From Tabrizicola sp. TH137 (GTDB taxonomy: Bacteria > Pseudomonadota > Alphaproteobacteria > Rhodobacterales > Rhodobacteraceae), in contig NZ_PKRQ01000006.1 of assembly GCF_002855575.1 (NCBI RefSeq), positions 124,001 to 188,000 of the forward strand: a stretch of DNA of 64,000 nucleotides. Reading direction: 5' to 3'. Positions 1 through 64,000 of the stretch are shown in pieces. The notes under the pieces are model-generated. The model saw nothing but the letters and a program-made list of their open reading frames with translations, ran no database searches and was not told where the DNA came from. Both the position numbers and the translations under genes were made by a program. Position 1 is the stretch's first letter, and every line of letters begins with the position of its first letter.

Positions 1-1
1 C

Positions 2-1303
2 AATGGCGCGGTGAATGCCATCGTGTCGATGCCGGATGCGGATGTGCTGATGGATCAGGCGCGGGCGGCGGATGATGCGGTGCCTGCGGGTTGGCTGCAT
101 GGCATTCCGCTGGCGGTGAAGGATCTGGTGGCGGTCAAGGGGATGCGGACGACCTGGGGGTCGCCGATCTATGCCGATCATGTGCCTGCGGCGGATGACC
201 TGCTGGCGGCGCGGATGCGGGCGGCGGGGGCGATCTTCATCGGCAAGACGAACACGCCGGAATGGGGGCATGGGAGCCATTCCTTCAACCCGGTGCATGG
301 GGTGACGCGCAACCCCTATGACCTGACGCGCACGGCGGGGGGATCGTCGGGGGGCGCGGCGGCGGCGCTGGCGACCCGGATGGTGGCCGTGGCGGACGGG
401 TCGGACATGATGGGATCGCTGCGCAATCCGGCGGCCTTCTGCAATGTCTATGGCTTTCGGCCGAGTTACGGATTGGTGCCTGCCGATGCGGTGGGGGATA
501 CTTTCCTTGCCACCATGGCCACCGAAGGGCCGATGGCGCGGACGGTGGAGGATGTGGCGCGGCTGCTGGAGGTGCAGGCGGGGGTAAACCCGGAAGTGCC
601 TTTCGGGCGGGAGTCGGAGCCGTTCGGTGACCTTCTGGCGATGGAGATGCGGGGCAAGCGCATCGGCTGGCTGGGCGATTGGGGCGGGGCCTATCCTTTC
701 GAGCCGGGGATTTTGGAGTTATGCGAAGAGGGTTTGCGCGTGTTTGAGGGGATGGGGGCGGTGGTGGAACCGGTCGCCCCGCCCTTCCCGGCGGAAAAGC
801 TGTGGTTCGCCTGGACGACGATCCGGGCCATGCTGAATGCGGGCGACAAGCAGGCGATGGCGGCGGACCCGGCCAAGCGCGCGCTGATTAAGCCGGAGAG
901 CCTTTGGGAAATCGACCAAGGGTCGAAGGTGACGGCGGCGGAGTTTCATGCGGCGAGCGTGATTCGGTCGAAATGGTATGCGCGGGTGGCGAGGCTGTTC
1001 CGCACGTTCGACGCGCTGGTGATGCCATCGGCGCAGGTCTGGCCCTTTCCGGCGGAGTGGCGCTGGCCTCAGGCGATCGAGGGCCGGGCGATGGACACCT
1101 ATCACCGCTGGATGGAGGTGGTCATCCCGGTGAGCCTTGCCGGGTTGCCGTCGTTGAATGTGCCGGTGGGCTTTGGGGCGCAGGGCCTGCCGATGGGGAT
1201 GCAGGTCTTCGGGGCCTTCGGGACGGATGCGAAGGTGCTGGCCATGGGGCAGCAGTACCATCTGGCGACGGATTGGCCGGGGCGGCGGGTGCCGGTTCTT
1301 TAG
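2..1303 (+). CDS. Amidase-signature-family amidase, 5' end outside the window
   Basis: Amidase signature (AS) family serine hydrolase that cleaves an amide bond; the substrate cannot be told from sequence. The open frame runs in from the window edge (N-G-A-V-N-A-I-V, the family's usual N-terminal motif), so perhaps 40 residues are missing and the GTG at 11 is probably not the start. The Ser-cisSer-Lys triad is visible: Lys in IPLAVKD (about residue 37 of the visible part), the GGSSGG loop near 110-115, and the nucleophile Ser near 136 in GSDMMGSLR. The usual TGGS before the nucleophile is replaced by MMGS. The gene ends six bases before the convergent thpR gene. The family is sure, the substrate unknown. 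Confidence 0.9.
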   Translation, partial: NGAVNAIVSMPDADVLMDQARAADDAVPAGWLHGIPLAVKDLVAVKGMRTTWGSPIYADHVPAADDLLAARMRAAGAIFIGKTNTPEWGHGSHSFNPVHGVTRNPYDLTRTAGGSSGGAAAALATRMVAVADGSDMMGSLRNPAAFCNVYGFRPSYGLVPADAVGDTFLATMATEGPMARTVEDVARLLEVQAGVNPEVPFGRESEPFGDLLAMEMRGKRIGWLGDWGGAYPFEPGILELCEEGLRVFEGMGAVVEPVAPPFPAEKLWFAWTTIRAMLNAGDKQAMAADPAKRALIKPESLWEIDQGSKVTAAEFHAASVIRSKWYARVARLFRTFDALVMPSAQVWPFPAEWRWPQAIEGRAMDTYHRWMEVVIPVSLAGLPSLNVPVGFGAQGLPMGMQVFGAFGTDAKVLAMGQQYHLATDWPGRRVPVL

Positions 1304-1309
1304 CCGCGA

Positions 1310-1849
1310 CTAAAGATCGTAGCGGGCGAGTTCGGAATAGACGCTGCCGCGTTTCGTCAGGCGGGATTCGTAAAGGCAGAAATGGTCCACCACCCATTCG
1401 GGGGTGGTGAAGCTGCTGCCCTGCGCGATGGCGCGTTCGAGGCGGAAGCATTCCTCGGGTGGCGGCGGGGGGAAACGGCCCAGCGTGACATGGGGGGTGA
1501 AGCGGCGGCTTTCGGTGGCGATCCCGGCGCTGCGGGCGGCGTGGTCGAGTTTGGCCTGAAGGCGGGTGAGAGGTTCAGAGGGCGCGACGCCCGCCCAGGC
1601 CGCGCGGGGTTTCGCGCCGCCGAAGAGGCCAAGGGATTGCAGCGACAGGGGGAAGGGCGGGAGGCGGACCTCGGCGAAGCGCTCATGGGCGGCGTGGAGG
1701 ACGGGTTCGGGCTGTTCGCCGAGGAAGACGAGGGTGAGGTGGAAGCTGTCGGGATCGGTCTTTTGCGGGAGGGGCAGCAGGAATTGCTGCACGCGGAGGG
1801 CGGACAGGACCGGGTCCGGCAGGGGAAGGGCGAGGAAGGCGCGGATCAT
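1310..1849 (-). CDS. thpR: RNA 2',3'-cyclic phosphodiesterase (2'-5' RNA ligase family)
   Basis: 179-residue 2H phosphoesterase of the ThpR/LigT family, which opens 2',3'-cyclic phosphates on RNA ends. Both HxTx motifs are present: HLTL in the N-terminal third (after PDSF) and HVTL in the second half (RFTPHVTLGRF). The length fits the family. The ATG at 1849 overlaps the stop of the upstream deacetylase gene by 4 bp (ATGA), which fixes this start over the longer frame. It is the last gene of a three-gene minus-strand operon (glutathione peroxidase, deacetylase, thpR) whose ends all overlap by 4 bp, so translational coupling is likely. Confidence 0.92.
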   Translation of the reverse strand: MIRAFLALPLPDPVLSALRVQQFLLPLPQKTDPDSFHLTLVFLGEQPEPVLHAAHERFAEVRLPPFPLSLQSLGLFGGAKPRAAWAGVAPSEPLTRLQAKLDHAARSAGIATESRRFTPHVTLGRFPPPPPEECFRLERAIAQGSSFTTPEWVVDHFCLYESRLTKRGSVYSELARYDL

Positions 1850-2967
1850 CGGCGGGCCAGATGGGCGAGGCGGGTGGTGATCTCGGGTCGGACGGGGCCT
1901 TCGCGCGGGGGATCGAGCAGGGTTTCGGTCATGTGCGGTTCCGGGGCCGGGCGGGTGCCGCCCCCCCAGGAGAGGGCGCGCAGGATATCGGCCGCATCTT
2001 CGGGCAGGCGGTCGGGGATTTCCAGCCCAGCGAGCCTGGCCCAGAGCGCCGTCCAGCAGCGCCCCACGGACCACGGGTTGTAACCGCCCCCACCGAGCAG
2101 CAGGAGGCGCGGGGCAAGGGGGCGGATTTCGGTGAGCGCCTCCAGATAGGCGCGGTTGGAGAGGGCGAGGCGGGAAAGCGGGTCTTCCAGCAGGCTATCG
2201 GCCCCGGCTTGCAGGACGATGGCCTGCGGCGCATGGGCGGCGAGGCGGGGCAGGATGAGGCCGTGCAGGACGGCGCGCGCCTCGGTATCATTGTAGCCGC
2301 GCGGGACGGGCAGGTTGAAGGCATTGCCGCCCGCATCATCCGTCAGCGCCCCGGTGAAGGGCCAGCGGTTTTCCTCATGCACCGAGATCATCAGAAGGTC
2401 GGGGTCGCCCGCGAAGGCGGGTTCCACGCCGTCGGGGTGATGGGCGTCGAGATCGACATAGGCGAGGCGGGTGAGCCCGGCGCGGCGAAGGGCCATGAGG
2501 GCAAGCACAGGGTCGTTGAGGTAGCAAAAGCCGTTGGCGCGGTCCGGCAGGCCGTGATGGGTGCCACCGCCGGGGACGTGGATCGCGCCCGTGGCATGGC
2601 TGGCCAGCAGTTCGGCGGCCAGCATCACGCCGCCGGCGCCGGTCGCGGGGCGGCGGAACATCTCGGGGAACACCGGGTTCGAGGTCGTGCCCAGATGGTG
2701 GCGGCGGCGGGTGTCGTCATCGACGGTGCCCGTCGCCTCGGCCTGCTGGAGGGCGGCGAGATAGGCGGGGGTGTGGTAGGCGGTCAGCGCGGCGGGCTTG
2801 GCGCGCGGGCTTTGCCGGTAGTGCTGGGGGGGAAGCCAGCCGAGGGCCGTGGCGAGATCCATCACGGTCGAGACGCGCGGCACGCGGAGGGGGTGGTGCC
2901 GCCCGTAGCTGGAGCCGCGATAGATGGCGGAGCCGAAGAAGAGCGGCCCCGGCAGGGGGGATGTCAC
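1846..2967 (-). CDS. Histone deacetylase family protein (AcuC/acetylpolyamine amidohydrolase type)
   Basis: 373-residue class II HDAC-like zinc amidohydrolase; bacterial members deacetylate small acetylated amines or proteins. Motifs seen: GGGTHHG with the active-site His pair, DLDAHHPDG and GADSL supplying the Asp-His-Asp zinc ligands, and the C-terminal GGGGYN loop carrying the substrate-facing Tyr. The start chosen is the GTG at 2967, which overlaps the stop of the upstream peroxidase gene as GTGA; the longer open frame upstream has low-complexity shadow sequence. The 3' end overlaps thpR by 4 bp. The real substrate is unknown; deacetylation of acetylpolyamines or acetoin-type acetyl-CoA synthetase regulation are both known for relatives. 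Confidence 0.9.
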   Translation of the reverse strand: MTSPLPGPLFFGSAIYRGSSYGRHHPLRVPRVSTVMDLATALGWLPPQHYRQSPRAKPAALTAYHTPAYLAALQQAEATGTVDDDTRRRHHLGTTSNPVFPEMFRRPATGAGGVMLAAELLASHATGAIHVPGGGTHHGLPDRANGFCYLNDPVLALMALRRAGLTRLAYVDLDAHHPDGVEPAFAGDPDLLMISVHEENRWPFTGALTDDAGGNAFNLPVPRGYNDTEARAVLHGLILPRLAAHAPQAIVLQAGADSLLEDPLSRLALSNRAYLEALTEIRPLAPRLLLLGGGGYNPWSVGRCWTALWARLAGLEIPDRLPEDAADILRALSWGGGTRPAPEPHMTETLLDPPREGPVRPEITTRLAHLARR

Positions 2968-3494
2968 GGCAGCAGCGCCTCGATCCGGTCGGTCACGGGG
3001 CGGGCGGTGGGGCGCATCACGCTGCCCCAGGTGGCGACGACGGCACCCTCGCCATCCAGCAGCACCTTGTTGAAGTTCCAGGCCGGGGTGAAGCCTTCGG
3101 TTTCGGCCAGCCATTTGTAGAAGGGATGCGCCTCTGCCCCGGTGACGGGGGTGATGTCGGTCATCGGGATGGTGAGGTCGAAATTGACGGCGCAGAATTC
3201 CTTCACCTCTTCCGCGGAGGCGAGTTCCTGGCGGAAATCGTCGGAGGGCACGGCAAGGACGACGAGGCCACGGTCGGCATAGCTGTCATGCAGCGCCTGG
3301 AGATCGTCGAACTGGTCGGCAAAACCGCAGAGCGAGGCGGTGTTCACGACAAGGACGGGGCGGCCCTTGAAGGCATCGAGGTCGATCGTGCCGCCGTCGA
3401 TGGAGGGAAAGCTGAACCCGGCGAAGGCGGCCACAGGCAGGAGGGCGGCCAGGGCGGTGACGAGGGCAGAGGGAAAGAGGCGGGCGCGGGGCAT
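2964..3494 (-). CDS. Exported glutathione peroxidase family protein
   Basis: 176-residue thioredoxin-fold peroxidase with a clear Sec signal peptide (positive start, hydrophobic stretch, cut near VAAFA, about residue 25), so it should act in the periplasm. The peroxidatic Cys is in NTASLCGF (family NVASxCG), and the WNFNK block with the catalytic Trp and Asn is present. The position that normally holds the catalytic Gln in the NQF motif reads SDDF instead, so the tetrad is altered. It is the first gene of the operon with the deacetylase and thpR. It is probably a thiol (thioredoxin-dependent) peroxidase rather than a strict glutathione enzyme. Confidence 0.9.
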   Translation of the reverse strand: MPRARLFPSALVTALAALLPVAAFAGFSFPSIDGGTIDLDAFKGRPVLVVNTASLCGFADQFDDLQALHDSYADRGLVVLAVPSDDFRQELASAEEVKEFCAVNFDLTIPMTDITPVTGAEAHPFYKWLAETEGFTPAWNFNKVLLDGEGAVVATWGSVMRPTARPVTDRIEALLP

Positions 3495-3641
3495 AATCGG
3501 ATGTCTCGAAAGCTGTGATGGCCGGGAGATAAACCGGGCGGCGCGCGGGTCAAATCAACTCTGCGCGGGCGGGGACGGGCGCGCAGGGCCGTGCCGAATG
3601 GCCATGTCTTGCCGCGGTCCGGACAAATTTCCGTGTTTTTC

Positions 3642-3671
3642 TTGGTGTTTGGTCACAAGCCATGCCATATT
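3642..3671 (+). promoter_or_regulatory. Possible sigma70-type promoter of the Nudix gene
   Basis: TTGGTG at 3642-3647 and CATATT at 3666-3671 are separated by 18 nt in an AT-richer patch of the gap between the divergent peroxidase and Nudix genes. The implied leader is about 45 nt. The match is weak and is given only because nothing better lies in the gap. Confidence 0.25.
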
Positions 3672-3722
3672 GTCGGCAGAGCAGGAACCCCGGACAAGAA
3701 CCGGATCGAACGATCGGGCGGG

Positions 3723-4214
3723 ATGATGAAAGGCAGCGGCAACAGCCAGATGTTTGGCCTTGGCGAAGACGGGCCGCGCAGCCAGTACGGTGCGCTGTGC
3801 TGGCGCATGCATCGGGGGCGGGTGGAGGTTCTGTTGATCACCAGCCGCGATACCGGGCGCTGGGTCATTCCCAAGGGCTGGCCCATGGCCGACAAGCGGC
3901 CGGAAGAGGCGGCGGCGCTGGAAGCCTGGGAAGAGGCCGGGGTTACGGGTGAAAGCGCCGGTGCGGCGCTGGGTCTTTATTCCTATGACAAGGCGCGCAA
4001 GTCCAAGGAGGCGCTGCCCTGCGTGGTGTCGGTCTATCCGCTGAAGGTGGCGCGGCTGGCGGCACGCTTTCCGGAACGGGCCGAACGGCGGCGGCGCTGG
4101 TTCAGCGCCGAACGGGCCGCGCGGCTGGTGGCGGAACCGGAATTGCGGGCGCTGCTTCTGCATCTGGCCAGCGACCCCGCCGCGTTGCAGCCGGACGCGG
4201 TTGCATCTGCCTGA
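3723..4214 (+). CDS. Nudix hydrolase
   Basis: 163-residue Nudix-fold phosphohydrolase. The Nudix box is present from GWPMADKR to EAWEEAGV (about residues 58-80), with the metal-binding EAWEE core; the Arg of the REUxEE consensus is replaced by Leu. The sequence before the box (ITSRDTGRWVIPKGWP) is of the diphosphoinositol-polyphosphate phosphohydrolase-like type common in alphaproteobacteria. Two ATG codons in a row (3723 and 3726) are plausible starts; the frame upstream is open but reads as non-coding. The substrate is not determinable. It is a single-gene unit divergent from the peroxidase operon. Confidence 0.9.
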   Translation: MMKGSGNSQMFGLGEDGPRSQYGALCWRMHRGRVEVLLITSRDTGRWVIPKGWPMADKRPEEAAALEAWEEAGVTGESAGAALGLYSYDKARKSKEALPCVVSVYPLKVARLAARFPERAERRRRWFSAERAARLVAEPELRALLLHLASDPAALQPDAVASA

Positions 4215-4223
4215 AATCCGGTC

Positions 4224-4251
4224 TTGACTGCGCGGCCGGGGCCTTTAGCTC
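4224..4251 (+). promoter_or_regulatory. Possible promoter of the DUF1178 gene
   Basis: TTGACT at 4224-4229 followed 16 nt later by TAGCTC at 4246-4251, in the 124-nt gap before the DUF1178 gene. The -35 is close to consensus and the -10 is poor. Confidence 0.3.
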
Positions 4252-4338
4252 CGCCCCTGAGGAACCGGACAAGACCGCAGCGACAGACCTGCCCATGACG
4301 ACCCAAGGCCCGACCATGCAGCCCTTCGGTGATCCGCG

Positions 4339-4758
4339 ATGATCCGTTTCAGCCTGAAATGCGACCAGGACCACGGCTTTGAAAGCTGGTTCCCCTCGGG
4401 TGCGGCCTATGAGTCCCTGAAGGCGGCGGGCCATGTGTCCTGCCCGGTCTGCGGGTCGGTGGTGGTGGAGAAGGCGCTGATGGCCCCGGCTGTGCGCCCG
4501 GCGCGCGAGGAGGCGGGGCCGCTGCGCGGGGCGGAGACGCCGATGGAACAGGCCATCGCGGCGCTGAAGAAGCAGGTCGAGGAAAATTCCGAATATGTCG
4601 GCATGAACTTCGTCGCCGAGGCGCGGCGCATCCATCAGGGCGAGGCGCCGGAGCGATCCATCCATGGCGAGGCGCGGCCGGAGGAGGCGAAGAAGCTGAT
4701 CGAGGAGGGGGTGCCGGTGGCCCCCCTGCCCTTCCTGCCCGCCCGCAAGGTGCAGTGA
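4339..4758 (+). CDS. DUF1178 family protein
   Basis: 139-residue member of the DUF1178 family, widespread in alphaproteobacteria and of unknown function. The N-terminus MIRFSLKCDQDHGFESWF and the CPVCG pair near residue 35 form a probable zinc-ribbon knuckle with the Cys at position 8. A helical charged middle follows (MEQAIAALKKQVEENSEYVG, then FVAEARRIHQGE), which is the family's hallmark block, and a short Pro-rich tail ends in FLPARKVQ. Full length for the family. It converges on the ferredoxin gene with a 30-nt gap. Confidence 0.9.
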   Translation: MIRFSLKCDQDHGFESWFPSGAAYESLKAAGHVSCPVCGSVVVEKALMAPAVRPAREEAGPLRGAETPMEQAIAALKKQVEENSEYVGMNFVAEARRIHQGEAPERSIHGEARPEEAKKLIEEGVPVAPLPFLPARKVQ

Positions 4759-4788
4759 GCGCCGCCCCGAAGGACGGCGCGGCGGGGA

Positions 4789-5112
<324 letters not shown>

Positions 5113-5233
5113 TCAAGCCCTACCAGTTTCGCCAGACACGCGTTTCCTGACGCCCAGATAGGCCATCCGGGGCGGATTTGCCAGTGGGGTCAGTGGACGG
5201 GGGGGGTTGGCGGCGGGGCCGGGGAAGCGGTCC

Positions 5234-5249
5234 GCGTTAAGGTTAACGC
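5234..5249. promoter_or_regulatory. GCGTTAA-GG-TTAACGC palindrome
   Basis: Perfect 7-bp inverted repeat with a 2-nt centre in the gap upstream of the ferredoxin gene. It holds two TTAA(C) half-sites of the kind bound by CtrA, but the spacing is not the TTAA-N7-TTAA of the known CtrA box. Function unknown. Confidence 0.3.
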
Positions 5250-5270
5250 CCCCTGCCCCCACTTTCTGTC

Positions 5271-5331
5271 GAGAAATATCCTCGGGGGGTGAATTGGCGC
5301 AAGGCGCCAAGAGGGGGGCAGACAGCCCCCC
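5271..5331. repeat. Intergenic hairpin element (GAGAAATATCCTCGGGGG type)
   Basis: The block begins GAGAAATATCCTCGGGGG, then carries two hairpins: TTGGCGC/GCGCCAA (5294-5310, loop AAG) and GGGGGGC/GCCCCCC (5313-5331, loop AGACA). The second part is similar to the reverse complement of the gap at 53.4 kb, and the first part recalls the GAGTATTT element at 60.6 kb. These look like members of a dispersed intergenic repeat family. It lies upstream of both flanking divergent genes, so it is not a simple terminator. Confidence 0.5.
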
Positions 5332-5352
5332 TGCAACGGTGCGGCCGGGCGC

Positions 5353-5388
5353 TTGCCCTGAAGCGAAGGATGTTCTATCTTTGTTCTC
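5353..5388 (+). promoter_or_regulatory. LexA-box promoter (GTTC-N7-GTTC) of the orphan OB-fold gene
   Basis: A perfect alphaproteobacterial SOS box GTTC-N7-GTTC lies at 5372-5386, ending two bases before the ATG at 5389. A promoter can be drawn through it: TTGCCC at 5353-5358, a 17-nt spacer, TATCTT at 5376-5381 inside the box. The predicted start of transcription falls on or next to the ATG, so the message would be leaderless. LexA bound here would cover the -10 region. The box is seen directly; the promoter and leaderless reading are inference. Confidence 0.8.
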
Positions 5389-5850
5389 ATGACCCCATGG
5401 CTGACCCCCGCCCTGCCCCCCGCCCGGCCCGGAGCCCCTGCCCTGCCCGCCCGGCAATGGCTGGCGCGTGACCGCCGTCCCGGCGACTGGCCGCGCCCGC
5501 CTTCGGCGCTGGTGGCGGCGCGGCTGGACGAGCCGCCGGCAGGGGCGCGGGTCTGCGTGGCGGGGCTGGTGCTGGTGCGGCAGCGGCCCGGCACGGCGAA
5601 GGGGGTGATCTTCATCACGCTGGAGGATGAGACGGGCACCTGCAATGTGGTCGTCTGGGCGAAGGTCTATGAACGGTTCCGCCGCGCGGTGATCGCGGGG
5701 CGGATGCTGCGGGTGACGGGCCGGGTGCAGCGCGAGGCGGGCGTGGTGCATGTGGTGGCCGAGGGGATCGAGGATCTTTCGGCGATGCTGGATCAGCTTC
5801 TGCGTCCCGATTTCCGGCATGACGGGGTGCGGGCCGCCGATCAGCCCTGA
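5389..5850 (+). CDS. Orphan OB-fold protein matching the C-terminus of error-prone polymerase DnaE2
   Basis: 153 residues. From about residue 55 ([16 protein letters not shown], then [38 protein letters not shown]) the protein matches the last domain, an OB-fold, of DnaE2/ImuC translesion polymerases. The polymerase, PHP and helix-hairpin parts (about 900 residues) are absent, and no imuA or imuB lies nearby. The first 50 residues are Pro/Ala/Arg-rich and unrecognised. The frame is intact, has normal GC-rich codon use, and is led by a perfect LexA box. It is either a remnant of a lost imuA-imuB-dnaE2 cassette that kept its SOS promoter, or a functional stand-alone DNA-damage OB protein. The homology is strong; the role is unknown. 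Confidence 0.8.
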
Positions 5851-5939
5851 CATGCGGCCCTGCGGGCTTTCGGGCCGGGCGCTTTGCCGTTATGGTGCCG
5901 AACCGTGATCCGGGCGAACCGGACGGGCAGCGAGGTGGC

Positions 5940-6479
5940 ATGAAACGGGCAGTGATGGGTCTTGGCCTTGCGGTGGCGGCACTGGCTGCCTGCCAGGGGA
6001 CGGGGGTGCCGAAGGCGCCCGGACGGCTGGACCTTTCGGCGGAAGTGGTGCGGCTGGATCGACCGGGGCCGCCCGCCCGGCCCGAAGGGGCCTGCTGGGA
6101 AAGCGACGTGACGCCTGCGGTGATCGAGACGGTGACCGAACAGGTGGTGGTGACCCCGGAAGAGAGGGATGCCGAAGGCCGCATCCTGACCCCGGCCAGC
6201 TATCGCACCGATACCCGCGCCCGCATCGTGCAGGACCGCGAGGAAGTCTGGTTCCGCGCCCCCTGCCCTGCGGATTACACGGTGGATTTCGTGGCCAGCC
6301 TGCAACGCGCGCTGAAGGCGCGGGGCTATTACCTGCTGCCGCTGACGGCGCAGATGGATGACGGCACGCGCGATGCGGTGCGGCGGTTCCAGGCGGACCG
6401 GGGGTTGGACAGCCCGCTCCTGTCGCTGGCGGCGGCGCGGGATCTGGGGCTGCTGCCGGTCGGTCTGGACGAGTTGTGA
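5940..6479 (+). CDS. Lipoprotein with C-terminal peptidoglycan-binding domain
   Basis: 179 residues. The N-terminus MKRAVMGLGLAVAALAAC has a lipobox (LAAC, Cys 18), so it should be acylated and exported. Residues from about 120 (YTVDFVASLQRALKARGYY to AVRRFQADRGL) form a PG_binding_1 repeat that binds peptidoglycan. The middle (about 45-110) has no family I recognise. The ATG at 5940 follows GAGG and fits the signal sequence; the longer frame from 5892 does not. It probably anchors the outer membrane to the cell wall or senses it. It converges on degP across a strong bidirectional terminator. Confidence 0.85.
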   Translation: MKRAVMGLGLAVAALAACQGTGVPKAPGRLDLSAEVVRLDRPGPPARPEGACWESDVTPAVIETVTEQVVVTPEERDAEGRILTPASYRTDTRARIVQDREEVWFRAPCPADYTVDFVASLQRALKARGYYLLPLTAQMDDGTRDAVRRFQADRGLDSPLLSLAAARDLGLLPVGLDEL

Positions 6480-6486
6480 CCATGGC

Positions 6487-6518
6487 AAAGGGGCGGCGGG
6501 TTGCCCCGCCGCCCCTTT
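6487..6518. terminator. Bidirectional terminator between the lipoprotein gene and degP
   Basis: A perfect 14-bp inverted repeat (left arm 6487-6500 starting AAAGGGGC, right arm 6505-6518 ending GCCCCTTT) with loop TTGC, lying between two convergent genes and giving short A/T tracts on both sides. A smaller hairpin (CCCGCC/GGCGGG, 6525-6539) follows. Confidence 0.85.
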
Positions 6519-6540
6519 CCTTGACCCGCCAGAGGCGGGA

Positions 6541-8046
6541 TCACTGTTCCGCCGCGCCCTCTTCGATGGAGAGCGCCACGAAGCGCGGGTCGCCTGCGCG
6601 GCGCACGAGGAGGAGGAGCGACTTGCGCCCGGCCTCGCGCGCCTCGGTCACCCGATCTTCCAGATCCTGAAGGCGGGCGACGGGCTGCTGGCCCGCTTCG
6701 GTGATGACGTCGCCTTCGCGCAGACCCTTGCCATAGGCTTCGGAGGCCGCATCGACGGCGGTCACGGCCAGGCCTTCGCTGCCATCGGGCAGGCCGAGCT
6801 GCTGGGCGATTTCGGGCGTCACGGGGGCCAGCGTCAGGCCGAGCAGTTCGAGGTTCTGCGGCTCGGCCGGGGCTTCGGCGGCGGCGGGGACGGCCTCTTC
6901 GGCCTCGGCCTCTTCGCGGCGGCCCAGGGTGACGGAGAGCGTGGTGGATTTCCCGTCGCGCAGCACGACGACCGGGACGGCAGAGCCGACCGGGCTGTCG
7001 GCCACCTGCCGCGTCAGGTCGCGCGACGAGGCGATGGCGGTGCCGTCGAAGGTGGTGATGACATCGCCCGCCTGCATGCCCGCGTCACGGGCCGGGCCTT
7101 CCGGCACGTCGGTCACGAGGGCGCCGGCGGCTTCGGTCAGGCCCATCGCCTCGGCCACGTCGGGGGTGACATCCTGGATGCGGACGCCGAGCCAGCCGCG
7201 GCGGGTTTCGCCGAATTCGCGGAGCTGATCGACCACCTTGGTCACGACATTGGAGGCCATCGAGAAGCCGATGCCGATGGAGCCGCCATTGGGCGACAGG
7301 ATGGCGGTGTTCACGCCGATCACCTGCCCGTCCATGTTGAAGAGCGGGCCGCCCGAATTGCCGCGGTTGATGGCGGCGTCGGTCTGGATGTAGTCGTCAT
7401 AGGTGCCGGACAGTTCGCGCCCGCGGGCGGAGACGATCCCCGCCGAGACGGAGAAGCCCTGGCCGAGCGGGTTGCCCATGGCCATGACCCAGTCGCCCAC
7501 GCGCATCAGATCGGAATTGCCGAACTGGACGTAGGGAAGCGGTTCGTCGGAGGTGACCTTGAGGAGCGCGATGTCGGTCTTGGGGTCCTTGCCCACGATT
7601 TCGGCCTTCAGCCGGTCGCCGGAGAAGAATTCGATCTCGATCTCATCCGCGCCTTCGATGACGTGGTTGTTCGTCACGATGTAGCCGTCTTCCGAGATCA
7701 CGAAGCCTGATCCCAGCGCCTCGGACCGGCGGGGTTCGGAGGGGCCGCCGGGGCCACCTTCCGGGTTCATGAAATCGCGGAAGAAATCCTCGAAGGGGGA
7801 GCCTTCGGGGACCATCGGGCCGCCATCGGTGGGGGCGGCGACCATGGCAGAGGTGGTGATGTTGACCACCGAGGGGCTGATCTGTTCGGCCAGATCGGCA
7901 AAGCTTTCCGGCGCGCCACGCGCGGAGACATCAAGCGCAGACCCCAGCGCGAGCGACAGGCCCAGCGCAAGCGCGAGGAACACGCGGGGGACAGGACGCG
8001 GTGCCGCGGCGAGGCGGGCCGCAGGGGACGGGATTGAGGGATGCAC
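6541..8046 (-). CDS. degP: Do-family periplasmic serine protease (DegP/HtrA)
   Basis: 501-residue HtrA protease/chaperone that degrades or refolds damaged envelope proteins. Order: signal peptide (hydrophobic core about 20-38), trypsin-like domain with His128 (TNNHVIEG), Asp158 (DPKTDIALLKV) and Ser231 (NRGNSGGP), then two PDZ domains (about 275-375 and 395-495). The GTG at 8046 is chosen because AAAGGAG lies 6 nt upstream; a longer frame from 8067 is possible. It follows hflKC and DUF2065 on the same strand, a common alphaproteobacterial arrangement of membrane protein quality-control genes. A 180-nt gap suggests its own promoter. Confidence 0.95.
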   Translation of the reverse strand: MHPSIPSPAARLAAAPRPVPRVFLALALGLSLALGSALDVSARGAPESFADLAEQISPSVVNITTSAMVAAPTDGGPMVPEGSPFEDFFRDFMNPEGGPGGPSEPRRSEALGSGFVISEDGYIVTNNHVIEGADEIEIEFFSGDRLKAEIVGKDPKTDIALLKVTSDEPLPYVQFGNSDLMRVGDWVMAMGNPLGQGFSVSAGIVSARGRELSGTYDDYIQTDAAINRGNSGGPLFNMDGQVIGVNTAILSPNGGSIGIGFSMASNVVTKVVDQLREFGETRRGWLGVRIQDVTPDVAEAMGLTEAAGALVTDVPEGPARDAGMQAGDVITTFDGTAIASSRDLTRQVADSPVGSAVPVVVLRDGKSTTLSVTLGRREEAEAEEAVPAAAEAPAEPQNLELLGLTLAPVTPEIAQQLGLPDGSEGLAVTAVDAASEAYGKGLREGDVITEAGQQPVARLQDLEDRVTEAREAGRKSLLLLVRRAGDPRFVALSIEEGAAEQ

Positions 8047-8226
8047 TCCGAACTCCTTTCGTTTCACGGTGCCGCGCGTACCACTGACCGGCCGGGCGGC
8101 GGAGCACGTTTCCGATCATCAGGTAGGCAGCGCGAAACGCAATGCAAACCGGGTCGCGCCCTCTCAACAGCATGTGAACCTGCGGGGGGAAATGTTTCAA
8201 GGGCCGAATGCGGCCGAGGGGCGCGG

Positions 8227-8421
8227 TCAGCCCATCAGGCGGAAAGCCAGCCAGAGGAGGCCCGTGCCACCTGTCATGGCGAGAAGGCCGATCAGGCGGG
8301 CGCGATCGGGCGGGAGGGAGGCCAGGAATTCCAGCACGGCCCGGATGTGCGAAGGGGCCAGCGCAAGCGCCAGCCCCTCGATCACAAGCACCAGTCCAAG
8401 GCCCAGAAGGACCCAGGTCAT
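8227..8421 (-). CDS. DUF2065 family small membrane protein
   Basis: 64 residues with two predicted membrane helices (about 3-21 and 42-60) separated by a short charged loop. This matches the DUF2065 (YjeT-like) family that is regularly found beside hflC. Its ATG overlaps the hflC stop by 4 bp, so it is translationally coupled to hflKC. Its function is unknown; the fixed position suggests a small accessory subunit or modulator of the HflKC complex. Confidence 0.9.
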   Translation of the reverse strand: MTWVLLGLGLVLVIEGLALALAPSHIRAVLEFLASLPPDRARLIGLLAMTGGTGLLWLAFRLMG

Positions 8422-9311
8422 TCCGCCGGGGCGGCGGGTCGCCCTGCGGGGCCGGCATCGGAGCGAAGGTAATCGAAGAATTCGCTGTCCGGCTGCATCA
8501 CGATGGAGGAATTGCCCGGTTGCAACGCCCGCTCATAAGAGGTGAGCGAACGGGTGAAGGCGAAGAATTCCGGATCGCGACCGAAGGCTTCGGCATAGAT
8601 GGCGTTGCGTTCGGCATCGGCCTCGCCTCGGATGACGTCGGCCTGACGGCGGGCGTCGGAGGTGAGTTCGACGACCGTCCGGTCGGCCGAGGCGCGGACG
8701 CGCTGCGCCGCTTCGCCACCGCGGGCGATTTCATCCGCCGCCTCGCGTTCCCGTTCGGCCCGCATCCGGGCGAAGGTCGCGTCGAGGTTCTGTTCCGGCA
8801 GGTCGGTGCGGGTGAGGCGGACGTCGATCACCTCGATCCCCAGGTTGGAGGCCTGGGCGCGGGCGATGTCGCGGATCTGGTTCATCAGCGCGGTGCGGTC
8901 TTCGGACAGCACGCGGTTGGAGTTCACCGAGCCCAGCACCTGCTGGATTGCCGGGTTGATGATGCTTTCCAGACGGCGGAGCGCCTGCGATTCGCCGCCG
9001 GCGCCGACCGCCTCGCGGAATTCCACGAGATCGACGATGCGCCAGCGGGCGAAGGCATCGACGACGAGACGGCGGTCGTCGAGCATGGTGACTTCGACCG
9101 GGGTCGTGGGCAGGCCGAGGATGCGGCCGTCATAGCGCACGACTTCCTGGATCAGCGGGATCTTGAAGCCGAGGCCCGGCTCTTCCTTCACCTGCTTGAC
9201 CTGGCCGAATTGCAGGACCAGCGCCTTTTCGCGTTCGTCCACGATGAAGAGCGAGGACAGGGCGGCAGCGCCGAGGATGGCGACGACGGGAAGAAGGATC
9301 GCGCTTTTCAT
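8418..9311 (-). CDS. hflC: HflC, SPFH/band-7 protease modulator
   Basis: 297-residue inner-membrane protein. One N-terminal membrane helix (about 3-21) is followed by the band-7/SPFH domain and a long charged coiled coil (QNLDATFARMRAEREREA and on). It forms the large HflKC cage around the AAA protease FtsH and limits its access to membrane substrates. The start overlaps the hflK stop (TGATG). The C-terminus ends in an Ala/Pro-rich tail. Full length for the family. Confidence 0.96.
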   Translation of the reverse strand: MKSAILLPVVAILGAAALSSLFIVDEREKALVLQFGQVKQVKEEPGLGFKIPLIQEVVRYDGRILGLPTTPVEVTMLDDRRLVVDAFARWRIVDLVEFREAVGAGGESQALRRLESIINPAIQQVLGSVNSNRVLSEDRTALMNQIRDIARAQASNLGIEVIDVRLTRTDLPEQNLDATFARMRAEREREAADEIARGGEAAQRVRASADRTVVELTSDARRQADVIRGEADAERNAIYAEAFGRDPEFFAFTRSLTSYERALQPGNSSIVMQPDSEFFDYLRSDAGPAGRPAAPAE

Positions 9312-10504
9312 CAGTTGGTCGCTCCGGTCGCGGCGGCACCTGCGGCAGGGGCCGGACGGTTGAGTTCATTGAGCGGCAGGAAAGGCACCACGCCCTGACC
9401 GCCGCCTTCGCCGGAGGCCACGCCGTCAAGGATGACCTTGTTCATGCCACCCAGAACTTTCTCCATGGTTTCCAGATACATGCGACGGCGGGTCACGTCG
9501 GGCGCCTTCACATATTCCTCATAGACCGAAAGGAAGCGCGAAGCTTCACCCTGCGCCACGTTGACGACCTGGGCGCGGTAGGCCTCGGCCTCTTCCAGAA
9601 GGCGGGCGGCTTCCCCCCTTGCGCCTGCGGTCACGCGGTTGGCATAGGCGTCGGCCTCTTTTTCCAGCCGGTCGCGTTCCTGCTGGGCGGCCTGCACTTC
9701 GCGGAAGCTGTCGATGACTTCGCGGGGCGGCGCGGCGCGTTGCAGGTTGACGCGGATCACGTTGATCCCGGCCTGATAGCTGTCGAGCGTGGCCTGCACC
9801 CCGGCTTGAAGATCGGAGGCGATGACGCCCCGGTCACGGTTGAGGATGGGCGAAAGCTCTGACCGGGCGATGATGTCGCGCATCGCGGATTCCGACACGG
9901 CACGGATCGTGTCATCGGGATCGGCGAGGTTGAAGAGGAAGGCGGCCGGGTCCGACACGTTCCAGACCACCTGGAAGCCGATATCGACGATGTTCTGGTC
10001 GCGGGTCAGCATCAGGCCATCGCCCACCGCCCCGTCGCCCACGGCGCCGATATCGGTGGTGCGTTCGCCCGTCACCGACACGATTTCCGCCGTGATCACG
10101 GGCCAGGGGGCGAAGTTCAGGCCGGGATTGCCCACGGTGGAAAACTCGCCAAGGAAAAGCTCGACCGAGCGTTCTTCGGGCCGGACCGTGTAGAAGGACA
10201 TGAAGGCCCAGAGGCCCACGGCGACCAGACCGCCGAGGAGGAGGCCCTGCTTGGTGATCATCGGGCCACCGGGATCACGCCCGCCGCCGCCACCGCCGTT
10301 GAAGCCGCCACGGTTCTTGCCGCCCATCAGAACACGGAGCTGTTCCTGCCCCTTCTTCATGATCTCGTCGATCTCGGGGATCTGGGGGCCGCCTTCGCCG
10401 GGCCTGCGGCCACCGCGACGGTCATCGCCGCCGCGTCCGCCATTGTTCCGGTCATCGTCGCCGGGGCCGCCACCGCCGCCCCACGGACCTCCGCTTCCTG
10501 CCAT
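9311..10504 (-). CDS. hflK: HflK, FtsH protease activity modulator
   Basis: 397-residue partner of HflC. The first 85 residues are Gly/Arg/Asp-rich (PWGGGGGPGDDDRNNGG type), as is usual for HflK, then comes one membrane helix (LLLGGLVAVGLWAFMSFYTV, about 89-108), the SPFH domain and an Ala/Glu/Arg-rich coiled coil. The ATG at 10504 begins 77 nt after the stop of gor on the same strand. That gap contains TTGATT and AT-rich stretches that may be a separate promoter, but I could not settle a -10 element. Confidence 0.96.
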   Translation of the reverse strand: MAGSGGPWGGGGGPGDDDRNNGGRGGDDRRGGRRPGEGGPQIPEIDEIMKKGQEQLRVLMGGKNRGGFNGGGGGGRDPGGPMITKQGLLLGGLVAVGLWAFMSFYTVRPEERSVELFLGEFSTVGNPGLNFAPWPVITAEIVSVTGERTTDIGAVGDGAVGDGLMLTRDQNIVDIGFQVVWNVSDPAAFLFNLADPDDTIRAVSESAMRDIIARSELSPILNRDRGVIASDLQAGVQATLDSYQAGINVIRVNLQRAAPPREVIDSFREVQAAQQERDRLEKEADAYANRVTAGARGEAARLLEEAEAYRAQVVNVAQGEASRFLSVYEEYVKAPDVTRRRMYLETMEKVLGGMNKVILDGVASGEGGGQGVVPFLPLNELNRPAPAAGAAATGATN

Positions 10505-10581
10505 TGATCGTACCCTTTTTATCTTCGTCCGGCTTTAACTGTGTATGCGCGCGCCAAAATCAAGCACATGGCCCCGCGCGT

Positions 10582-11940
10582 CTAGCCCCTTCTGGTGGGC
10601 TTTCGCATCGTCACCAGTTCCTCCGATATGGTCGGATGGACGGCGACGGTGCGGTCGAAATCCTCTTTCGTGGCCCCCATGCGGATGGCGATGGCGGCAA
10701 GCTGGATCAATTCGCCCGCCTCGGGTGCGACGATGTGGCAGCCCAGAACCTTGCGGCTGGCCTGGCTGACGATCAGTTTCATCAGCACGCGGTCCTGACG
10801 GCCTGCGAAAAGCGTCCGCATCGGGCGGAAGGTGGCGGCATAGACCTCGATCGGTTCGATCTCGCGCGCGGCCTCTTCCGACAGGCCGACGCTGCCCAGT
10901 TCGGGCTGGGTGAAGACGGCGGAGGGGATGAGGTCATGGTCGAACCGCGTCGGCACGCCGCGGAAGACGGTGTCGGCGAAGGCATGGCCTTCGCGGATGG
11001 CGACCGGGGTCAGGTTGACGCGGTCGGTCACGTCGCCCACGGCATAGATCGAGGGGACGGCGGTCTGGGACCATTCATCCACGATGATCTGCCCGCTGCG
11101 GCCGAATTTCACGCCGAGGTCTTCGAGGCCGAGGCCTGAGGAATTGGGACGGCGGCCGGTGGCATAGAGGACGAGGTCGAATTCCCGTTCGCTGCCATCG
11201 GTGGCGACGGCGCGGATGCCGGAGGCGGTTTTCTCCAGCCGGATCACATCGGTGCCGCAATGGATGGCGATGCCGCGCGCCTGCATGGCATGGGCGACAT
11301 GGCCTCGGGATTCATCGTCGAAGCCGCGCAGGATCTGCGCGCCGCGGTAGTATTGCGCGACCTCGACGCCCAGCCCGTGCAAGATGCAGGCGAATTCCGA
11401 GGCGATATAGCCGCCGCCCACCACCAGCGCCCGTTTCGGCAGGGCGTCGAGGTGGAAGACCTCGTTCGAGGTGATGGCGAGGTCCTTGCCGGGAATGTCT
11501 GGCACGAAGGGCCAGCCGCCGGTGGCGATGAGGATGTGTTTGGTGGTGATCGTCTCGCCCGTGGCGAGCCGCACGGTATGGGGATCGACCACGGTCGCGC
11601 GGCAGTCATGGATGGTGACGCCCGCGTTCAGGAGGGTGGAGCGGTAGGCGTTTTCGAGCCGGGTGAGTTCGGCTTCCAGCGATGCGCGGAATTTCGGCCA
11701 GTCGAAGCCATCGGATTTCACACGCCAGCCATAGGCGTTGGCATCCTCGATCATCTCGGGGAAGGCGGAGGCGAAGACCATCAGCTTTTTCGGCACGCAG
11801 CCGCGGATGACGCAGGTGCCGCCCATGCGGCTTTCCTCGGCCAGCATGACGCGGGCGCCGCCTTCTGCCGCCGCGATGCGCGCGGCGCGGACGCCGCCCG
11901 AGCCGCCGCCGATCACGAAGAGATCGGTGTCGAAGCTCAT
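10582..11940 (-). CDS. gor: Glutathione-disulfide reductase
   Basis: 452-residue FAD flavoenzyme that reduces GSSG with NADPH. Visible: FAD-binding GGGSGGVRAAR near the N-terminus, the redox disulfide in GGTCVIRGCVPKK, the NADPH-domain VGGGYIASEFA, the FAD site TNPVAIREG-like block (LTPVAIREG), and the C-terminal HPTISEE with the catalytic His-Glu pair. The ATG overlaps the rpiA stop by 4 bp, so the two are one transcript. The C-terminal tail (MRKPTRRG) is short. Confidence 0.96.
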   Translation of the reverse strand: MSFDTDLFVIGGGSGGVRAARIAAAEGGARVMLAEESRMGGTCVIRGCVPKKLMVFASAFPEMIEDANAYGWRVKSDGFDWPKFRASLEAELTRLENAYRSTLLNAGVTIHDCRATVVDPHTVRLATGETITTKHILIATGGWPFVPDIPGKDLAITSNEVFHLDALPKRALVVGGGYIASEFACILHGLGVEVAQYYRGAQILRGFDDESRGHVAHAMQARGIAIHCGTDVIRLEKTASGIRAVATDGSEREFDLVLYATGRRPNSSGLGLEDLGVKFGRSGQIIVDEWSQTAVPSIYAVGDVTDRVNLTPVAIREGHAFADTVFRGVPTRFDHDLIPSAVFTQPELGSVGLSEEAAREIEPIEVYAATFRPMRTLFAGRQDRVLMKLIVSQASRKVLGCHIVAPEAGELIQLAAIAIRMGATKEDFDRTVAVHPTISEELVTMRKPTRRG

Positions 11941-12722
11941 TCCATATCCGCGAAGATGTTGTCGGAGGGGGCGAATTCGATGAAATCCTCGCCCTCGGTG
12001 CCCTGATTGATGTCGCGCACGGTCACCCGGCCATCGCCATGGCCGATCACCACGATATCGCAGATGTCGATGAAGAGGCCGTTTTCCACCACGCCGGGGA
12101 TCTGGTTCAGGACGAGCGCCAGTTGGCGCGGGTTGCCGATGCGTTTCAGGTGCAGGTCGATGATGTAATTCGCCTCATCCGTCACCAGTGGGCGGTCGCC
12201 GTTCATGCGCAGGGTGCAGTCGCGGTTGAGGACGTCGAGCGAGACGAGCGTTTCCTCGATCAGCGCCTTGGTCGTCTGCCAGCCGAAGGGGATCACCTCC
12301 ACCGGCAGGGGGAAGGCGCCGAGCTGGCTGACTTCCTTGGCGATGTCGGCGATGACGATCATCTGGTCCGAGGCGGTGGCGACGATCTTTTCCTGCAAGA
12401 GCGCCGCGCCGCCGCCCTTGATGAGGGCGAGTTGCGGGTCGAATTCATCCGCCCCGTCGATGGTGAGGTCGAGCCATTTGGCATCGTCGAGCGAGGTGAT
12501 CGGGATGCCGAGGGAGGCCGCCAGTTCCGCCGTGCGGGTGGAGGTGGGTACGCCCGTGACGCGCAGCCCCTCTTCCCGGATGCGTTCGGCGAGGCAGCGC
12601 ACCATCCAAGCGGCGGTGGAGCCGGTGCCGAGGCCCAGCTTCATGCCATCCTCGACGAATTCGGTGGCGCGTTTGGCGGCCACGAATTTCGCCTTGTCGA
12701 TGGGGGAAAGCTCTGCTGGCAT
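11937..12722 (-). CDS. rpiA: Ribose-5-phosphate isomerase A
   Basis: 261-residue type A isomerase interconverting ribose-5-phosphate and ribulose-5-phosphate. Typical blocks: GLGTGSTA (phosphate loop, about 32-39), TIDGADEFD (with active-site Asp), IKGGGAALLQEKIVA (with the catalytic Glu and Lys). The C-terminus is some 30 residues longer than the E. coli enzyme. AGGAG lies ahead of the ATG at 12722. It heads the rpiA-gor pair; the pairing of pentose phosphate flux with NADPH-dependent glutathione reduction is metabolically sensible but may be chance. Confidence 0.96.
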   Translation of the reverse strand: MPAELSPIDKAKFVAAKRATEFVEDGMKLGLGTGSTAAWMVRCLAERIREEGLRVTGVPTSTRTAELAASLGIPITSLDDAKWLDLTIDGADEFDPQLALIKGGGAALLQEKIVATASDQMIVIADIAKEVSQLGAFPLPVEVIPFGWQTTKALIEETLVSLDVLNRDCTLRMNGDRPLVTDEANYIIDLHLKRIGNPRQLALVLNQIPGVVENGLFIDICDIVVIGHGDGRVTVRDINQGTEGEDFIEFAPSDNIFADME

Positions 12723-12812
12723 GGGGCAACTCCTTCACGGCTTGCCCCTGCTTATAGGCAATGCGGGCGGGGCGTGTAAGGGCGAAATGCCACCCCCTGC
12801 CCCGCCCGGCGG

Positions 12813-13367
12813 TCAATCGTTGGCGGCGAGCGGGCCGAGCGCGCGGGAGAGTTCGGCCAGCGTGGTGCGGCCGTCGGCATCGCTGTCGAAGGACGCGACG
12901 GCGCGCAGCAGCGCCTCATCCTGTGGGCGGGAGGCGCGGGCCACCTCGGCCTCGGCGAAGGCGCGGAGTTCGGGCGGGGCGAGGGTGCCGTCGGCATCGG
13001 CATCGGCGGCGTCGCGCTGGCGCATCAGCCGGGCGCGGGCGGGGGCCGAGAGGGTGGCGGCCCGGGCGGCGAGTTCGGGCGGGGCAAGGGTGCCGTCACC
13101 GTCGAGATCGGATTCGTGGAAGGCGCGCAGGGCGCGGGTGCGGAAGAAGGCGCGGTCGAGCGCGATGGTGGTTTCGATGGCCTCGCGCGTGATTGCGCCA
13201 TCCTGCCCATGGCCGTGGATCAGGTCAGCGGCGAGATCGGCGAAGCGGTCGGGGCGGGCGAGGATGGCCTCCGCCGCCTCGGCCGGAAGGGCGGCGGGAA
13301 GGATCGCTGCCTCCTGCGCGGCGGCGGGGGCCGCGAGCAGGAGGAGAAGGGGGAAATGGGCGCGCAT
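12813..13367 (-). CDS. Exported EF-hand calcium-binding protein
   Basis: 184 residues with a signal peptide (MRAHFPLLLLLAAPAAAQ). At least three EF-hand loops are visible: SDLDGDGTLAPPEL (about 87-100), DADADGTLAPPEL (about 120-133) and DSDADGRTTLAEL (about 160-172), each with the DxDxDG ligand pattern. An earlier stretch HGHGQDGAITREAIE may be a degenerate fourth. It is a likely periplasmic Ca2+ buffer or sensor. It stands alone, upstream of rpiA on the same strand with a 90-nt gap, and is divergent from the GST gene. Confidence 0.85.
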   Translation of the reverse strand: MRAHFPLLLLLAAPAAAQEAAILPAALPAEAAEAILARPDRFADLAADLIHGHGQDGAITREAIETTIALDRAFFRTRALRAFHESDLDGDGTLAPPELAARAATLSAPARARLMRQRDAADADADGTLAPPELRAFAEAEVARASRPQDEALLRAVASFDSDADGRTTLAELSRALGPLAAND

Positions 13368-13535
13368 GGCTGCTCCGTTCTAGAGGCACATGGGGGCGAG
13401 GATGGGGGCGCGGGGTTAACGCGCGGTGAAGATCGGCGGCGGGATGTGCGGAATATGCTTTCCGGATGTCGCTTTCCGCAGGACGTGGCATGGTGGCGCG
13501 GCGCATTCTGGCGCGGGTCCGGCAAGGGAGCGGTG

Positions 13536-14192
13536 ATGTACAGACTCTACGGCGTTCAGGATTTCGCGAATCTGGCGGTGCATGTCGCGCTGGAAGAGGC
13601 GGGCGTGCCTCATGAGGTGGTGTTTCTGGACATGGATGCGGGGGACCTGCAATCGCCCGACCATCTGGCGCGGCATCCGATGGGCCTTGTGCCCGCGATG
13701 GAGACGCCGGAGGGGACGATGTTCGAGACGGGGGCCATCCTGCTCTATCTGGGCGAGCGGCACGGGCTGGCGCCTGCGCCGGGCGCGGCGGAACGGGTGG
13801 CGTTCCTGTCCTGGTTCGTCTTTGTCAATAACGGGCTGCATACGGCGGTGATGGACCTGATCCATCCCTACCGGATCAGCGAGGACCATGCCCGCATCGT
13901 GGCCGAGGCGGCGCGGGCGCGGCTGGTGGAGCGGATGGCGGCGCTGGAGGCTGTGGCGGCGACGCGGCCCGGCTGGCTGTCGCCGGATCGGCCGGGGGTT
14001 CTGGGCATCTACATTTCCATGCTGCTGCGCTGGATGCGGGCCTTTGCCTGGGCGCCCGATCTTGCCATTTCCGCGCAGGATTATCCGGCGCTGGCCGCCA
14101 TCGCCACGGCCTGCGAGGCGCGCCCTGCAACGCAGCGGGCGGCGGCGGCCAATGGGCTGAGCGGGCGGTTCTTCAGCGATCCGGAAGGGTGA
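13536..14192 (+). CDS. Glutathione S-transferase family protein
   Basis: 218 residues. The N-terminal thioredoxin-like domain begins MYRLYGVQDFANLAVHVALEE and has the cis-Pro and glutathione-binding stretch GLVPAMETPEG then FETGAILLYLGERHG, followed by an all-helical C-terminal domain. The ATG at 13536 has AAGGGAG 6-7 nt upstream; the longer frame that begins inside the EF-hand gene is a shadow. It precedes sdaA by 6 nt and is probably co-transcribed. Substrate unknown. Confidence 0.92.
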   Translation: MYRLYGVQDFANLAVHVALEEAGVPHEVVFLDMDAGDLQSPDHLARHPMGLVPAMETPEGTMFETGAILLYLGERHGLAPAPGAAERVAFLSWFVFVNNGLHTAVMDLIHPYRISEDHARIVAEAARARLVERMAALEAVAATRPGWLSPDRPGVLGIYISMLLRWMRAFAWAPDLAISAQDYPALAAIATACEARPATQRAAAANGLSGRFFSDPEG

Positions 14193-14198
14193 TCCCGC

Positions 14199-15578
14199 AT
14201 GTTCCTGTCTGTCTTCGACATGTTCAAGGTGGGGGTCGGCCCGTCCTCCAGCCATACGATGGGGCCGATGGTGGCGGGGGCGCGGTTTCTGGAAAAGATG
14301 CGCGCCTCGCCCTTCCATTTCAAAGGCTTGCGCGCCTCGTTGCACGGGTCGCTTGCCTTTACCGGGGTGGGGCATGCGACGGACCGGGCGACGATCCTTG
14401 GGCTCGCGGGGTTCGAGCCTGCCACCTATGACGCCGCGAAGGCCGAGGCCGTGCTGGAGGCGATCAAGGCGCGCAAGGTGATCGAGGTGCCGGGACTGGG
14501 CGAGATGGCCTTCGATCCGGGGCGCGATCTGGTCTTTGATTACGGCCCGGCCTTGCCCGGCCATGCCAACGGGATGATCCTGAAGGCCACGGACGCGCAG
14601 GGCGACGTGATCATGGAGGAAACCTATTACTCCATCGGCGGCGGTTTCGTCCTGACGGCGGGGGAGATGGCCGAGGCCGGGGGCGGCAAGGCGAAGGCGC
14701 GGGCGGATGTGCCCTATCCCTTTGAAAAGGCCGACGAGATGCTGGCGATGGCCAAGGCATCGGGCCTGTCCATCGCGCAGATGAAGCGGGCGAATGAGGT
14801 GAAGTTCCGGTCGCCTGCCGAGCTGGACAAGGGGATGGAGCGCATCTGGCAGGTGATGAACGACTGCATCACGCGCGGGATGGCGGGCGAAGGCATTCTG
14901 CCGGGCGGGTTGAAGGTGCGGCGCAGGGCCAAGGGCATCCATGATGCTCTGATGGCCGAGCGCGGGCTGAACATGACGCCGCCGCATACGATCAACGACT
15001 GGATGTCGCTTTATGCGATGGCGGTGAACGAGGAGAACGCGGCGGGCGGGCAGGTCGTGACGGCCCCCACGAATGGCGCGGCGGGGGTGGTGCCGGCGGT
15101 GATCCGCTATTGGCTGGACCATGTGCCGGGGGCTTCGTCCAGCCGGGTGGGGGAATTCCTGCTGACCGCGGCGGCGATTGGCGGTTTGGTGAAGCACAAC
15201 GCCAGCATCAGCGGCGCGGAATGCGGCTGTCAGGCCGAGGTCGGGTCGGCGGCGGCGATGGCGGCGGCGGGACTGTGCGCCGTGCTGGGCGGCACGCCCG
15301 AGCAGGTGGAGAACGCGGCCGAGATCGCGCTGGAGCATCATCTGGGCATGACCTGCGATCCGGTGAAGGGCCTTGTGCAGGTGCCCTGCATCGAAAGGAA
15401 CGGGCTGGGGGCGATCAAGGCCGTTTCCGCCGCGTCGCTGGCGCTGCGGGGGGATGGCATCCATCTGGTGAGCCTTGATGTCTGCATCGAGACGATGCGC
15501 CAGACGGGGCGGGACATGCACGAAAAATACAAGGAAACCAGCCTGGGCGGGCTGGCCGTGAATGTGCCGAACTGCTGA
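14199..15578 (+). CDS. sdaA: L-serine ammonia-lyase, single-chain iron-sulfur type
   Basis: 459-residue [4Fe-4S] L-serine dehydratase (serine to pyruvate and ammonia). The beta-type domain leads ([21 protein letters not shown]), followed by the alpha domain with the cluster-binding Cys residues in [19 protein letters not shown] and [18 protein letters not shown]. The length fits the fused single-chain form. It starts 6 nt after the GST gene. A catabolic role in serine and glycine breakdown is likely. Confidence 0.96.
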
Positions 15579-15583
15579 TCCCT

Positions 15584-16210
15584 TCAGCCGCGGGTGATGA
15601 GATGGCCCTTGGCGGCCACCCGTGCATAAAGCGCGAATTCGGCGGCATGGGCGGTGCGGAAGCGTTTCACGAGGGCGGGCGGCAGGTCTGCCGCCCCGGC
15701 GGCCGCAGGGGCAGAGACATTGCGCGCCTCGAGCGTGAGCGAGGTGCCGAGACGGCCCTGGAGGAAGGCGATCATCCGGTCGAGGCGGGCATAGTCGAAG
15801 ACATGGGTGACGGGCGGGCCGCCATCGAGAAAGCCGAGGAACCGGTCCTGCCTGCCGACGGCGGCGAAGGGCGGCTGCGGATCGGAGAGCCGGGCCTCGA
15901 CGAATTCGGCGAAGCTCATGCCATGGGTGGAATTGGCATGGCCGATCAAGGCCTCGCGCTGGCGGTAGCGGAACCAGCTTTCCATCTGTTCCATCGGTTC
16001 GCGCATCACGGCAAAGGTTTCCGGCGCGAAACCGAGCGTTTCCTTCAGGAAGGGCGCCCAGCGGCGGGCATAGGTCGCGGCATTCAGATGCGGGAACTGC
16101 CGCGCGGTTTCGGGGGTTTCGGAATGCGCGGCGAGCATGGCACGGATCGCCTGCGAAGCCGTCTTGGGCGTGGCGAGATAGACAAGACGAGCCTTGGGCA
16201 GAACCAGCAC
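15584..16210 (-). CDS. Sulfotransferase-family protein
   Basis: 208 residues. The start LVLPKARLVYLATPKTASQAI carries the phosphosulfate-binding loop (TPKTAS-x-A) typical of the P-loop sulfotransferase superfamily; a later VMREPMEQMESWFRYRQRE block resembles the 3'-phosphate-binding motif. The start taken is the GTG at 16210, six bases after GGAGG, rather than the longer shadow frame. Alphaproteobacterial members of this kind are poorly characterised; the acceptor is unknown. It converges on sdaA (5-nt gap). Confidence 0.8.
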   Translation of the reverse strand: MLVLPKARLVYLATPKTASQAIRAMLAAHSETPETARQFPHLNAATYARRWAPFLKETLGFAPETFAVMREPMEQMESWFRYRQREALIGHANSTHGMSFAEFVEARLSDPQPPFAAVGRQDRFLGFLDGGPPVTHVFDYARLDRMIAFLQGRLGTSLTLEARNVSAPAAAGAADLPPALVKRFRTAHAAEFALYARVAAKGHLITRG

Positions 16211-16333
16211 ACCACACCTCCGTGACACACGGGCGGAGATTGGGGGTGGATGGGCGGCAGGGCAAGGGGGGATGCGGCGGCGCATGTCGCTTTTGCGATG
16301 GACGGCAGCAAGGGGCGGGGATAGCCACGGGGC

Positions 16334-17278
16334 ATGAGCCGACAGCCTGACCGCATCTTCCCCGGCATCGTCCTGATGCTTTGCTTCTGTGCGCTGGCGC
16401 CGCTGCTGGATGTTTCGTCCAAGCTGGCGGCGGAGAACGGCATTCCCGTCGGCCAGATCACCGCCGCGCGTTTCGTGGTGCAGGGGGCGCTGATGCTGCC
16501 CATCGTGCTGTGGATGGGGCTTGCGTGGCGGGTGGATGCGCGGGTTTTGGGCTTTGTCTTCCTGCGGGCGGTGTTCCTGATCCTTTCCACTTTCTCCTTC
16601 GTGTCCGGCATCGAGGTCATGCCGGTGGCGGATGCGCTGGCCATCGCCTTTGTGGAGCCGTTCATCCTGCTGATCCTCGGGCGGCTGATCTTCGGCGACG
16701 AGGTGGGGCCGCGCCGGATCGCGGCGAGCGCGGTGGGATTCGGAGGGGCGCTGCTGGTGATCCAGCCGTCGCTGGCGGCTTTCGGCTATGTCGCGCTCTG
16801 GCCCCTGGGGACGGCGTTCTTCTTCGCCTTCTACATGCTGGTGACGCGGGCCATGGCGGCCTATATGCATCCGGTGACGATGCAGTTGCATACATCGCTG
16901 GCGGGGATCGTGATCTGCGTACCGCTGATGGTGCTGTTCAACGGCACCGGCTGGGAGGAACTGGACCCGGTGATGCCGGGCGGGTGGAACTGGCTGTGGC
17001 TGTTCGGCGTAGGGTTCTGGGCCGGGGTCAGCCATATGTGCATGACCTATGCGCTGAAATACGCGCCCTCGGCGACGCTGGCCCCGCTGCATTACACCGA
17101 GATCGTGGCGGCGGTGGCGCTGGGATACCTGATCTTCGGGGATTTCCCCAATCCGATGACCTGGGCGGGGATCGCGGTGATCGTGTCTTCGGGCCTCTAT
17201 ATCATCCACCGAGAGCGGGTCAGCGCGAAGGCGAAGCGGGCGGCGGCGGCTGCCACGCTTCCCCCAGAAGCGATCTGA
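16334..17278 (+). CDS. DMT-superfamily (EamA) transporter
   Basis: 314 residues with about ten hydrophobic segments in two EamA halves, the standard drug/metabolite transporter fold. The first half starts with PGIVLMLCFCALAPLLDVSSK, the second ends in VALGYLIFGDFPNPMTWAGIAVIV, the classic EamA C-terminal signature. A short basic tail (SAKAKRAAAAA) is cytoplasmic. Its last 59 bases overlap the 3' end of the convergent thiamine diphosphokinase gene. Substrate unknown. Confidence 0.92.
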   Translation: MSRQPDRIFPGIVLMLCFCALAPLLDVSSKLAAENGIPVGQITAARFVVQGALMLPIVLWMGLAWRVDARVLGFVFLRAVFLILSTFSFVSGIEVMPVADALAIAFVEPFILLILGRLIFGDEVGPRRIAASAVGFGGALLVIQPSLAAFGYVALWPLGTAFFFAFYMLVTRAMAAYMHPVTMQLHTSLAGIVICVPLMVLFNGTGWEELDPVMPGGWNWLWLFGVGFWAGVSHMCMTYALKYAPSATLAPLHYTEIVAAVALGYLIFGDFPNPMTWAGIAVIVSSGLYIIHRERVSAKAKRAAAAATLPPEAI

Positions 17279-17921
17279 GCGCGGCGTCGAGGCGCGCGCG
17301 CGGCAGGATCACCAGCAGGCCGGGGCCATCGACCGAAAGCCGCACCTCGCGCCTGGCGACGCGGTTCGAGGTGCCGATCATGCCATCGGGGGCGAGGGTC
17401 AGGCCGTCGATGGGCCATTCGAGGCCGGTGCTGCGCCCGGTGACGCGGGCCATGGGAAAGAGCGAGAGCCGGTCGCCGGGGGAAAGGCGCAGGTCCAGTG
17501 CGGGCGGGCAGTGAAAGACCACATCGCGCGGCCCGAGGACGAGGCAGCGCCGGTCGGCCTGGCGGACGAGGGTGTTGAACACGGCAAGCCCATGGTCGAT
17601 CCGCGCCCCGGTGAAGCCGAGCGCCAGGGTGAAAGGGGCCGCGACGGAGCGCAACACCTTGTCGAAATCGGTCGTCAACTGTTCCGCGATAGGAAAGAGC
17701 CGGTCAGGGCCAAGGGAGGCGCGGGCGGCATGGGAAATCGAATCGAAATCGCCGATCACGGCCTCGGGCCGGTGGCCCGCGGCCAGCGCGCGGTCTGCCC
17801 CGCCATCGGCCGCAACAAGGCGCGGCGCGCGGGAAAGCGCCAGTCGGAAGGCCGCAGCAGAGACCGGCGCACCACCAACCAGCGTGACCCCATCGGATGA
17901 TTGAACAATGACGGGATTCAT
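17220..17921 (-). CDS. Thiamine diphosphokinase
   Basis: 233-residue thiamine pyrophosphokinase (thiamine + ATP to ThDP). The N-terminal catalytic domain shows AADGGADRAL (near 38-47), VIGDFDSIS (near 58-66), TTDFDKVL (near 84-91) and GFTGARIDHGLA (near 103-114), with the Asp residues that bind Mg-ATP. The C-terminal beta domain is present. The ATG at 17921 (MNPVIVQSSDG) is preferred to the ATG 18 codons upstream because the extra residues look non-native. No thiamine transporter or THI-box is adjacent. The 3' end overlaps the transporter gene. Confidence 0.9.
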   Translation of the reverse strand: MNPVIVQSSDGVTLVGGAPVSAAAFRLALSRAPRLVAADGGADRALAAGHRPEAVIGDFDSISHAARASLGPDRLFPIAEQLTTDFDKVLRSVAAPFTLALGFTGARIDHGLAVFNTLVRQADRRCLVLGPRDVVFHCPPALDLRLSPGDRLSLFPMARVTGRSTGLEWPIDGLTLAPDGMIGTSNRVARREVRLSVDGPGLLVILPRARLDAALRSLLGEAWQPPPPASPSR

Positions 17922-18061
17922 GGCGATACTGTTTTCCGAATTGAGGCAAGTCGAGCGTTCGTGGGCCATAATCAATCCTTCAAATTACCGCCATCTGTCC
18001 ATCAAAAGGATCAGGAGGACAGTAGATTGAACGGACCGAACCTGGGCAAAGCGAGCATCCG

Positions 18062-20704
18062 ATGAACGGGGCGAGTAAGATACTGACGGTCTCCTACGGG
18101 ACCTTTTCCTGTACGCTGGAGGGGTTCGACGATCCCTTCAACACGATGAAGGCGATTGCGGAATATTTCCGCGACCTTGCCGCCGAGGACAGGTATTTCG
18201 GCGCGGAGCCCCCGACGCCGGACGCGGCCATGCTGCACCGGATCGCCGAGCGCGAGATTCAGCGGCGGGTCGAGGCGAAGATTCAGGAAAACGGTGTGGT
18301 GCTGCGGGCTTCGGAACCGGCGGAGCCGATGGCGCCCGCCCCGGTGGCGCCCCCCGTGTCCGTGCAGGTTCCGGCTGTCGCACCGGTTGCGGAACGGGTG
18401 GCCGACGCGCCCGCCGTGGCCCCCGCCCTTGCCCCGGCGGCGGTCATGGCCGGGGAGTCGGTCGTCGAGAAATTGATGCGGCTGCGGTCGGATGTGGCCG
18501 CGCAGCCCGTGGCCGAGGCGCCGGTGGCGACCTCGCCTGTCGTGAGTTTCGCCATTCCCGACTATGTCGAGGATATGGTGGAGGATGTGGTCGAACCCGA
18601 GGCGATGCCCGAGGTGGCGGACCTGAGCGATCTTCTGCCCGAATCCCTGCCCGAGGCTGCGCCGGAAGAGGTGGTGACGGAAGCGGTGGTGGAAGCCGCC
18701 GAACCGGCTGAGGTCGTGGAGGAGGTTGCGGCTGAGGTCGCGGCGGAAGCCATGCCGGAGGCGGAGGTAACGGAGGCGGCTGTCGAGGCGGTTGAAGAGG
18801 CGGTTGCCGAAGTGCCCGCCGAAGCATCTGCCGAAGTGCCGGGCGATGACGATCTGGCCGCCGTGATGGCGGAACTGGGTGCCGTGACGGAGCCGGAGGC
18901 GGCGGTCGAAGCTGAGCCCGAGGCGGCGGTCGAGGTCGAAGCGGAGCCGATGCTGGCCGTGGAGGCGATGCTTCAGGCCGAAATGGCCGCAGAGGCCGAG
19001 GCCGCGCTGCAAGAAACGGCAGAGATGGGGGCCGCCGAGATGGCAGGTCCCGAGGCTGTGGCGGCGCTGAATGAGGAGGCCGATGCGGTAGCCGCGCCTG
19101 CGGAGGCCGCCGTGCCGGCGCCGGAAACGGGCGCGGATTACGATGTCTTTGCCGAGGATGAGGTCGCGGCGGTCGATCTGCCCGAGGGGCTGGCCCGCGC
19201 GCTGGCCGCCGTCGAGGATGAGGCGGTCTTTGCCGATGCCCCGGTCATGGCACAGCCGGAAGGCGCAGCCGATCTGATCGAGGCTGCTGCCGCGGAAACC
19301 GCGCCGGAAGAGGCGGGCGCGGAAGATGAGGCGATCCGGGCCTCGCTTGACGCGCTGCTGGCGGGTGCAGAGCCGCCCGCAGCCGAGCCTGTGGTGGCAG
19401 AGACGGCGCGTGAGGAAGAGGCCGAGGCCGAGGCACAGGTCGCGGCGATGGCGGAAGCGGCGGAGCTGCCCCCGGAGGCGGAACCCGAGGATGAAACGCC
19501 TGCCCAGGCTGCGGCCCAGCTTGCCGAGAGCGCCACGAACGGGATGGAACTGCGCCCCGGCGCGCAGGAAAAGCTGCTGCGTGCCCGTGCCCGGGTGATC
19601 CGCATCCGCAAATCCGACGAAGGCGAGGCGCAGGCCCCGGCCATGACCGCCGAAGGATCGGCGATTTCCGATTATGTCACGGCGCTGGCCGAGACGGCAC
19701 CGGTCGAAGCGGCCCCCGAGGCCGCCCCAAATGCCCCGGCCCCGGCCGCCAAGGCACCGGTGGCCCCGCCCGCCGCGCCGCGCGAAGAGATGCCCGATCT
19801 TTCGGTGATGGGCGATGTGGAGATGATCCTGTCTGCCGAGGATGAGGCGGCGCTTCAGCGCGAGCTTGCCGCCCTGACCGGGCCGGAGGACGATGCGGCG
19901 GCGGTTGCCGATCTGTCGGCCACGCCGGAGACGCGCAAGGGATTTGACGGCCCCTCGGCCGACGAGGCGGTGAGCCGCCTGATGAAGCAGACCGACAACG
20001 AGATGGAGGGCAGCGAGGCGAAGCGCCGCCTGTCGGCCATCCAGCATCTGCGCGCCGCCGTGGCGGCCACCGTGGCAGAGCGCAAGGTCACCGGGGAAGC
20101 CCCGCAGGACAATGAAAAGGTGTCGCGCCTGGCGCGGTATCGCAACGATCTGGCCATGGCCGTGAAGAATGTGCTGCCGGGCCGCGGCGGCGACAGCGCG
20201 GTGGAACGTCCGGCCCCTCTGGTTCTGGTGTCGGAACAGCGGATCGACCGTCCGCGTCCCGCCGCGCCCAGCGCGGCCCCCGGGCCGATGGCCCCGGTCG
20301 CGCCGGTGCGGCCGCGCCGCGTCGCCTCCTCCGGTCTGGCGGTGCAGGCTGCCGAATCCTTTGACGACGATGACGAGGATGGCGACGAAGCCGGGAACAT
20401 GTTCGGCGATACGCGCGGCTTCGCGGAGTTCGTGGAACGGGTCGGCGCGCAGAATCTGGAACAGATCCTCGAGGCGGCGGCGGCCTATCTGTCGGGCGTC
20501 GAAGGGCGCGAGCATTTCAGCCGCCCGGCGCTGATGCAGAACGTGGCCGCGGTGGTGCCTTCGGGCAGCTTCCAGCGCGAGGATGGTCTGCGCAGCTTCG
20601 GCGCGCTGCTGCGCAAGGGCCGGATCGCCAAGATCCGGCGCGGGCAGTTCACGCTGACCGAGGAATCGGCCTATCTGGCCGAGGCGCGCAAGATCGCGGG
20701 CTAG
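18062..20704 (+). CDS. Large acidic Ala/Glu/Val-rich protein of unknown function
   Basis: 880 residues with three parts. The N-terminal 80 or so (ILTVSYGTFSCTLEGF, then FNTMKAIAEYFRDLA and DRYFGAEPPTP) are well ordered and look like a conserved small domain. Residues about 85-600 are low-complexity Ala/Glu/Val/Pro, very acidic, without Cys or Trp, and probably disordered. The last 120 (RGFAEFVERVGA, FSRPALMQNVAAVVP, GLRSFGALLRKGRIAKIRRG) look like a folded helix-turn-helix-like domain. Similar genes in Rhodobacteraceae are annotated as hypothetical or loosely as chemotaxis-related; I see no CheA kinase motifs. The basic C-terminus and acidic spacer suggest a scaffold or nucleic-acid-binding role, but this is guesswork. 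A strong terminator follows. Confidence 0.8.
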   Translation: MNGASKILTVSYGTFSCTLEGFDDPFNTMKAIAEYFRDLAAEDRYFGAEPPTPDAAMLHRIAEREIQRRVEAKIQENGVVLRASEPAEPMAPAPVAPPVSVQVPAVAPVAERVADAPAVAPALAPAAVMAGESVVEKLMRLRSDVAAQPVAEAPVATSPVVSFAIPDYVEDMVEDVVEPEAMPEVADLSDLLPESLPEAAPEEVVTEAVVEAAEPAEVVEEVAAEVAAEAMPEAEVTEAAVEAVEEAVAEVPAEASAEVPGDDDLAAVMAELGAVTEPEAAVEAEPEAAVEVEAEPMLAVEAMLQAEMAAEAEAALQETAEMGAAEMAGPEAVAALNEEADAVAAPAEAAVPAPETGADYDVFAEDEVAAVDLPEGLARALAAVEDEAVFADAPVMAQPEGAADLIEAAAAETAPEEAGAEDEAIRASLDALLAGAEPPAAEPVVAETAREEEAEAEAQVAAMAEAAELPPEAEPEDETPAQAAAQLAESATNGMELRPGAQEKLLRARARVIRIRKSDEGEAQAPAMTAEGSAISDYVTALAETAPVEAAPEAAPNAPAPAAKAPVAPPAAPREEMPDLSVMGDVEMILSAEDEAALQRELAALTGPEDDAAAVADLSATPETRKGFDGPSADEAVSRLMKQTDNEMEGSEAKRRLSAIQHLRAAVAATVAERKVTGEAPQDNEKVSRLARYRNDLAMAVKNVLPGRGGDSAVERPAPLVLVSEQRIDRPRPAAPSAAPGPMAPVAPVRPRRVASSGLAVQAAESFDDDDEDGDEAGNMFGDTRGFAEFVERVGAQNLEQILEAAAAYLSGVEGREHFSRPALMQNVAAVVPSGSFQREDGLRSFGALLRKGRIAKIRRGQFTLTEESAYLAEARKIAG

Positions 20705-20759
20705 GCTGCACCGTCACAGGTTCGTGGGCCGGGCGCTGCCAGCCGGACCCAAAGGGAGG

Positions 20760-20787
20760 GGCGGACCTTGTGCGGGTCCGCCTTTTT
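20760..20787 (+). terminator. Rho-independent terminator after the acidic-protein gene
   Basis: GGCGGACC (20760-20767), loop TTGTGCG, GGTCCGCC (20775-20782), then TTTTT. Classic form, 55 nt after the stop codon. Confidence 0.9.
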
Positions 20788-20828
20788 CATTGCTGCGGCG
20801 GCCGGGCGGAGGATCAGCCCCTGGCCCG

Positions 20829-21062
20829 TCACTCCTCGCCCCGATCGGGCGCGTCGGGATCGGCCTGGCCGATCCCCTTGAACACCGCCTTGAAGGGCAG
20901 CGCCCAGAGGATGCCGAGGCCGACATAAATCAGGAGTTCCAGCCAGATCGGCGGGCGGTCGAACAGGCCCACCACATTGACCGCCACCACGATGTAAAGC
21001 GGCAGCCCGATCAGCAGGATCAGAAGCGAGAGGCGGCGTCGGGTCTTGTAGGAAAGCGCCAT
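20829..21062 (-). CDS. DUF2842 family membrane protein
   Basis: 77 residues with two membrane helices (about 11-31 and 41-61) starting MALSYKTRRRLSLLILLIG. It matches DUF2842, a short alphaproteobacterial family of unknown function. The ATG at 21062 is preferred to one six codons earlier because AGGAG sits 5 nt ahead. It lies 14 nt downstream of purA on the same strand and is likely co-transcribed. Charged C-terminal tail DPDAPDRGEE. Confidence 0.88.
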   Translation of the reverse strand: MALSYKTRRRLSLLILLIGLPLYIVVAVNVVGLFDRPPIWLELLIYVGLGILWALPFKAVFKGIGQADPDAPDRGEE

Positions 21063-21076
21063 CTTGCTCCTAGTCC

Positions 21077-22369
21077 TCAATCGGCGAAGGGGTCCGTCAC
21101 GAGGATGGTGTCATCGCGTTCCGGCGAGGTGGAAAGTAGGGCGACCGGGCATTGGATCAATTCCTCAATCCGGCGCACATATTTGATCGCCGCCCCCGGC
21201 AGGTCGGCCCAGGACCGGGCGCCTGCGGTGGATTCGGACCAGCCTTCCATCTCTTCGTAGATCGGGGTCACGCGGGCCTGAAGATTGGCGGCGGTGGGCA
21301 GGTAGTCGAGTTTTTCGCCGTCCAGTTCATAGCCGGTGCAGATGCGCAGCGTCTGGAACCCGTCCAGCACGTCGAGTTTCGTCAGTGCGATGCCCGACAC
21401 GCCCGAGGTGGCGCAGGTCTGGCGGACCAGCACCGCATCGAACCAGCCGCAGCGCCGCTTGCGCCCCGTCACGGTGCCGAATTCATGGCCGCGTTGGCCC
21501 AGCCGTTCGCCGTCGGCATCGAAGAGTTCCGTCGGGAAGGGGCCTTCGCCGACACGGGTGGTATAGGCCTTGACGATGCCGAGGACGAAATCCACCGCCG
21601 TAGGGCCGAGGCCGGTGCCGGTGGCCGCCATGCCGGCCAGCGTGTTGGAGGAGGTGACATAGGGGTAGGTGCCGAAATCCACGTCGAGGAGCGCGCCCTG
21701 CGCCCCTTCGAAGAGGATGCGCTTGCCCGCGCGCCGTGCCTCGGTCAGCACCTTCCAGACGGGCTTGGCATAGGGCAGGATCTTCGGCGCGACATCGAGG
21801 AGTTGCGCCTTCAGCGCGGCGGGGTCGATCGGATCAAGGCCAAGCCCTGCCCGCAGCGCGTTGTGATGGGTGAGCAGGCGGCCGATGCGCAGATCGAGCG
21901 TCGCCTCATCGGCGAGGTCCGCCACCCGGACGGTGCGGCGGCCGACCTTGTCTTCATAGGCGGGGCCGATGCCGCGCCCGGTGGTGCCGATCTTGGCCAC
22001 GCCCACCTGCCCTTCTCGGGCGCGGTCCAGCTCGCCATGAACGGGCAGGATGAGGGGGGTGTTTTCGGCGATCAGCAGGTTGTCGGGGTTCACGTCCACG
22101 CTCTGCCCGCGCAGTTTCTCGATCTCGGACAGAAGCGCCCAGGGATCAAGCACCACGCCATTGCCGATGACCGACAGCTTGCCGCCGCGCACGATGCCCG
22201 AGGGCAGGAGCGAGAGCTTGTAGACATTGCCGTCGATGACAAGGGTATGGCCCGCATTATGCCCGCCCTGGAAGCGGGCGACGATATCGGCGCGTTCGGA
22301 CAGCCAATCGACGATCTTGCCCTTGCCTTCGTCGCCCCATTGGGCGCCCACGACCACAACATTTGCCAT
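21077..22369 (-). CDS. purA: Adenylosuccinate synthetase
   Basis: 430-residue GTP-dependent enzyme joining IMP and aspartate, the first step to AMP. It begins [21 protein letters not shown], the family's P-loop and catalytic Asp; GGHNAGHT and the Lys/Arg loop follow, and the GTP-binding TKLDVLDG block is near the C-terminus. The ATG at 22369 is fixed by this conserved start; the upstream extension (41 codons) is non-coding. It is divergent from the VOC gene across two perfect 22-bp palindromes. Confidence 0.97.
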
Positions 22370-22467
22370 CGGGACTGTCCTTTTCGGTCCGGTGAAACCG
22401 TGCGTCCTATAGCGGGGCGCGGGGGGGATGGAAACGGGGAAATGGTCGCGCCGCCCGCGAGGCGGGC

Positions 22468-22511
22468 CAAATTCGTTCGAACGAATTTGCAAATTTCTTC
22501 GAAGAAATTTG
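22468..22511. repeat. Two abutting perfect 22-bp palindromes
   Basis: 22468-22489 and 22490-22511 are each perfect 22-bp palindromes, end to end, with centres TTCGAA and GC-free inner arms (AAATTCG... and AAATTTC...). They lie between divergent genes (purA to the left, VOC protein to the right), so unlike the related clusters at 25.2 and 38.7 kb they cannot be terminators for both. They may be a double operator, or a mobile hairpin family. Confidence 0.75.
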
Positions 22512-22550
22512 TGCCTTGCGGCAGGGCGCGCGGGGCGGCAGGGTTGGGGG

Positions 22551-22940
22551 ATGTTCCTTTACATCACGCTTGGCACGAATGATCTGGCGCGGGCGACGCG
22601 CTTTTATGACCCGGTGATGGGGGCGCTTGGGCTGGCGCGCCTGCGCACGCTGGAGGATGAGATCGGCTATGCCGCGCCGGGGGACAGCCGCTGCCGTCTC
22701 TGGGTGACGCGGCCTTTCGACGGCAAGCCTGCAACGGTGGGCAACGGGTCGATGCCCGCGCTGGTGGCGGATACGCGGGCGGCGGTGGATGCCTTTCACC
22801 GCGCCGCGCTGGCGCATGGCGGAACCGATGAGGGCGCGCCGGGGCTGCGGCCCTTTGGCCCGTCCTTCTATGCCTGCTATGTGCGCGATCCGGACGGCAA
22901 CAAGCTGTCGGCGGTCTGCGAGGGGCTGCCTGCGGGGTGA
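22551..22940 (+). CDS. VOC superfamily (glyoxalase-like) protein
   Basis: 129 residues with two beta-alpha-beta-beta-beta halves of the vicinal-oxygen-chelate fold ([40 protein letters not shown]). The usual first metal ligand (His near residue 5-7) is not present and the last Glu is replaced, so metal-dependent glyoxalase activity is doubtful. The DPDGNKL turn is typical of the many uncharacterised VOC proteins in proteobacteria. Start at the ATG of MFLYITLG, since the longer frame runs through the palindromes. Confidence 0.85.
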
Positions 22941-23007
22941 CGCGCCCACTTGCGCGCCTTGGCCCTTGCGCCTAGATAGGCGCGTCAGATCGCGGAAAGC
23001 CTGCCTA

Positions 23008-23391
23008 ATGGAAAATGTCGTCCTTACCATCCACCTGATCCTTGCGCTGCTGCTGGTCGGCGTCGTGCTGCTCCAGCGGTCGGAAGGGGGCGGGCTTGGC
23101 ATGGGGGGTGGCAATTCCGTGATGACGGGGCGCGGCACGACGACCGCGCTGCAAAAGCTGACCTGGCTTTTCGCCGTCTGCTTCATCATCACCTCGCTGA
23201 CGCTGACCTATTTCGCGGCCCAGGGGGCCGGTGGCGGATCGGTGATCGACCAGATCGGGGCGGATGCGCCCGCGCCGGCCGAAGGGGAGGCGCCGCTGGG
23301 CTCTGACCTGCTGCCGCCCGCGCCGGCGGATGCACCGCTGACGCCGCCTGCGGCCGATGCCCCGGCAACCCCGCCCGCGGCCAACGACTGA
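23008..23391 (+). CDS. secG: Preprotein translocase subunit SecG
   Basis: 127 residues. Two membrane helices (VVLTIHLILALLLVGVVLLQ and LTWLFAVCFIITSLTLTYF) flank the conserved GGGLGMGGG loop, the SecG signature. The C-terminal 50 residues are an Ala/Pro/Asp-rich tail typical of alphaproteobacterial SecG. It stimulates SecYE-mediated export. It lies 68 nt downstream of the VOC gene and 158 nt upstream of pyrG; secG-pyrG neighbourhood is conserved in the group. Confidence 0.95.
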   Translation: MENVVLTIHLILALLLVGVVLLQRSEGGGLGMGGGNSVMTGRGTTTALQKLTWLFAVCFIITSLTLTYFAAQGAGGGSVIDQIGADAPAPAEGEAPLGSDLLPPAPADAPLTPPAADAPATPPAAND

Positions 23392-23549
23392 CCACCACGT
23401 ATTGACGCGAAAGCCACGGGATGGCCTGCATCTTGCGGTCCGGTTGCAAGCCGGGCCGAGGTCGGGTAAGGCTTGACTCCCGTGATGGTGCGATTCCCCG
23501 GCGGGTTTCACATCGCCCCCTTTGACATGACATCACGGGAGATCCGACC

Positions 23550-25193
23550 TTGGCGCGCTATATCTTCATCACCGGCGGCGTGGTGTCCTCGCTTGGCAAG
23601 GGGCTGGCTTCGGCGGCGCTTGGGGCGCTGTTGCAGGCGCGGGGCTATACGGTGCGATTGCGCAAGCTTGACCCCTATCTGAATGTCGATCCCGGCACGA
23701 TGTCGCCTTTCGAGCATGGCGAGGTCTTCGTGACCGATGACGGGGCGGAGACCGACCTCGACCTCGGGCATTACGAACGCTTTACCGGGGTCAGCGCGCG
23801 GACGACCGACAGCATCTCGTCGGGGCGCATCTATTCCAATGTGCTGGAGAAGGAGCGGCGGGGGGATTACCTCGGCAAGACGATCCAGGTCATTCCACAC
23901 GTAACGAATGAGATCAAGAATTTCCTGAAGATCGGGGATGACGAGGTCGATTTCATGCTGTGCGAGATCGGCGGCACGGTGGGGGATATCGAAGGGTTGC
24001 CCTTCTTCGAAGCCATCCGCCAGTTCATCCATGAACGCCCGCGCGGCCAGTCGATCCTGATGCATCTGACTCTGCTGCCCTATCTTTCGGCCAGTGGCGA
24101 GTTGAAGACCAAGCCGACGCAGCATTCGGTGAAGGAATTGCAGTCGATCGGTCTGGCACCCGATGTGCTGGTCTGCCGTTCGGAGCATCCGATCCCCGAG
24201 AAGGAGCGCGAGAAGATCGCGCTGTTCTGCAATGTGCGGAAGGAGGCGGTGATCCCCGCCTATGACCTGAAGACGATCTATGAGGCGCCGCTGGCCTATC
24301 ACCGGGCGGGGCTGGATCAGGCGGTGCTGGATGCCTTTGGCATCACGCCGGCGCCGAAGCCCAATCTGGCGCGCTGGGAGGACGTGATGGACCGCATCAC
24401 CCATCCGGAGGGCGAGGTGCGGGTGGCCATCGTGGGGAAGTACACGCAGCTGGAAGATGCCTACAAGTCGATCGCCGAGGCGCTGGCCCATGGCGGGATG
24501 GCGAACCGGACGAAGGTGCGGGCGGAGTGGATCGACGCCGAGATTTTCGAGCGGGAAGACCCGGCGCCCTGGCTGGAGAATTTCCACGCGATCCTCGTGC
24601 CCGGCGGGTTCGGGGAACGGGGGACGGAAGGCAAGATCAAGGCCGCGCAATTCGCGCGGGAGAAGAAGATCCCCTATCTGGGCATCTGCCTGGGGATGCA
24701 GATGGCGGTGATCGAGGCGGCGCGGAACCTGGTCGGGCTGGCCAATGCCGGGTCGGAGGAATTCGACCACGAGGCGGGGGCGAAGCGGTTCACCCCGGTC
24801 GTCTATCACCTGAAGGAATGGGTGCAGGGCAACCATGTCGTCGCGCGCAAGGTGACGGATGACAAGGGCGGCACGATGCGGCTGGGGGCCTATACGGCGC
24901 ATCTGAAGGACGGGTCGCGGGTCGCTTCGGTCTATGGCGACACGGTGATCGAAGAGCGGCACCGGCATCGCTATGAGGTGGATATCCAGTATCGCGACAA
25001 GCTGGAGAGCTGCGGGCTGATCTTTTCGGGCATGTCGCCCGATGGTCGGCTGCCCGAGATCGTGGAGGTGAAGGATCACCCCTGGTTCATCGGCGTGCAG
25101 TTCCACCCGGAGCTGAAGTCGAAACCCTTCGCGCCGCATCCGCTGTTTGCCGATTTCGTGCGGGCGGCGGTGGAGGTGAGCCGGCTGGTGTGA
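23550..25193 (+). CDS. pyrG: CTP synthase
   Basis: 547-residue glutamine-dependent amidotransferase converting UTP to CTP. The synthetase domain begins [21 protein letters not shown] (P-loop), and the C-terminal class I GATase domain shows [10 protein letters not shown], the nucleophile Cys in GICLGMQ and the His/Glu of FHPELKSKP. The start codon is TTG at 23550, with GGGAG about 10 nt upstream; the conserved N-terminus supports it. A 158-nt gap separates it from secG; TTGACG at 23402 could be a -35 box but I see no convincing -10. A four-hairpin array follows the stop directly. Confidence 0.97.
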
Positions 25194-25194
25194 G

Positions 25195-25304
25195 GCGAAA
25201 TCTGACGCAGATTTCGCGTCGTTTTCTGCACGCAGAAAACGCTGTCGCGCCGGGGGCCCGGAATTTGCGTCAAATTCCGGCGCGTTTCCTGCGTCAGGAA
25301 ACGC
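25195..25304. repeat. Array of four perfect hairpins after pyrG
   Basis: Four hairpins in a row, each with 10-bp perfect arms: GCGAAATCTG (25195, loop ACG), CGTTTTCTGC (25220, loop AC), CCGGAATTTG (25258, loop CGT) and GCGTTTCCTG (25282, loop CGT), each followed by its complement. The arm sequences differ but the plan (10-bp arms, 2-3-nt loop, TG/CA next to the loop) repeats. The array overlaps the end of pyrG and fills the gap to the convergent higA-like gene, so it can act as a bidirectional terminator. There is no strong U tract. Confidence 0.8.
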
Positions 25305-25311
25305 CTTGCCG

Positions 25312-25590
25312 TCAGATCATCTCGATCTTCAGCCGCTTGCCCAGCGCGCGGGCGTATTTCTGCAAGGTTTCGACCGTGGGCGAGACCCGCCCGCTTTCCA
25401 GCCGCGCGATGGCGGATTGCGTGGTCCCCATGCGTTCGGCGAGTTCCGCCTGCGTGACCCCGCTCTCCGCCCGCGCGCGGATCATCGCCTCGAGCGCGGC
25501 GTATTCCTCCACCGCGGCGTCATAGGCGCGGGCGGCTTCGGGATCGGCCAGAAGACGCGCCTTCAGTTCGGCAAAGGGTATCGTCGGCAT
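25312..25590 (-). CDS. XRE-family antitoxin (HigA-like)
   Basis: 92 residues. A helical N-terminal part (FAELKARLLADPEAARAYDA) is followed by a Cro/CI helix-turn-helix (QAELAERMGTTQSAIARLES, about 48-67). The arrangement is that of antitoxins paired with RelE/Gp49-like toxins. Its ATG overlaps the toxin stop by one base (TGATG). It should neutralise the toxin and repress the shared promoter, where a direct repeat of CGCTATAT is seen. It converges on pyrG through the hairpin array. Confidence 0.9.
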   Translation of the reverse strand: MPTIPFAELKARLLADPEAARAYDAAVEEYAALEAMIRARAESGVTQAELAERMGTTQSAIARLESGRVSPTVETLQKYARALGKRLKIEMI

Positions 25591-25910
25591 CAGTCAATAT
25601 CCTTCATGCGTTGACGGGCCAGTTCGATCCTGCGTGGCGGGGTTGCCTGACTTTTCTTCACGAAGACATGCAGGACGATCAGGCGGCGACCCTGCCGGGT
25701 GACGTAGAACCCGCGTGCGATTCCTTCTGCTGCGATCACCCGCATCTCCCAAAGCTTTCCGTCGATCTGCCGCCCATGCGGTGCGGAGAGGGCGGCGATT
25801 CCATAGTCCTCGACCAAGGCGATCAGGCGGAGCATCCGGCCACGCAGCCCCGGTGGCAGGTCGGCCAATTCCTGCGCAGCCATCGGCACGAGTTCCACCA
25901 CCCATCGCAT
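25590..25910 (-). CDS. RelE/Gp49-family toxin (HigB-like)
   Basis: 106 residues matching the phage-derived Gp49-like/HigB branch of the RelE superfamily, ribosome-dependent mRNA endonucleases. Blocks: MRWVVELVPMAAQELADLPPG, KLWEMRVIAAEGIARGFYV and LIVLHVFVKKSQATPPRRIE, the last being the conserved C-terminal KKxxxTP motif. The toxin gene precedes the antitoxin gene (higBA order). The promoter puts the start of transcription at or next to the ATG, so the message would be nearly leaderless. Confidence 0.9.
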   Translation of the reverse strand: MRWVVELVPMAAQELADLPPGLRGRMLRLIALVEDYGIAALSAPHGRQIDGKLWEMRVIAAEGIARGFYVTRQGRRLIVLHVFVKKSQATPPRRIELARQRMKDID

Positions 25911-25913
25911 CTT

Positions 25914-25944
25914 CGCTATATACCCTTCACGCTATATCCGTCAA
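25914..25944 (-). promoter_or_regulatory. Promoter and probable operator of the higBA-like pair
   Basis: On the minus strand, TTGACG (25944-25939), a 16-nt spacer and TATATA (25922-25917) form a near-consensus promoter. On the plus strand CGCTATAT occurs twice (25914-25921 and 25930-25937) as a direct repeat with 16-nt phase, overlapping the -10 and the spacer. This is where an XRE antitoxin would autoregulate. Confidence 0.7.
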
Positions 25945-26059
25945 TCCCGCTGCCGCATCCTCGCGCGGCAGCGTTAACGGGGGGTGAAGGCCCCTGCCCT
26001 GCGCCTCGGGCGCGGGCGGGCGGCTTGCGCGGGGGCGGGGTTCCGGGTTAGGCGGGGGG

Positions 26060-26845
26060 ATGCTTTCCTATCAGCACAGCTATCACGCGGGGAACCTGGC
26101 CGATGTGCAGAAGCACACGCTTCTGGCATGGACGCTCGACTACCTGACGCAGAAGGACAAGCCTCTGACCTATATCGAAACTCATGCGGGGCGCGGGCTT
26201 TACGATCTGGCGGGGCTTGAGGCGGAAAAGACGGGCGAGGCGGCGCAGGGCATCGCGCGGCTGGAGGCGGGGTTTGCGGCCGATCATCCCTATCGCCGCT
26301 CGCTGGCGGGGGTGCGGGCGATGCATGACGCGCGGGCCTATCCGGGGTCGCCCCTTCTGGCGGCGATGGGGCTGCGCGAGAGCGACGTGATGCATCTGGC
26401 AGAGTTGCATCCGCAGGAACATGCGGCGCTGGCGGCGCTGTTGGCCCCGTGGGGCGCGCATGTGCAAAAGCGCGACGGGTTCGAGATGGCGCTGGCCATC
26501 ACGCCGCCGACGCCGCGGCGGGGGATGCTGCTGATCGACCCGTCCTATGAGGTGAAGGCGGATTATCAGACGATCCCAAAAGTCATCGGTCAGGTGGCGC
26601 GGAAGTGGAATGTGGGGATCATCGCGCTGTGGTATCCGATCCTGACGGATGGCCTGCATGAGGGGATGCTGCGCGCCCTGATGGCGGCGCATCCCGAGGC
26701 GCTGCGGCATGAATTGCGGTTTCCGCCCGTGCGCGACGGGCACCGGATGGTGGGATCGGGGATCTGGATGCTGAACCCGCCCTTCGGGATCGAGGCGGAA
26801 TGCGCGCGGCTGGATGCGCTGTTCAAGGGGCTGGGCCATGCTTGA
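26060..26845 (+). CDS. rlmJ: 23S rRNA (adenine(2030)-N6)-methyltransferase RlmJ
   Basis: 261-residue SAM-dependent methyltransferase that modifies A2030 (E. coli numbering) of 23S rRNA. It begins MLSYQHSYHAGNLADVQKHT, the invariant RlmJ start, followed by YIETHAGRGLYDL (SAM loop) and LLIDPSYE (DPPY-type catalytic motif). Slightly shorter than the E. coli protein. The last bases overlap the phzF-like start by 8 nt. Confidence 0.95.
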   Translation: MLSYQHSYHAGNLADVQKHTLLAWTLDYLTQKDKPLTYIETHAGRGLYDLAGLEAEKTGEAAQGIARLEAGFAADHPYRRSLAGVRAMHDARAYPGSPLLAAMGLRESDVMHLAELHPQEHAALAALLAPWGAHVQKRDGFEMALAITPPTPRRGMLLIDPSYEVKADYQTIPKVIGQVARKWNVGIIALWYPILTDGLHEGMLRALMAAHPEALRHELRFPPVRDGHRMVGSGIWMLNPPFGIEAECARLDALFKGLGHA

Positions 26846-27734
26846 GTTCCGCACGCTGGATGTGTTCACAACCCGGCCCTTTACGGGCAATCCGCTGGCG
26901 GTGGTGCTGGGGGCGGATGGGCTGAACACGGCGCAGATGCAGACCATCGCGCGGGAATTCAACCTGTCGGAGACGATCTTCGTGATGGCCCCGCGCGATC
27001 CCGCCCACCGGGCGCGGGTGCGGATCTTCTTTCCGACGGCAGAGATTCCCTTTGCCGGCCATCCCACCATCGGCTGTGCGGTTCTGCTGGCCGGGATGGA
27101 TGCCGGGGACGGGGATTTCGAGGCACATCTGGTGCTGGAGGAAGAGGTGGGGCTGGTGCCTGTCACTGTCTGGCGCAGGGGCGGCGTGACGGAGGCCGAG
27201 TTCACCGCGCCCGTAATCCCGCATGGGACGGAGGGGCGGGTGCATCCCGCCTTGGCCGATGCGCTGGGGCTGATGCCGGATGAAATCGGCTTTGGCGCGC
27301 ATCGGCCGGGGGTCTGGCAGGGCGGGCCGCGGTTCCTTTACGTGCCGGTGGCCTCGCTGGAGGTGCTGGCCCGGGCGCGGGCGATGCAGCCGCATTGGGA
27401 TGCGGTGATGGCGGCGGCGGGGGTGGACAGCGCCTATCTTTATACCCCCGGCACGGATTGCGATTTCCGGGCGCGGATGTTTTCGCCGACGGCAGGGATA
27501 CCCGAAGACCCCGCGACAGGGTCGGCGACGGCGATCCTTGCGGCGCAATTGGCTGCCAGCGGGGCGCTGGCCGAGGGCGCGACGCGGTTCCATCTGCGGC
27601 AGGGGGTGGAGATGGGGCGGGCCTCCGACCTGTACATGACGGTGGAGGTTGAGGGCGATGCCCTCCGCGCCGTGCGCATCCGGGGTGCGGCGGTGCCGCT
27701 CTCGGAAGGGCGCATCGCGATCCCGCAGGCGTGA
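26838..27734 (+). CDS. PhzF-family isomerase/epimerase
   Basis: 298-residue two-domain protein of the PhzF/diaminopimelate-epimerase fold. The catalytic Glu is in NLSETIFV (near residue 46), with FAGHPTIG and the C-terminal EDPATGSAT binding motif. The start ATG at 26838 overlaps the rlmJ stop (ATGCTTGA). No phenazine genes are nearby, so it is one of the many housekeeping PhzF homologues of unknown substrate. It is likely coupled to rlmJ. Confidence 0.9.
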   Translation: MLEFRTLDVFTTRPFTGNPLAVVLGADGLNTAQMQTIAREFNLSETIFVMAPRDPAHRARVRIFFPTAEIPFAGHPTIGCAVLLAGMDAGDGDFEAHLVLEEEVGLVPVTVWRRGGVTEAEFTAPVIPHGTEGRVHPALADALGLMPDEIGFGAHRPGVWQGGPRFLYVPVASLEVLARARAMQPHWDAVMAAAGVDSAYLYTPGTDCDFRARMFSPTAGIPEDPATGSATAILAAQLAASGALAEGATRFHLRQGVEMGRASDLYMTVEVEGDALRAVRIRGAAVPLSEGRIAIPQA

Positions 27735-27779
27735 CGCGCGCGCCCTTGCCGCGGGCGCGGCGGGTGATACTCTTCCCCC

Positions 27780-28217
27780 ATGCTGCAAGCCATCCTTCGC
27801 GCGCTGAGCGCACCCGAACCCGCCCGCCTGCCCGAACCCGATGCGCGCCTCGCCTTGGCTGCGCTGCTGGTGCGGGTGGCGAAGACCGATGGACTCTACT
27901 CTGCCGAGGAGGTGGAGCGGATCGACCGCATCCTGATGGCGCATCACGGGCTTGGCCCTTTCGAGGCGGCAAAGCTGCGCAGCGAGGCGGAGGACCTTGA
28001 GGCGGTGGCGCCGGATACGGTGCGCTTTACCCGCGCGCTGAAGACGGCGACGGCGCTGGAGGACCGGGCCGCGCTGATGGAGGCGCTGTGGAAAGTGGCG
28101 CTGGCGGATGGCATCCGTGACGCAGAGGAGGATCGGCTGCTGCGCATGGTCGCCTCGCTTCTGGGCCTGACGGATGTGGAATCGGGGCTGGCCCGGCAGA
28201 GGGCCGAACGGGGATGA
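27780..28217 (+). CDS. TerB-like protein (tellurite resistance/DjlA N-domain type)
   Basis: 145-residue all-helical protein of the TerB fold. Two internal repeats carry the family's acidic turn: VAKTDGLYSAEEVERI and ALADGIRDAEEDRLL, the second close to the TerB DGxxxxxE consensus. In such proteins the acidic turns may bind metal. It is an orphan member: no terC, terD or terZ nearby. Its stop overlaps the start of the next gene by 4 bp (ATGA), so the pair is an operon. Confidence 0.87.
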   Translation: MLQAILRALSAPEPARLPEPDARLALAALLVRVAKTDGLYSAEEVERIDRILMAHHGLGPFEAAKLRSEAEDLEAVAPDTVRFTRALKTATALEDRAALMEALWKVALADGIRDAEEDRLLRMVASLLGLTDVESGLARQRAERG

Positions 28218-28981
28218 TCGCGTCCTTGCCGATGTATGACCGCCCGGAACTGCGGGCGGAGACGGATCGCTACTGGGCGCTGATCCGCGAGGAACTGGCG
28301 GCGCGCGGGATCGCCGCGCCAGAAGGCTTGCGCCGGGGTGATGCGGTGCTGATGCCGCAATGGGAAGACCCCGGGCTGATCCTGTCGCAGACCTGCGGCT
28401 TTCCCTATCGCGCGCGGCTGCACGGGCGGGTGCAACTGGTCGGCACGCCGGATTTCAGGAATGAGGGCTGCGCGCCGGGATTTTATCGGTCGGTGCTGAT
28501 CGCGCGGGCGGATGATCCGCGCGGGGAATTCGCGGCCTTCGACGGGGCGCGGATCGCCTATAATGACGGGCTGTCGCAATCGGGCTGGGCCGCGCCGATC
28601 AACCATGCGGCGGCGCGGGGCATTCGCCTGCTGCCGGGGGTGGAGACGGGGTCGCATCGCGCGTCCTTCCTTGCCGTGGCCGAGGGGCGGGCGGACCTGG
28701 CGGCCATCGACGCGCTGACCTGGGCCTTGATCTCGGAATTCGAGGATGTGTCGGGCGTCAAGGTGGTGGGGGCGACCGATCCCACCCCTGCCCTGCCCTA
28801 TATCACCGCGAAGGGCCGGGATGCGGGGCAAATCTTCGCGGCGGTTGCGGCGGCCATCGCCCGGCTGACGACCGAGGACCGCGCCCGGCTGCGGCTGCGC
28901 GGCATCGTGGCGATCCCGGCGGCGGATTACCTCGCGGTGCCCATTCCGCCCGCGCCTGACCAGATCGCGCAGGAAAAGTGA
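28214..28981 (+). CDS. PhnD-like periplasmic-binding-fold protein without signal peptide
   Basis: 255 residues related to phosphate/phosphonate ABC substrate-binding proteins (PhnD family): ASLPMYDRPE at the start, LVGTPDF, GARIAYNDGLSQSG and a serine-rich ligand loop around ETGSHRASFLAVAEGRADLAAID. The N-terminus goes straight into the first strand, with no signal peptide, so the protein should stay in the cytoplasm; no phn permease is adjacent. It is translationally coupled to the TerB-like gene. It may be a sensor or an enzyme-like off-shoot of the fold. Confidence 0.82.
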   Translation: MIASLPMYDRPELRAETDRYWALIREELAARGIAAPEGLRRGDAVLMPQWEDPGLILSQTCGFPYRARLHGRVQLVGTPDFRNEGCAPGFYRSVLIARADDPRGEFAAFDGARIAYNDGLSQSGWAAPINHAAARGIRLLPGVETGSHRASFLAVAEGRADLAAIDALTWALISEFEDVSGVKVVGATDPTPALPYITAKGRDAGQIFAAVAAAIARLTTEDRARLRLRGIVAIPAADYLAVPIPPAPDQIAQEK

Positions 28982-28987
28982 TCAAAT
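28979..28987. promoter_or_regulatory. TGATCAAAT motif, copy 1
   Basis: TGATCAAAT begins on the stop codon of the PhnD-like gene, about 50 nt upstream of the predicted promoter of the ABC transporter operon. The same 9-mer occurs at 32431-32439 ahead of the first glutamine synthetase gene, and I did not find it elsewhere. Candidate site of a shared regulator. Confidence 0.35.
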
Positions 28988-29037
28988 CGGCGGCGACGGT
29001 GCGTCGGCTATACGGAAAGGGCGTTGCATTGCCCCGG

Positions 29038-29066
29038 TTGATCGGTCTTACTCCGCCCCCACATAA
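29038..29066 (+). promoter_or_regulatory. Predicted promoter of the amino-acid ABC operon
   Basis: TTGATC (29038-29043), a 17-nt spacer and ACATAA (29061-29066), 30 nt before the GTG start of the ATPase gene. The -35 is good and the -10 moderate. Confidence 0.4.
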
Positions 29067-29096
29067 GCCACGATAACAACAAGCCTGCTGCCAACA

Positions 29097-29876
29097 GTGA
29101 CATCCAACAGCCCTGACACACCCGTCATCCGCATCCGCAACCTGCACAAGAGCTATGGCTCACTGGAGGTGCTGAAGGGTGTGGACCTGACCGCCCGCAA
29201 GGGGCATGTCGTGTCGCTGATCGGGTCGTCGGGATCGGGGAAGTCCACGCTTCTGCGCTGCTGCAACCTGCTGGAAGACAGTCAGGATGGTGAGATCGAA
29301 TTCGAGGGCGAGGCGGTGCGCTGGAAGGGCACGGGGCCGAACCGCCACCCCGCCGACAAGGCGCAGGTGATGCGGATGCGCACCAACCTTTCCATGGTGT
29401 TCCAGCAGTTCAACCTGTGGTCGCACATGACCATCCTTCAGAATGTGATGGAGGCGCCGGTGACGGTGCTGCGTCGCGATCCGAAGGAGGTGGAGGAGAA
29501 GGCGCGCGGATACCTTGCCAAGGTGGGCATCGTCGAGAAATGCGAGGCCTGGCCTGCGCAATTGTCAGGCGGGCAGCAGCAGCGGGCGGCGATTGCGCGC
29601 GCGCTCTGCATGGAACCCCGCGCGCTTCTGTTCGATGAGCCGACCTCGGCCCTTGATCCGGAGCTGGAGCAGGAGGTGGTGAAGGTCATCAAGGCGCTGG
29701 CCGAAGAGGGGCGCACGATGATCCTTGTCACCCATGACATGAAGCTTGCCGCCGATGTGTCGGACCATGTGATCTTCCTGCACAAGGGGAAGATCGAGGA
29801 AGAGGGTCCGCCCGATCAGCTTTTCGGAAACCCGCAGACCGAACGGCTGCGCGGTTTCCTGTCCGCCACGGCCTGA
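29097..29876 (+). CDS. Polar amino-acid ABC importer, ATP-binding subunit
   Basis: 259-residue ATPase of the HisP/GlnQ/ArtP family. Walker A GSSGSGKST (near residues 43-51), Q-loop FQQFNLW, signature LSGGQQQR, Walker B ALLFDEPTSALD and the switch His in VTHDM are all intact. GTG start at 29097, since upstream sequence is non-coding. First gene of a four-gene importer operon (ATPase, binding protein, two permeases); such systems carry basic or polar amino acids or related opines. Linkage to glutamine synthetase-like genes suggests amine or amino-acid catabolism. Confidence 0.95.
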   Translation: MTSNSPDTPVIRIRNLHKSYGSLEVLKGVDLTARKGHVVSLIGSSGSGKSTLLRCCNLLEDSQDGEIEFEGEAVRWKGTGPNRHPADKAQVMRMRTNLSMVFQQFNLWSHMTILQNVMEAPVTVLRRDPKEVEEKARGYLAKVGIVEKCEAWPAQLSGGQQQRAAIARALCMEPRALLFDEPTSALDPELEQEVVKVIKALAEEGRTMILVTHDMKLAADVSDHVIFLHKGKIEEEGPPDQLFGNPQTERLRGFLSATA

Positions 29877-29924
29877 GCGCCGGGGCAACCCCACAAGACC
29901 AAATCCAACCCTAGGGAGATACTG

Positions 29925-30656
29925 ATGAAGAAGATGATGCTTGCCACCGCGCTGCTGGCGCTGACCGCGGGCGCCTCGCTGGCGCAGGACGTGGTGCGGA
30001 TCGGCACCGAGGGCGCATACGAGCCCTACAACTACATCGACCAGGCCACCGGCGAGTTGACCGGGTTCGAGATCGAGCTGGGCAACGAGCTGTGCAAGCG
30101 CGCGACGCTGAACTGCGAATTCGTGCAGAACGCCTGGGATTCGATCATCCCGAACCTGCAATCGGGCAACTACGACCTGATCATGGCCGGCATGTCGATC
30201 ACGGCGGAACGGGATGAGGTCATCGACTTCAGCCAGAACTACATTCCCCCGGCCTCGTCGGCCTATCTGGCGCTGACGGCGGATGTGGCCATCGGCGAAG
30301 GCGCGGTGATCGCGGCGCAGACCGGCACGATCCAGGCGGGCTATGTGGCGGAATCGGGCGCGACCCTGCTGGAGTTCGCGACGCCGGATGAAACCGTGGC
30401 GGCGGTGAAGAATGGCGAGGCGGATGCCGTCTTTGCCGACAAGGACTATCTGGCCCCGATCGCGGCGGATTCGAATGGCGAACTCGTGCTGCTGGCCGAG
30501 GAAGTGCAGCTTGGCGGCGGCGTGGGCATCGGCCTGCGCGAGACGGATGCCGAGCTGAAGGACAAGCTGAACGCCGCCATCCAGTCGATGAAGGATGACG
30601 GGTCGCTGAATGCGATGATCACCAAGTGGTTCGGCCCCGAAGCCGCGACGTTCTGA
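29925..30656 (+). CDS. Amino-acid ABC importer, periplasmic binding protein
   Basis: 243 residues with signal peptide MKKMMLATALLALTAGASLA (cut near residue 20-21). The mature part is a type II solute-binding protein of the ArgT/HisJ family: VRIGTEGAYEPYNYID, LTGFEIELGNELC, GNYDLIMAGMSITAERDEVIDFS. The ligand-pocket block TGTIQAGYVAES is present. AGGGAG precedes the ATG. A UUCG-capped hairpin directly after the stop probably stabilises this part of the message and lowers read-through to the permeases. Confidence 0.94.
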   Translation: MKKMMLATALLALTAGASLAQDVVRIGTEGAYEPYNYIDQATGELTGFEIELGNELCKRATLNCEFVQNAWDSIIPNLQSGNYDLIMAGMSITAERDEVIDFSQNYIPPASSAYLALTADVAIGEGAVIAAQTGTIQAGYVAESGATLLEFATPDETVAAVKNGEADAVFADKDYLAPIAADSNGELVLLAEEVQLGGGVGIGLRETDAELKDKLNAAIQSMKDDGSLNAMITKWFGPEAATF

Positions 30657-30663
30657 GCCAAGG

Positions 30664-30693
30664 GGGGCGGTCTTCGGGCCGCCCCGTTTCTTT
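30664..30693 (+). terminator. UUCG-tetraloop hairpin with U tract between binding-protein and permease genes
   Basis: GGGGCGG (30664-30670) pairs with CCGCCCC (30679-30685), extended inward by U-G and C-G pairs to a C(UUCG)G tetraloop, followed by GTTTCTTT. It sits inside an operon, so it is likely an mRNA-stabilising element or a leaky terminator that gives the binding protein in excess. Confidence 0.75.
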
Positions 30694-30696
30694 GCC

Positions 30697-31581
30697 ATGT
30701 TCGCATATTGCGCCGATCCGAGCCAACTGTCCGGCCTGACCTGGCTGAGTTGCTTCCTGACCACCGGGACGCATTTCAACTTCTACTGGTCCTTCCTGAC
30801 GGTGCTGATGCTTTTGGCCGTGACGGCGCCCGTCGCGCTGGCCTTCGGTTTTGGCGGGGCGATGGCGGCGCGGTCGCCGCTTCTGCCCGTGTCGATCTTG
30901 GGCAAGGTCTATATCGCGGCGGTGCGGGGCGTGCCCGACATCGTCTATTTCCTGTTCTTCGTGATCGCGCTGGATCAGGGCATCGAATGGACGAAGCATC
31001 TTTTCGTCTGCGAGGACCTGGCGCAGCCCGTCTGGAACGGGACGGAGTTCCGTGTCTGCCCGGAGGCGAAGGTGCCGCTCGCGACATCCTCGGCCATCTG
31101 GCATTCGGCCTATGCCTTTGCGACGGCGGTCTTCACCTATGCGCTGGTCTTCGGGGCCTTTGCGGCCAATGTCCTTTACGGCGCGATGCAGGCGGTGCCG
31201 CGCGCGCAGCTTGAAACGGCGGAAGCCTATGGCATGACGCCCCGGCAGGTGTTCCGCCGCGTGCTGGTGCCGCAGATGTGGGTCTATGCGCTGCCGGGCC
31301 TGTCGAACCTGTGGCTGATCCTGATCAAGGCGACGCCCTTGCTGTTCCTGCTGGGGATTCAGGACATCGTCTATTGGGCGCGCGAATTGGGCAGCGCCAA
31401 GACGAGCGGGAACAACCCCTATCCGCATGGCGATTGGCGGGTGTTCTACTTCCTCGGGCTTCTGGTCTTCTATCTTGCCTTCACGCGGGTATCCGAAGTG
31501 GTCCTGGCCCGGCTGACGCAGCGGCTGTCGCATGGGCAGGCCACGCTGGGCGGCGAGCAGTTGCGCAAGGCGGGGGCCTGA
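30697..31581 (+). CDS. Amino-acid ABC importer, permease subunit 1
   Basis: 294-residue inner-membrane permease of the HisM/GltK family. Several hydrophobic segments; the cytoplasmic EAA loop reads AQLETAEAYGMTPRQVFRRVLVPQ with the conserved EAxGMxxxxxFxxVxxP pattern. It is longer than usual by an extracytoplasmic insertion (about 95-135, containing WTKHLFVCEDLAQPVWNGTE). No clear Shine-Dalgarno precedes the ATG at 30697, only the hairpin and a U tract. Two bases separate its stop from the next permease start. Confidence 0.93.
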   Translation: MFAYCADPSQLSGLTWLSCFLTTGTHFNFYWSFLTVLMLLAVTAPVALAFGFGGAMAARSPLLPVSILGKVYIAAVRGVPDIVYFLFFVIALDQGIEWTKHLFVCEDLAQPVWNGTEFRVCPEAKVPLATSSAIWHSAYAFATAVFTYALVFGAFAANVLYGAMQAVPRAQLETAEAYGMTPRQVFRRVLVPQMWVYALPGLSNLWLILIKATPLLFLLGIQDIVYWARELGSAKTSGNNPYPHGDWRVFYFLGLLVFYLAFTRVSEVVLARLTQRLSHGQATLGGEQLRKAGA

Positions 31582-31582
31582 G

Positions 31583-32419
31583 ATGGAGCCGATGACCTGC
31601 CTTGAAACGATCCAGGCCTATGGGCTTCGGTCCATCGGGATCGGCGAGCGGCTGCTGCCGCGTTCGGATTTCACCCTCTGTCAGCATTTCACGCTGATCG
31701 GGTCGGGGCTGATCTGGAACATCTATTTCGGCGTGCTGGCGCTGTTCTTCGGGTTCTTCCTTGCCACCGGTCTTGCCCTGGCCAAGGCGGCGGACTCTCC
31801 TTGGCTGCGCAAGCCTGCCGAATGGTTCATCTTCGTCTTCCGGGGATCGCCCCTCTTCATCCAGTTTTTCCTGGCCTACGAGCTTCTGGTGCTGCTGCCC
31901 AAGGCCGGGATCAACGTTCTGGGCATCACCATCGAAACGGCCTGGACGACGCGGGCCTGGGCGGGCGCGCTGTTCGTGCTGTTCCTGAACACGGCGGCCT
32001 ATTCGGCGGAAATCTTCCACGGCGCGCTGAAATCCGTGCCCAAGGGCGATGTGGAGGCGGCCGATGCCTATGGCATCACCGGCTGGTCACGGTTCCGCCG
32101 GGTGCTTTGGCCCACCATGCTGCGGCTGGGCTGGCCTGCCTATACGAATGAGGCGATCTTCCTGTTCCACGCGACGACGCTGGTCTTCTTTTCGGGCTTC
32201 CCGGCGTTTCAGCAGAAGGGCGACGCGCTCTATTACGCGAATTATTTCGCCGACAAGACCTTCAACCCCTTCATCCCCTATCCCATCGTGGGCTTCTATT
32301 TCATCTGCCTGACGCTGCTTTTGATCTGGGTTTTCGGCCTGATCAACCGCCGTCTGAACCGCCATCTGCCATCCAACATGCGCGGCAGAATCCGCTTGCG
32401 TCCGCAGGTGATCCGATAG
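31583..32419 (+). CDS. Amino-acid ABC importer, permease subunit 2
   Basis: 278-residue partner permease. The EAA loop reads KGDVEAADAYGITGWSRFRRVLWPTM. The N-terminus (about 1-45) is an unusual hydrophilic stretch before the first membrane helix (WNIYFGVLALFFGFFLATGLAL). The ATG at 31583 follows the previous stop with one base between. Together with subunit 1 it forms the heterodimeric channel energised by the ATPase encoded first in the operon. Confidence 0.93.
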   Translation: MEPMTCLETIQAYGLRSIGIGERLLPRSDFTLCQHFTLIGSGLIWNIYFGVLALFFGFFLATGLALAKAADSPWLRKPAEWFIFVFRGSPLFIQFFLAYELLVLLPKAGINVLGITIETAWTTRAWAGALFVLFLNTAAYSAEIFHGALKSVPKGDVEAADAYGITGWSRFRRVLWPTMLRLGWPAYTNEAIFLFHATTLVFFSGFPAFQQKGDALYYANYFADKTFNPFIPYPIVGFYFICLTLLLIWVFGLINRRLNRHLPSNMRGRIRLRPQVIR

Positions 32420-32427
32420 TAGCCTAG

Positions 32428-32460
32428 ATTTGATCAAATTCCCCGGCACAGCGCGCCGGG
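32428..32460 (+). promoter_or_regulatory. ATTTGATCAAAT palindrome (TGATCAAAT copy 2) and hairpin ahead of the glutamine synthetase genes
   Basis: A perfect 12-bp palindrome ATTTGATCAAAT (32428-32439) lies 9 nt after the last permease gene and is followed by CCCGGC/GCCGGG (32442-32460). The 9-mer TGATCAAAT repeats the one before the ABC operon. Probably an operator for the second transcription unit of this cluster; the regulator is not in the window. Confidence 0.45.
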
Positions 32461-32563
32461 TCTGCCGAACAGGGCGGCGCAGGGCATGGGGCCCGGTGGA
32501 CATGGGATCGAACACAGGGGAAAGACCGGGGCCGGGCCTATGCTCCCCCGTCTGGTGAAAACG

Positions 32564-33904
32564 ATGATGAAGGATTGGCTGAGGAAGCATCCGGACGTGC
32601 GGACCATCCGCGTGGCCGCGGTTGACCTGAACGGTCAGGCGCGCGGCAAGCGGATTCCGGCGCGCTTTGCAGAGAATGTGGTGAAGAACGGGACGCGGTT
32701 CCCGTTTTCCGTCCTGAACCTGGACATCTGGGGCGAGGATATCGACGACAGCCCGCTGGTGTTCGAGCAGGGCGATCAGGATGGTGTGTTGAAACCGACC
32801 GAGCGGGGCTTCATGCCCATGCCCTGGCTAGAGGCGCCGACGGCGCTGCTGCCGATCTGGATGTTCCGCGAGAATGGCACGCCCTATGAGGGCGATCCCC
32901 GCCACGCGCTGCGCGCGGTGGTGGAGAAGTTCAAGGAACGCGGCCTGACGCCCGTGGTGGCGATGGAGCTGGAATTCTTCCTGATCGACGACAGCGGCAA
33001 GACCTTGCAGGTGCCGCCCTCGCCCCGGTCGGGCAAGCGGCGGAAGGCGGCGGAGACGCTGTCGATCCGGGCGCTGGATGCGTTTGACAGCTTTTTCACC
33101 GATCTCTACGACGCCTGCGAGGCGATGGACATTCCCGCCGACACGACCACGTCGGAAACCGGCCTTGGCCAGTTCGAAGTCAACCTGATGCATTGCGACG
33201 ATCCGCTGCGGGCCGCCGATGATGCCTGGCTCTTCAAGATGCTGGTGAAGGGTCTGGCGCGGCGGCACGGCTTTGCGGCGTCCTTCATGGCAAAGCCCTA
33301 TCCGGAATATTCCGGATCGGGCCTGCACACGCATTTCAGCCTGATCGACGAAGATGGGCGGAACGTCTTCGATTCGGGCGGTCCGAAGGGGACGGCGACG
33401 CTGCGGTCGGCCGTGGCGGGCTGCCTGAACGCGATGCATGACAGCACGCTGATCTTCGCGCCGCATCAGAACAGCTATGAGCGGCTGGTGCCGGGGAAAC
33501 ATGCGCCCACGGCAATCTGCTGGGGCTATGAGAACCGCACGGGCGCGATCCGGATTCCGGCGGGCAACCCGTCGGCGCGGCGGATCGAGCATCGCGTGGC
33601 GGGGGGGGACGTGAACCCCTACCTGATGCTGGCCGCCATCCTTGGCGCGGCGCTGGACGGGATCACCCAGGCGATGGAACCGCCGCCGCCGATCACCGGG
33701 AACGCCTATGCGATGGAGGATCTGCCGCAGATCCCGGCAACATGGGAAGGCGCGATCGAGGCGCTGGAACACAGCCAGATCGTTTCGCGCTTCATCCATC
33801 CCGAGCTGATCAAGAACCTGATCCAGACCAAGCGTCAGGAACTGCATTACATCGGCGAGCTGAGCGAAAGCGAGCGGGTGGAACTCTATCTCGACACGGT
33901 CTGA
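32564..33904 (+). CDS. Glutamine synthetase family protein (gamma-glutamyl-amine ligase type), copy 1
   Basis: 446 residues with the GS beta-grasp and catalytic domains. Seen: AAVDLNGQARGKRIP at the start, the metal-binding MELEFFLID, GLGQFEVNL, GSGLHTHFSLID (His of the ammonium/amine site region) and the ENRTGAIRIP and RRIEHRVAGGDVNPYL blocks. The adenylylation Tyr loop of GlnA is not present. PuuA-like members of this family glutamylate polyamines or other amines rather than make glutamine. The start is uncertain: ATG at 32564 (MMKDWLRKHPD) is chosen by family length, with 32540 as an alternative. Confidence 0.9.
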   Translation: MMKDWLRKHPDVRTIRVAAVDLNGQARGKRIPARFAENVVKNGTRFPFSVLNLDIWGEDIDDSPLVFEQGDQDGVLKPTERGFMPMPWLEAPTALLPIWMFRENGTPYEGDPRHALRAVVEKFKERGLTPVVAMELEFFLIDDSGKTLQVPPSPRSGKRRKAAETLSIRALDAFDSFFTDLYDACEAMDIPADTTTSETGLGQFEVNLMHCDDPLRAADDAWLFKMLVKGLARRHGFAASFMAKPYPEYSGSGLHTHFSLIDEDGRNVFDSGGPKGTATLRSAVAGCLNAMHDSTLIFAPHQNSYERLVPGKHAPTAICWGYENRTGAIRIPAGNPSARRIEHRVAGGDVNPYLMLAAILGAALDGITQAMEPPPPITGNAYAMEDLPQIPATWEGAIEALEHSQIVSRFIHPELIKNLIQTKRQELHYIGELSESERVELYLDTV

Positions 33905-33910
33905 GCGGGG

Positions 33911-33940
33911 GCGAAGAATTTTCATCCGAAAATTCTTCGC
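33911..33940. repeat. Perfect 13-bp-arm hairpin (GCGAAGAATTTTC)
   Basis: GCGAAGAATTTTC (33911-33923), loop ATCC, and its exact complement (33928-33940), six bases after the stop of glutamine synthetase copy 1. The inner 11 bp of each arm are the same as in two hairpins of the array at 38.7 kb. No U tract. Probably a member of the same hairpin family. Confidence 0.75.
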
Positions 33941-34015
33941 GCCACGCTTGCGGCGCGGCCCTTGCCAGAGGGCGGGGGGCGCGCCTAGCTTGAACGAAAC
34001 GGCGGATGGAACCAG

Positions 34016-34696
34016 ATGCGGATCGGCATCCTTCAGACCGGCCTCGCGCCCGAGGCACTTGCCCCCGAAATGGGGGATTACCCCGACATGTTCGCGCGCC
34101 TGCTGGACGGGCACGGCTTCACCTTCCGGACCTGGAAGGTGGTGGAGGAGGAGTTTCCCTCCGACGTGCATCAGGCCGATGGCTGGCTGATCACCGGATC
34201 GCGGCACGGGGTCTATGAGGATCATCCCTGGATCCCGCCGCTGGAGCAGTTCATCCGCGACGCCTTTGCCGCGCGGGTGCCGGTGGTGGGCATCTGCTTT
34301 GGCCATCAGATCGTGGCGCAGGCGATGGGCGGCAAGGTGGAGCGCTATGCCGGCGGCTGGGCCGTGGGCGCGACGGAATATGATTTCGGCGGCGAGACCT
34401 TGCGCCTGAACGCCTGGCACCGCGATCAGGTGGTGCAGGCCCCGGCCGGGGCGACGGTAATCGCGACGAACGCGTTCTGCGCCAATGCGGCGCTTCTCTA
34501 CGATGACCGCGCCTTGACGGTGCAGGCCCATCCCGAATTCCGCCCCGAATTCGTCGATGGGTTGATGCGGACGCGGGGCAAGGGCCTGGTGCCAGACGAG
34601 GTGATGGCCGAGGCCGCCGCCAAGCTGGACCTTCCCATTCAGGACAAGACCATGGCGGGACGCATTGCCGCCTTCTTCAAGGAGCCGCGCGCCTGA
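34016..34696 (+). CDS. Class I glutamine amidotransferase-like protein
   Basis: 226-residue stand-alone GATase1 domain. The nucleophile elbow GICFGHQ holds the catalytic Cys (near residue 95), and QAHPEFRPEF holds the His-x-Glu pair. It resembles GMP-synthase-like amidotransferases of unknown partner rather than the PuuD hydrolases, whose Cys motif differs. Its place between two glutamine synthetase homologues suggests hydrolysis or transfer of a gamma-glutamyl group. The ATG at 34016 is followed by RIGILQTGLAPE, the usual first strand. Confidence 0.88.
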   Translation: MRIGILQTGLAPEALAPEMGDYPDMFARLLDGHGFTFRTWKVVEEEFPSDVHQADGWLITGSRHGVYEDHPWIPPLEQFIRDAFAARVPVVGICFGHQIVAQAMGGKVERYAGGWAVGATEYDFGGETLRLNAWHRDQVVQAPAGATVIATNAFCANAALLYDDRALTVQAHPEFRPEFVDGLMRTRGKGLVPDEVMAEAAAKLDLPIQDKTMAGRIAAFFKEPRA

Positions 34697-34737
34697 TCCC
34701 GGGCGGCGCGGGCAACCCAAAACCGATAGTGTGACAC

Positions 34738-36093
34738 ATGTCCAAATGGACCGAGAAACTGCCCGAAGCCGCCCGCGACTGGATTGCCGGACGCCGCGTC
34801 GATGAAGTGGAATGCATCATCGGCGACATTGCCGGGGTGGCGCGGGGCAAGGCGATGCCCGCCTCGAAATTCGCCAAGCAGACCAGCTATTTTCTGCCCA
34901 ACTCCATCTTCCTTCAGACGATCACGGGGGAATGGGCGGACAATCCGACCGGGTCCTTCACCGAACCCGACATGATCCTCGTGCCCGACTTCGCCACGGC
35001 CACGGCCGCGCCCTGGACGGCGGATGTGACCTTGCAGGTGATCCATGACGCGCAGGATCAGGCCGGCAACCCCGTCCCCACCGCACCGCGCAACGTGCTG
35101 AAGCGGATCGTGCAGCTTTACAACGCCGAAGGCTGGCAGCCCATCGTCGCGCCCGAGATGGAATTCTTCCTCGTCGCGCGCAACATCGACCCGAACATGC
35201 CGATCATCCCGCCGATGGGCCGGTCGGGCCGCCGCGCGGCGGGCAAGCAGGCCTATTCGATGAGCGCGGTGGACGAATACGGCAAGGTCATCGACGATAT
35301 CTACGATTTCGCCGAGGCGCAGGGGTTCGAGATCGACGGCATCCTTCAGGAAGGCGGGGCGGGGCAGATCGAGATCAACCTCGCCCATGGCGACCCCGTG
35401 GCGCTGGCCGACGAGATCTTCTTCTTCAAGCGGCTGATCCGCGAGGCGGCGCTGCGGCATGACTGTTTCGCCACTTTCATGGCCAAGCCCATCGAAGGGG
35501 AGCCCGGATCGGCCATGCATATCCACCATTCGGTGGTGGACATGAAGACGGGCAAGAACATCTTTTCCGACCGGAAGGGGGGCGAGACACCGGAATTCCT
35601 GCATTTCATCGCCGGGATGCAGACCCATCTGCCCGCCGCCGTGGCCCTGCTGGCGCCTTACGTGAACAGCTATCGCCGCTATGTCCCCGACTTTGCCGCG
35701 CCCATCAATCTGGAATGGGGCCGCGACAACCGCACCACGGGGCTGCGCGTGCCGATTTCGGGGCCCGAGGCGCGGCGGCTGGAAAACCGCCTCGCCGGGA
35801 TGGACTGCAACCCCTATCTGGGGATCGCGGCCAGCCTGGCCTGCGGGTATCTCGGCCTGAAGGCGGGCAAGATGCCGCGCGCGGAATGCACCGAGGATGC
35901 CTATAACATGGATTCCGACCTGCCCTACAATCTGGGCGATGCGCTGGACCTGCTGGAAGAGGATGCTGCGCTGCGCGAGGTGCTGGGGGTGGAGTTCTGC
36001 AATGTCTATGACAGCGTGAAGCGGAACGAATACAAGGAGTTCTTGCAGGTCATCAGCCCGTGGGAACGGGAGCATCTGCTGCTGAACGTCTGA
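34738..36093 (+). CDS. Glutamine synthetase family protein (PuuA-like), copy 2
   Basis: 451 residues. Starts MSKWTEKLPEAARDWIAGRR, a form typical of alphaproteobacterial gamma-glutamylputrescine synthetase-like proteins, then VECIIGDIAGVARGKAMP, PEMEFFLV, AGQIEINLAHGDPV, SAMHIHHSVVD and ENRLAGMDCNPYL. It differs much from copy 1, so the two are paralogues with probably different substrates or a hetero-oligomer. The stop overlaps the start of the oxidoreductase gene by one base (TGATG). Confidence 0.92.
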   Translation: MSKWTEKLPEAARDWIAGRRVDEVECIIGDIAGVARGKAMPASKFAKQTSYFLPNSIFLQTITGEWADNPTGSFTEPDMILVPDFATATAAPWTADVTLQVIHDAQDQAGNPVPTAPRNVLKRIVQLYNAEGWQPIVAPEMEFFLVARNIDPNMPIIPPMGRSGRRAAGKQAYSMSAVDEYGKVIDDIYDFAEAQGFEIDGILQEGGAGQIEINLAHGDPVALADEIFFFKRLIREAALRHDCFATFMAKPIEGEPGSAMHIHHSVVDMKTGKNIFSDRKGGETPEFLHFIAGMQTHLPAAVALLAPYVNSYRRYVPDFAAPINLEWGRDNRTTGLRVPISGPEARRLENRLAGMDCNPYLGIAASLACGYLGLKAGKMPRAECTEDAYNMDSDLPYNLGDALDLLEEDAALREVLGVEFCNVYDSVKRNEYKEFLQVISPWEREHLLLNV

Positions 36094-37400
36094 TGCCCAT
36101 GAACCTGCTGCACGCCAATGACCGGGCGGGGGAATATCCCCCGTCCTATTACGCGGCCACACGCGCCGAATTCGCCCCCCTCCCCCCGTTGCAGGGTTCG
36201 GTGCGGTCCGATGTCTGCGTCGTAGGGGGCGGCTATACCGGCCTTTCGGCCGCGCTGCATCTGGCCCAGCGCGGGCTGAAGGTCGTGCTGCTGGAGGCGC
36301 ATCGCGTGGGCTTTGGTGCCTCGGGGCGCAATGGCGGGCAGGTGGGCAGCGGGCAGCGGCTGGATCAGGATGCGCTGGAGGCGGCGGTTGGTCTGGCGGA
36401 TGCGAAGAAGCTGTGGGATTTCGCGCAAGAGGCGAAGGACATGGTGCGCGGGCTGATCGCGGAGCATGACATGCCGGTGCGGTTTCACCCCGGCATTGCC
36501 CATGCCTGCTGGCATGAGGGAGAGGCGCGGGATGCGGCGCGCTATGCCGAAAAGCTGCGCCGCGATTACGGCTATGATCAACTGGAACCGCTGTCGCGCG
36601 AGGCAATCGGGCGGCTGATCCCGTCGGGGGTCTTTGCGGGGGGCGAGATGGACCGGGGCGCGGGCCATGTGCATCCGCTCAACTACGCGATCGGTCTGGC
36701 GCGCGCCGCGCAGGCGGCGGGGGCGGTGATCCATGAGGCGTCGGAGGTGACGGGCATCGCCCATGGCGCGACACCGGTGGTGCGGACGGCGGGGGGGCAG
36801 GTGACCTGCGATCATCTGATCCTGGCCTGCAATGGCTATCTGGGCGGGCTGGAGCCGCAGGTGGCCGCCCGCGTCATGCCGATCAACAATTTCATCGTCG
36901 CAACCGAACCCCTGGGCGACCGGGCGAAGGAAGTTCTGACCGAACCCGTCGCGGTGGCGGATACCAAATTCGTGGTGAATTACTGGCGGCTGTCGGAGGA
37001 TAACCGCCTGCTCTTCGGCGGTGGCGAAAGCTATGGCTACCGCTTCCCGGATATCATCCGGACGGTGCGCAAGCCGATGCTGGAGGTCTATCCCGCCCTG
37101 CGGGATGTGAGGATCGACCATGCCTGGGGCGGCACGCTGGCCATCACCATGACCCGCAACCCCTGTTTCCTGCGGGTGGCGCCGAATGTGCTGTCGGCCT
37201 CGGGCTATTCGGGGCATGGCGTGGCGCTGGCCACGCTCGCAGGCCGCATCCTGGCCGAGGCGGTGGCCGGGCAGGCGGAACGCTTCGACCTGATCGCGAA
37301 ACTGCCCACGCCGCGCTTTCCCGGCGGGGTGGCCCTGCGCTGGCCATTGCTAGTGCTTGCGATGACCTGGTATTCCATGCGCGACAGGTTGGGCCTCTGA
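36093..37400 (+). CDS. FAD-dependent amine oxidoreductase (PuuB/DAO family)
   Basis: 435-residue flavoprotein. The FAD-binding Rossmann motif is SDVCVVGGGYTGLSAALHLAQRG (about 37-59), then GFGASGRNGGQVG (the covalent/near-FAD loop of the DAO family), and the C-terminal SGYSGHGVALATLAGR. Closest described role is oxidation of gamma-glutamylputrescine (PuuB), in line with the PuuA-like gene coupled just upstream. TGATG overlap supports the ATG at 36093. The expected partners aldehyde dehydrogenase (PuuC) and aminotransferase (PuuE) are not in the window. Confidence 0.92.
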   Translation: MPMNLLHANDRAGEYPPSYYAATRAEFAPLPPLQGSVRSDVCVVGGGYTGLSAALHLAQRGLKVVLLEAHRVGFGASGRNGGQVGSGQRLDQDALEAAVGLADAKKLWDFAQEAKDMVRGLIAEHDMPVRFHPGIAHACWHEGEARDAARYAEKLRRDYGYDQLEPLSREAIGRLIPSGVFAGGEMDRGAGHVHPLNYAIGLARAAQAAGAVIHEASEVTGIAHGATPVVRTAGGQVTCDHLILACNGYLGGLEPQVAARVMPINNFIVATEPLGDRAKEVLTEPVAVADTKFVVNYWRLSEDNRLLFGGGESYGYRFPDIIRTVRKPMLEVYPALRDVRIDHAWGGTLAITMTRNPCFLRVAPNVLSASGYSGHGVALATLAGRILAEAVAGQAERFDLIAKLPTPRFPGGVALRWPLLVLAMTWYSMRDRLGL

Positions 37401-37432
37401 TCCCCACCCTCGGCGGTTTCCCGCCCTGTGGC

Positions 37433-37478
37433 GCAGGAAAAATCCTGCTGTCGTGAACTTGTCACTGGAAATGTGACA
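37433..37478 (+). promoter_or_regulatory. Hairpin GCAGGA/TCCTGC and inverted repeat TGTCAC-N7-GTGACA before the DegT gene
   Basis: GCAGGA-AAAA-TCCTGC (37433-37448) may end the preceding transcript. TGTCAC (37460-37465) and GTGACA (37473-37478) form a perfect inverted repeat, 50 nt before the DegT start, shaped like a dimeric repressor site. No regulator is assigned. Confidence 0.4.
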
Positions 37479-37528
37479 GCCGTCCCTTTACAGAAAAACG
37501 GAAGAAGACTTTCAGAAAAGGTGCAGGG

Positions 37529-38716
37529 ATGGCTCCGGACGGACAGACACTCGCCCCCAATGTCTATGATGCCGAACCGATCCCCGAGGCCGCACGGGCC
37601 GAAATCGACCGGCTGATCGCGACGGGCGACCTGTTCCGCTATACGGCCCCCGAGAATGCGCCCGTGGCCCTGCTGGAGGCGGAATTCGCCGCGCTGCTGG
37701 GCGCGCGCTATGCGCTGGCGGTGTCGTCCTGTTCGGCGGCGCTGTTCCTGTCGCTCAAGGCGCTGGACCTGCCGCGCGGGGCGAAGGTCCTGATCCCGGC
37801 CTTCACCTTTGCCGCCGTGCCCTCATCCGTCGTGCATGCCGATTGCGTGCCGGTGCTGGTGGAGGTGGGCGAGAATTACCGCGTTGATCTGGCCGATTTC
37901 GAGGCAAAGCTTGACGATGCGGCGGCGGTGATGATCAGCCACATGCGGGGGCATACCTCGGATATGGATGCGATCATGGCACTGTGTGATGCGCGCGGCA
38001 TCCCGGTGGTCGAGGATGCGGCCCATTCGCTGGGAACGCTGTGGAACGGAAAGAAGATCGGCACGATCGGCAAGGTGGGCTGTTTCAGCTTTCAGTCCTA
38101 CAAGCTGGTGAATGCGGGCGAGGGCGGTATCCTCGTGACGGATGACCCGGAGATTGCGGCGCGGGCCATCATCATGTCGGGCGCCTATGAGGAAAACTGG
38201 AAAAAGCATCCGGGCCTGTCGAATTCCTGCGCGCATTGGCAGAACAAGTTGCCGCTGTACAATCTGCGCATGCAGAACCTTTCGGCGGCGGTGATCCGGC
38301 CGCAACTGCCCGAGGTGGCGCGCCGCGTGGCGCAGGGCCGGGCGAACCATGACTGGGTTGCGGCGCGGCTGAATGCCTGCGGCCTGCTGCACGTGCCCCC
38401 TGCCCTGCCGCAGGAAGAACGCGCGCCGGATTCCATCCAGTTCAACCTGAAGGGCGACTGGTCGGATGACGAGGCGCGGGCCTTCCAGAAGGCCGCCAAG
38501 CGGCGCGGCGTTTCGGTGCAGGTCTTCGGCCTGTCCGAAGGCAATGCGCGGGCCTATTGGAATTGGCAGTTCCTGGGTGATCTGCCCGAATTGCCGCGCA
38601 CGCGCGCCATGCTGATGCGCGCCTGCGACGTGCGCCTGCCCGCCCGCCTGACGGAAGCGGACCTGGACTATATCGCCAGCGCCCTGACCGAAGCGGCGCG
38701 CGAGGTTCGGGGCTGA
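37529..38716 (+). CDS. DegT/DnrJ/EryC1/StrS-family aminotransferase
   Basis: 395-residue PLP enzyme, fold type I. AVSSCSAALFLSLKAL is the cofactor phosphate block, VVEDAAHSLG has the Asp that holds the pyridine nitrogen, and SFQSYKLVNAGEGG has the Schiff-base Lys. Family members usually transaminate keto-sugars or scyllo-inosose-like substrates. No sugar-nucleotide genes are close, so the substrate is unclear; with the amine-catabolism genes upstream it may be a different aminotransferase use. It converges on the LysR gene through a hairpin array. Confidence 0.9.
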   Translation: MAPDGQTLAPNVYDAEPIPEAARAEIDRLIATGDLFRYTAPENAPVALLEAEFAALLGARYALAVSSCSAALFLSLKALDLPRGAKVLIPAFTFAAVPSSVVHADCVPVLVEVGENYRVDLADFEAKLDDAAAVMISHMRGHTSDMDAIMALCDARGIPVVEDAAHSLGTLWNGKKIGTIGKVGCFSFQSYKLVNAGEGGILVTDDPEIAARAIIMSGAYEENWKKHPGLSNSCAHWQNKLPLYNLRMQNLSAAVIRPQLPEVARRVAQGRANHDWVAARLNACGLLHVPPALPQEERAPDSIQFNLKGDWSDDEARAFQKAAKRRGVSVQVFGLSEGNARAYWNWQFLGDLPELPRTRAMLMRACDVRLPARLTEADLDYIASALTEAAREVRG

Positions 38717-38720
38717 GGGC

Positions 38721-38828
38721 GAAGAATTTTCACTGAAAATTCTTCCGGTTCGATCTTCCGTCGGAAGATCGGGAAAATTCTTCGTCGAAGAATTTTCGGG
38801 ATGAAGATTTTTCGTACGAAAAATCTTC
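38721..38828. repeat. Array of four perfect hairpins between the DegT and LysR genes
   Basis: Hairpin 1: GAAGAATTTTC/complement (38721-38745, loop ACT). Hairpin 2: CGATCTTCC (38751-38771, loop GTC). Hairpin 3: GAAAATTCTTC (38773-38797, loop GTC), the arms of hairpin 1 inverted. Hairpin 4: a perfect 26-bp palindrome at 38803-38828 centred on CGTACG. The array begins 4 nt after one stop codon and ends 4 nt before the other, in convergent genes, so it can serve as a bidirectional terminator. The related single hairpin is at 33.9 kb. Confidence 0.8.
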
Positions 38829-38832
38829 GCCG

Positions 38833-39777
38833 TCACAAGGTCCGCAGCGTATCGCCCAGCCAGGGCCAGAGCGCCCGGGTGGGCTGCACGACCTGACGGT
38901 CCAGCAGCCGCCGCAGCCGCACCGCCACCTCCCCCGGCATGTCGCGCAGGACGCCCGCGCGGGCTTGCAGCGACAGGGTCCGCCCCGGCGGGTCGAAGGG
39001 CAGCGGCTGCAACTCCACCGCCTCGCGGAACCGCGCGGCATGGTGCAGCGCGAGCGGGGTGAGGATCGTCCAGCCGGCCCCGGCCGCGACCATGGCAAGG
39101 ATCGGGGTATAGCTGTCCAGTTCGAACCGCGCCCCGATGCGCAGATTCTGCCGCGCCAGATGGGCGGCGATCTGCCGGCCCATCAGATGCCGGGTCGTGT
39201 ACTGGATCAGGGGCAGGCTGGCCGGATCGCCCCCTTTCGGCGCGACAGCGAGGAAGGGTTCGGCCAGAAGCGGATGCACTTCGCGCCAGCCTTCGGGCGC
39301 CTCAAGCGCGGCATCGGCGGCCACGACCATGTCGAGCGCGCGGTTCGAAAGCTGTTCGAGCAGGTGATGGCTGGCCCCGGTTTCCAGCAGGAAGCGGCAG
39401 CCCTTCAATTCCGTTGCCAGTTCGGCCAGAAGCTGCGGCGTCACTTCGGCATCCAGGTCCTCGATCATCCCCAGCCGCAGCGTCGTGAGCCCCGACAGGT
39501 CGGAAAGGGCCAGTTCGGCCCGCGCCTCGGCCTCGGCGTTCAGGATCACTTGTGCGTGGCGGCGGAACATCGTGCCCGCGGGCGTCATCCGCAGCGGCCT
39601 TGCGCTGCGGTCCATCAGAACCGTGCCCAGCGCCGTTTCGAGCGAGGAGAGCTGCTGGCTGACGGCAGAGGGGCTCACGCCCAGACGGCGGGCGGCGGCA
39701 GAGATCGCCCCTTCCTCGGCTGCGGCGAGAAAGACCTCGATCCCCCAGAGGGTGACGCGCCCCTGGCCTTCGGTCAT
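38833..39777 (-). CDS. LysR-family transcriptional regulator
   Basis: 314 residues. N-terminal winged helix (FLAAAEEGAISAAARRLGVS, then PSAVSQQLSSLETALG, about 13-50), followed by the two-lobe effector domain (LRLGMIEDLDAEVTPQLLAEL and on). The ATG at 39777 opens MTEGQGRVTLWGIEVF. It lies 21 nt downstream of phaR on the same strand, so it may be co-transcribed. Its target is unknown; no gene is divergent from it, the usual LysR arrangement. Confidence 0.92.
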   Translation of the reverse strand: MTEGQGRVTLWGIEVFLAAAEEGAISAAARRLGVSPSAVSQQLSSLETALGTVLMDRSARPLRMTPAGTMFRRHAQVILNAEAEARAELALSDLSGLTTLRLGMIEDLDAEVTPQLLAELATELKGCRFLLETGASHHLLEQLSNRALDMVVAADAALEAPEGWREVHPLLAEPFLAVAPKGGDPASLPLIQYTTRHLMGRQIAAHLARQNLRIGARFELDSYTPILAMVAAGAGWTILTPLALHHAARFREAVELQPLPFDPPGRTLSLQARAGVLRDMPGEVAVRLRRLLDRQVVQPTRALWPWLGDTLRTL

Positions 39778-39798
39778 GGGACGGCCCCCTTCGTCCGG

Positions 39799-40371
39799 TC
39801 AGAGCTTGGACAGTTTCTTCTGCAATTCGGCCAGTTGCCGCTTGATCTGGGCCAGTTCCTCATCCTTCGGCGCGGCCTCGCCCGCGGTGGCGGGCCCCTC
39901 TTCCTTCGTGGGGCCTGACCCGCCCCAGCCGGGAATGCCGCCCATGAAGGCCTGCATGAAGGCCTCCTGCTGCTTGCGCATCGCCTCGAAGCCCGGCATG
40001 GCGGCCATCGGATTGGGGAAGGCGGAGAGGTTCTCCATCATCTTCGACTGGCCTTCGCGCAGCATCTCGAAAGAGGCGGCAAGGAATTGCGGGACGACGG
40101 ATTGCATTTCGGTGGTGTAGGACCTGACAAGATCGGTCAGCACATTGATCGGAAGGACATTCTCGCCCTTCGATTCATGTTCGGCCACGATTTGCAGAAG
40201 GTATTGCCGCGTCAGGTCATCGCCGGATTTCAGATCGACGATCTGCACCTCCCGGCCCGCACGGATGAAACCGGCGATGTCTTCCAGGGTGACGTAATCC
40301 GACGTCTCGGTGTTGTAGAGCCTGCGGCTGGCATAGCGCTTGATCAGAAGCGGCTTGTCGGTGTCGGCCAT
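39799..40371 (-). CDS. phaR: Polyhydroxyalkanoate synthesis repressor PhaR
   Basis: 190-residue regulator. The N-terminal PHB/PHA accumulation DNA-binding domain is clear: LLIKRYASRRLYNTETSDYV, then TLEDIAGFIRAGREVQIVDL and TRQYLLQIVAEHE. The C-terminal half carries a helical granule-binding region rich in Met/Phe/Gln and ends in a coiled coil (LAQIKRQLAELQKKLSKL). PhaR binds PHA granules and, when free, represses phaP and its own gene. Start at the ATG of MADTDKP (40371), with GGAGG upstream. A CTGC-N3-GCAG site lies 37 nt ahead of the gene. Confidence 0.95.
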   Translation of the reverse strand: MADTDKPLLIKRYASRRLYNTETSDYVTLEDIAGFIRAGREVQIVDLKSGDDLTRQYLLQIVAEHESKGENVLPINVLTDLVRSYTTEMQSVVPQFLAASFEMLREGQSKMMENLSAFPNPMAAMPGFEAMRKQQEAFMQAFMGGIPGWGGSGPTKEEGPATAGEAAPKDEELAQIKRQLAELQKKLSKL

Positions 40372-40407
40372 CGGCCCCCCTCCCCATTCCTTTTGCAGTT
40401 GCAATGG

Positions 40408-40418
40408 CTGCAATGCAG
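40408..40418. promoter_or_regulatory. Predicted PhaR operator upstream of phaR
   Basis: CTGCAATGCAG matches the CTGC-N3-GCAG operator known for PhaR of Paracoccus. A second TGCA-rich palindrome TTGCA-GT-TGCAA overlaps nearby (40393-40404). Fits autoregulation of phaR. Confidence 0.75.
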
Positions 40419-40441
40419 AGAAGCTTAAGACAGGGATTTTC

Positions 40442-40471
40442 AAAAAGAAAGGGCGGGCACGAGGCCCGCCC
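40442..40471 (-). terminator. Rho-independent terminator of phaP
   Basis: On the minus strand GGGCGGGC (40471-40464), loop CTCGT, GCCCGCCC (40458-40451), then TTTCTTTTT. It separates phaP from phaR. Confidence 0.9.
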
Positions 40472-40524
40472 GACGCGCGTCCATCCGACAGGGAGGAGGA
40501 TGCGGGGACGCTTTACGCTAAGAC

Positions 40525-40974
40525 TTACTTCGCAGCCGCAGCGGCTTTCTTGGCGACCGAGGTCACTTCGGCGGTCGCCTTCTTGACGGCGGCGGTCGCG
40601 TCTTCCGAGAAGTCCTTGCCAGCGGCGAGCATCAGTTCGACCGTTTCCATCTGGACCTTCTTCGCGACTTCGGCGAAGGCGGCCATGTTTTCGGCGGCCA
40701 TTTCGGCATAGGCGGAGGCGAAATCGGTCACCGACTTGGTGTATTCGGTCGGTTCGGTCTTGGCCTTGGAGACGTCGCCCAGCTTGGCGATGGTGTCCTT
40801 GGTCCATTTGGCGGTGATTTCGGTCGATTTCTCGGCGGCTTCGAGGGCCACTTTCGACAGCTTCTCGCCCATCGCGGCCTGCGTCTTGAACGCGTTCTGA
40901 AGCGCCGAGGCGTCAACCGGGAAGGAGGCCATCATGTCCTGCATGACTTTGGTGAAATCGGGGGTCTTGTTCAT
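40525..40974 (-). CDS. phaP: Phasin PhaP
   Basis: 149-residue amphipathic helical protein that coats PHA granules. Typical phasin features: Ala/Lys/Glu-rich, no Cys or Gly-rich loops, one central Trp (TAKWTKDTIAKLGD), and a Lys/Ala tail (KKAAAAAK). ATG at 40974 with AGGAG 8 nt ahead. Its promoter holds two PhaR-type operators. It lies between phaC and phaR on the same strand, with its own terminator, so it is transcribed on its own at high level. Confidence 0.93.
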   Translation of the reverse strand: MNKTPDFTKVMQDMMASFPVDASALQNAFKTQAAMGEKLSKVALEAAEKSTEITAKWTKDTIAKLGDVSKAKTEPTEYTKSVTDFASAYAEMAAENMAAFAEVAKKVQMETVELMLAAGKDFSEDATAAVKKATAEVTSVAKKAAAAAK

Positions 40975-41024
40975 GGTCTTGCTCCTGGCGTGCCGGTCTG
41001 ACGGGCGGGTGTGCGGTGTTTCCT

Positions 41025-41081
41025 GATGACCAAGATATACATGCTGCAACGCAGCAATTCAAGTATTTTTCTGCATTGCAG
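41025..41081 (-). promoter_or_regulatory. phaP promoter with two PhaR operators
   Basis: On the minus strand TTGAAT, a 17-nt spacer and TATATC make a good promoter about 50 nt upstream of phaP. CTGC-AAC-GCAG (41044-41054) lies inside the spacer, and CTGC-ATT-GCAG (41071-41081) lies just upstream of the -35. This is the layout expected for repression by PhaR when no granules are present. Confidence 0.8.
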
Positions 41082-41152
41082 CATTGCTTGGCCGACATAT
41101 GTCCTGCAATCGCGAATTGCGCGGCGGTTCAGGCACTTGCGTCAGGCAGGGG

Positions 41153-42949
41153 TCAGGCCGCGGGGGTGGCGGTCACATAGGTTCCCGGTGCCGGGGCCAG
41201 GACTTCGCCCCCCGAATCGCCCGGGATGCGCGCCTTGATCTTCTTGCCCGACCGGGCCGCCAGCCACTCGCCCCAGCGCGGCCACCAGCTTCCGGCATGG
41301 AAGGTCGCCTGGGCCTTCCATTCCTCGGGCGTTCCGGCCACGGGGCCATCATTGGTGTAATGGCCGTATTTTCCCTTTGCGGGCGGGTTGATGATCCCGG
41401 CGATATGGCCGCTTTCCGACAGGATGAAGGTCTTGTCCTTGGAACCCATCTGGCGCACGCCGTTGAAGCTGCCGCGCCAATGGGCGATGTGGTCGGTCTC
41501 GCAGGCGATGGCGCAAAGCGGCAGCTTCACATCGGCAAGGGTGACGGGCTTGCCAAAGACCGGGAACCCCGTCGTGGCGAACTGGTCGCGCTGGCAGAGG
41601 CCGCGCAGATATTCCAGCGCCATCTTGCAGGGCAGGTTCGTGCCGTCGCCGTTCCAGTAGAGAAGGTCGAAGGCAGGCGGCGCCTCGCCCATCATGTAGC
41701 TCTTGATGGCGGGCTGGTAGATCAGGTCATTGGACCGCAGGAAGCTGAAGGTGCGGGACATGAAGAATTTGGACAGGATGCCGTCCTGTTCCGACTGGCG
41801 TTCGATGCCATCGACGAAATCGTCGTTCAGGAAGACCCCCACCTCGCCCGGATCTGAGAAATCGGTCAGCGTGGTGAACAGCGTGGCGGATTTCACGGAC
41901 CTGTCGCCCGCCTTTTCCAGATGCGCGAGGGTGAGCGACAGGGTGGTCCCCGCGATGCAATAGCCGACGCAGTTGATCTGCTTTTCCCCGGTGATGCGGC
42001 GCACCTCGGCCATGGCGCGCAGATATCCGTCGCGGATGTAGTCATCCAGCCCGGTGTCGCGATAGCTGGCATCGGGGTTGACCCAGGAGACGACGAAGAC
42101 GGTAAAGCCTTGATCCACAACCCATTTTATCAGGCTGTTCGCCGGTTTCATGTCGAGGATGTAGAACTTGTTGATCCAGGGCGGGAAGATCAGCAGCGGC
42201 GTCTGATGCACCTTCTCGGTCGTGGGGGCGTATTGGATCAGTTCGAACATCTTGTTGCGATAGACCACGGCGCCCGGCGTGGTGGCGAGGTTCTGGCCCA
42301 CATGAAAGGCCTCGCGATCGGCCAATGTGACCATCAGGTCGCCGGAATTCGCCTCGATATCGGCAACGAGGTTCTCAAGCCCCTTCACCAGGCTTTCGCC
42401 ATCCGTCTCGATCGCGCGTTCCAGCGCATCGGGGTTGGTGCCGAGAAAGTTGGTGGGCGAGAACATGTCCACGATCTGGCGGGTGAAGTATTCCACGCGC
42501 CGCTTGTCTGCGGGATCGAGCGTGGACATGTCCTGCACCGCCGAGGAGAGCGCCTCGGCATTCATCAGATATTGCTGCTTCAGGTAGTTGAAGAAGGGAT
42601 GGGTTTCCCACAGCGGATTGGCGAAGCGGCGGTCCCGCGGCGTCGGGTCCGGCGGGGCCTTCAATTCGCCCTTGGCCAGCGTCTGCTGTGCCTCGACGTA
42701 ATGCTTCAGGCTTTTGCCCCAGTAGTTGATCTGATGTTCCAGGATCTTGGCCGGGTTGTGCATCATCTCGGCCAGATAGGCGGCGGCGGCCTTCATATAC
42801 ACATCGGGGGCGGGGCCATGCAGGGCATTGTCCACCGCCTTGCGCCGGGACAGCGCCGCGACCAGACGTTGCGACAACGCTTCGACCTTGGCGAGATTCT
42901 CGTTCAATCTAACGAGTCTTTCGCCTGCGTCGTTGTCTTCCGTTGTCAT
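41153..42949 (-). CDS. phaC: Class I poly(3-hydroxyalkanoate) synthase PhaC
   Basis: 598-residue PHA polymerase. The N-terminal PhaC_N domain is followed by an alpha/beta-hydrolase core. The lipase-like box GYCIAG holds the catalytic Cys331, with the Asp in CETDHIAHW and the His in ESGHIAG completing the triad. Length is that of class I enzymes that use short 3-hydroxyacyl-CoA and need no PhaE or PhaR subunit. It is divergent from phaZ across 106 nt. Confidence 0.97.
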   Translation of the reverse strand: MTTEDNDAGERLVRLNENLAKVEALSQRLVAALSRRKAVDNALHGPAPDVYMKAAAAYLAEMMHNPAKILEHQINYWGKSLKHYVEAQQTLAKGELKAPPDPTPRDRRFANPLWETHPFFNYLKQQYLMNAEALSSAVQDMSTLDPADKRRVEYFTRQIVDMFSPTNFLGTNPDALERAIETDGESLVKGLENLVADIEANSGDLMVTLADREAFHVGQNLATTPGAVVYRNKMFELIQYAPTTEKVHQTPLLIFPPWINKFYILDMKPANSLIKWVVDQGFTVFVVSWVNPDASYRDTGLDDYIRDGYLRAMAEVRRITGEKQINCVGYCIAGTTLSLTLAHLEKAGDRSVKSATLFTTLTDFSDPGEVGVFLNDDFVDGIERQSEQDGILSKFFMSRTFSFLRSNDLIYQPAIKSYMMGEAPPAFDLLYWNGDGTNLPCKMALEYLRGLCQRDQFATTGFPVFGKPVTLADVKLPLCAIACETDHIAHWRGSFNGVRQMGSKDKTFILSESGHIAGIINPPAKGKYGHYTNDGPVAGTPEEWKAQATFHAGSWWPRWGEWLAARSGKKIKARIPGDSGGEVLAPAPGTYVTATPAA

Positions 42950-43055
42950 GCGAATATTTCCCCCCTATCCTCGCCGCTGTGCAGCATATCGCCACCGGTC
43001 CGGAGGGGAAAGCTGTGAATGCCGGTGTTGGCCCACCCGGACAAGGAGACGCAGT

Positions 43056-44333
43056 GTGCGGTACATGTTCACTTACGACATGATGGAGACGGCTCGCAAC
43101 ACGAACGAGTGGCTTGGCGCCACCGCGCGGGCCATGGCGTCATATCCCGCCTTCGCGATGTCGATGAACCCCGTGCTGCCCCTGATGGCCGCCTGGGGCG
43201 AGGTGACGGAGCGCACCTTCGGCCGCATGGTGGCCAAGCCTGACTGGGGCATCCGCTCCATCGTGGGCCCGGATGGCACGGATCATCTGGTCGATGTGAA
43301 GACGGTGGTGGAACGGCCCTTCGGCAATCTGGTGCAGTTCTTCGTCCGCCGCCGCGCGCCGATGGCCCGCAAGATCATGCTGGTGGCGCCGATGTCGGGG
43401 CATTACGCCACGCTTCTTCGGTCCACCGTCGCCTCGCTTCTGCCGGATGCGGATGTCTATGTCACCGACTGGCACAATGCGCGGGATATCCCCGTGTCGG
43501 CGGGCAAGTTCGATGTGGAGGATTACACCCTCTATCTGGTGGATTTCATGCGGGCGCTGGGGCCGGATACCCATATCATCGCCGTCTGCCAGCCTGCCCC
43601 GCTGACCTTGGCCGCCACCGCCTATCTGGCGGGCGAGGACCCGGAGGCGCAGCCGCGATCCCTGACGCTGATCGGCGGGCCGATCGACCCGGATGCCGCC
43701 GCGACCGACGTGACGGATTTCGGCCGCCGCGTGACGATGGGGCAGCTTGAACAGACGGTGATCCAGCGCGTGGGGTTCAAGTACAAGGGTGCGGGGCGGC
43801 TGGTCTATCCGGGGCTGATGCAGTTGCAAAGCTTCATGTCGATGAATGCCGAGCGCCATTCCAAGGCCTTCGCCGAACAGATCATGCGCGTGGCGCGGGG
43901 CGAGGCATCGGATCACGATGCCCATAACCGGTTCTATGACGAATATCTGGCCGTGATGGACATGACGGCGGAATTCTACCTTTCCACGGTGGAACGCATC
44001 TTCAAGAACCGCGAGATTGCGAAGAACGAATTCACCGTCGCGGGCAAGCGGGTGGATATCGGCGCGATCACGCAGGTCGCCGTGAAGACGGTGGAAGGCG
44101 CGAATGACGATATCTCGGCCCCCGGGCAATGCGTGGCCGCGCTGAAACTTCTGACCGGCCTGCCGGAAGAGAAGAAGGCCAGCCATCTGGAACCCGGCGC
44201 GGGCCATTACGGCATCTTCGCGGGCAAGTCGTGGCGTCTGAACATCCGGCCGCTGGTGTTGAACTTCATCGACACCAATTCGGGCGAGCCCCGGCCGAAG
44301 AAGGCGAAGATCAGCCTCGCGGCTTCGCAGTAA
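43056..44333 (+). CDS. phaZ: Intracellular polyhydroxyalkanoate depolymerase PhaZ
   Basis: 425-residue depolymerase of the PhaZ1 type. It starts (GTG) MRYMFTYDMMETARNTNEW, the conserved N-terminus, with AAGGAG 7 nt upstream at 43043-43048. The nucleophile is the Cys178 of IAVCQPAP, as in PhaZ1 of Cupriavidus, not a Ser. The PHB_depo_C part includes GGPIDPDAAAT and the GHYGIFAGKSW block near the C-terminus with the His. The last 23 bases overlap the convergent alpha/beta-hydrolase gene. Confidence 0.95.
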   Translation: MRYMFTYDMMETARNTNEWLGATARAMASYPAFAMSMNPVLPLMAAWGEVTERTFGRMVAKPDWGIRSIVGPDGTDHLVDVKTVVERPFGNLVQFFVRRRAPMARKIMLVAPMSGHYATLLRSTVASLLPDADVYVTDWHNARDIPVSAGKFDVEDYTLYLVDFMRALGPDTHIIAVCQPAPLTLAATAYLAGEDPEAQPRSLTLIGGPIDPDAAATDVTDFGRRVTMGQLEQTVIQRVGFKYKGAGRLVYPGLMQLQSFMSMNAERHSKAFAEQIMRVARGEASDHDAHNRFYDEYLAVMDMTAEFYLSTVERIFKNREIAKNEFTVAGKRVDIGAITQVAVKTVEGANDDISAPGQCVAALKLLTGLPEEKKASHLEPGAGHYGIFAGKSWRLNIRPLVLNFIDTNSGEPRPKKAKISLAASQ

Positions 44334-45042
44334 CGCGCAGCATCATCGGGCCATTCAGAAAGGTCTCGATGGCGGCATTCACCGCCTCGGGCTGTTCCAA
44401 TGTTGGCAGGTGGCCCGCACCCTCGATCACCATGAGCTTGCCATAAGGGGCAAGTTGCGCCGCGAAATCCTGACGGCGGACGGGGACGATCGGGTCTTCT
44501 GCCCCGGCGATCATCAGCAGGGGCAGATTGGCGCGGCGCAGCGTCTTTTGCTGATCGGGGCGGCGTTGCAGGGCGCGGGACTGGCGCAGGAAAACGCCCT
44601 CGCCCAAAGTCAGCGCCATGTCGCGCATCAGGGCAAGGATTTCCCCACGCCATTCAAAGGAGGCGAAGGCCGTTTCGGGATATTCCTGCGCCACCACCTC
44701 TTTCAGGCGGCCCGCCTTGGCGGCCACGATCCGGGCCTCGCGCGCCGCCGCCGTGGCGGGCGGTTCCGCCAGCGGATCGGTGGAGATCAGTACGGCGCGG
44801 CTGACGCGGCCATTGTCCCGGCGCAGGATATCCAGCGCCACATCGCCACCCAGCCCATGGCCGATCAGGATGAACCTCGCCGGGGCTGTGGCGAGGATCG
44901 TTTCGGACATCTGTTCAACCGTCTCTCCCTTCGCGGGCAGGGCGATGTGCAGGGGGTGCTTTGCCCCCAGATGCACGATCTGCGGCAGGAAGATGCGCGC
45001 GTCGCAAAGAAGGCCAGGGATCAGGAGGATCGGTTCGGTCAC
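44311..45042 (-). CDS. Alpha/beta-hydrolase-fold protein with the nucleophile Ser replaced by Gly
   Basis: 243 residues of the alpha/beta-hydrolase fold. The nucleophile elbow reads ILIGHGLGGD: residue 63, expected to be Ser, is Gly (codon GGG on the minus strand). The acid (AEDPIVP) and base (GAGHLPTLEQP) motifs are intact. Without the nucleophile ordinary ester hydrolysis is not expected; it may be a pseudoenzyme, a cofactor-free oxygenase-like use of the fold, or a binding protein. It is the last of three overlapping hydrolase genes, and its 3' end overlaps phaZ. Confidence 0.85.
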   Translation of the reverse strand: MTEPILLIPGLLCDARIFLPQIVHLGAKHPLHIALPAKGETVEQMSETILATAPARFILIGHGLGGDVALDILRRDNGRVSRAVLISTDPLAEPPATAAAREARIVAAKAGRLKEVVAQEYPETAFASFEWRGEILALMRDMALTLGEGVFLRQSRALQRRPDQQKTLRRANLPLLMIAGAEDPIVPVRRQDFAAQLAPYGKLMVIEGAGHLPTLEQPEAVNAAIETFLNGPMMLRVTAKPRG

Positions 45043-46022
45043 AGCCCGCGCGCCCAGTCGGTGATGATCCGGATGACGGGTTCCGTCTGGCCCGGCGACA
45101 GGATGTCGCCCGCGATCACATGGGAGAAGGGATCGTCATCCCCCTGCATCTCGCGCCGTTCCACCTGCGTGGGCCCGCCCCAGGCCGCGATGACAGGCGG
45201 GATGCGGGCAGGGTCGATCACCTGATCGGCAGGCGCATAGAGGAAGAGGGCGGGTGTCACGGCCTGCGCATAGTCAGCCTCGCGCGCCGCGCGGATGAGC
45301 CGGGCCATGGGATAGAGCGCCTCTGTCGGGTATTCCGTCGTCCAGTGCCGCCCCTGTTCGGGATTGAGCGGCGTGAAGGCACGGGTTTCCCCGGCGACCA
45401 GCCTTCCCCAGCTTTCGATGAAGGGCGCATCCAGCAGCCATTGCGCGGGCGGGTGAATCCCGAAATTGGGCGAGATGAGCACCGTCCCCGCCAGCCCCTC
45501 GTTCAGCTGCGGATCGGTCGCCGCCAGGGCCGCCAGCGTTCCGCCGGTGGAGGTGCCGATGACGATGACCCGCTCGCCCAGACGGCGGCCCACGGCCATC
45601 GCCTCGGCCATGTCGAAAAGCCAGTCCTCGGCGCTGGCCCCTGCCATCGCCGCCCCGTCGCGGCCATGGCCCGCGAGGCGGGTGAAGAAGAGGTTCGCGC
45701 CCAGGGCGCGGGCCACTTCTTCGGGCACGGGGCGGATTTCGGCGGGGCCTGCGGAAAAGCCGTGGATATAGACGATGGCAAGGGGCGTCTTCGCCCCCCT
45801 CGCCCCGGCCCAGAGGATGCGCTTTTCATCCCCCGCGCGAATGTCGGAAAACATCTGCTCGCGCTGGTTGATCCACGTCTCGATATCGGCAGGAATGTCC
45901 GTTTCGGAAAAGGCGATGACGCGGTCCACCCCGCTGCGCGGCGCCAGCAGCCACAGGCCGCCGAGGACAAGGACAAGGATCAGCAGCAGCCGACCGAGGG
46001 CTTTGCCAAGGGAACGCATCAC
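45039..46022 (-). CDS. Membrane-anchored alpha/beta hydrolase
   Basis: 327 residues. An N-terminal hydrophobic helix (LLLILVLVLGGLWLLAP, about 12-28) should anchor it in the inner membrane with the hydrolase domain in the periplasm. The nucleophile elbow is VIGTSTGGTL (GxSxG, Ser intact), with an acid motif YAPADQVID and a His in DPFSHVIAGD. It overlaps both neighbours by 4 bp. Carboxylesterase-like; substrate unknown. Confidence 0.87.
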   Translation of the reverse strand: MMRSLGKALGRLLLILVLVLGGLWLLAPRSGVDRVIAFSETDIPADIETWINQREQMFSDIRAGDEKRILWAGARGAKTPLAIVYIHGFSAGPAEIRPVPEEVARALGANLFFTRLAGHGRDGAAMAGASAEDWLFDMAEAMAVGRRLGERVIVIGTSTGGTLAALAATDPQLNEGLAGTVLISPNFGIHPPAQWLLDAPFIESWGRLVAGETRAFTPLNPEQGRHWTTEYPTEALYPMARLIRAAREADYAQAVTPALFLYAPADQVIDPARIPPVIAAWGGPTQVERREMQGDDDPFSHVIAGDILSPGQTEPVIRIITDWARGL

Positions 46023-46762
46023 CGGTTACTCACATCGACCACCGCCGCGGCGATCATCGCAAGGCAGCCGGGCGTTGAAAAGCGGTGATCGGCCCCTTTC
46101 ACCAGCGTCAGGCGCAGATCATCGCATTGCGCATGATCCATGAGCCGCAGCGCCACCGAGACCGGCACATCGGTATCTGCCGTGCCTTGCAGGATGCGCA
46201 CCGGGAAGGGCAATGGCAGGGGGGACCGCAGGACCAGCCGCTGCCGCCCGTCCTCGATCAGCCGCCGGGTGATCGGATAGCCTGCGGCGGAATAATCCGA
46301 TGCGATGGTGATGCGACCCGTCTCCATCAGTTGCGCCCGCTGCGCGTCGGAAAAGCCCGCCCACATGCTGTCTTCGGTGAAGTCCGGCGCGGGGGCGATG
46401 CCGACGAGTCCCGCCACGCGGGACGGCATCGCGCGGGCAAGATGCAGCGCGATCCAGCCGCCCATGGACGACCCGACGAGGATCTGCGGGCCTTCGGTCA
46501 GCGCCTCCAGCGCAGCCACCGCATCCTCCACCCAGTCGCCGATGCAGCCCTCTTCGAAGGCGCCGGAGGATTGGCCGTGACCGGAATAGTCGAAGCGCAG
46601 GAAGGCGCGCCCCTCGGCTTTGGCCCAGTCCTGAAGGAACATCGCCTTGGTCCCGGTCATGTCGGACATGAAGCCGCCAAGGAACACCACCCCCGGCCCC
46701 TGCCCGGCCGTCCGGTGATGGGCGAGGCGGCGGCCCTGCGGGGTGGTCAGGTATTCGGTCAT
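46019..46762 (-). CDS. Alpha/beta hydrolase (serine hydrolase)
   Basis: 247 residues, cytoplasmic. Oxyanion-hole region GVVFLGGFMSDMTGTKA, nucleophile elbow LVGSSMGGWIA (Ser intact), acid TADTDVPV and base GADHRFS are in order. The ATG at 46762 is chosen over an ATG 9 codons earlier because AAGGAGG lies 5 nt ahead. It is the first gene of the three-hydrolase operon; the fold is close to bacterial palmitoyl-thioesterase-like (ABHD10-type) hydrolases. The role is unknown; thioester or PHA-oligomer hydrolysis next to phaZ is a guess. Confidence 0.87.
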   Translation of the reverse strand: MTEYLTTPQGRRLAHHRTAGQGPGVVFLGGFMSDMTGTKAMFLQDWAKAEGRAFLRFDYSGHGQSSGAFEEGCIGDWVEDAVAALEALTEGPQILVGSSMGGWIALHLARAMPSRVAGLVGIAPAPDFTEDSMWAGFSDAQRAQLMETGRITIASDYSAAGYPITRRLIEDGRQRLVLRSPLPLPFPVRILQGTADTDVPVSVALRLMDHAQCDDLRLTLVKGADHRFSTPGCLAMIAAAVVDVSNR

Positions 46763-46930
46763 CGGTGCCTCCTTCATCCGACAGGACATAGCGAAGCGCG
46801 GGCCGGGATGCCACAGGGCAACACCGCCCCCTCACCCACCGTTGACAATCGCGACGCCCCCGCGCAGGAAGGCGGCACATAACCCGCAACCGGGCGTTCC
46901 GTGGGCGCCAAACCGACGAGGAGCATGGCC

Positions 46931-48877
46931 ATGAGCCAGATTTCCCTGACATTCCCCGATGGCAATATCCGTCACTTCGAGGCGGGCGTGACACCCGCGC
47001 AGGTGGCACAGGCCATCGCGCCCTCGCTGGCCAAGGCGGCAATCTCGGCCATGGTCGATGGCCAGCACTGGGATCTGCAATGGCCGATCCAGACGGATGC
47101 CCGCATTTCCATCAACACGATGAAGGATGACGGGCCGGCGCTGGAACTGATCCGGCACGATCTGGCCCATATCATGGCCCGCGCGGTGCAGGAAATCTGG
47201 CCCGATGTGAAGGTCACCATCGGCCCCGTCCGCGATCACGGCTGGTTCTACGATTTCGACCGGGCAGAGCCCTTCACGCCCGATGACCTTGGCCAGATCG
47301 AGGCCAAGATGAAACAGATCATCAACGCCCGCGACCCGGTGCGCACCGAAATCTGGTCGCGCGCCGATGCGCTGGCCTATTACGAAAGCCGGGGCGAACC
47401 CTACAAGGTGGAACTGGTCCACAAGATCCCCGAGGATCAGGACCTGCGGATGTATTGGCATGGCGATTGGCAGGACCTCTGCCGTGGCCCGCATTTCCAG
47501 CATACGGGGCAGGTTCCGGCGGATGCGTTCAAGCTGACGCATGTGGCGGGGGCCTATTGGCTGGGCGATGCCAGCCGCCCGATGCTGCAACGCATCTATG
47601 GCGTGGCCTTCAGGAACCGCGACGATCTGAAGGCCCATATGACCATGCTGGAAGAGGCGGCGAAGCGCGATCACCGCAAGCTGGGCCGCGAGATGAACCT
47701 CTTCCACATGCAGGAAGAGGCGCCGGGGCAGATCTTCTGGCACCCCAATGGCTGGACCATATACACCACGCTGCAAGATTACATGCGCCGCCAGCAGCGC
47801 CGCGACGGCTATGTCGAGGTGAACACGCCGCAGGTCGTGAACCGCAAGCTGTGGGAAGCCTCGGGTCACTGGGAAAACTACCGCGAGAACATGTTCATCG
47901 TGGAGGTGGATGAGGAAGGGGCGCGCGAGAAGGTCGTCAACGCCCTGAAACCCATGAACTGCCCTTGCCATGTGCAGATCTTCAACGTGGGCCTGAAATC
48001 CTATCGCGACCTGCCGATCCGCATGGCGGAATTCGGCTCCTGCGCGCGCTATGAACCCTCGGGCGCGCTGCATGGGATCATGCGGGTGCGCGGCTTCACG
48101 CAGGACGACGCGCATATCTTCTGCACGCTGGATCAGGTGGAATCCGAGTCCAAGAAATTCATCGAGTTTCTGGCGAAGATCTATTCCGACCTCGGCTTTG
48201 ACAAATGGCGGGTGAAACTCTCCACCCGCCCCGAAAAGCGCGTGGGTTCGGACGAGATCTGGGACAAGATGGAGGCGGCGCTGGCCAATGCCTGCATGGC
48301 CGCCGGATATCCCTATGAGCTCTTCCCCGGCGAAGGGGCCTTCTATGCGCCGAAGCTGGAATTCGTGCTGACCGATGCCATCGGGCGCGACTGGCAATGC
48401 GGCACGTTGCAACTCGACCCCAACCTGCCGGAACGGCTGGATGCCAGCTATATCGGCGAGGACGGGGCCAAACACCGCCCCTTCATGCTGCACCGCGCCT
48501 GCCTCGGGTCGTTCGAACGGTTCATCGGCATCCTGATCGAGAACCATGCGGGCAAGCTGCCCTTCTGGCTGGCCCCGCGTCAGGTGGTGGTGGCCTCCAT
48601 CGTGTCGGATGCCGATCCTTTCGTGGAAGAGGTGGTGACGGCGCTGACCCTGGCCGGGGTGCGGGCCGAGGCGGACATGCGGAATGAAAAGATCAACTAC
48701 AAGGTCCGCGAACATTCGGTCGGCAAGGTGCCGGTCATCCTCGCCCTGGGCATGAAAGAGGTGGAAGAGCGCACCGTCTCTGTCCGCCGACTGGGCGAAA
48801 ACCGCACCGAAACCATGACGCTGGATGCCATCGTGGCGGAACTTGCGGCGGCGGCCCTGCCGCCCGACCTGCGCTGA
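46931..48877 (+). CDS. thrS: Threonyl-tRNA synthetase
   Basis: 648-residue class II synthetase. Order: TGS domain ([13 protein letters not shown] and on), editing domain with HxxxH ([11 protein letters not shown]), catalytic core with motif 2 ([15 protein letters not shown]) and zinc ligands (the Cys in MNCPCHVQI and later His residues), then the anticodon-binding domain. The ATG at 46931 has GAGGAG 7 nt upstream; the ATG two codons earlier is too close to it. Divergent from the hydrolase operon. Confidence 0.97.
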
Positions 48878-48890
48878 GACAGGGGGAAAT

Positions 48891-48912
48891 GGGGGGGCTG
48901 CCCCCCCTTTTT
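48891..48912 (+). terminator. Rho-independent terminator of thrS
   Basis: GGGGGGG (48891-48897), loop CTG, CCCCCCC (48901-48907), then TTTTTT. It is 14 nt after the stop. Confidence 0.88.
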
Positions 48913-49171
48913 TCCTTTTTGCCAACGATTCGCAGATCGCCCAAAAAACAGACGGAACGCCGATTTTCCCCTTGTTTCATTGGGTTGCAGCCTGATTCCC
49001 CGCCCCTTAATCGGGCTTGATTTTCATATGGGCTTTGGCATGATTTTCAGCAGTGACGACAGACTTCTACCGCCTTCCCTGCGACGCACAGGCAAGTGGA
49101 CAAAGGAAGACCTGGCTTGCACGGCCTGACGGCAATCTCGCCGCAGGGGGGGTAGTTGAAGGAGAAGCGGC
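48913..49171 (+). promoter_or_regulatory. Long leader region of the cold-shock gene
   Basis: The 259 nt between the thrS terminator and the csp gene contain no gene I can support. Near 49016-49050 an AT-rich stretch (TTGATTTTCATATGG, then TGGCATGATT) may be the promoter, which would leave about 110-120 nt of 5' leader, as is usual for temperature-responsive csp mRNAs. A good ribosome site (GAAGGAGAAG) precedes the ATG. Confidence 0.4.
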
Positions 49172-49378
49172 ATGCCGACCGGCACCGTGAAATGGTTCAA
49201 TACGACAAAGGGCTACGGGTTCATTGCGCCCGATGATGGGGGCAAGGATATCTTTGTCCATATCTCGGCGGTGGAGCGGGCGGGGCTCAAGGGGCTGAAC
49301 GACAACCAGAAGATCGCCTATGAACTGCAATCGGGCCGGGATGGCCGGTCTTCGGCGAGCGATCTGAAGCTGCTGTGA
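49172..49378 (+). CDS. CspA-family cold-shock protein
   Basis: 68-residue single cold-shock domain that binds RNA/ssDNA. Both RNA-binding motifs are present: RNP1 KGYGFI (13-18) and RNP2 DIFVHI (26-31). It is preceded by a long untranslated region and followed by a good terminator, so it is monocistronic. Alphaproteobacterial Csp proteins of this size serve either in cold adaptation or as general RNA chaperones. Confidence 0.95.
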   Translation: MPTGTVKWFNTTKGYGFIAPDDGGKDIFVHISAVERAGLKGLNDNQKIAYELQSGRDGRSSASDLKLL

Positions 49379-49402
49379 TCCGCGCAACCCGTTGAAACGA
49401 AA

Positions 49403-49425
49403 GGCCCGCCCCTGGCGGGCCTTTT
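49403..49425. terminator. Bidirectional terminator between csp and the ArsC-like gene
   Basis: GGCCCGCC (49403-49410), loop CCT, GGCGGGCC (49414-49421), with TTTT on the right and AACGAAA on the left (TTTCGTT on the other strand). It serves both convergent genes. Confidence 0.9.
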
Positions 49426-49427
49426 CG

Positions 49428-49751
49428 TCAGAGGAGTTTCGCCTGCACCGCCTCGTCCCAGCCGAGATGCCAGTCCGCGCCGTTGCGGATGATGGGGCGC
49501 TTCATCACCGTGGGTTGGGCGGCGATCTGGGCCTCGGGCTCCGACGCCTTGAGGAAATCGTTGAAGGCGCGGTAGGTGGTGGAGGATTTGTTGATCACCC
49601 TGTCGCCGAATTCATGAACGATTTCAGCGATTTCCGACTCGGTCAGCGGCGCGGCCCGTACGTCGCGGAAAGCCACCTCATGACCGGCGCCTTGCAGCGC
49701 CTTCAGCGCCTTCTTGCAGGTATCGCAGGTCGGAATGCCGTAGAGCATCAT
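49428..49751 (-). CDS. ArsC/Spx-family reductase-like protein
   Basis: 107-residue thioredoxin-fold protein of the ArsC/Spx (YffB) family. CDTCKKAL near the N-terminus gives a CxxC motif, and VMKRPIIRNG is the conserved C-terminal block. The start chosen (ATG at 49751) lies 9 nt after GGAGG; an ATG three codons earlier is also possible. A 12-bp tandem repeat lies just upstream. Glutathione-dependent reductase or adaptor functions are known in the family; none can be assigned here. Confidence 0.9.
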   Translation of the reverse strand: MMLYGIPTCDTCKKALKALQGAGHEVAFRDVRAAPLTESEIAEIVHEFGDRVINKSSTTYRAFNDFLKASEPEAQIAAQPTVMKRPIIRNGADWHLGWDEAVQAKLL

Positions 49752-49773
49752 CCTTGTCATCCTCCGTCATCGG

Positions 49774-49821
49774 CTGTGCCGCAAACTGTGCCGCTTTCTG
49801 TGCCGCAAACTGTGCATACGC
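49774..49821. repeat. Four tandem 12-bp units CTGTGCCGCAAA
   Basis: CTGTGCCGCAAA, CTGTGCCGCTTT, CTGTGCCGCAAA, then CTGTGCATACGC, at exact 12-nt steps, in the gap between DUF2177 and the ArsC-like gene. CTGTGC is invariant. The position is upstream of the ArsC-like gene (minus strand), so it could be an operator cluster. Confidence 0.8.
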
Positions 49822-49845
49822 AACGAACGGCCCCTTCGCCAGTGG

Positions 49846-50241
49846 TTAACCCGTCACCGCCCGCGTGATCGCCACCCCGGCCCAGGCCGAAAGCCCCGTC
49901 AGCACCGTGCCCCAGATCGTATCGGTCGCCACCATCTGCCAGTGCCAATCCTTCATGATGGCGAAGGAGGTGAATTCATAGGTGCCATAGGCCATGGCCC
50001 CGATGATCATGGCCGGCACCAGCACCGGCGCCCCCGTCCGCAGCCCCGGAAGCGAAACGAGGTAAAGGAGACCAGCCACATAGGCGAGGTAGAAGGCCGC
50101 CGCCGGAACGAGGCGGATATTCTCCAGCATCAGCGCGCCGATATGCCGGTCGAAGAGCGGCTTCATCACGAAGGTCAGCATGATCGCGTCAAGGATCAGG
50201 AAGACGGCGGCGGTGGAGAGGTAGAGAACGGCGATCTGCAT
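49846..50241 (-). CDS. DUF2177 family membrane protein
   Basis: 131 residues with four membrane helices (about 4-25, 44-65, 75-95, 107-128). The motif YGTYEFTSFAIMKDWHWQMVATD-like block in the third loop (YEFTSFAIMKDW) is the hallmark of DUF2177. Function unknown. It is a single gene on the minus strand. Confidence 0.9.
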   Translation of the reverse strand: MQIAVLYLSTAAVFLILDAIMLTFVMKPLFDRHIGALMLENIRLVPAAAFYLAYVAGLLYLVSLPGLRTGAPVLVPAMIIGAMAYGTYEFTSFAIMKDWHWQMVATDTIWGTVLTGLSAWAGVAITRAVTG

Positions 50242-50346
50242 GGGGCGCTCCTGTGACGCGCGACAGGTAGCACGGGGGGTGGCGGGGGAAAGGGGGCGTT
50301 AACCAACGGGTGTCAGAGTGGGTGGACAGGTTGAAATCAGTATGGG

Positions 50347-50361
50347 ATACGTATAGCGTAT
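50347..50361. promoter_or_regulatory. ATACG-N5-CGTAT operator of higBA
   Basis: A perfect 5-bp inverted repeat, ATACG-TATAG-CGTAT, overlapping the ATG of the toxin gene (50360). Its position fits binding by the HigA antitoxin. Confidence 0.55.
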
Positions 50362-50638
50362 GATTCTGGGTTTTGCGGATCGGGACACGGAGCGCCTTTT
50401 CCGGCTGGACCGGGTGGCGCGGTTCCACGGTATGGAGCGGGTCGCGCTGAGGAAACTGGCAATGCTGGATGCGGCGATCCGGGTCGAAGACCTGCGCGCC
50501 CCGCCCGGAAACCGGCTGGAGGCGTTGAAGGGCGACCGGGCAGGACAGTGGTCGATCCGGGTGAACGATCAGTGGCGGATCTGTTTCCGCTGGAGGGATG
50601 GGAATGCTTCAGACGTTGAACTCACCGACTATCACTGA
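50360..50638 (+). CDS. higB: HigB toxin (RelE superfamily)
   Basis: 92-residue ribosome-dependent mRNA interferase of the plasmid-maintenance killer type. Blocks: ILGFADRDTERLF, RKLAMLDAAIRVEDLRAPPGNRLEALKG, QWSIRVNDQWRICFRW and VELTDYH, all hallmarks of HigB of the Proteus Rts1 kind. Toxin precedes antitoxin and overlaps it by 35 nt. No ribosome site is obvious before the ATG, which lies within the operator. Confidence 0.94.
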   Translation: MILGFADRDTERLFRLDRVARFHGMERVALRKLAMLDAAIRVEDLRAPPGNRLEALKGDRAGQWSIRVNDQWRICFRWRDGNASDVELTDYH

Positions 50639-50909
50639 GGCGCTGGACCCGGTCCATCCGGGGGAGGTGCTGGCGGAGGAATTCCTTGCCCCCAAGGGCC
50701 TGAGCGCGGCAGCACTCGCGCGGCATATCGGCGTGCCGGCGAACCGGGTGTCCGAGATCGTGGCGGGGCGCCGGGCCATCACGGGCGACACGGCGCTGCG
50801 GCTGGCGGCGGCCTTCGGGACCTCGGCGGAGTTCTGGATGGGCTTGCAGATGCGGTGGGAATTGGCGGTGGCGGCGCGGCGGGGGGTGGGGGAGGTAGGG
50901 CCTTTGTGA
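50604..50909 (+). CDS. higA: HigA antitoxin (XRE family)
   Basis: 101 residues. Signature PVHPGEVLAEEFLAPKGLSA, then an HTH (AAALARHIGVPANRVSEIVAG) and TGDTALRLAAAFGTSAEFWMGLQ. The ATG at 50604 has GGAGG 7 nt upstream; an ATG two codons before is too close to it. It neutralises HigB and represses the operon. A REP pair begins 37 nt after its stop. Confidence 0.94.
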   Translation: MLQTLNSPTITEALDPVHPGEVLAEEFLAPKGLSAAALARHIGVPANRVSEIVAGRRAITGDTALRLAAAFGTSAEFWMGLQMRWELAVAARRGVGEVGPL

Positions 50910-50945
50910 CCGCGCGGCGGCGCGGCCCGGACCGCGATCCGCACT

Positions 50946-51018
50946 GTAGGGCGGGGTTCACCCCGCCACGCGCGAGGCGGCAAGCGGGGACGTCATGGCG
51001 GGGTGAACCCCGCCCTAC
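50946..51018. repeat. REP pair A (inverted, GTAG-footed palindromes)
   Basis: Left unit GTAG + GGCGGGGT-TC-ACCCCGCC (50946-50967) and right unit GGCGGGGT-GA-ACCCCGCC + CTAC (50997-51018), 29 nt apart in inverted orientation. GTAG at the 5' foot of a palindrome is the recognition feature of REP elements used by RAYT transposases, and a RAYT gene starts 41 nt on. Confidence 0.9.
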
Positions 51019-51059
51019 GGCATTCATCCTTTGTGAACGCTTCCGCGCGAAACAAGGGA

Positions 51060-51575
51060 ATGCCGCACTACATTCGCCCCCGAAGACCCGGTGCCACGAT
51101 CTTCTTCACCGTCGCGCTGCAACAGCGTGGGGGTGACCTGCTGATCCGTCATGTCGATGCCTTGCGTGACGCCGTCCGCGTGACACGCCGGGAAAGACCT
51201 TTCGCTGTCGATGCCTGGGTCGTCCTTCCCGACCATATGCATTGCATCTGGCAATTGCCCGAGGGGGACAGCGACTATTCGATCCGCATGGGCGCGATCA
51301 AGGCACGCTTTTCGATGGCCTTGCGGAGGGCGGGGTTCACCTCAGCCTTGCCGGAAACCTTGCCGCATGGCGGGGTGAACCCCGCCCTACGGAAGGGGCA
51401 GGTCGGCATCTGGCAGAAGCGGTTCTGGGAGCATCACATCCGCAACACGGCCGATTGGCAGGCGCATCGGCACTATTGCTGGATGAACCCGGTCAAGCAC
51501 GGTCTGGTCGATGCCCCGCAGGACTGGCCCTATTCATCCTATCTGCGGGATGTTGCACGGGGCGACGGTCCGTAG
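51060..51575 (+). CDS. REP-associated tyrosine transposase (RAYT, Y1/IS200-like)
   Basis: 171-residue Y1 HUH transposase of the TnpA_REP (Transposase_17) kind, which cuts single-stranded REP hairpins. HUH motif DHMHCIW (His59, His61) and the nucleophile Tyr139 in RHYCWMNPVKHGLV. Start ATG at 51060 with AAGGGA ahead; the longer frame from 51003 reads through REP A. Residues about 89-111 (AGFTSALPETLPHGGVNPAL) are encoded by an in-frame REP pair, an insertion relative to the family. The stop TAG is part of the GTAG foot of REP pair C. Confidence 0.92.
   Translation: MPHYIRPRRPGATIFFTVALQQRGGDLLIRHVDALRDAVRVTRRERPFAVDAWVVLPDHMHCIWQLPEGDSDYSIRMGAIKARFSMALRRAGFTSALPETLPHGGVNPALRKGQVGIWQKRFWEHHIRNTADWQAHRHYCWMNPVKHGLVDAPQDWPYSSYLRDVARGDGP
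51326..51390. repeat. REP pair B inside the RAYT coding sequence
   Basis: A diverged left unit (GGGCGGGGTTCACCTCAGCC, from 51328) and a perfect right unit (51369-51386, GGCGGGGT-GA-ACCCCGCC, then CTAC to 51390). The length keeps the reading frame, adding about 22 codons. The divergence of the left palindrome suggests selection for a tolerable peptide or age. Confidence 0.8.
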
Positions 51576-51628
51576 GGCGGGGGTCTCCCCGCCATTCCGG
51601 GCGGAAGGCGGGGAGACCCCCGCCCTAC
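51572..51628. repeat. REP pair C between the RAYT gene and folA
   Basis: GTAG + GGCGGGGGTCTCCCCGCC (51572-51593) and GGCGGGGAGACCCCCGCC + CTAC (51607-51628), 13 nt apart. The left GTAG holds the TAG stop of the RAYT gene, and the right CTAC is the reverse complement of the folA stop TAG (51625-51627). Confidence 0.9.
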
Positions 51629-52098
51629 CTCACCCACTCCCGCATCACACAGCCCGGCCCGCTCTCCCGCAGCCGATGCTCCCAGATCACCCGCCACGCC
51701 CCCTCGTCGAACGCCGGAAAGAAGGCATCCGCACCCTCCACCTCCAGATCCACCTCGGTCACCAGCAGGCGATGCGCCAGCGGCAGGAGGGCGGCGTAGA
51801 TCGAACTGCCCCCGATCCCGTAGAGGCGGGCATGGCCTGCGGCCTGTGCCATCTGCACCGCCGCCTCGGGCGTGGGGGCGGTCGTCTCCCAGACCGACCT
51901 ATCGCGCGTCACCACGATGTTCAGACGGTTCTTCAAGGGCTTGAAGGGCAGGCTTTCCCAGGTCCGCCGCCCCATGATGACCGCGCCCCCGGTCGTTTCG
52001 CGCTGAAAGGCGGCGAGGTCTTCGGGCGCGTGCCAGGGGATGGTGTTCCCCTTGCCGATGGCCCCGTTGCGGGCGCGGGCGACGACGAGGGTCAGCAT
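51625..52098 (-). CDS. folA: Dihydrofolate reductase
   Basis: 157-residue DHFR (dihydrofolate + NADPH to THF). LTLVVARARNGAIGKGNTIPWHAPED carries the Trp and Asp/Glu of the folate site, VIMGRRTWESLP and LNIVVTRD are the NADPH blocks, and YGIGGSSIYAALLP binds the cofactor. The ATG at 52098 lies 7 nt after the thyA stop. The stop TAG is formed by the CTAC end of REP pair C, so the native C-terminus may have been changed by that insertion. The usual thyA-folA pair for thymidylate and folate recycling. Confidence 0.95.
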   Translation of the reverse strand: MLTLVVARARNGAIGKGNTIPWHAPEDLAAFQRETTGGAVIMGRRTWESLPFKPLKNRLNIVVTRDRSVWETTAPTPEAAVQMAQAAGHARLYGIGGSSIYAALLPLAHRLLVTEVDLEVEGADAFFPAFDEGAWRVIWEHRLRESGPGCVMREWVR

Positions 52099-52105
52099 CG
52101 CGCGC

Positions 52106-52885
52106 TCATACCGCCACCGGGGCCTTGATGGCGGGATGGGGGTCGTAGCCCGTGATCTCGAAATCCTCATACCGGAAATCGAAGAGCGAGGTCACCTGCC
52201 GCGTGATCCGCAGGCTGGGCAGGGGGCGGGGGTCGCGGGAAAGCTGGGTTGCGACCTGTTCCATATGGTTGGAATAGATATGCGCGTCGCCGATGGAATG
52301 GATGAAATCCCCCGGCTCATAGCCCGTGACATGGGCGAGCATCACGAGGAGGAGGGCATAGGAGGCGATGTTGAAGGGCACGCCGAGGAACATGTCGGCG
52401 CTGCGCTGGTAGAGTTGCAGATGCAGCTTGCCGCCCAGGATGCGGACCTGCCACATCGTATGGCAGGGCGGCAGCGCCATCTGCGGCACGTCCGGCGGGT
52501 TCCAGGCCGAGACGATCAGGCGGCGCGAGTCCGGGCTGCGGCGGATCATGTCGAGCAGCGTCTCGATCTGGTCCACCCCGCCGAAATCGCGCCATTGGCG
52601 GCCATAGACGGGGCCGAGATCGCCGCTCTCATCCGCCCATTCATCCCAGATCGTCACCCCGTTGTCGTTGAGATAGCGGATGTTGGTGTCGCCCTTCAGG
52701 AACCACAGCAGTTCATGGATGATCGACTTGATGTGGAGTTTCTTGGTGGTGACGAGGGGGAAGCCCTCGGCCAGCGGATAGCGGCATTGCAGGCCGAAAT
52801 GGCTGATCGTGCCCGTCCCCGTGCGGTCGGAGGAGGGGATGCCGTGGGCAAGGACGGTGCGAAGCGCGTCGTGATATTGCTGCAT
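52106..52885 (-). CDS. thyA: Thymidylate synthase
   Basis: 259-residue ThyA (dUMP + methylene-THF to dTMP + DHF). [14 protein letters not shown] is the phosphate-binding loop, LPPCHTMWQ holds the nucleophile Cys, [17 protein letters not shown] binds dUMP, and the C-terminus ends in PAIKAPVAV. Paired with folA, which recycles the DHF made here. The upstream promoter region holds a NrdR-box-like sequence and a TATAGT -10. Confidence 0.97.
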
Positions 52886-52914
52886 GGGCCTGATCGTGGT
52901 TCATGAGTCGCGGA

Positions 52915-52930
52915 ACACTATATCTTGCGG
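52915..52930. promoter_or_regulatory. NrdR-box-like site on the thyA promoter
   Basis: ACACTATATCTTGCGG fits the published NrdR consensus acaCwAtATaTwGtgt at 13 of 16 positions, including all strongly conserved ones. On the minus strand it contains TATAGT, the probable -10 of thyA, some 30 nt before the ATG. Only one box is visible, whereas nrd operons normally have two. The nrdR gene lies 1.7 kb away. Confidence 0.45.
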
Positions 52931-52984
52931 TGGCGTCCGGGGCGACGGGCTGTGTACTGTGGCGCAAAGAAAAGGAGGGATGCG

Positions 52985-53413
52985 ATGGGCATCAGGTATC
53001 TGCATACGATGGTCAGGGTTCTGGATCTGGAGAAGTCGATCGCCTTCTACAAGCTTCTGGGGCTGGAAGAGACGCGGCGCTATGACAATGAGGGGGGCCG
53101 TTTCACGCTGGTCTTCCTGGCGCCTCCGGGCCAGCCGGAATGCCCGGTGGAGCTGACCTATAACTGGGATGGGGATGACGGGCTGCCGAGTGACAGCCGC
53201 CATTTCGGGCATCTGGCCTATGAGGTGGACGACATCCATGCCACCTGCGCGCATCTTCAGGCCCATGGCGTGGTGATCAACCGCCCGCCGCGGGATGGGC
53301 GGATGGCCTTTGTGCGGAGCCCCGACAATATCTCGATCGAGCTGTTGCAGAAGGGCGGCGCGAAGGAGCCGGTGGAACCCTGGAAGAGCATGGCCAGCAC
53401 CGGCCATTGGTGA
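52985..53413 (+). CDS. gloA: Lactoylglutathione lyase (glyoxalase I)
   Basis: 142-residue metal-dependent glyoxalase I that isomerises the hemithioacetal of methylglyoxal and glutathione. The four metal ligands are in place: His7 (RYLHTMVRV), Glu in VELTYNWDG, His in HFGHLAYEV and Glu in ISIELLQKG. ATG at 52985 with AAGGAGG 6 nt upstream. Divergent from thyA. Ends with a short tail (KSMASTGHW). Confidence 0.95.
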   Translation: MGIRYLHTMVRVLDLEKSIAFYKLLGLEETRRYDNEGGRFTLVFLAPPGQPECPVELTYNWDGDDGLPSDSRHFGHLAYEVDDIHATCAHLQAHGVVINRPPRDGRMAFVRSPDNISIELLQKGGAKEPVEPWKSMASTGHW

Positions 53414-53425
53414 GGGGTGGCGGGG

Positions 53426-53468
53426 GGGGGGACGGATGTCCCCCCTTGGCGCCCCCTTTGGGCCAAGG
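53426..53468. repeat. Intergenic hairpins between gloA and ribD
   Basis: GGGGGGAC/GTCCCCCC (53426-53445, loop GGAT) and CCTTGGC/GCCAAGG (53444-53468). Read on the other strand, this resembles the element at 5271-5331 (AAGGCGCCAAGAGGGGGGC type). It lies between convergent genes and may end both transcripts. Confidence 0.55.
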
Positions 53469-53480
53469 TGAAAGGGCAGG

Positions 53481-54569
53481 TCAGAAGGACCAGCGGGTGA
53501 AGGTATCGGGGCCGAGGGTGGCGGTTTCCACCAGCCTTGGCCTTGGGGCATCGCCAAGGGCAGCAAGGCCGAGGGGGCCGAGGACGGGGGTGCCGTCCCC
53601 GCCGATCAGGCAGCCGGCCTGGAAGAGGGCGATTTCATCGATGAGGCGCGCACGGATCAGGGCGGCGGCGAATTGGCCGCCGGCTTCGATCAGGAGGCGG
53701 GTCAGGCCTTCGGCGGCGAGGAGGCGGAAGGTTTCGGTCAGGTTCAGGTGGGGCCCTTCAGTGGGGGCTTCGATCAGCCTTGCGCCAGTCGCGGCCCAGG
53801 CAGCGCGGGCCGTGTCGGGCGCGGCGGGGCCGTGGATGACCCAGACAGGGTGATCCTTGGCGCTGCGGCCGAGGCGGCTGTCGGGCGGGGTTTGCAGGCG
53901 GCTGTCGGCCAGAAGGCGCAGCGGTTGGTGCGCTGCGCCAAGATCGCGCGCCGTCAGGTCGGGGTCATCGGCCAGCGCGGTGGCGGAGGATGTCAGCACC
54001 GCGTCATGCGTCATCCGCATCAGATGCACCCGGCGGCGGGCCTGCGGGCCGGTGATCCAGCGGCTTTCGCCCGTGGCTGTGGCGATGCGCCCGTCCAGCG
54101 TGGCGGCGAGTTTCAGGGTGACGAAGGGCAGGCCTTGCGTGATCCGCTTCAGGAACCCCGCCTGAAGCTGCCGCGCGCGGGCCTCGCAGACCCTTTCGGT
54201 GACGGTCACGCCCCCGTCACGCAGGATGGCGTGCCCCCGGCCCGAGACGCGGGGATCGGGGTCGGTCAGGGCCGTGGCGACGCGGGCCAGACCGGCCGCG
54301 ACCAGTGCCTCGGCGCAAGGGGGGGTGCGGCCGTGATGGGCGCAGGGTTCCAGCGTGACATAGGCCGTGGCCCCCCGCGCGCCCTGCCCCGCCTGATCCA
54401 GCGCCATGCGTTCCGCATGGGGCCGCCCGCCCGGCTGCGTCCAGCCGCGCCCCAGGATGCGCCCCTCTTTCACGATCACGCAGCCCACTGCCGGATTGGG
54501 CCATGTCCGCCCGAGCCCCCGCGCCGCCAGCGCGAGGGCGTGGGACATATGGACCTCGTCCTCGGTCAC
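53481..54569 (-). CDS. ribD: Bifunctional riboflavin deaminase/reductase RibD
   Basis: 362-residue enzyme for steps two and three of riboflavin synthesis. The N-terminal deaminase has the zinc motifs RPHAERMAL and LEPCAHHGRTPPCAEAL; the C-terminal reductase starts about FVTLKLAATLDGRIATATGESRWITG and ends in the TFTRWSF tail. The start is taken as GTG at 54569 (MTEDEVHMSHAL), 10 nt after the nrdR stop; an ATG at 54548 is possible. nrdR-ribD is a very common pair in proteobacteria. Confidence 0.94.
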   Translation of the reverse strand: MTEDEVHMSHALALAARGLGRTWPNPAVGCVIVKEGRILGRGWTQPGGRPHAERMALDQAGQGARGATAYVTLEPCAHHGRTPPCAEALVAAGLARVATALTDPDPRVSGRGHAILRDGGVTVTERVCEARARQLQAGFLKRITQGLPFVTLKLAATLDGRIATATGESRWITGPQARRRVHLMRMTHDAVLTSSATALADDPDLTARDLGAAHQPLRLLADSRLQTPPDSRLGRSAKDHPVWVIHGPAAPDTARAAWAATGARLIEAPTEGPHLNLTETFRLLAAEGLTRLLIEAGGQFAAALIRARLIDEIALFQAGCLIGGDGTPVLGPLGLAALGDAPRPRLVETATLGPDTFTRWSF

Positions 54570-54579
54570 ATGCGGCCCG

Positions 54580-55047
54580 TCACTCGTCGGGCGAGGCGCC
54601 GGGGCGCAGTTCGCTGACGAATTTGTCGAAATCGTCGGCGGCCTGGAAGTTCTTGTAAACGCTGGCAAAGCGCACATAGGCCACGGTGTCGATCCGGGCG
54701 AGGGATTCCATCACGATCTCGCCGATCACCTTGGACTGGATATCCGTCTCGCCCAGGGACTCCAGACGGCGGACGATGCCGGAAATCATCTGGTCGATGC
54801 GTTCGGGGTCGATGGGCCGCTTCTGCATCGCGATGCGGATGGAGCGTTCGAGTTTGGAGCGGTCGAAATCCTCGCGCTTGCCCGAGGATTTGATGACCAC
54901 GAGGTCGCGCAACTGCACGCGCTCATAGGTGGTGAAACGCCCCCCGCAGGCCGGGCAGAAGCGCCGGCGGCGGATGGAAACGTGGTCTTCGGCGGGACGG
55001 CTGTCCTTCACCTGGGTGTCGATATTGCCGCAGAATGGGCAGCGCAT
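54580..55047 (-). CDS. nrdR: Transcriptional repressor NrdR
   Basis: 155-residue repressor of ribonucleotide reductase genes. N-terminal zinc ribbon with Cys3, Cys6, Cys31 and Cys34 (CPFCGN, FCPACGG), then the ATP-cone domain ([21 protein letters not shown] and on) that senses ATP/dATP. The C-terminus ([10 protein letters not shown]) is normal. It heads the nrdR-ribD unit. A NrdR-box-like site is found before thyA, 1.7 kb away. Confidence 0.96.
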
Positions 55048-55251
55048 GGCCCCCTCCTTGCTTGTTGTTGGTTACGCCTGCCTCATGCCGGGGTGTTCCC
55101 CCCGGTTTTGCCCAAACTATAGGGGCGCGGACGAGGTTTCGGCTAGGGGGGATTTCGCGCCCCCATATGCGGGGGGCGCGATGTGTGGCGGCGGGGACTC
55201 AGGGGGGTGGTGGGGGCGGGCTCGTAGGGCGGGGGTCTGCCCGCCGCATGG
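55048..55251. other. Gap of 204 nt between nrdR and yoeB
   Basis: No gene seen. It holds the promoter region of nrdR, a GCGCCCCC/GGGGGGCGC hairpin (about 55158-55182), and a single REP unit near the yoeB end. Nothing else is recognised. Confidence 0.6.
55224..55245. repeat. Single REP unit D
   Basis: GTAG + GGCGGGGGTCTGCCCGCC (55224-55245), the same GTAG-footed palindrome as the RAYT-flanking copies, 6 nt downstream of the yoeB stop. Confidence 0.85.
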
Positions 55252-55506
55252 TCAATAATGATAGCGGCACTGAACAATGATCAGCGCGTCACCTTCCACC
55301 CGATAGACGAGGCGATGCTCCCGGTCGATGCGGCGGGACCAGAAGCCGGAATAGTCGCCACGGAGAGGTTCGGGTTTGCCCGTCCCTTCGAACGGGTGGC
55401 GCTGGCATTGGCGGATCAGGCGGTTCAGCTTTCCCAGCATAGCGCGGTCGCGGTCCTGCCAGTGGACGTATTGCTCAAACGCGTCGGGGAGGAAGAGGAC
55501 CTTCAC
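55252..55506 (-). CDS. yoeB: YoeB-family toxin (Txe/YoeB)
   Basis: 84-residue RelE-superfamily mRNA interferase. Blocks KVLFLPDAFEQYVHWQDRDR, KLNRLIRQCQRHPFEGTGKPEPLRGD, GFWSRRIDREHRLVYRVE and IVQCRYHY are the YoeB hallmarks, including the C-terminal catalytic His-Tyr. It overlaps its antitoxin gene by 4 bp (ATGA), antitoxin first. Confidence 0.95.
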   Translation of the reverse strand: MKVLFLPDAFEQYVHWQDRDRAMLGKLNRLIRQCQRHPFEGTGKPEPLRGDYSGFWSRRIDREHRLVYRVEGDALIIVQCRYHY

Positions 55507-55778
55507 TCTTTCTCGTAGGCCTCAAGCTCTTCCATCGTTTTGACGATGCCCGGAACGCCCGCCTTGAAGTCCGCAATCGCCCGGTCGAGCGCCGCCTTGT
55601 TGGCGGGCGAGGCGGTCAGATAGGTGGTCTCATCCATGCTGGACCAGTCTTCCAGACTGACCATGACCACGGGCTTTCCGCCTGCGCGGGTGACGATGAC
55701 GGGTTCATGGTCATCGTTCACGCGGTCCATGACAGCGGAGAGATTGGCGCGGAGTTCGGTGGAGGTGAGGGTTTTCAT
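55503..55778 (-). CDS. yefM: YefM-family antitoxin (Phd/YefM)
   Basis: 91-residue antitoxin. The N-terminal DNA-binding part LTSTELRANLSAVMDRVNDD and VIVTRAGGKPVVMVSLEDWSSM are typical of Phd/YefM, with a disordered C-terminal toxin-binding tail (VKTMEELEAYEKE). An inverted repeat GTACG-N6-CGTAC (55789-55804) just upstream is the likely autoregulatory operator. Confidence 0.95.
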   Translation of the reverse strand: MKTLTSTELRANLSAVMDRVNDDHEPVIVTRAGGKPVVMVSLEDWSSMDETTYLTASPANKAALDRAIADFKAGVPGIVKTMEELEAYEKE

Positions 55779-55788
55779 GGCGTAGAAT

Positions 55789-55804
55789 GTACGTGATCGC
55801 GTAC
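55789..55804. promoter_or_regulatory. GTACG-N6-CGTAC operator of yefM-yoeB
   Basis: Perfect 5-bp inverted repeat 10 nt upstream of the yefM ATG. TGTAC-type palindromes are known YefM binding sites. Confidence 0.6.
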
Positions 55805-55885
55805 GTTTTGGAAAGACATATCACGTAAAGGGTCTGTTAACCGCGTCAGGCGAGGCTGGAGAAAATGCCTTGAACTTGCCGCATC

Positions 55886-56086
55886 ATGCCCATCGTCAAA
55901 ATCCGCGATGTCCTGCGTCTGCTGTCGGATGATGGCTGGCAACTCGTGGCCACGCGCGGAAGCCATCGGCAATTCGCGCATCCGACAAAGCCGGGACGGG
56001 TAACCGTGGCGGGCAAGAACAACGACGACTTGGCTCCGGGGACATTCAATTCTATTTTGAAGCAGGCAGGTCTGAAGGGACAGTGA
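55886..56086 (+). CDS. hicA: HicA-family mRNA interferase toxin
   Basis: 66 residues. MPIVKIRDVLRLLSDDGWQ, VATRGSHRQFAHPTKPGRVTV and FNSILKQAGL give the double-stranded-RNA-binding-like HicA fold with the catalytic His in GSHRQF. Toxin first, one base before hicB. The promoter region is shared with the divergent yefM operon (107 nt gap). Confidence 0.93.
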   Translation: MPIVKIRDVLRLLSDDGWQLVATRGSHRQFAHPTKPGRVTVAGKNNDDLAPGTFNSILKQAGLKGQ

Positions 56087-56087
56087 C

Positions 56088-56291
56088 ATGCGTTATGCCG
56101 TGGTGATCGAGAAGGCGGGCAAGGGCTATTCGGGTTACGTCCCCGATCTGCCGGGTTGCGTGGCGGCAGGCGCGTCGGTCGAAGCGGTGAAGGCTCGTCT
56201 GGCCGAGGCAATCCCGTTCCACCTGGATGGGATGGGAAAGGACGAGGCTGTGCCTGTGCCAGAGAGTGTGGTGGGGTGGGTGGAGATTTGA
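56088..56291 (+). CDS. hicB: HicB-family antitoxin
   Basis: 67-residue short HicB: RYAVVIEKAGKGYSGYVPDLPGCVAAGAS is the RNase-H-like HicB core, ending in VVGWVEI. It lacks the C-terminal DNA-binding (HTH or RHH) domain of longer HicB proteins, so autoregulation through it is unclear. Followed by a bidirectional terminator. Confidence 0.93.
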   Translation: MRYAVVIEKAGKGYSGYVPDLPGCVAAGASVEAVKARLAEAIPFHLDGMGKDEAVPVPESVVGWVEI

Positions 56292-56315
56292 TCTTCACCT
56301 TGAGTATCCGAACGA

Positions 56316-56348
56316 ACAAAAGGCGTCCTACGGGGCGCCTTTTGTTTT
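56316..56348. terminator. Bidirectional terminator between hicB and rpoD
   Basis: ACAAAAGGCG (56316-56325) pairs with CGCCTTTTGT (56336-56345); the 10-nt middle pairs further (U-G, CC/GG). TTTTC follows on the right, and the arms give U-rich ends on both strands. Confidence 0.9.
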
Positions 56349-56357
56349 CGATTCCGT

Positions 56358-56375
56358 GGCGGGGTGAACCCCGCC

Positions 56376-56379
<4 letters not shown>
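56358..56379. repeat. Single REP unit E at the rpoD stop codon
   Basis: GGCGGGGT-GA-ACCCCGCC + CTAC (56358-56379). The CTA at 56376-56378 is the reverse complement of the rpoD TAG stop, so the element's foot is the end of the rpoD reading frame. Confidence 0.9.
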
Positions 56380-58367
<1,988 letters not shown>

Positions 58368-58402
58368 GTGTCCTCCTCGGGCGCAGGGGGCGGATGGGCG
58401 GC

Positions 58403-58471
58403 GAATCGACTCGCGCTGTTTCGAATCAATAACGCGAATCACGTCGGGTGAAAGGGTGCGGGCGGTGATTC
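58403..58471. promoter_or_regulatory. Cluster of five GANTC (CcrM) sites upstream of rpoD
   Basis: GAATC 58403, GACTC 58408, GAATC 58423, GAATC 58436 and GATTC 58467, five in 69 bp, in the 120-nt dnaG-rpoD gap. GANTC is the site of the cell-cycle methyltransferase CcrM in alphaproteobacteria. The sites lie where an rpoD promoter would be. Confidence 0.6.
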
Positions 58472-58487
58472 TTTTGTCTTTACTGGG

Positions 58488-60470
58488 TTAATGTCGGCGG
58501 TTGGGCCGTTCAAAGCGGATGCTGTCGAACACCTTGCGCGCCTCGGCGAGTTCCTCCTTGTCCAGCGCGACCCCGTTGGGAGAGATCACCGCTTCGCCGG
58601 TCTTGTCCTGCGGGCCGCGCTGCGCTTCGGCCCGGGCTTCGTTGGCCTTGGCGATCCGCCATGTCAGCCCCTCATCGGCCACGCCTTCGATATCCTGCGT
58701 GGCCTCCTCGATCTCGCGCCGCATGCCGCGTTCGGCCTGAAGGATGAACAGATCCTGCGCGACGGCGAATTCCGCCTTTTCGGAATCGGACAGGTTCAGG
58801 AGTGCGGGCGCATTCCGGACATGGGGATGAGAGAGCAGCGCGTCAAGCGGCGCGGGGGCGGCCGCCGCGATTTCGGCGCGGGGATCGGGCGCATCGGCAT
58901 GGGCGAGAAGGAGGTCGCGGATCAGCATGTGATCCTCGCCCGTGCAATCCAGCCGCTCCAGCGCGGATTCGAAACGGCGGATCAGGCCGGGATGGGCGAC
59001 CAGGGTGGCGAGGATCACCGCCTCGCGCAGCCGTTCCTCCACAGGCGTCGTCGCCGAACCGAGGAGGGAGGCGCGCGTCGTGGGCAGAGGCGCGACCGGC
59101 TGGAAGGGAAAGCGCGCTGTGCCCCTGCCCTGCCCGCGCGGCGCATAGGGGCGGAAGGGCTGGGCGTTCTGGCCGAAAAGCTCCAGCCGCAGCCGCTTGA
59201 TATCCTCGCCGTAATGGGCGCGGATCGACGGGTCGGCGATCTTCTTCAGCGCGGCGCGCAGCGTCTTGTCCAGCGCGGCCTTGCGTTCGGGGCTGTCAAA
59301 GACCTTGCCCTCGGTTTCCCGCCGCCAGAGCAGGTTGACCATGGGCTGCGCCGCATCCAGCACCTTCTGCATCGCGGGCGCGCCCTGCGCCTTGATCAGG
59401 TCGTCCGGGTCCATCCCCTGCGGCAAGAGGGCGAAGCGCAGGCCCTTTCCCGCCTCCAGAAGCGGAAGCGCAAGGTCGATCACCCGCAACGCGGCGCGGA
59501 ACCCCGCCGTGTCGCCATCCAGCGCGATGATGGGCTCATCGCTGATGCGCCAGAGAAGGCGGAGTTGGTCTTCGGTGACAGCGGTGCCAAGAGGGGCGAC
59601 CGTGGCGCGGAACCCGGCCTCGGACAGCGCGATCACATCCATATAGCCTTCGGCCACGATCAGCGGCAGGCCCTTCCCCGCCGCCTCGCGCGCCGGGCCG
59701 TGGTTGAAAAGGTTGCGACCCTTGTCGAACAGCTCCGTCTCGGGGCCGTTGAGGTATTTCGCCCGCGCATTCGGGTCCATCGCGCGGCCACCCAGGGAAA
59801 TCGCCCGCCCCCGTGCATCGCGGATGGGAAAGATGATGCGCCCGCGAAAACGGTCATAGGGGGCGCCGCCCCCGCGCGACGTGCCATCCTCATCCGGTTT
59901 GGCGCAGAGGCCCGCATCGACGATCAGATCGGGTGCGATGCCCTTCTGGGTCAGGGCCTGGAAGAGGCCCTGCCTCTGATCGGGGGCGAAGCCGATCTCC
60001 CACCGGTCCTGCGCGGCAGGCGACATGCGGCGCTTTTCCAGATAGGCCCGCGCCTCGGCGGCGGCAGAGGTCTTGAGTTGCAGGCGGAACCATTTCACCG
60101 CCTCTTCCATCACCGCCGCAAGCTGCGTCCGGCGGTCGGCCTTCTCCGCGGCCTTCGGATCACGCGCGGGCATCTGCATCCCGGCCTCGCGCGCAAGGAT
60201 CTCGACCGCCTCCATGAAGGAGACATTGTCGTTTTCCTTGACGAAGGTGACGGCATCGCCCTTCGCATGGCAGCCGAAGCAATAGTAGAACCCCTTCCGG
60301 TCATCGACATGGAAGGAGGCGGATTTCTCCTGATGGAAGGGACAGGGCGCCCACCAGTCGCCCTTGGCCATGTTGGACTTGCGCATGTCCCATGTGACCT
60401 TGCGCCCCACCACCTGGCTGAGGGACACACGGGTTCGGAGTTCGTCAAGGAATCCGGGCGGCAGGGACAT
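58488..60470 (-). CDS. dnaG: DNA primase DnaG
   Basis: 660 residues. N-terminal CHC2 zinc finger with Cys43, His46, Cys64 and Cys67, the catalytic domain with GGRAMDPNARAKYLNGPET and the TOPRIM motif (VAEGYMDVIAL, ALDGDTAG), and the C-terminal DnaB-binding helices. A basic Pro/Arg-rich stretch (about 450-480) is a linker. It makes RNA primers at the replication fork. First gene of dnaG-rpoD. Confidence 0.97.
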   Translation of the reverse strand: MSLPPGFLDELRTRVSLSQVVGRKVTWDMRKSNMAKGDWWAPCPFHQEKSASFHVDDRKGFYYCFGCHAKGDAVTFVKENDNVSFMEAVEILAREAGMQMPARDPKAAEKADRRTQLAAVMEEAVKWFRLQLKTSAAAEARAYLEKRRMSPAAQDRWEIGFAPDQRQGLFQALTQKGIAPDLIVDAGLCAKPDEDGTSRGGGAPYDRFRGRIIFPIRDARGRAISLGGRAMDPNARAKYLNGPETELFDKGRNLFNHGPAREAAGKGLPLIVAEGYMDVIALSEAGFRATVAPLGTAVTEDQLRLLWRISDEPIIALDGDTAGFRAALRVIDLALPLLEAGKGLRFALLPQGMDPDDLIKAQGAPAMQKVLDAAQPMVNLLWRRETEGKVFDSPERKAALDKTLRAALKKIADPSIRAHYGEDIKRLRLELFGQNAQPFRPYAPRGQGRGTARFPFQPVAPLPTTRASLLGSATTPVEERLREAVILATLVAHPGLIRRFESALERLDCTGEDHMLIRDLLLAHADAPDPRAEIAAAAPAPLDALLSHPHVRNAPALLNLSDSEKAEFAVAQDLFILQAERGMRREIEEATQDIEGVADEGLTWRIAKANEARAEAQRGPQDKTGEAVISPNGVALDKEELAEARKVFDSIRFERPNRRH

Positions 60471-60726
60471 GGGTCCTATATCGGGCGCGGGGCGGCGGCT
60501 GTCCAGTCACCACGCGGACGGCGCCTGCGCGCCGAAGCCTTTTCTCCCCACCCCCGGCTGCGCCGGGTGCGGGGCCCGTTCAGGGGGCTGTCCGCCCCCT
60601 CGGCGCGTGCCGCGCCTCACCCCCGAGAGTATTTCAGGCCAAGATGAAGGGGCTGGTCTTCATCTTGGCGGAAAATACTCCGGGGGTCCGGGGGCGGCGC
60701 CCCCGGGGGTGCGGCAGGGCGCGCGG
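60471..60726. other. Gap of 256 nt between dnaG and soxG, filled with GC-rich repeats
   Basis: No gene. It contains GGGGGC/GCCCCC (about 60580-60597), the GAGTATTT inverted repeat (separate entry), and GGGGGCG/CGCCCCC (about 60692-60706). It must include the dnaG promoter and the end of the sox transcript. I see no clean terminator with a U tract. Confidence 0.6.
60626..60681. repeat. Inverted repeat GAGTATTT..GCCAAGATGAAG
   Basis: GAGTATTT (60627-60634) and GCCAAGATGAAG (60638-60649) pair with CTTCATCTTGGC (60658-60669) and AAATACTC (60673-60680), with a 3-nt internal bulge and an 8-nt loop. I recall this motif as a common dispersed intergenic element in Rhodobacteraceae genomes. Confidence 0.7.
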
Positions 60727-61278
60727 TCAGGAGGCCTTGGCCCGCGCCTCCAGCACCTCCAGCGCCTCGGCCAGTTCGGCCCAGGCGGTGCGCGCCATCG
60801 ACCGGAAGACCATCACCTCGAACTCCTGCGCGCCGGTCCGCGTCAGGATCGCCTGCATGTGATTGAGCGGCGCGCGGGTGGTGCGGCCCACAGGGAAGGC
60901 CGACAGGCGCAGGTCGAGCGGCACGGGGCGCATCAGCGCCGCCTCGGCCATCGGGCCTGCAAGGGTGAGAAGCGCCCAGCCATCGCTCTGATCCGTCATC
61001 GCCGCATGGTCGGCCAGGGCCGCAGGGGCTTCGGCCCCGATCAGGAAGGCCATCTCGCGCCCGGCCCAGAGGATCCGGGCCGCGCCCTGGCTGACCACCC
61101 GGTTCGGTTCGGGAAAGGACAGCCCCAGCGGCGCGAGGAGCGCGCCGACCTGGGGTGTCCGCCCCGGATAGGGGGCGATGGAGGTGATCGCGCCCGCCTG
61201 CCCTTCGGCCAGCGTGGTGCCCCCACGGGTCAGGGGCGCGATGCCCGCAAGGGGCGATTTGGCGATGAGGTCAGGCAC
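60727..61278 (-). CDS. soxG: Sarcosine oxidase, gamma subunit
   Basis: 183 residues of the SoxG family, small subunit of heterotetrameric sarcosine oxidase, which demethylates sarcosine with THF as methylene acceptor. Blocks: PLAGIAPLTRGGTTLAEGQ, RILWAGREMAFLIG, MTDQSDGWALLTLAGP and FEVMVFRSMARTAWAELAEALE. The ATG overlaps the soxA stop by 8 nt (ATGCCTGA). It should be the last gene of a soxBDAG operon. Confidence 0.93.
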   Translation of the reverse strand: MPDLIAKSPLAGIAPLTRGGTTLAEGQAGAITSIAPYPGRTPQVGALLAPLGLSFPEPNRVVSQGAARILWAGREMAFLIGAEAPAALADHAAMTDQSDGWALLTLAGPMAEAALMRPVPLDLRLSAFPVGRTTRAPLNHMQAILTRTGAQEFEVMVFRSMARTAWAELAEALEVLEARAKAS

Positions 61279-64000
61279 GGAGCTTCACTCCTTCCTTGTC
61301 GTGGAAGACGGGATCGGTGACTTCCGCCACGATGTCGATCTTGCGCAGATGATCCACCACCCGGATCTTCTCGCCATGCCGGGCGCGGCCGTTCCGCAGG
61401 AAGGCCAGCGCCAGATGGGCGTCGAAGGTGGGCGAATAGCAGACGGAGGTGACATAGCCCTGATCCGTCTCGCGATGCACGCGGTCGCCGGGGGTGAAGA
61501 GATGCGCCCCTGCCCCCATCGCCGCCGTGGCCTTCAGACCCACAAGCTGATCGCGCTCCGGCCCCAGCATGCCGGGGCGGGCGGCGGCGGCCTTGCCGAT
61601 GCAGTCCTTCTTCGCGCTCACCATCTTTTCCATGCCGATGTCGAAGGCGGTGGTCCGTCCGTGAATCTCGGCATGGGTGATGAAGCCCTTCTCGATGCGC
61701 AGGACGTTGAGCGCCTCCATCCCGTAGGGGCCGCCACCCATCGTCTCGGCCCGGGCCACCAGATCGCGGAACAGCGCCTCGCCATAGCGGGTGGGAACCG
61801 CGATCTCGTATCCTTGTTCGCCGCTGAACGAGATGCGGAAGAGCCGCGCCTTCACGCGGCCCAGGGTGACATCCGCAACACCCATGAAGGGCAGATCGGG
61901 CATGTCGCCCAGCAGCGTCGCCAGCAGATCGCGCGCCTTGGGGCCTGCCACGGCGAATTGCGCCCAGGCCTCGGTGACCGAGGTGAAACGGACATCCCAG
62001 CCCGCGCAGAAGGCCTGATGCACGAAATCGAGATGCCGCATCACCAGACCCGCGGCGGCGGTGGTGGTGGTCATCAGGAAGTGATGCTCTCCCAGCCGGG
62101 CCGAGGTGCCGTCATCCAGCACATGCCCGTCCTCGCGCAGCATCAGGCCATAGCGCACGCGCCCCACCGGCAGGGTGGAGAAGGTGTTGGTATAGACGAG
62201 GTCGAGGAAACGCGCGGCATCCTTGCCCTGAAGGTCGATCTTGCCCAGCGTCGACACATCGGCCACGCCGACGCTGTCGCGCACCATCCGCGTTTCGCGG
62301 TTGCAGGCTTCCAGCCAGGTCGTTTCGCCGGGTTTGGGGAAATAGCTGGGGCGATACCAGAGCCCCGCTTCGATCATCGGCGCGCCCCGGTCGCGGCTGG
62401 CCTGATCCGATGTCAGGAAGCGCTGCGGGGCGAAGCCCGCACCGCGCCCCCCCGCCCCCATCGCGGCAATCGAGGTGGGCACGTAAGGCGGGCGGAAGGT
62501 CGTCGTTCCGGTCTGCGGAATGCCCCGCCCGGTGGCATCGGCCAGCACGGCCAGCGCGGCCACGTTGGAATTCTTGCCCTGATCGGGGGCCATGCCCTGG
62601 GTCGTGTAGCGCTTCATATGCTCCACCGACCGGAAGTTTTCCTGCGCCGACAGCTTCACATCCTTCGTCGTCACGTCATTGGCGAAGTCGAGCCATTGCC
62701 GCCCCTCCACCCCCGGCGTTTCCCAGAAGGGGGTGATGGCATAGGGCGCGTCTTCGGCCTGCGGCAGAGGCATGTCGGGCGCGACTTTGCCCAGCGCGGC
62801 CAGCGCCTTCTGCGCGGCCTCCTGCCCTTCGCGGAAGGAACCGGCGGTGGAGAAGGTGCCGTTGCAGGCCCCGGCAGGTGTCAGGCGCGGCACGGCATCC
62901 GGCGCGGGGACGAAGGCGGCGATATCCTCGCGCCACAGGGGGCGGCCGTTCATGTGGCAGGTCAGGTGGACGGTCGGGTTCCAGCCGCCCGACACCGCCA
63001 GCGTGTCCACCTCCAGCGTCGCCGTCCCGCCCGCATGGCGGAAGGTGACGGAGGTCAGGCCAAGGCGGCCCGCCGTGCCGGTGATCTGGGCATTCACATA
63101 GACGGGGCAATCCTCCACCACGCTGGCGTCAGGCCGGGTGTCGAGGATCGCCACCACCTTCACCCCCGCCGCCATCAGGTCGCGCGCCGTGGCGCGGGCG
63201 GCGTCGTTATTGGCGATCAGCGCCACCCGCTTGCCCGGCACCACGCCATAGCGGTGCAGATAGGTGCGCAGCGCCGAGGCGAGCATGATCCCCGGCCGGT
63301 CATTGTCGGGGAAGGCGATGGGGCGTTCCAAGGCCCCTGCCGCCAGCACGGACTGCCCGGCCACGATCCGCCAGAAACATTCGCGCGGCAGATGCGGCGC
63401 GGGGGCGCGGTGCAGGCCCACCCGCTCCAGCGCGCCAAAGGTGCCGTCATCATAGGCCCCGGTGACGGTGGTGCGGGTCATCAGGCGGACATTGGGCATG
63501 GCCTTCAGATCGGCCAGCAACCCCTCCACCCAATCCGCCCCCGGCTGGCCATCGACGCGGATGTTGTCAGACACCAGCCGCCCGCCCATCCGCGCCTCTT
63601 CCTCGGCCAGGATCACATCGGCCCCGGCCTGCGCGGCGGTCCATGCCGCCAACAGCCCCGCAGGCCCCGACCCGATCACCAGCACATCGCAGAAGGCCCA
63701 GGCCTTTTCATATTGCGCCTCGTCATGCCGGCCCGACAGGCTGCCCAAGCCTGCCGCGCGGCGGATGAGCGGCTCATAGAGCTTTTCCCAAAGCGGGCGC
63801 GGCCACATGAAGGTCTTGTAATAGAAGCCTGCCGACAGGAAGGGCGACAGCCGGTCGTTGATCCCCAGAAGGTCGAACTTCAGCGAGGGGAAGCGGTTCT
63901 GGCTGCGCGCCGCCAGCCCGTCGAACACCTCTTGCACCGTCGCGCGGACATTTGGCGTCTGCTGGTTGCCCTCGACGATCTCCACCATCGCGTTCGGCTC
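61271..64000 (-). CDS. soxA: Sarcosine oxidase, alpha subunit (5' end outside the window)
   Basis: About 909 residues are visible of the usual 970-1010. The frame is open to the window edge (EPNAMVEIVEGNQQTPNVR), so the ATG at 63988 is internal and the true start lies outside. Seen: FAD/NAD Rossmann motif DVLVIGSGPAGLLAAWTAAQAG, a second dinucleotide-binding region, and a C-terminal aminomethyltransferase (GcvT-like, THF-binding) domain with SFSGEQGYEIAVPTRYGE. The enzyme oxidises sarcosine to glycine and methylene-THF. Confidence 0.95.
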   Translation of the reverse strand, partial: EPNAMVEIVEGNQQTPNVRATVQEVFDGLAARSQNRFPSLKFDLLGINDRLSPFLSAGFYYKTFMWPRPLWEKLYEPLIRRAAGLGSLSGRHDEAQYEKAWAFCDVLVIGSGPAGLLAAWTAAQAGADVILAEEEARMGGRLVSDNIRVDGQPGADWVEGLLADLKAMPNVRLMTRTTVTGAYDDGTFGALERVGLHRAPAPHLPRECFWRIVAGQSVLAAGALERPIAFPDNDRPGIMLASALRTYLHRYGVVPGKRVALIANNDAARATARDLMAAGVKVVAILDTRPDASVVEDCPVYVNAQITGTAGRLGLTSVTFRHAGGTATLEVDTLAVSGGWNPTVHLTCHMNGRPLWREDIAAFVPAPDAVPRLTPAGACNGTFSTAGSFREGQEAAQKALAALGKVAPDMPLPQAEDAPYAITPFWETPGVEGRQWLDFANDVTTKDVKLSAQENFRSVEHMKRYTTQGMAPDQGKNSNVAALAVLADATGRGIPQTGTTTFRPPYVPTSIAAMGAGGRGAGFAPQRFLTSDQASRDRGAPMIEAGLWYRPSYFPKPGETTWLEACNRETRMVRDSVGVADVSTLGKIDLQGKDAARFLDLVYTNTFSTLPVGRVRYGLMLREDGHVLDDGTSARLGEHHFLMTTTTAAAGLVMRHLDFVHQAFCAGWDVRFTSVTEAWAQFAVAGPKARDLLATLLGDMPDLPFMGVADVTLGRVKARLFRISFSGEQGYEIAVPTRYGEALFRDLVARAETMGGGPYGMEALNVLRIEKGFITHAEIHGRTTAFDIGMEKMVSAKKDCIGKAAAARPGMLGPERDQLVGLKATAAMGAGAHLFTPGDRVHRETDQGYVTSVCYSPTFDAHLALAFLRNGRARHGEKIRVVDHLRKIDIVAEVTDPVFHDKEGVKLRA

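Follow-up and report, generated by a model that had tools for sequence, protein, structure and literature searches.

A DnaE2 polymerase encoded as two genes in Rhodobacteraceae, with its OB domain as a separate gene behind a LexA box

In Tabrizicola sp. TH137, the damage polymerase DnaE2 is encoded by two genes on different contigs, one for a polymerase that ends before the C-terminal OB domain and one for the OB domain alone. That DnaE2 is split in this way is practically certain, and the same state was found in more than 100 sampled species. The OB gene was encountered in a stretch of 64,000 nucleotides (C35:124001-188000 of the genome, hereafter the window), for which the original prediction had described a perfect GTTC-N7-GTTC box 2 nt before the ATG of an intact 153-codon frame containing the OB domain of DnaE2. 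Both the box (5372-5386) and the frame (5389-5850) were confirmed; a two-gene DnaE2 was not foreseen there.

The OB gene and the polymerase half of DnaE2

According to the open reading frame analysis, the frame opens with the ATG at 5389 and ends at 5850 on the forward strand, stop included, and encodes 153 residues. Residues 55-130 match the OB fold of Pfam (PF01336, E 2.5e-14), and residues 42-138 (5512-5802) correspond to positions 944-1040 of the 1047 positions of the DnaE2 profile NF004225 (E 5.6e-32), which is likewise matched by 54/54 aligned stand-alone OB sequences. No Pfam match to PHP, polymerase core or HhH was obtained for the protein, and its NF004225 match is restricted to positions 944-1040; judged from these matches, it is a part of DnaE2 and not a DnaE2. 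Ahead of the domain, a variable N-terminal linker (residues 1-33, 5389-5487) leads to the signature WPRPP (residues 34-38, 5488-5502), which recurs in similar form in 103 of 105 stand-alone OB proteins and of which W34, P37 and P38 are invariant among the 54 aligned sequences. The protein closes with a new C-terminal tail, RAADQP (5830-5847). The core of the gene is under purifying selection, with a median pairwise dN/dS of 0.095 for WPRPP plus OB domain (18 genus sequences, 152 pairs) and of 0.68 for the linker (18 genus sequences, 142 pairs).

The AlphaFold2 model of the OB protein, built from 54 sequences, reached a mean pLDDT of 80.9 with values mostly above 90 in the OB core and low values in the tail and most of the linker, while the remaining four models were poorer (47.6-60.5). 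Foldseek matched the OB folds of Stn1/Ten1, CST, RPA and class II tRNA synthetases, with a best E of 3e-6 and low TM-scores. In a sequence profile search, the DNA polymerase III alpha subunit (5fku) was matched at E 0.022, with two archaeal RPA14 chains ranking above it (E 0.0072 and 0.01).

Two neighbours of the OB gene, both outside the system, are a 2Fe-2S ferredoxin gene (fdx, Pfam Fer2) on the reverse strand at 4789-5112 and a peptidoglycan-binding lipoprotein-like gene (Pfam PG_binding_1) on the forward strand at 5931-6479. Among 80 named loci, the ferredoxin gene accompanies the OB gene in 79, the lipoprotein gene in 52 and degP in 58, these counts being minima due to the short flanks. 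A scan of the window with Rfam gave no match.

The rest of DnaE2 was found on another contig at C33:195217-198036 as an intact 940-codon gene within a 952-codon open frame. Its product covers positions 4-941 of NF004225 with 1205.5-1205.8 bits against a cut-off of 939, and exceeds the Pfam cut-offs for PF07733, PF17657 and PF14579, with PF02811 (PHP) falling just under (26.3 vs 26.4 bits). The genome profile search returned three NF004225 matches in all, namely this core, the window gene and a DnaE-type polymerase on C11, which stays below the cut-off with 598.4 bits and was taken as the replicative one. The C33 core ends with the residues ...RAHPMALLRPWLTPEAA, and a perfect LexA box, GTTCCTATAATGTTC, has its first base 46 nt before the ATG. 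In the two genes combined, PHP (by the match just below cut-off), Pol3 alpha, fingers, HhH and OB are all present. Since the core (4-941) and the OB protein (944-1040) add up to one DnaE2 almost exactly, the arrangement points to a gene fission at the boundary with the OB domain.

ImuB is encoded on the contig of the core gene (C33:216452-218122), and C35 carries an ImuA homologue (C35:286444-286971) whose matched stretch fits NF033429 below its cut-off (34.2 bits vs 150, E 2.2e-8). The original claim that polymerase, imuA and imuB are missing holds within the 64-kb window but not for the genome, in which all of them are present on C33 and C35. All components of an imuA-imuB-dnaE2 set exist, though not as a single cassette: OB gene, dnaE2 core, imuB and imuA homologue lie at four separate places, and DnaE2 lacks its OB domain. 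One of the two alternatives originally offered was a deletion that spared no more of the cassette than operator and terminal domain. The gene would then be a remnant with a decaying frame, and this would suit the window, which contains nothing of DnaE2 but its end. Against it stand the DnaE2 core, imuB and the imuA homologue elsewhere in the genome, more than 100 homologous loci of the same architecture, the low dN/dS of the core, and the conserved neighbourhood with its nearly constant ferredoxin gene. The copy is neither unique nor decayed; the remnant reading is refuted by this conservation, its probability being minimal, and the window OB gene is genuine.

Promoter anatomy and LexA boxes

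The window gene is preceded by the pattern TTGCCC-N17-TATCTT on the forward strand. The -35-like hexamer TTGCCC (5353-5358) stands 17 bp before the -10-like hexamer TATCTT (5376-5381), which lies inside the LexA box GTTCTATCTTTGTTC (5372-5386). All evidence on boxes is based on consensus matching. A lone box is unremarkable in 64 kb, considering that two perfect GTTC-N7-GTTC boxes were observed in the window vs 1.12 expected and that at least two occurred in 31 of 100 shuffles. The second of them (39343-39357) is located within a LysR-like reading frame and probably arose by chance.

The significance of the box before the OB gene derives from its conservation. For this, 126 OB loci (112 distinct) were compared, comprising the own locus, the genus set, 28 of the best family matches and the best 80 of 416 relatives; as the most similar loci were chosen, distant members are under-sampled in these counts. 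A perfect box was present at 105 of the 112 distinct loci and missing at seven. The ATG follows 1-3 nt past the box in 95 of the 105 boxed loci (1 nt in 13, 2 nt in 75, 3 nt in 7) and not in the other ten. Including one GTG start, 96 promoters were aligned, in which TTG precedes the hexamer by 16 or 17 bp in 88 cases and TAnnnT begins at box position 5 in 80. The hexamer spacing places the predicted transcription start at the start codon. No Shine-Dalgarno-like motif was seen in any of the 96 promoters, a count which is not independent of the box because almost all of the stretch examined is occupied by it. With the -10 inside the LexA box and the start at the ATG, a leaderless transcript with a LexA-covered -10 is predicted, and the OB gene would be a leaderless SOS gene under LexA control. 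The originally proposed stand-alone, probably damage-induced OB protein with its start just behind the LexA site is thereby borne out by boxed homologues of similar length at more than 100 loci. At one deviating locus (G064; L070, L233 and L259 near 8511), the usual ATG behind the box is missing and the next in-frame ATG follows 33 nt on; degP- and hflC/K-like genes lie downstream as in the window, and that genome has no DnaE2 match at E 1e-200.

The split polymerases feature boxes as well. Within 80 nt upstream, 51 of 55 carried a LexA box (34 perfect, 17 with one mismatch) and four carried none, compared with one perfect box and 59 at up to one mismatch among 1713 equally long control windows placed within the genes. 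Homologues of imuA and imuB were found in 35/35 chosen genomes. Moreover, a perfect box in reverse orientation stands upstream of 12/12 imuA and 10/10 imuB loci fetched from the split clade (L275-L286, L236, L258 and L287-L294, including the imuB loci from the own genome and G283). These boxed single loci indicate that the cassette is to a large extent dispersed as individual genes. In some split genomes, imuB is still adjacent to dnaE2 (G283), and imuA, imuB and dnaE2 stand side by side in fused genomes such as G243, G110, G126 and G259 as well as on the plasmid contig of G048. On the plasmid of Dinoroseobacter shibae, a gene for an SOS-response-associated peptidase (L255 2595-3275; NC_009957 57594-58274) with a perfect LexA box upstream precedes imuA-imuB-dnaE2.

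Distribution and origin of the split

Within the genus, a separate OB gene occurs in 18 of 19 genomes and a DnaE2 that exceeds the cut-off and ends before the OB domain in 17 of 19. DnaE2 is in two pieces in G006; G014 has only a piece below cut-off, and the 1.5-Mb G009 shows neither gene. In the single-contig genome G011, the two halves of DnaE2 are located at 1.52 and 4.03 Mb. The family sample of 296 genomes contained an OB match in 266 and a DnaE2 match at E 1e-200 in 265. At least 134 of the 296 hold the OB domain in a short frame; among the 149 genomes listed, 134 were short and 15 had it in frames of more than 1100 codons, the OB copy on the plasmid of G048 also belonging to a long frame. 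The 134 include G190 (the second fission discussed below), G026, whose match lies at a contig start, G175, and four genomes in which the match runs over a TGA (G274, G146, G302 and G145). DnaE2 was present in 131 of the 134 listed short-OB genomes vs 4 of the 30 without OB, the other 26 having neither (Fisher p 8e-23, relatedness ignored). A short OB without DnaE2 match at E 1e-200 was found in G064, G074 and G304, and DnaE2 without detected OB in G057, G077, G160 and G177.

The order sample of 121 genomes, which overlaps the family sample, was bimodal with 38 short frames of 128-330 codons, 79 of at least 1060 codons and four without any. In the class sample, an OB match was obtained in 200 of 387 genomes. 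Outside the family, ten of the matches listed were located in frames of 183-650 codons and all others in frames of at least 1001. Five of these ten lie at contig starts (G436:C68, G625, G574, G704 and G516), and the remaining ones are G635, G546, G745, G432 and G707, with G635 looking broken (polymerase piece of 267 codons). Polymerases were gathered from 60 fetched stretches, the own locus and 15 genus loci; 55 of them represent the main-clade split, and no OB was found in the frame or fetched flank of any of these 55. A chromosome record named as an Exiguobacterium profundum MAG (SSD5, CP059262.1, L110) contains the OB gene of Rhodobacterales together with its box and the adjacent ferredoxin gene; this species name is probably incorrect.

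An assembly or gene-calling artefact would come to mind for the own genome with its 38 contigs, but it is refuted by the same split state in genomes of one to four contigs (G011, G018, G002 and G284) and in more than 100 sampled species, and its probability is vanishingly small. A mobile-element origin was checked as well. It met with a single weak phage record (41.8% identity over 52% of the query) and with 828 matching plasmid records, none of which had one place covering 80% of the query; of the 15 plasmid matches listed, 14 were annotated as error-prone DNA polymerase, and one (H11) was situated in an unannotated record.

In a tree of 855 core columns and 49 rows, the 27 chosen split polymerases form one clade together with the fused G276 (SH-aLRT 99), and the sister of this clade is the fused pair G260 and G301 (support 98). 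An 81-row polymerase tree gave the same picture; L220, L261 and L263 were counted as fused, and L263 was left out of the 49-row tree. G276 thus has a fused DnaE2 inside the split clade, and its assembly also holds a stand-alone OB. The tree of the OB domain itself placed all 105 stand-alone OBs on one side (support 0.905) with G260, G301, G190 and one outgroup sequence, details being left unsettled by the short length of the domain. In G190 (L216), the polymerase frame (1097-4357) is followed by an OB gene (5313-5870) which starts 955 nt after the polymerase stop and has its own LexA box 5 nt before the ATG. Its polymerase groups with the fused G034 (support 98), which looks like a second and apparently independent fission.

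A search for the ferredoxin gene covered 14 genomes that have a fused DnaE2 or stand close to the root of the split clade, one of them being G190. Five genomes with fused DnaE2 showed the ferredoxin-lipoprotein pair (G041, G288, G065, G212 and G243), and in none of the five was there an OB match or perfect box between the two genes; one-mismatch boxes occurred at this site in four of them. The pair was not seen in the rest of the 14, the fused sisters G260 and G301 included. The most economical interpretation is a gain of the OB gene at this position, which speaks against a deletion in place.

Split and fused species coexist in seven mixed genera (g39, g186, g234, g296, g10, g109 and g245), where no split-type OB match was found in any of the ten fused genomes. 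This comparison was made by genus codes at E 1e-8, and a single DnaE2 was seen in two of the ten (G027 and G126); one genome of a mixed genus, G351, has a second, 53%-identical OB match in a 204-codon frame. The occurrence of both states within one genus suggests repeated replacement of the whole system. Dinoroseobacter shibae, which G048 probably represents, seems to carry both forms, the split one on the chromosome and the fused one on plasmid pDSHI03.

Function and meaning of a two-gene DnaE2

The residues of the OB domain were largely retained after the separation: in 42 of the 52 conserved columns of stand-alone OBs, at least 80% of 17 fused OBs have the same residue. The C-terminal motif SRDF[H/R], which was reported for about 77% of DnaE2 (PMC3919608), occurs in 16 of 18 fused family members and in none of the 105 stand-alone OB proteins or 56 separate polymerases (55 of the main clade and G190). 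The separate OB of G190 retains an SRDFH tail. As the SRDF[H/R] tail was lost from both halves, cutting an ordinary DnaE2 in two would not by itself yield the present pair. Instead, 61 of the 105 stand-alone OB proteins end on DQP, and this conserved tail is a possible contact motif.

It is proposed that in the ancestor of a large Rhodobacterales clade, DnaE2 was cut between the HhH region and the OB domain, just past the conserved LLRxxLTP. The polymerase gene would have retained PHP, polymerase core and HhH, while the OB domain would have been placed between fdx and the lipoprotein gene, behind a promoter with its -10 inside a LexA box and a leaderless start at the ATG. Upon DNA damage, LexA would leave the separately placed OB, dnaE2-core, imuB and imuA genes, and the OB protein might then join the OB-less DnaE2 in trans within an ImuA-ImuB-DnaE2 mutasome and supply it with a surface for binding the single-stranded template. 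In fused DnaE polymerases, the OB domain forms the C-terminal end of the chain and lies beside the template strand.

That the OB protein works in trans with the OB-less DnaE2 is considered probable from sequence comparison. Such a partnership is suggested by the co-occurrence of both genes, the boxes on both, the conserved OB residues and the pattern in mixed genera. Counting against it are the three genomes with OB and no DnaE2, the four with DnaE2 and no OB, the presence of both forms in G048, and the loss of the SRDF tail. In published mutasome models, the main contacts of DnaE2 to ImuB lie in PHP and HhH (PMC12926913). Both are kept in the core, so that it could still join ImuB, with the OB protein added in trans.

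Conversely, the OB protein could act alone or with another partner, by coating ssDNA or by serving the clamp, DinB or DnaE1; the shortened DnaE2 would in that case function OB-less. The genomes that keep the gene without a DnaE2 match at E 1e-200 (3/134), the loss of the SRDF tail, the presence of a DQP tail in 61/105, and the modelled DnaE2-ImuB contacts primarily via PHP and HhH (PMC12926913) are in line with this. Nevertheless, DnaE2 co-occurs in 131/134 genomes, residues of the fused OB are retained in 42/52 columns, and no split-type OB match was found in the ten fused genomes of mixed genera, which makes an independent role rather unlikely.

A covalent rejoining of the two halves has to be weighed as well. 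In cyanobacteria, the replicative polymerase DnaE is likewise a C-family enzyme encoded by two distant genes, whose products are rejoined by split inteins. This precedent apart, the own core ends only 8 residues past RAHPMALLR, the tails behind this motif measure 17 residues in the median and 85 at most in 56 separate polymerases, and the OB protein begins with a short variable linker; no intein-like Pfam match was found in either own half. Protein splicing is therefore extremely improbable for the present pair, and association in trans remains the preferred reading.

Compared with known systems, the fused DnaE2/ImuC (NF004225) offers the same sum of domains, the same OB residues and the same SOS setting. 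Its representative on pDSHI03 is one chain of 1116 residues with an SRDFH end in an imuA-imuB-dnaE2 row, whereas here two genes are present, the SRDF tail is missing and the genes are scattered. Similarly, the alphaproteobacterial imuA-imuB-dnaE2 cassette consists of the same parts with LexA boxes, but here the genes are scattered and the OB is separate; a study from 2006 reportedly dealt with the spread of this cassette. Several DnaE2 sequences were described to lack the CTD and also the OB domain (PMC3919608); the parts of that paper considered mention neither a gene for a separate OB nor a clade or LexA control. The DnaE2X modules with iPolY and a separate ImuB-C (PMC12926913) resemble the present case in that a mutasome subunit may be seen as split in two. 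There, however, ImuB is the divided part, and a detached DnaE2 OB is not described in the section considered. Literature searches and the parts covered of PMC3919608, PMC12926913, PMC9426580, PMC6473078 and PMC3323433 yielded no account of a detached gene for the DnaE2 OB, and the two-gene DnaE2 seems to be previously undescribed.

A more far-reaching interpretation regards the OB domain as a detachable and separately dosed on-switch with four-gene AND logic, which evolved by at least two fissions (main clade and G190). This is advanced tentatively and is rather doubtful. If true, the OB-less DnaE2 would show little or no activity before the leaderless, LexA-gated OB protein is made, and mutagenesis would need the coincident induction of four scattered genes.

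The split means that a damage polymerase is encoded as two genes in a large Rhodobacter- and Roseobacter-like group, and it offers an explanation for those DnaE2 proteins in which the OB domain is missing. The OB promoter can serve as a compact model for leaderless-looking genes whose -10 is overlaid by a LexA site. Moreover, the polymerase core and the template-binding domain are naturally separated in trans, which offers a clean genetic test of the role of the OB domain in translesion synthesis.
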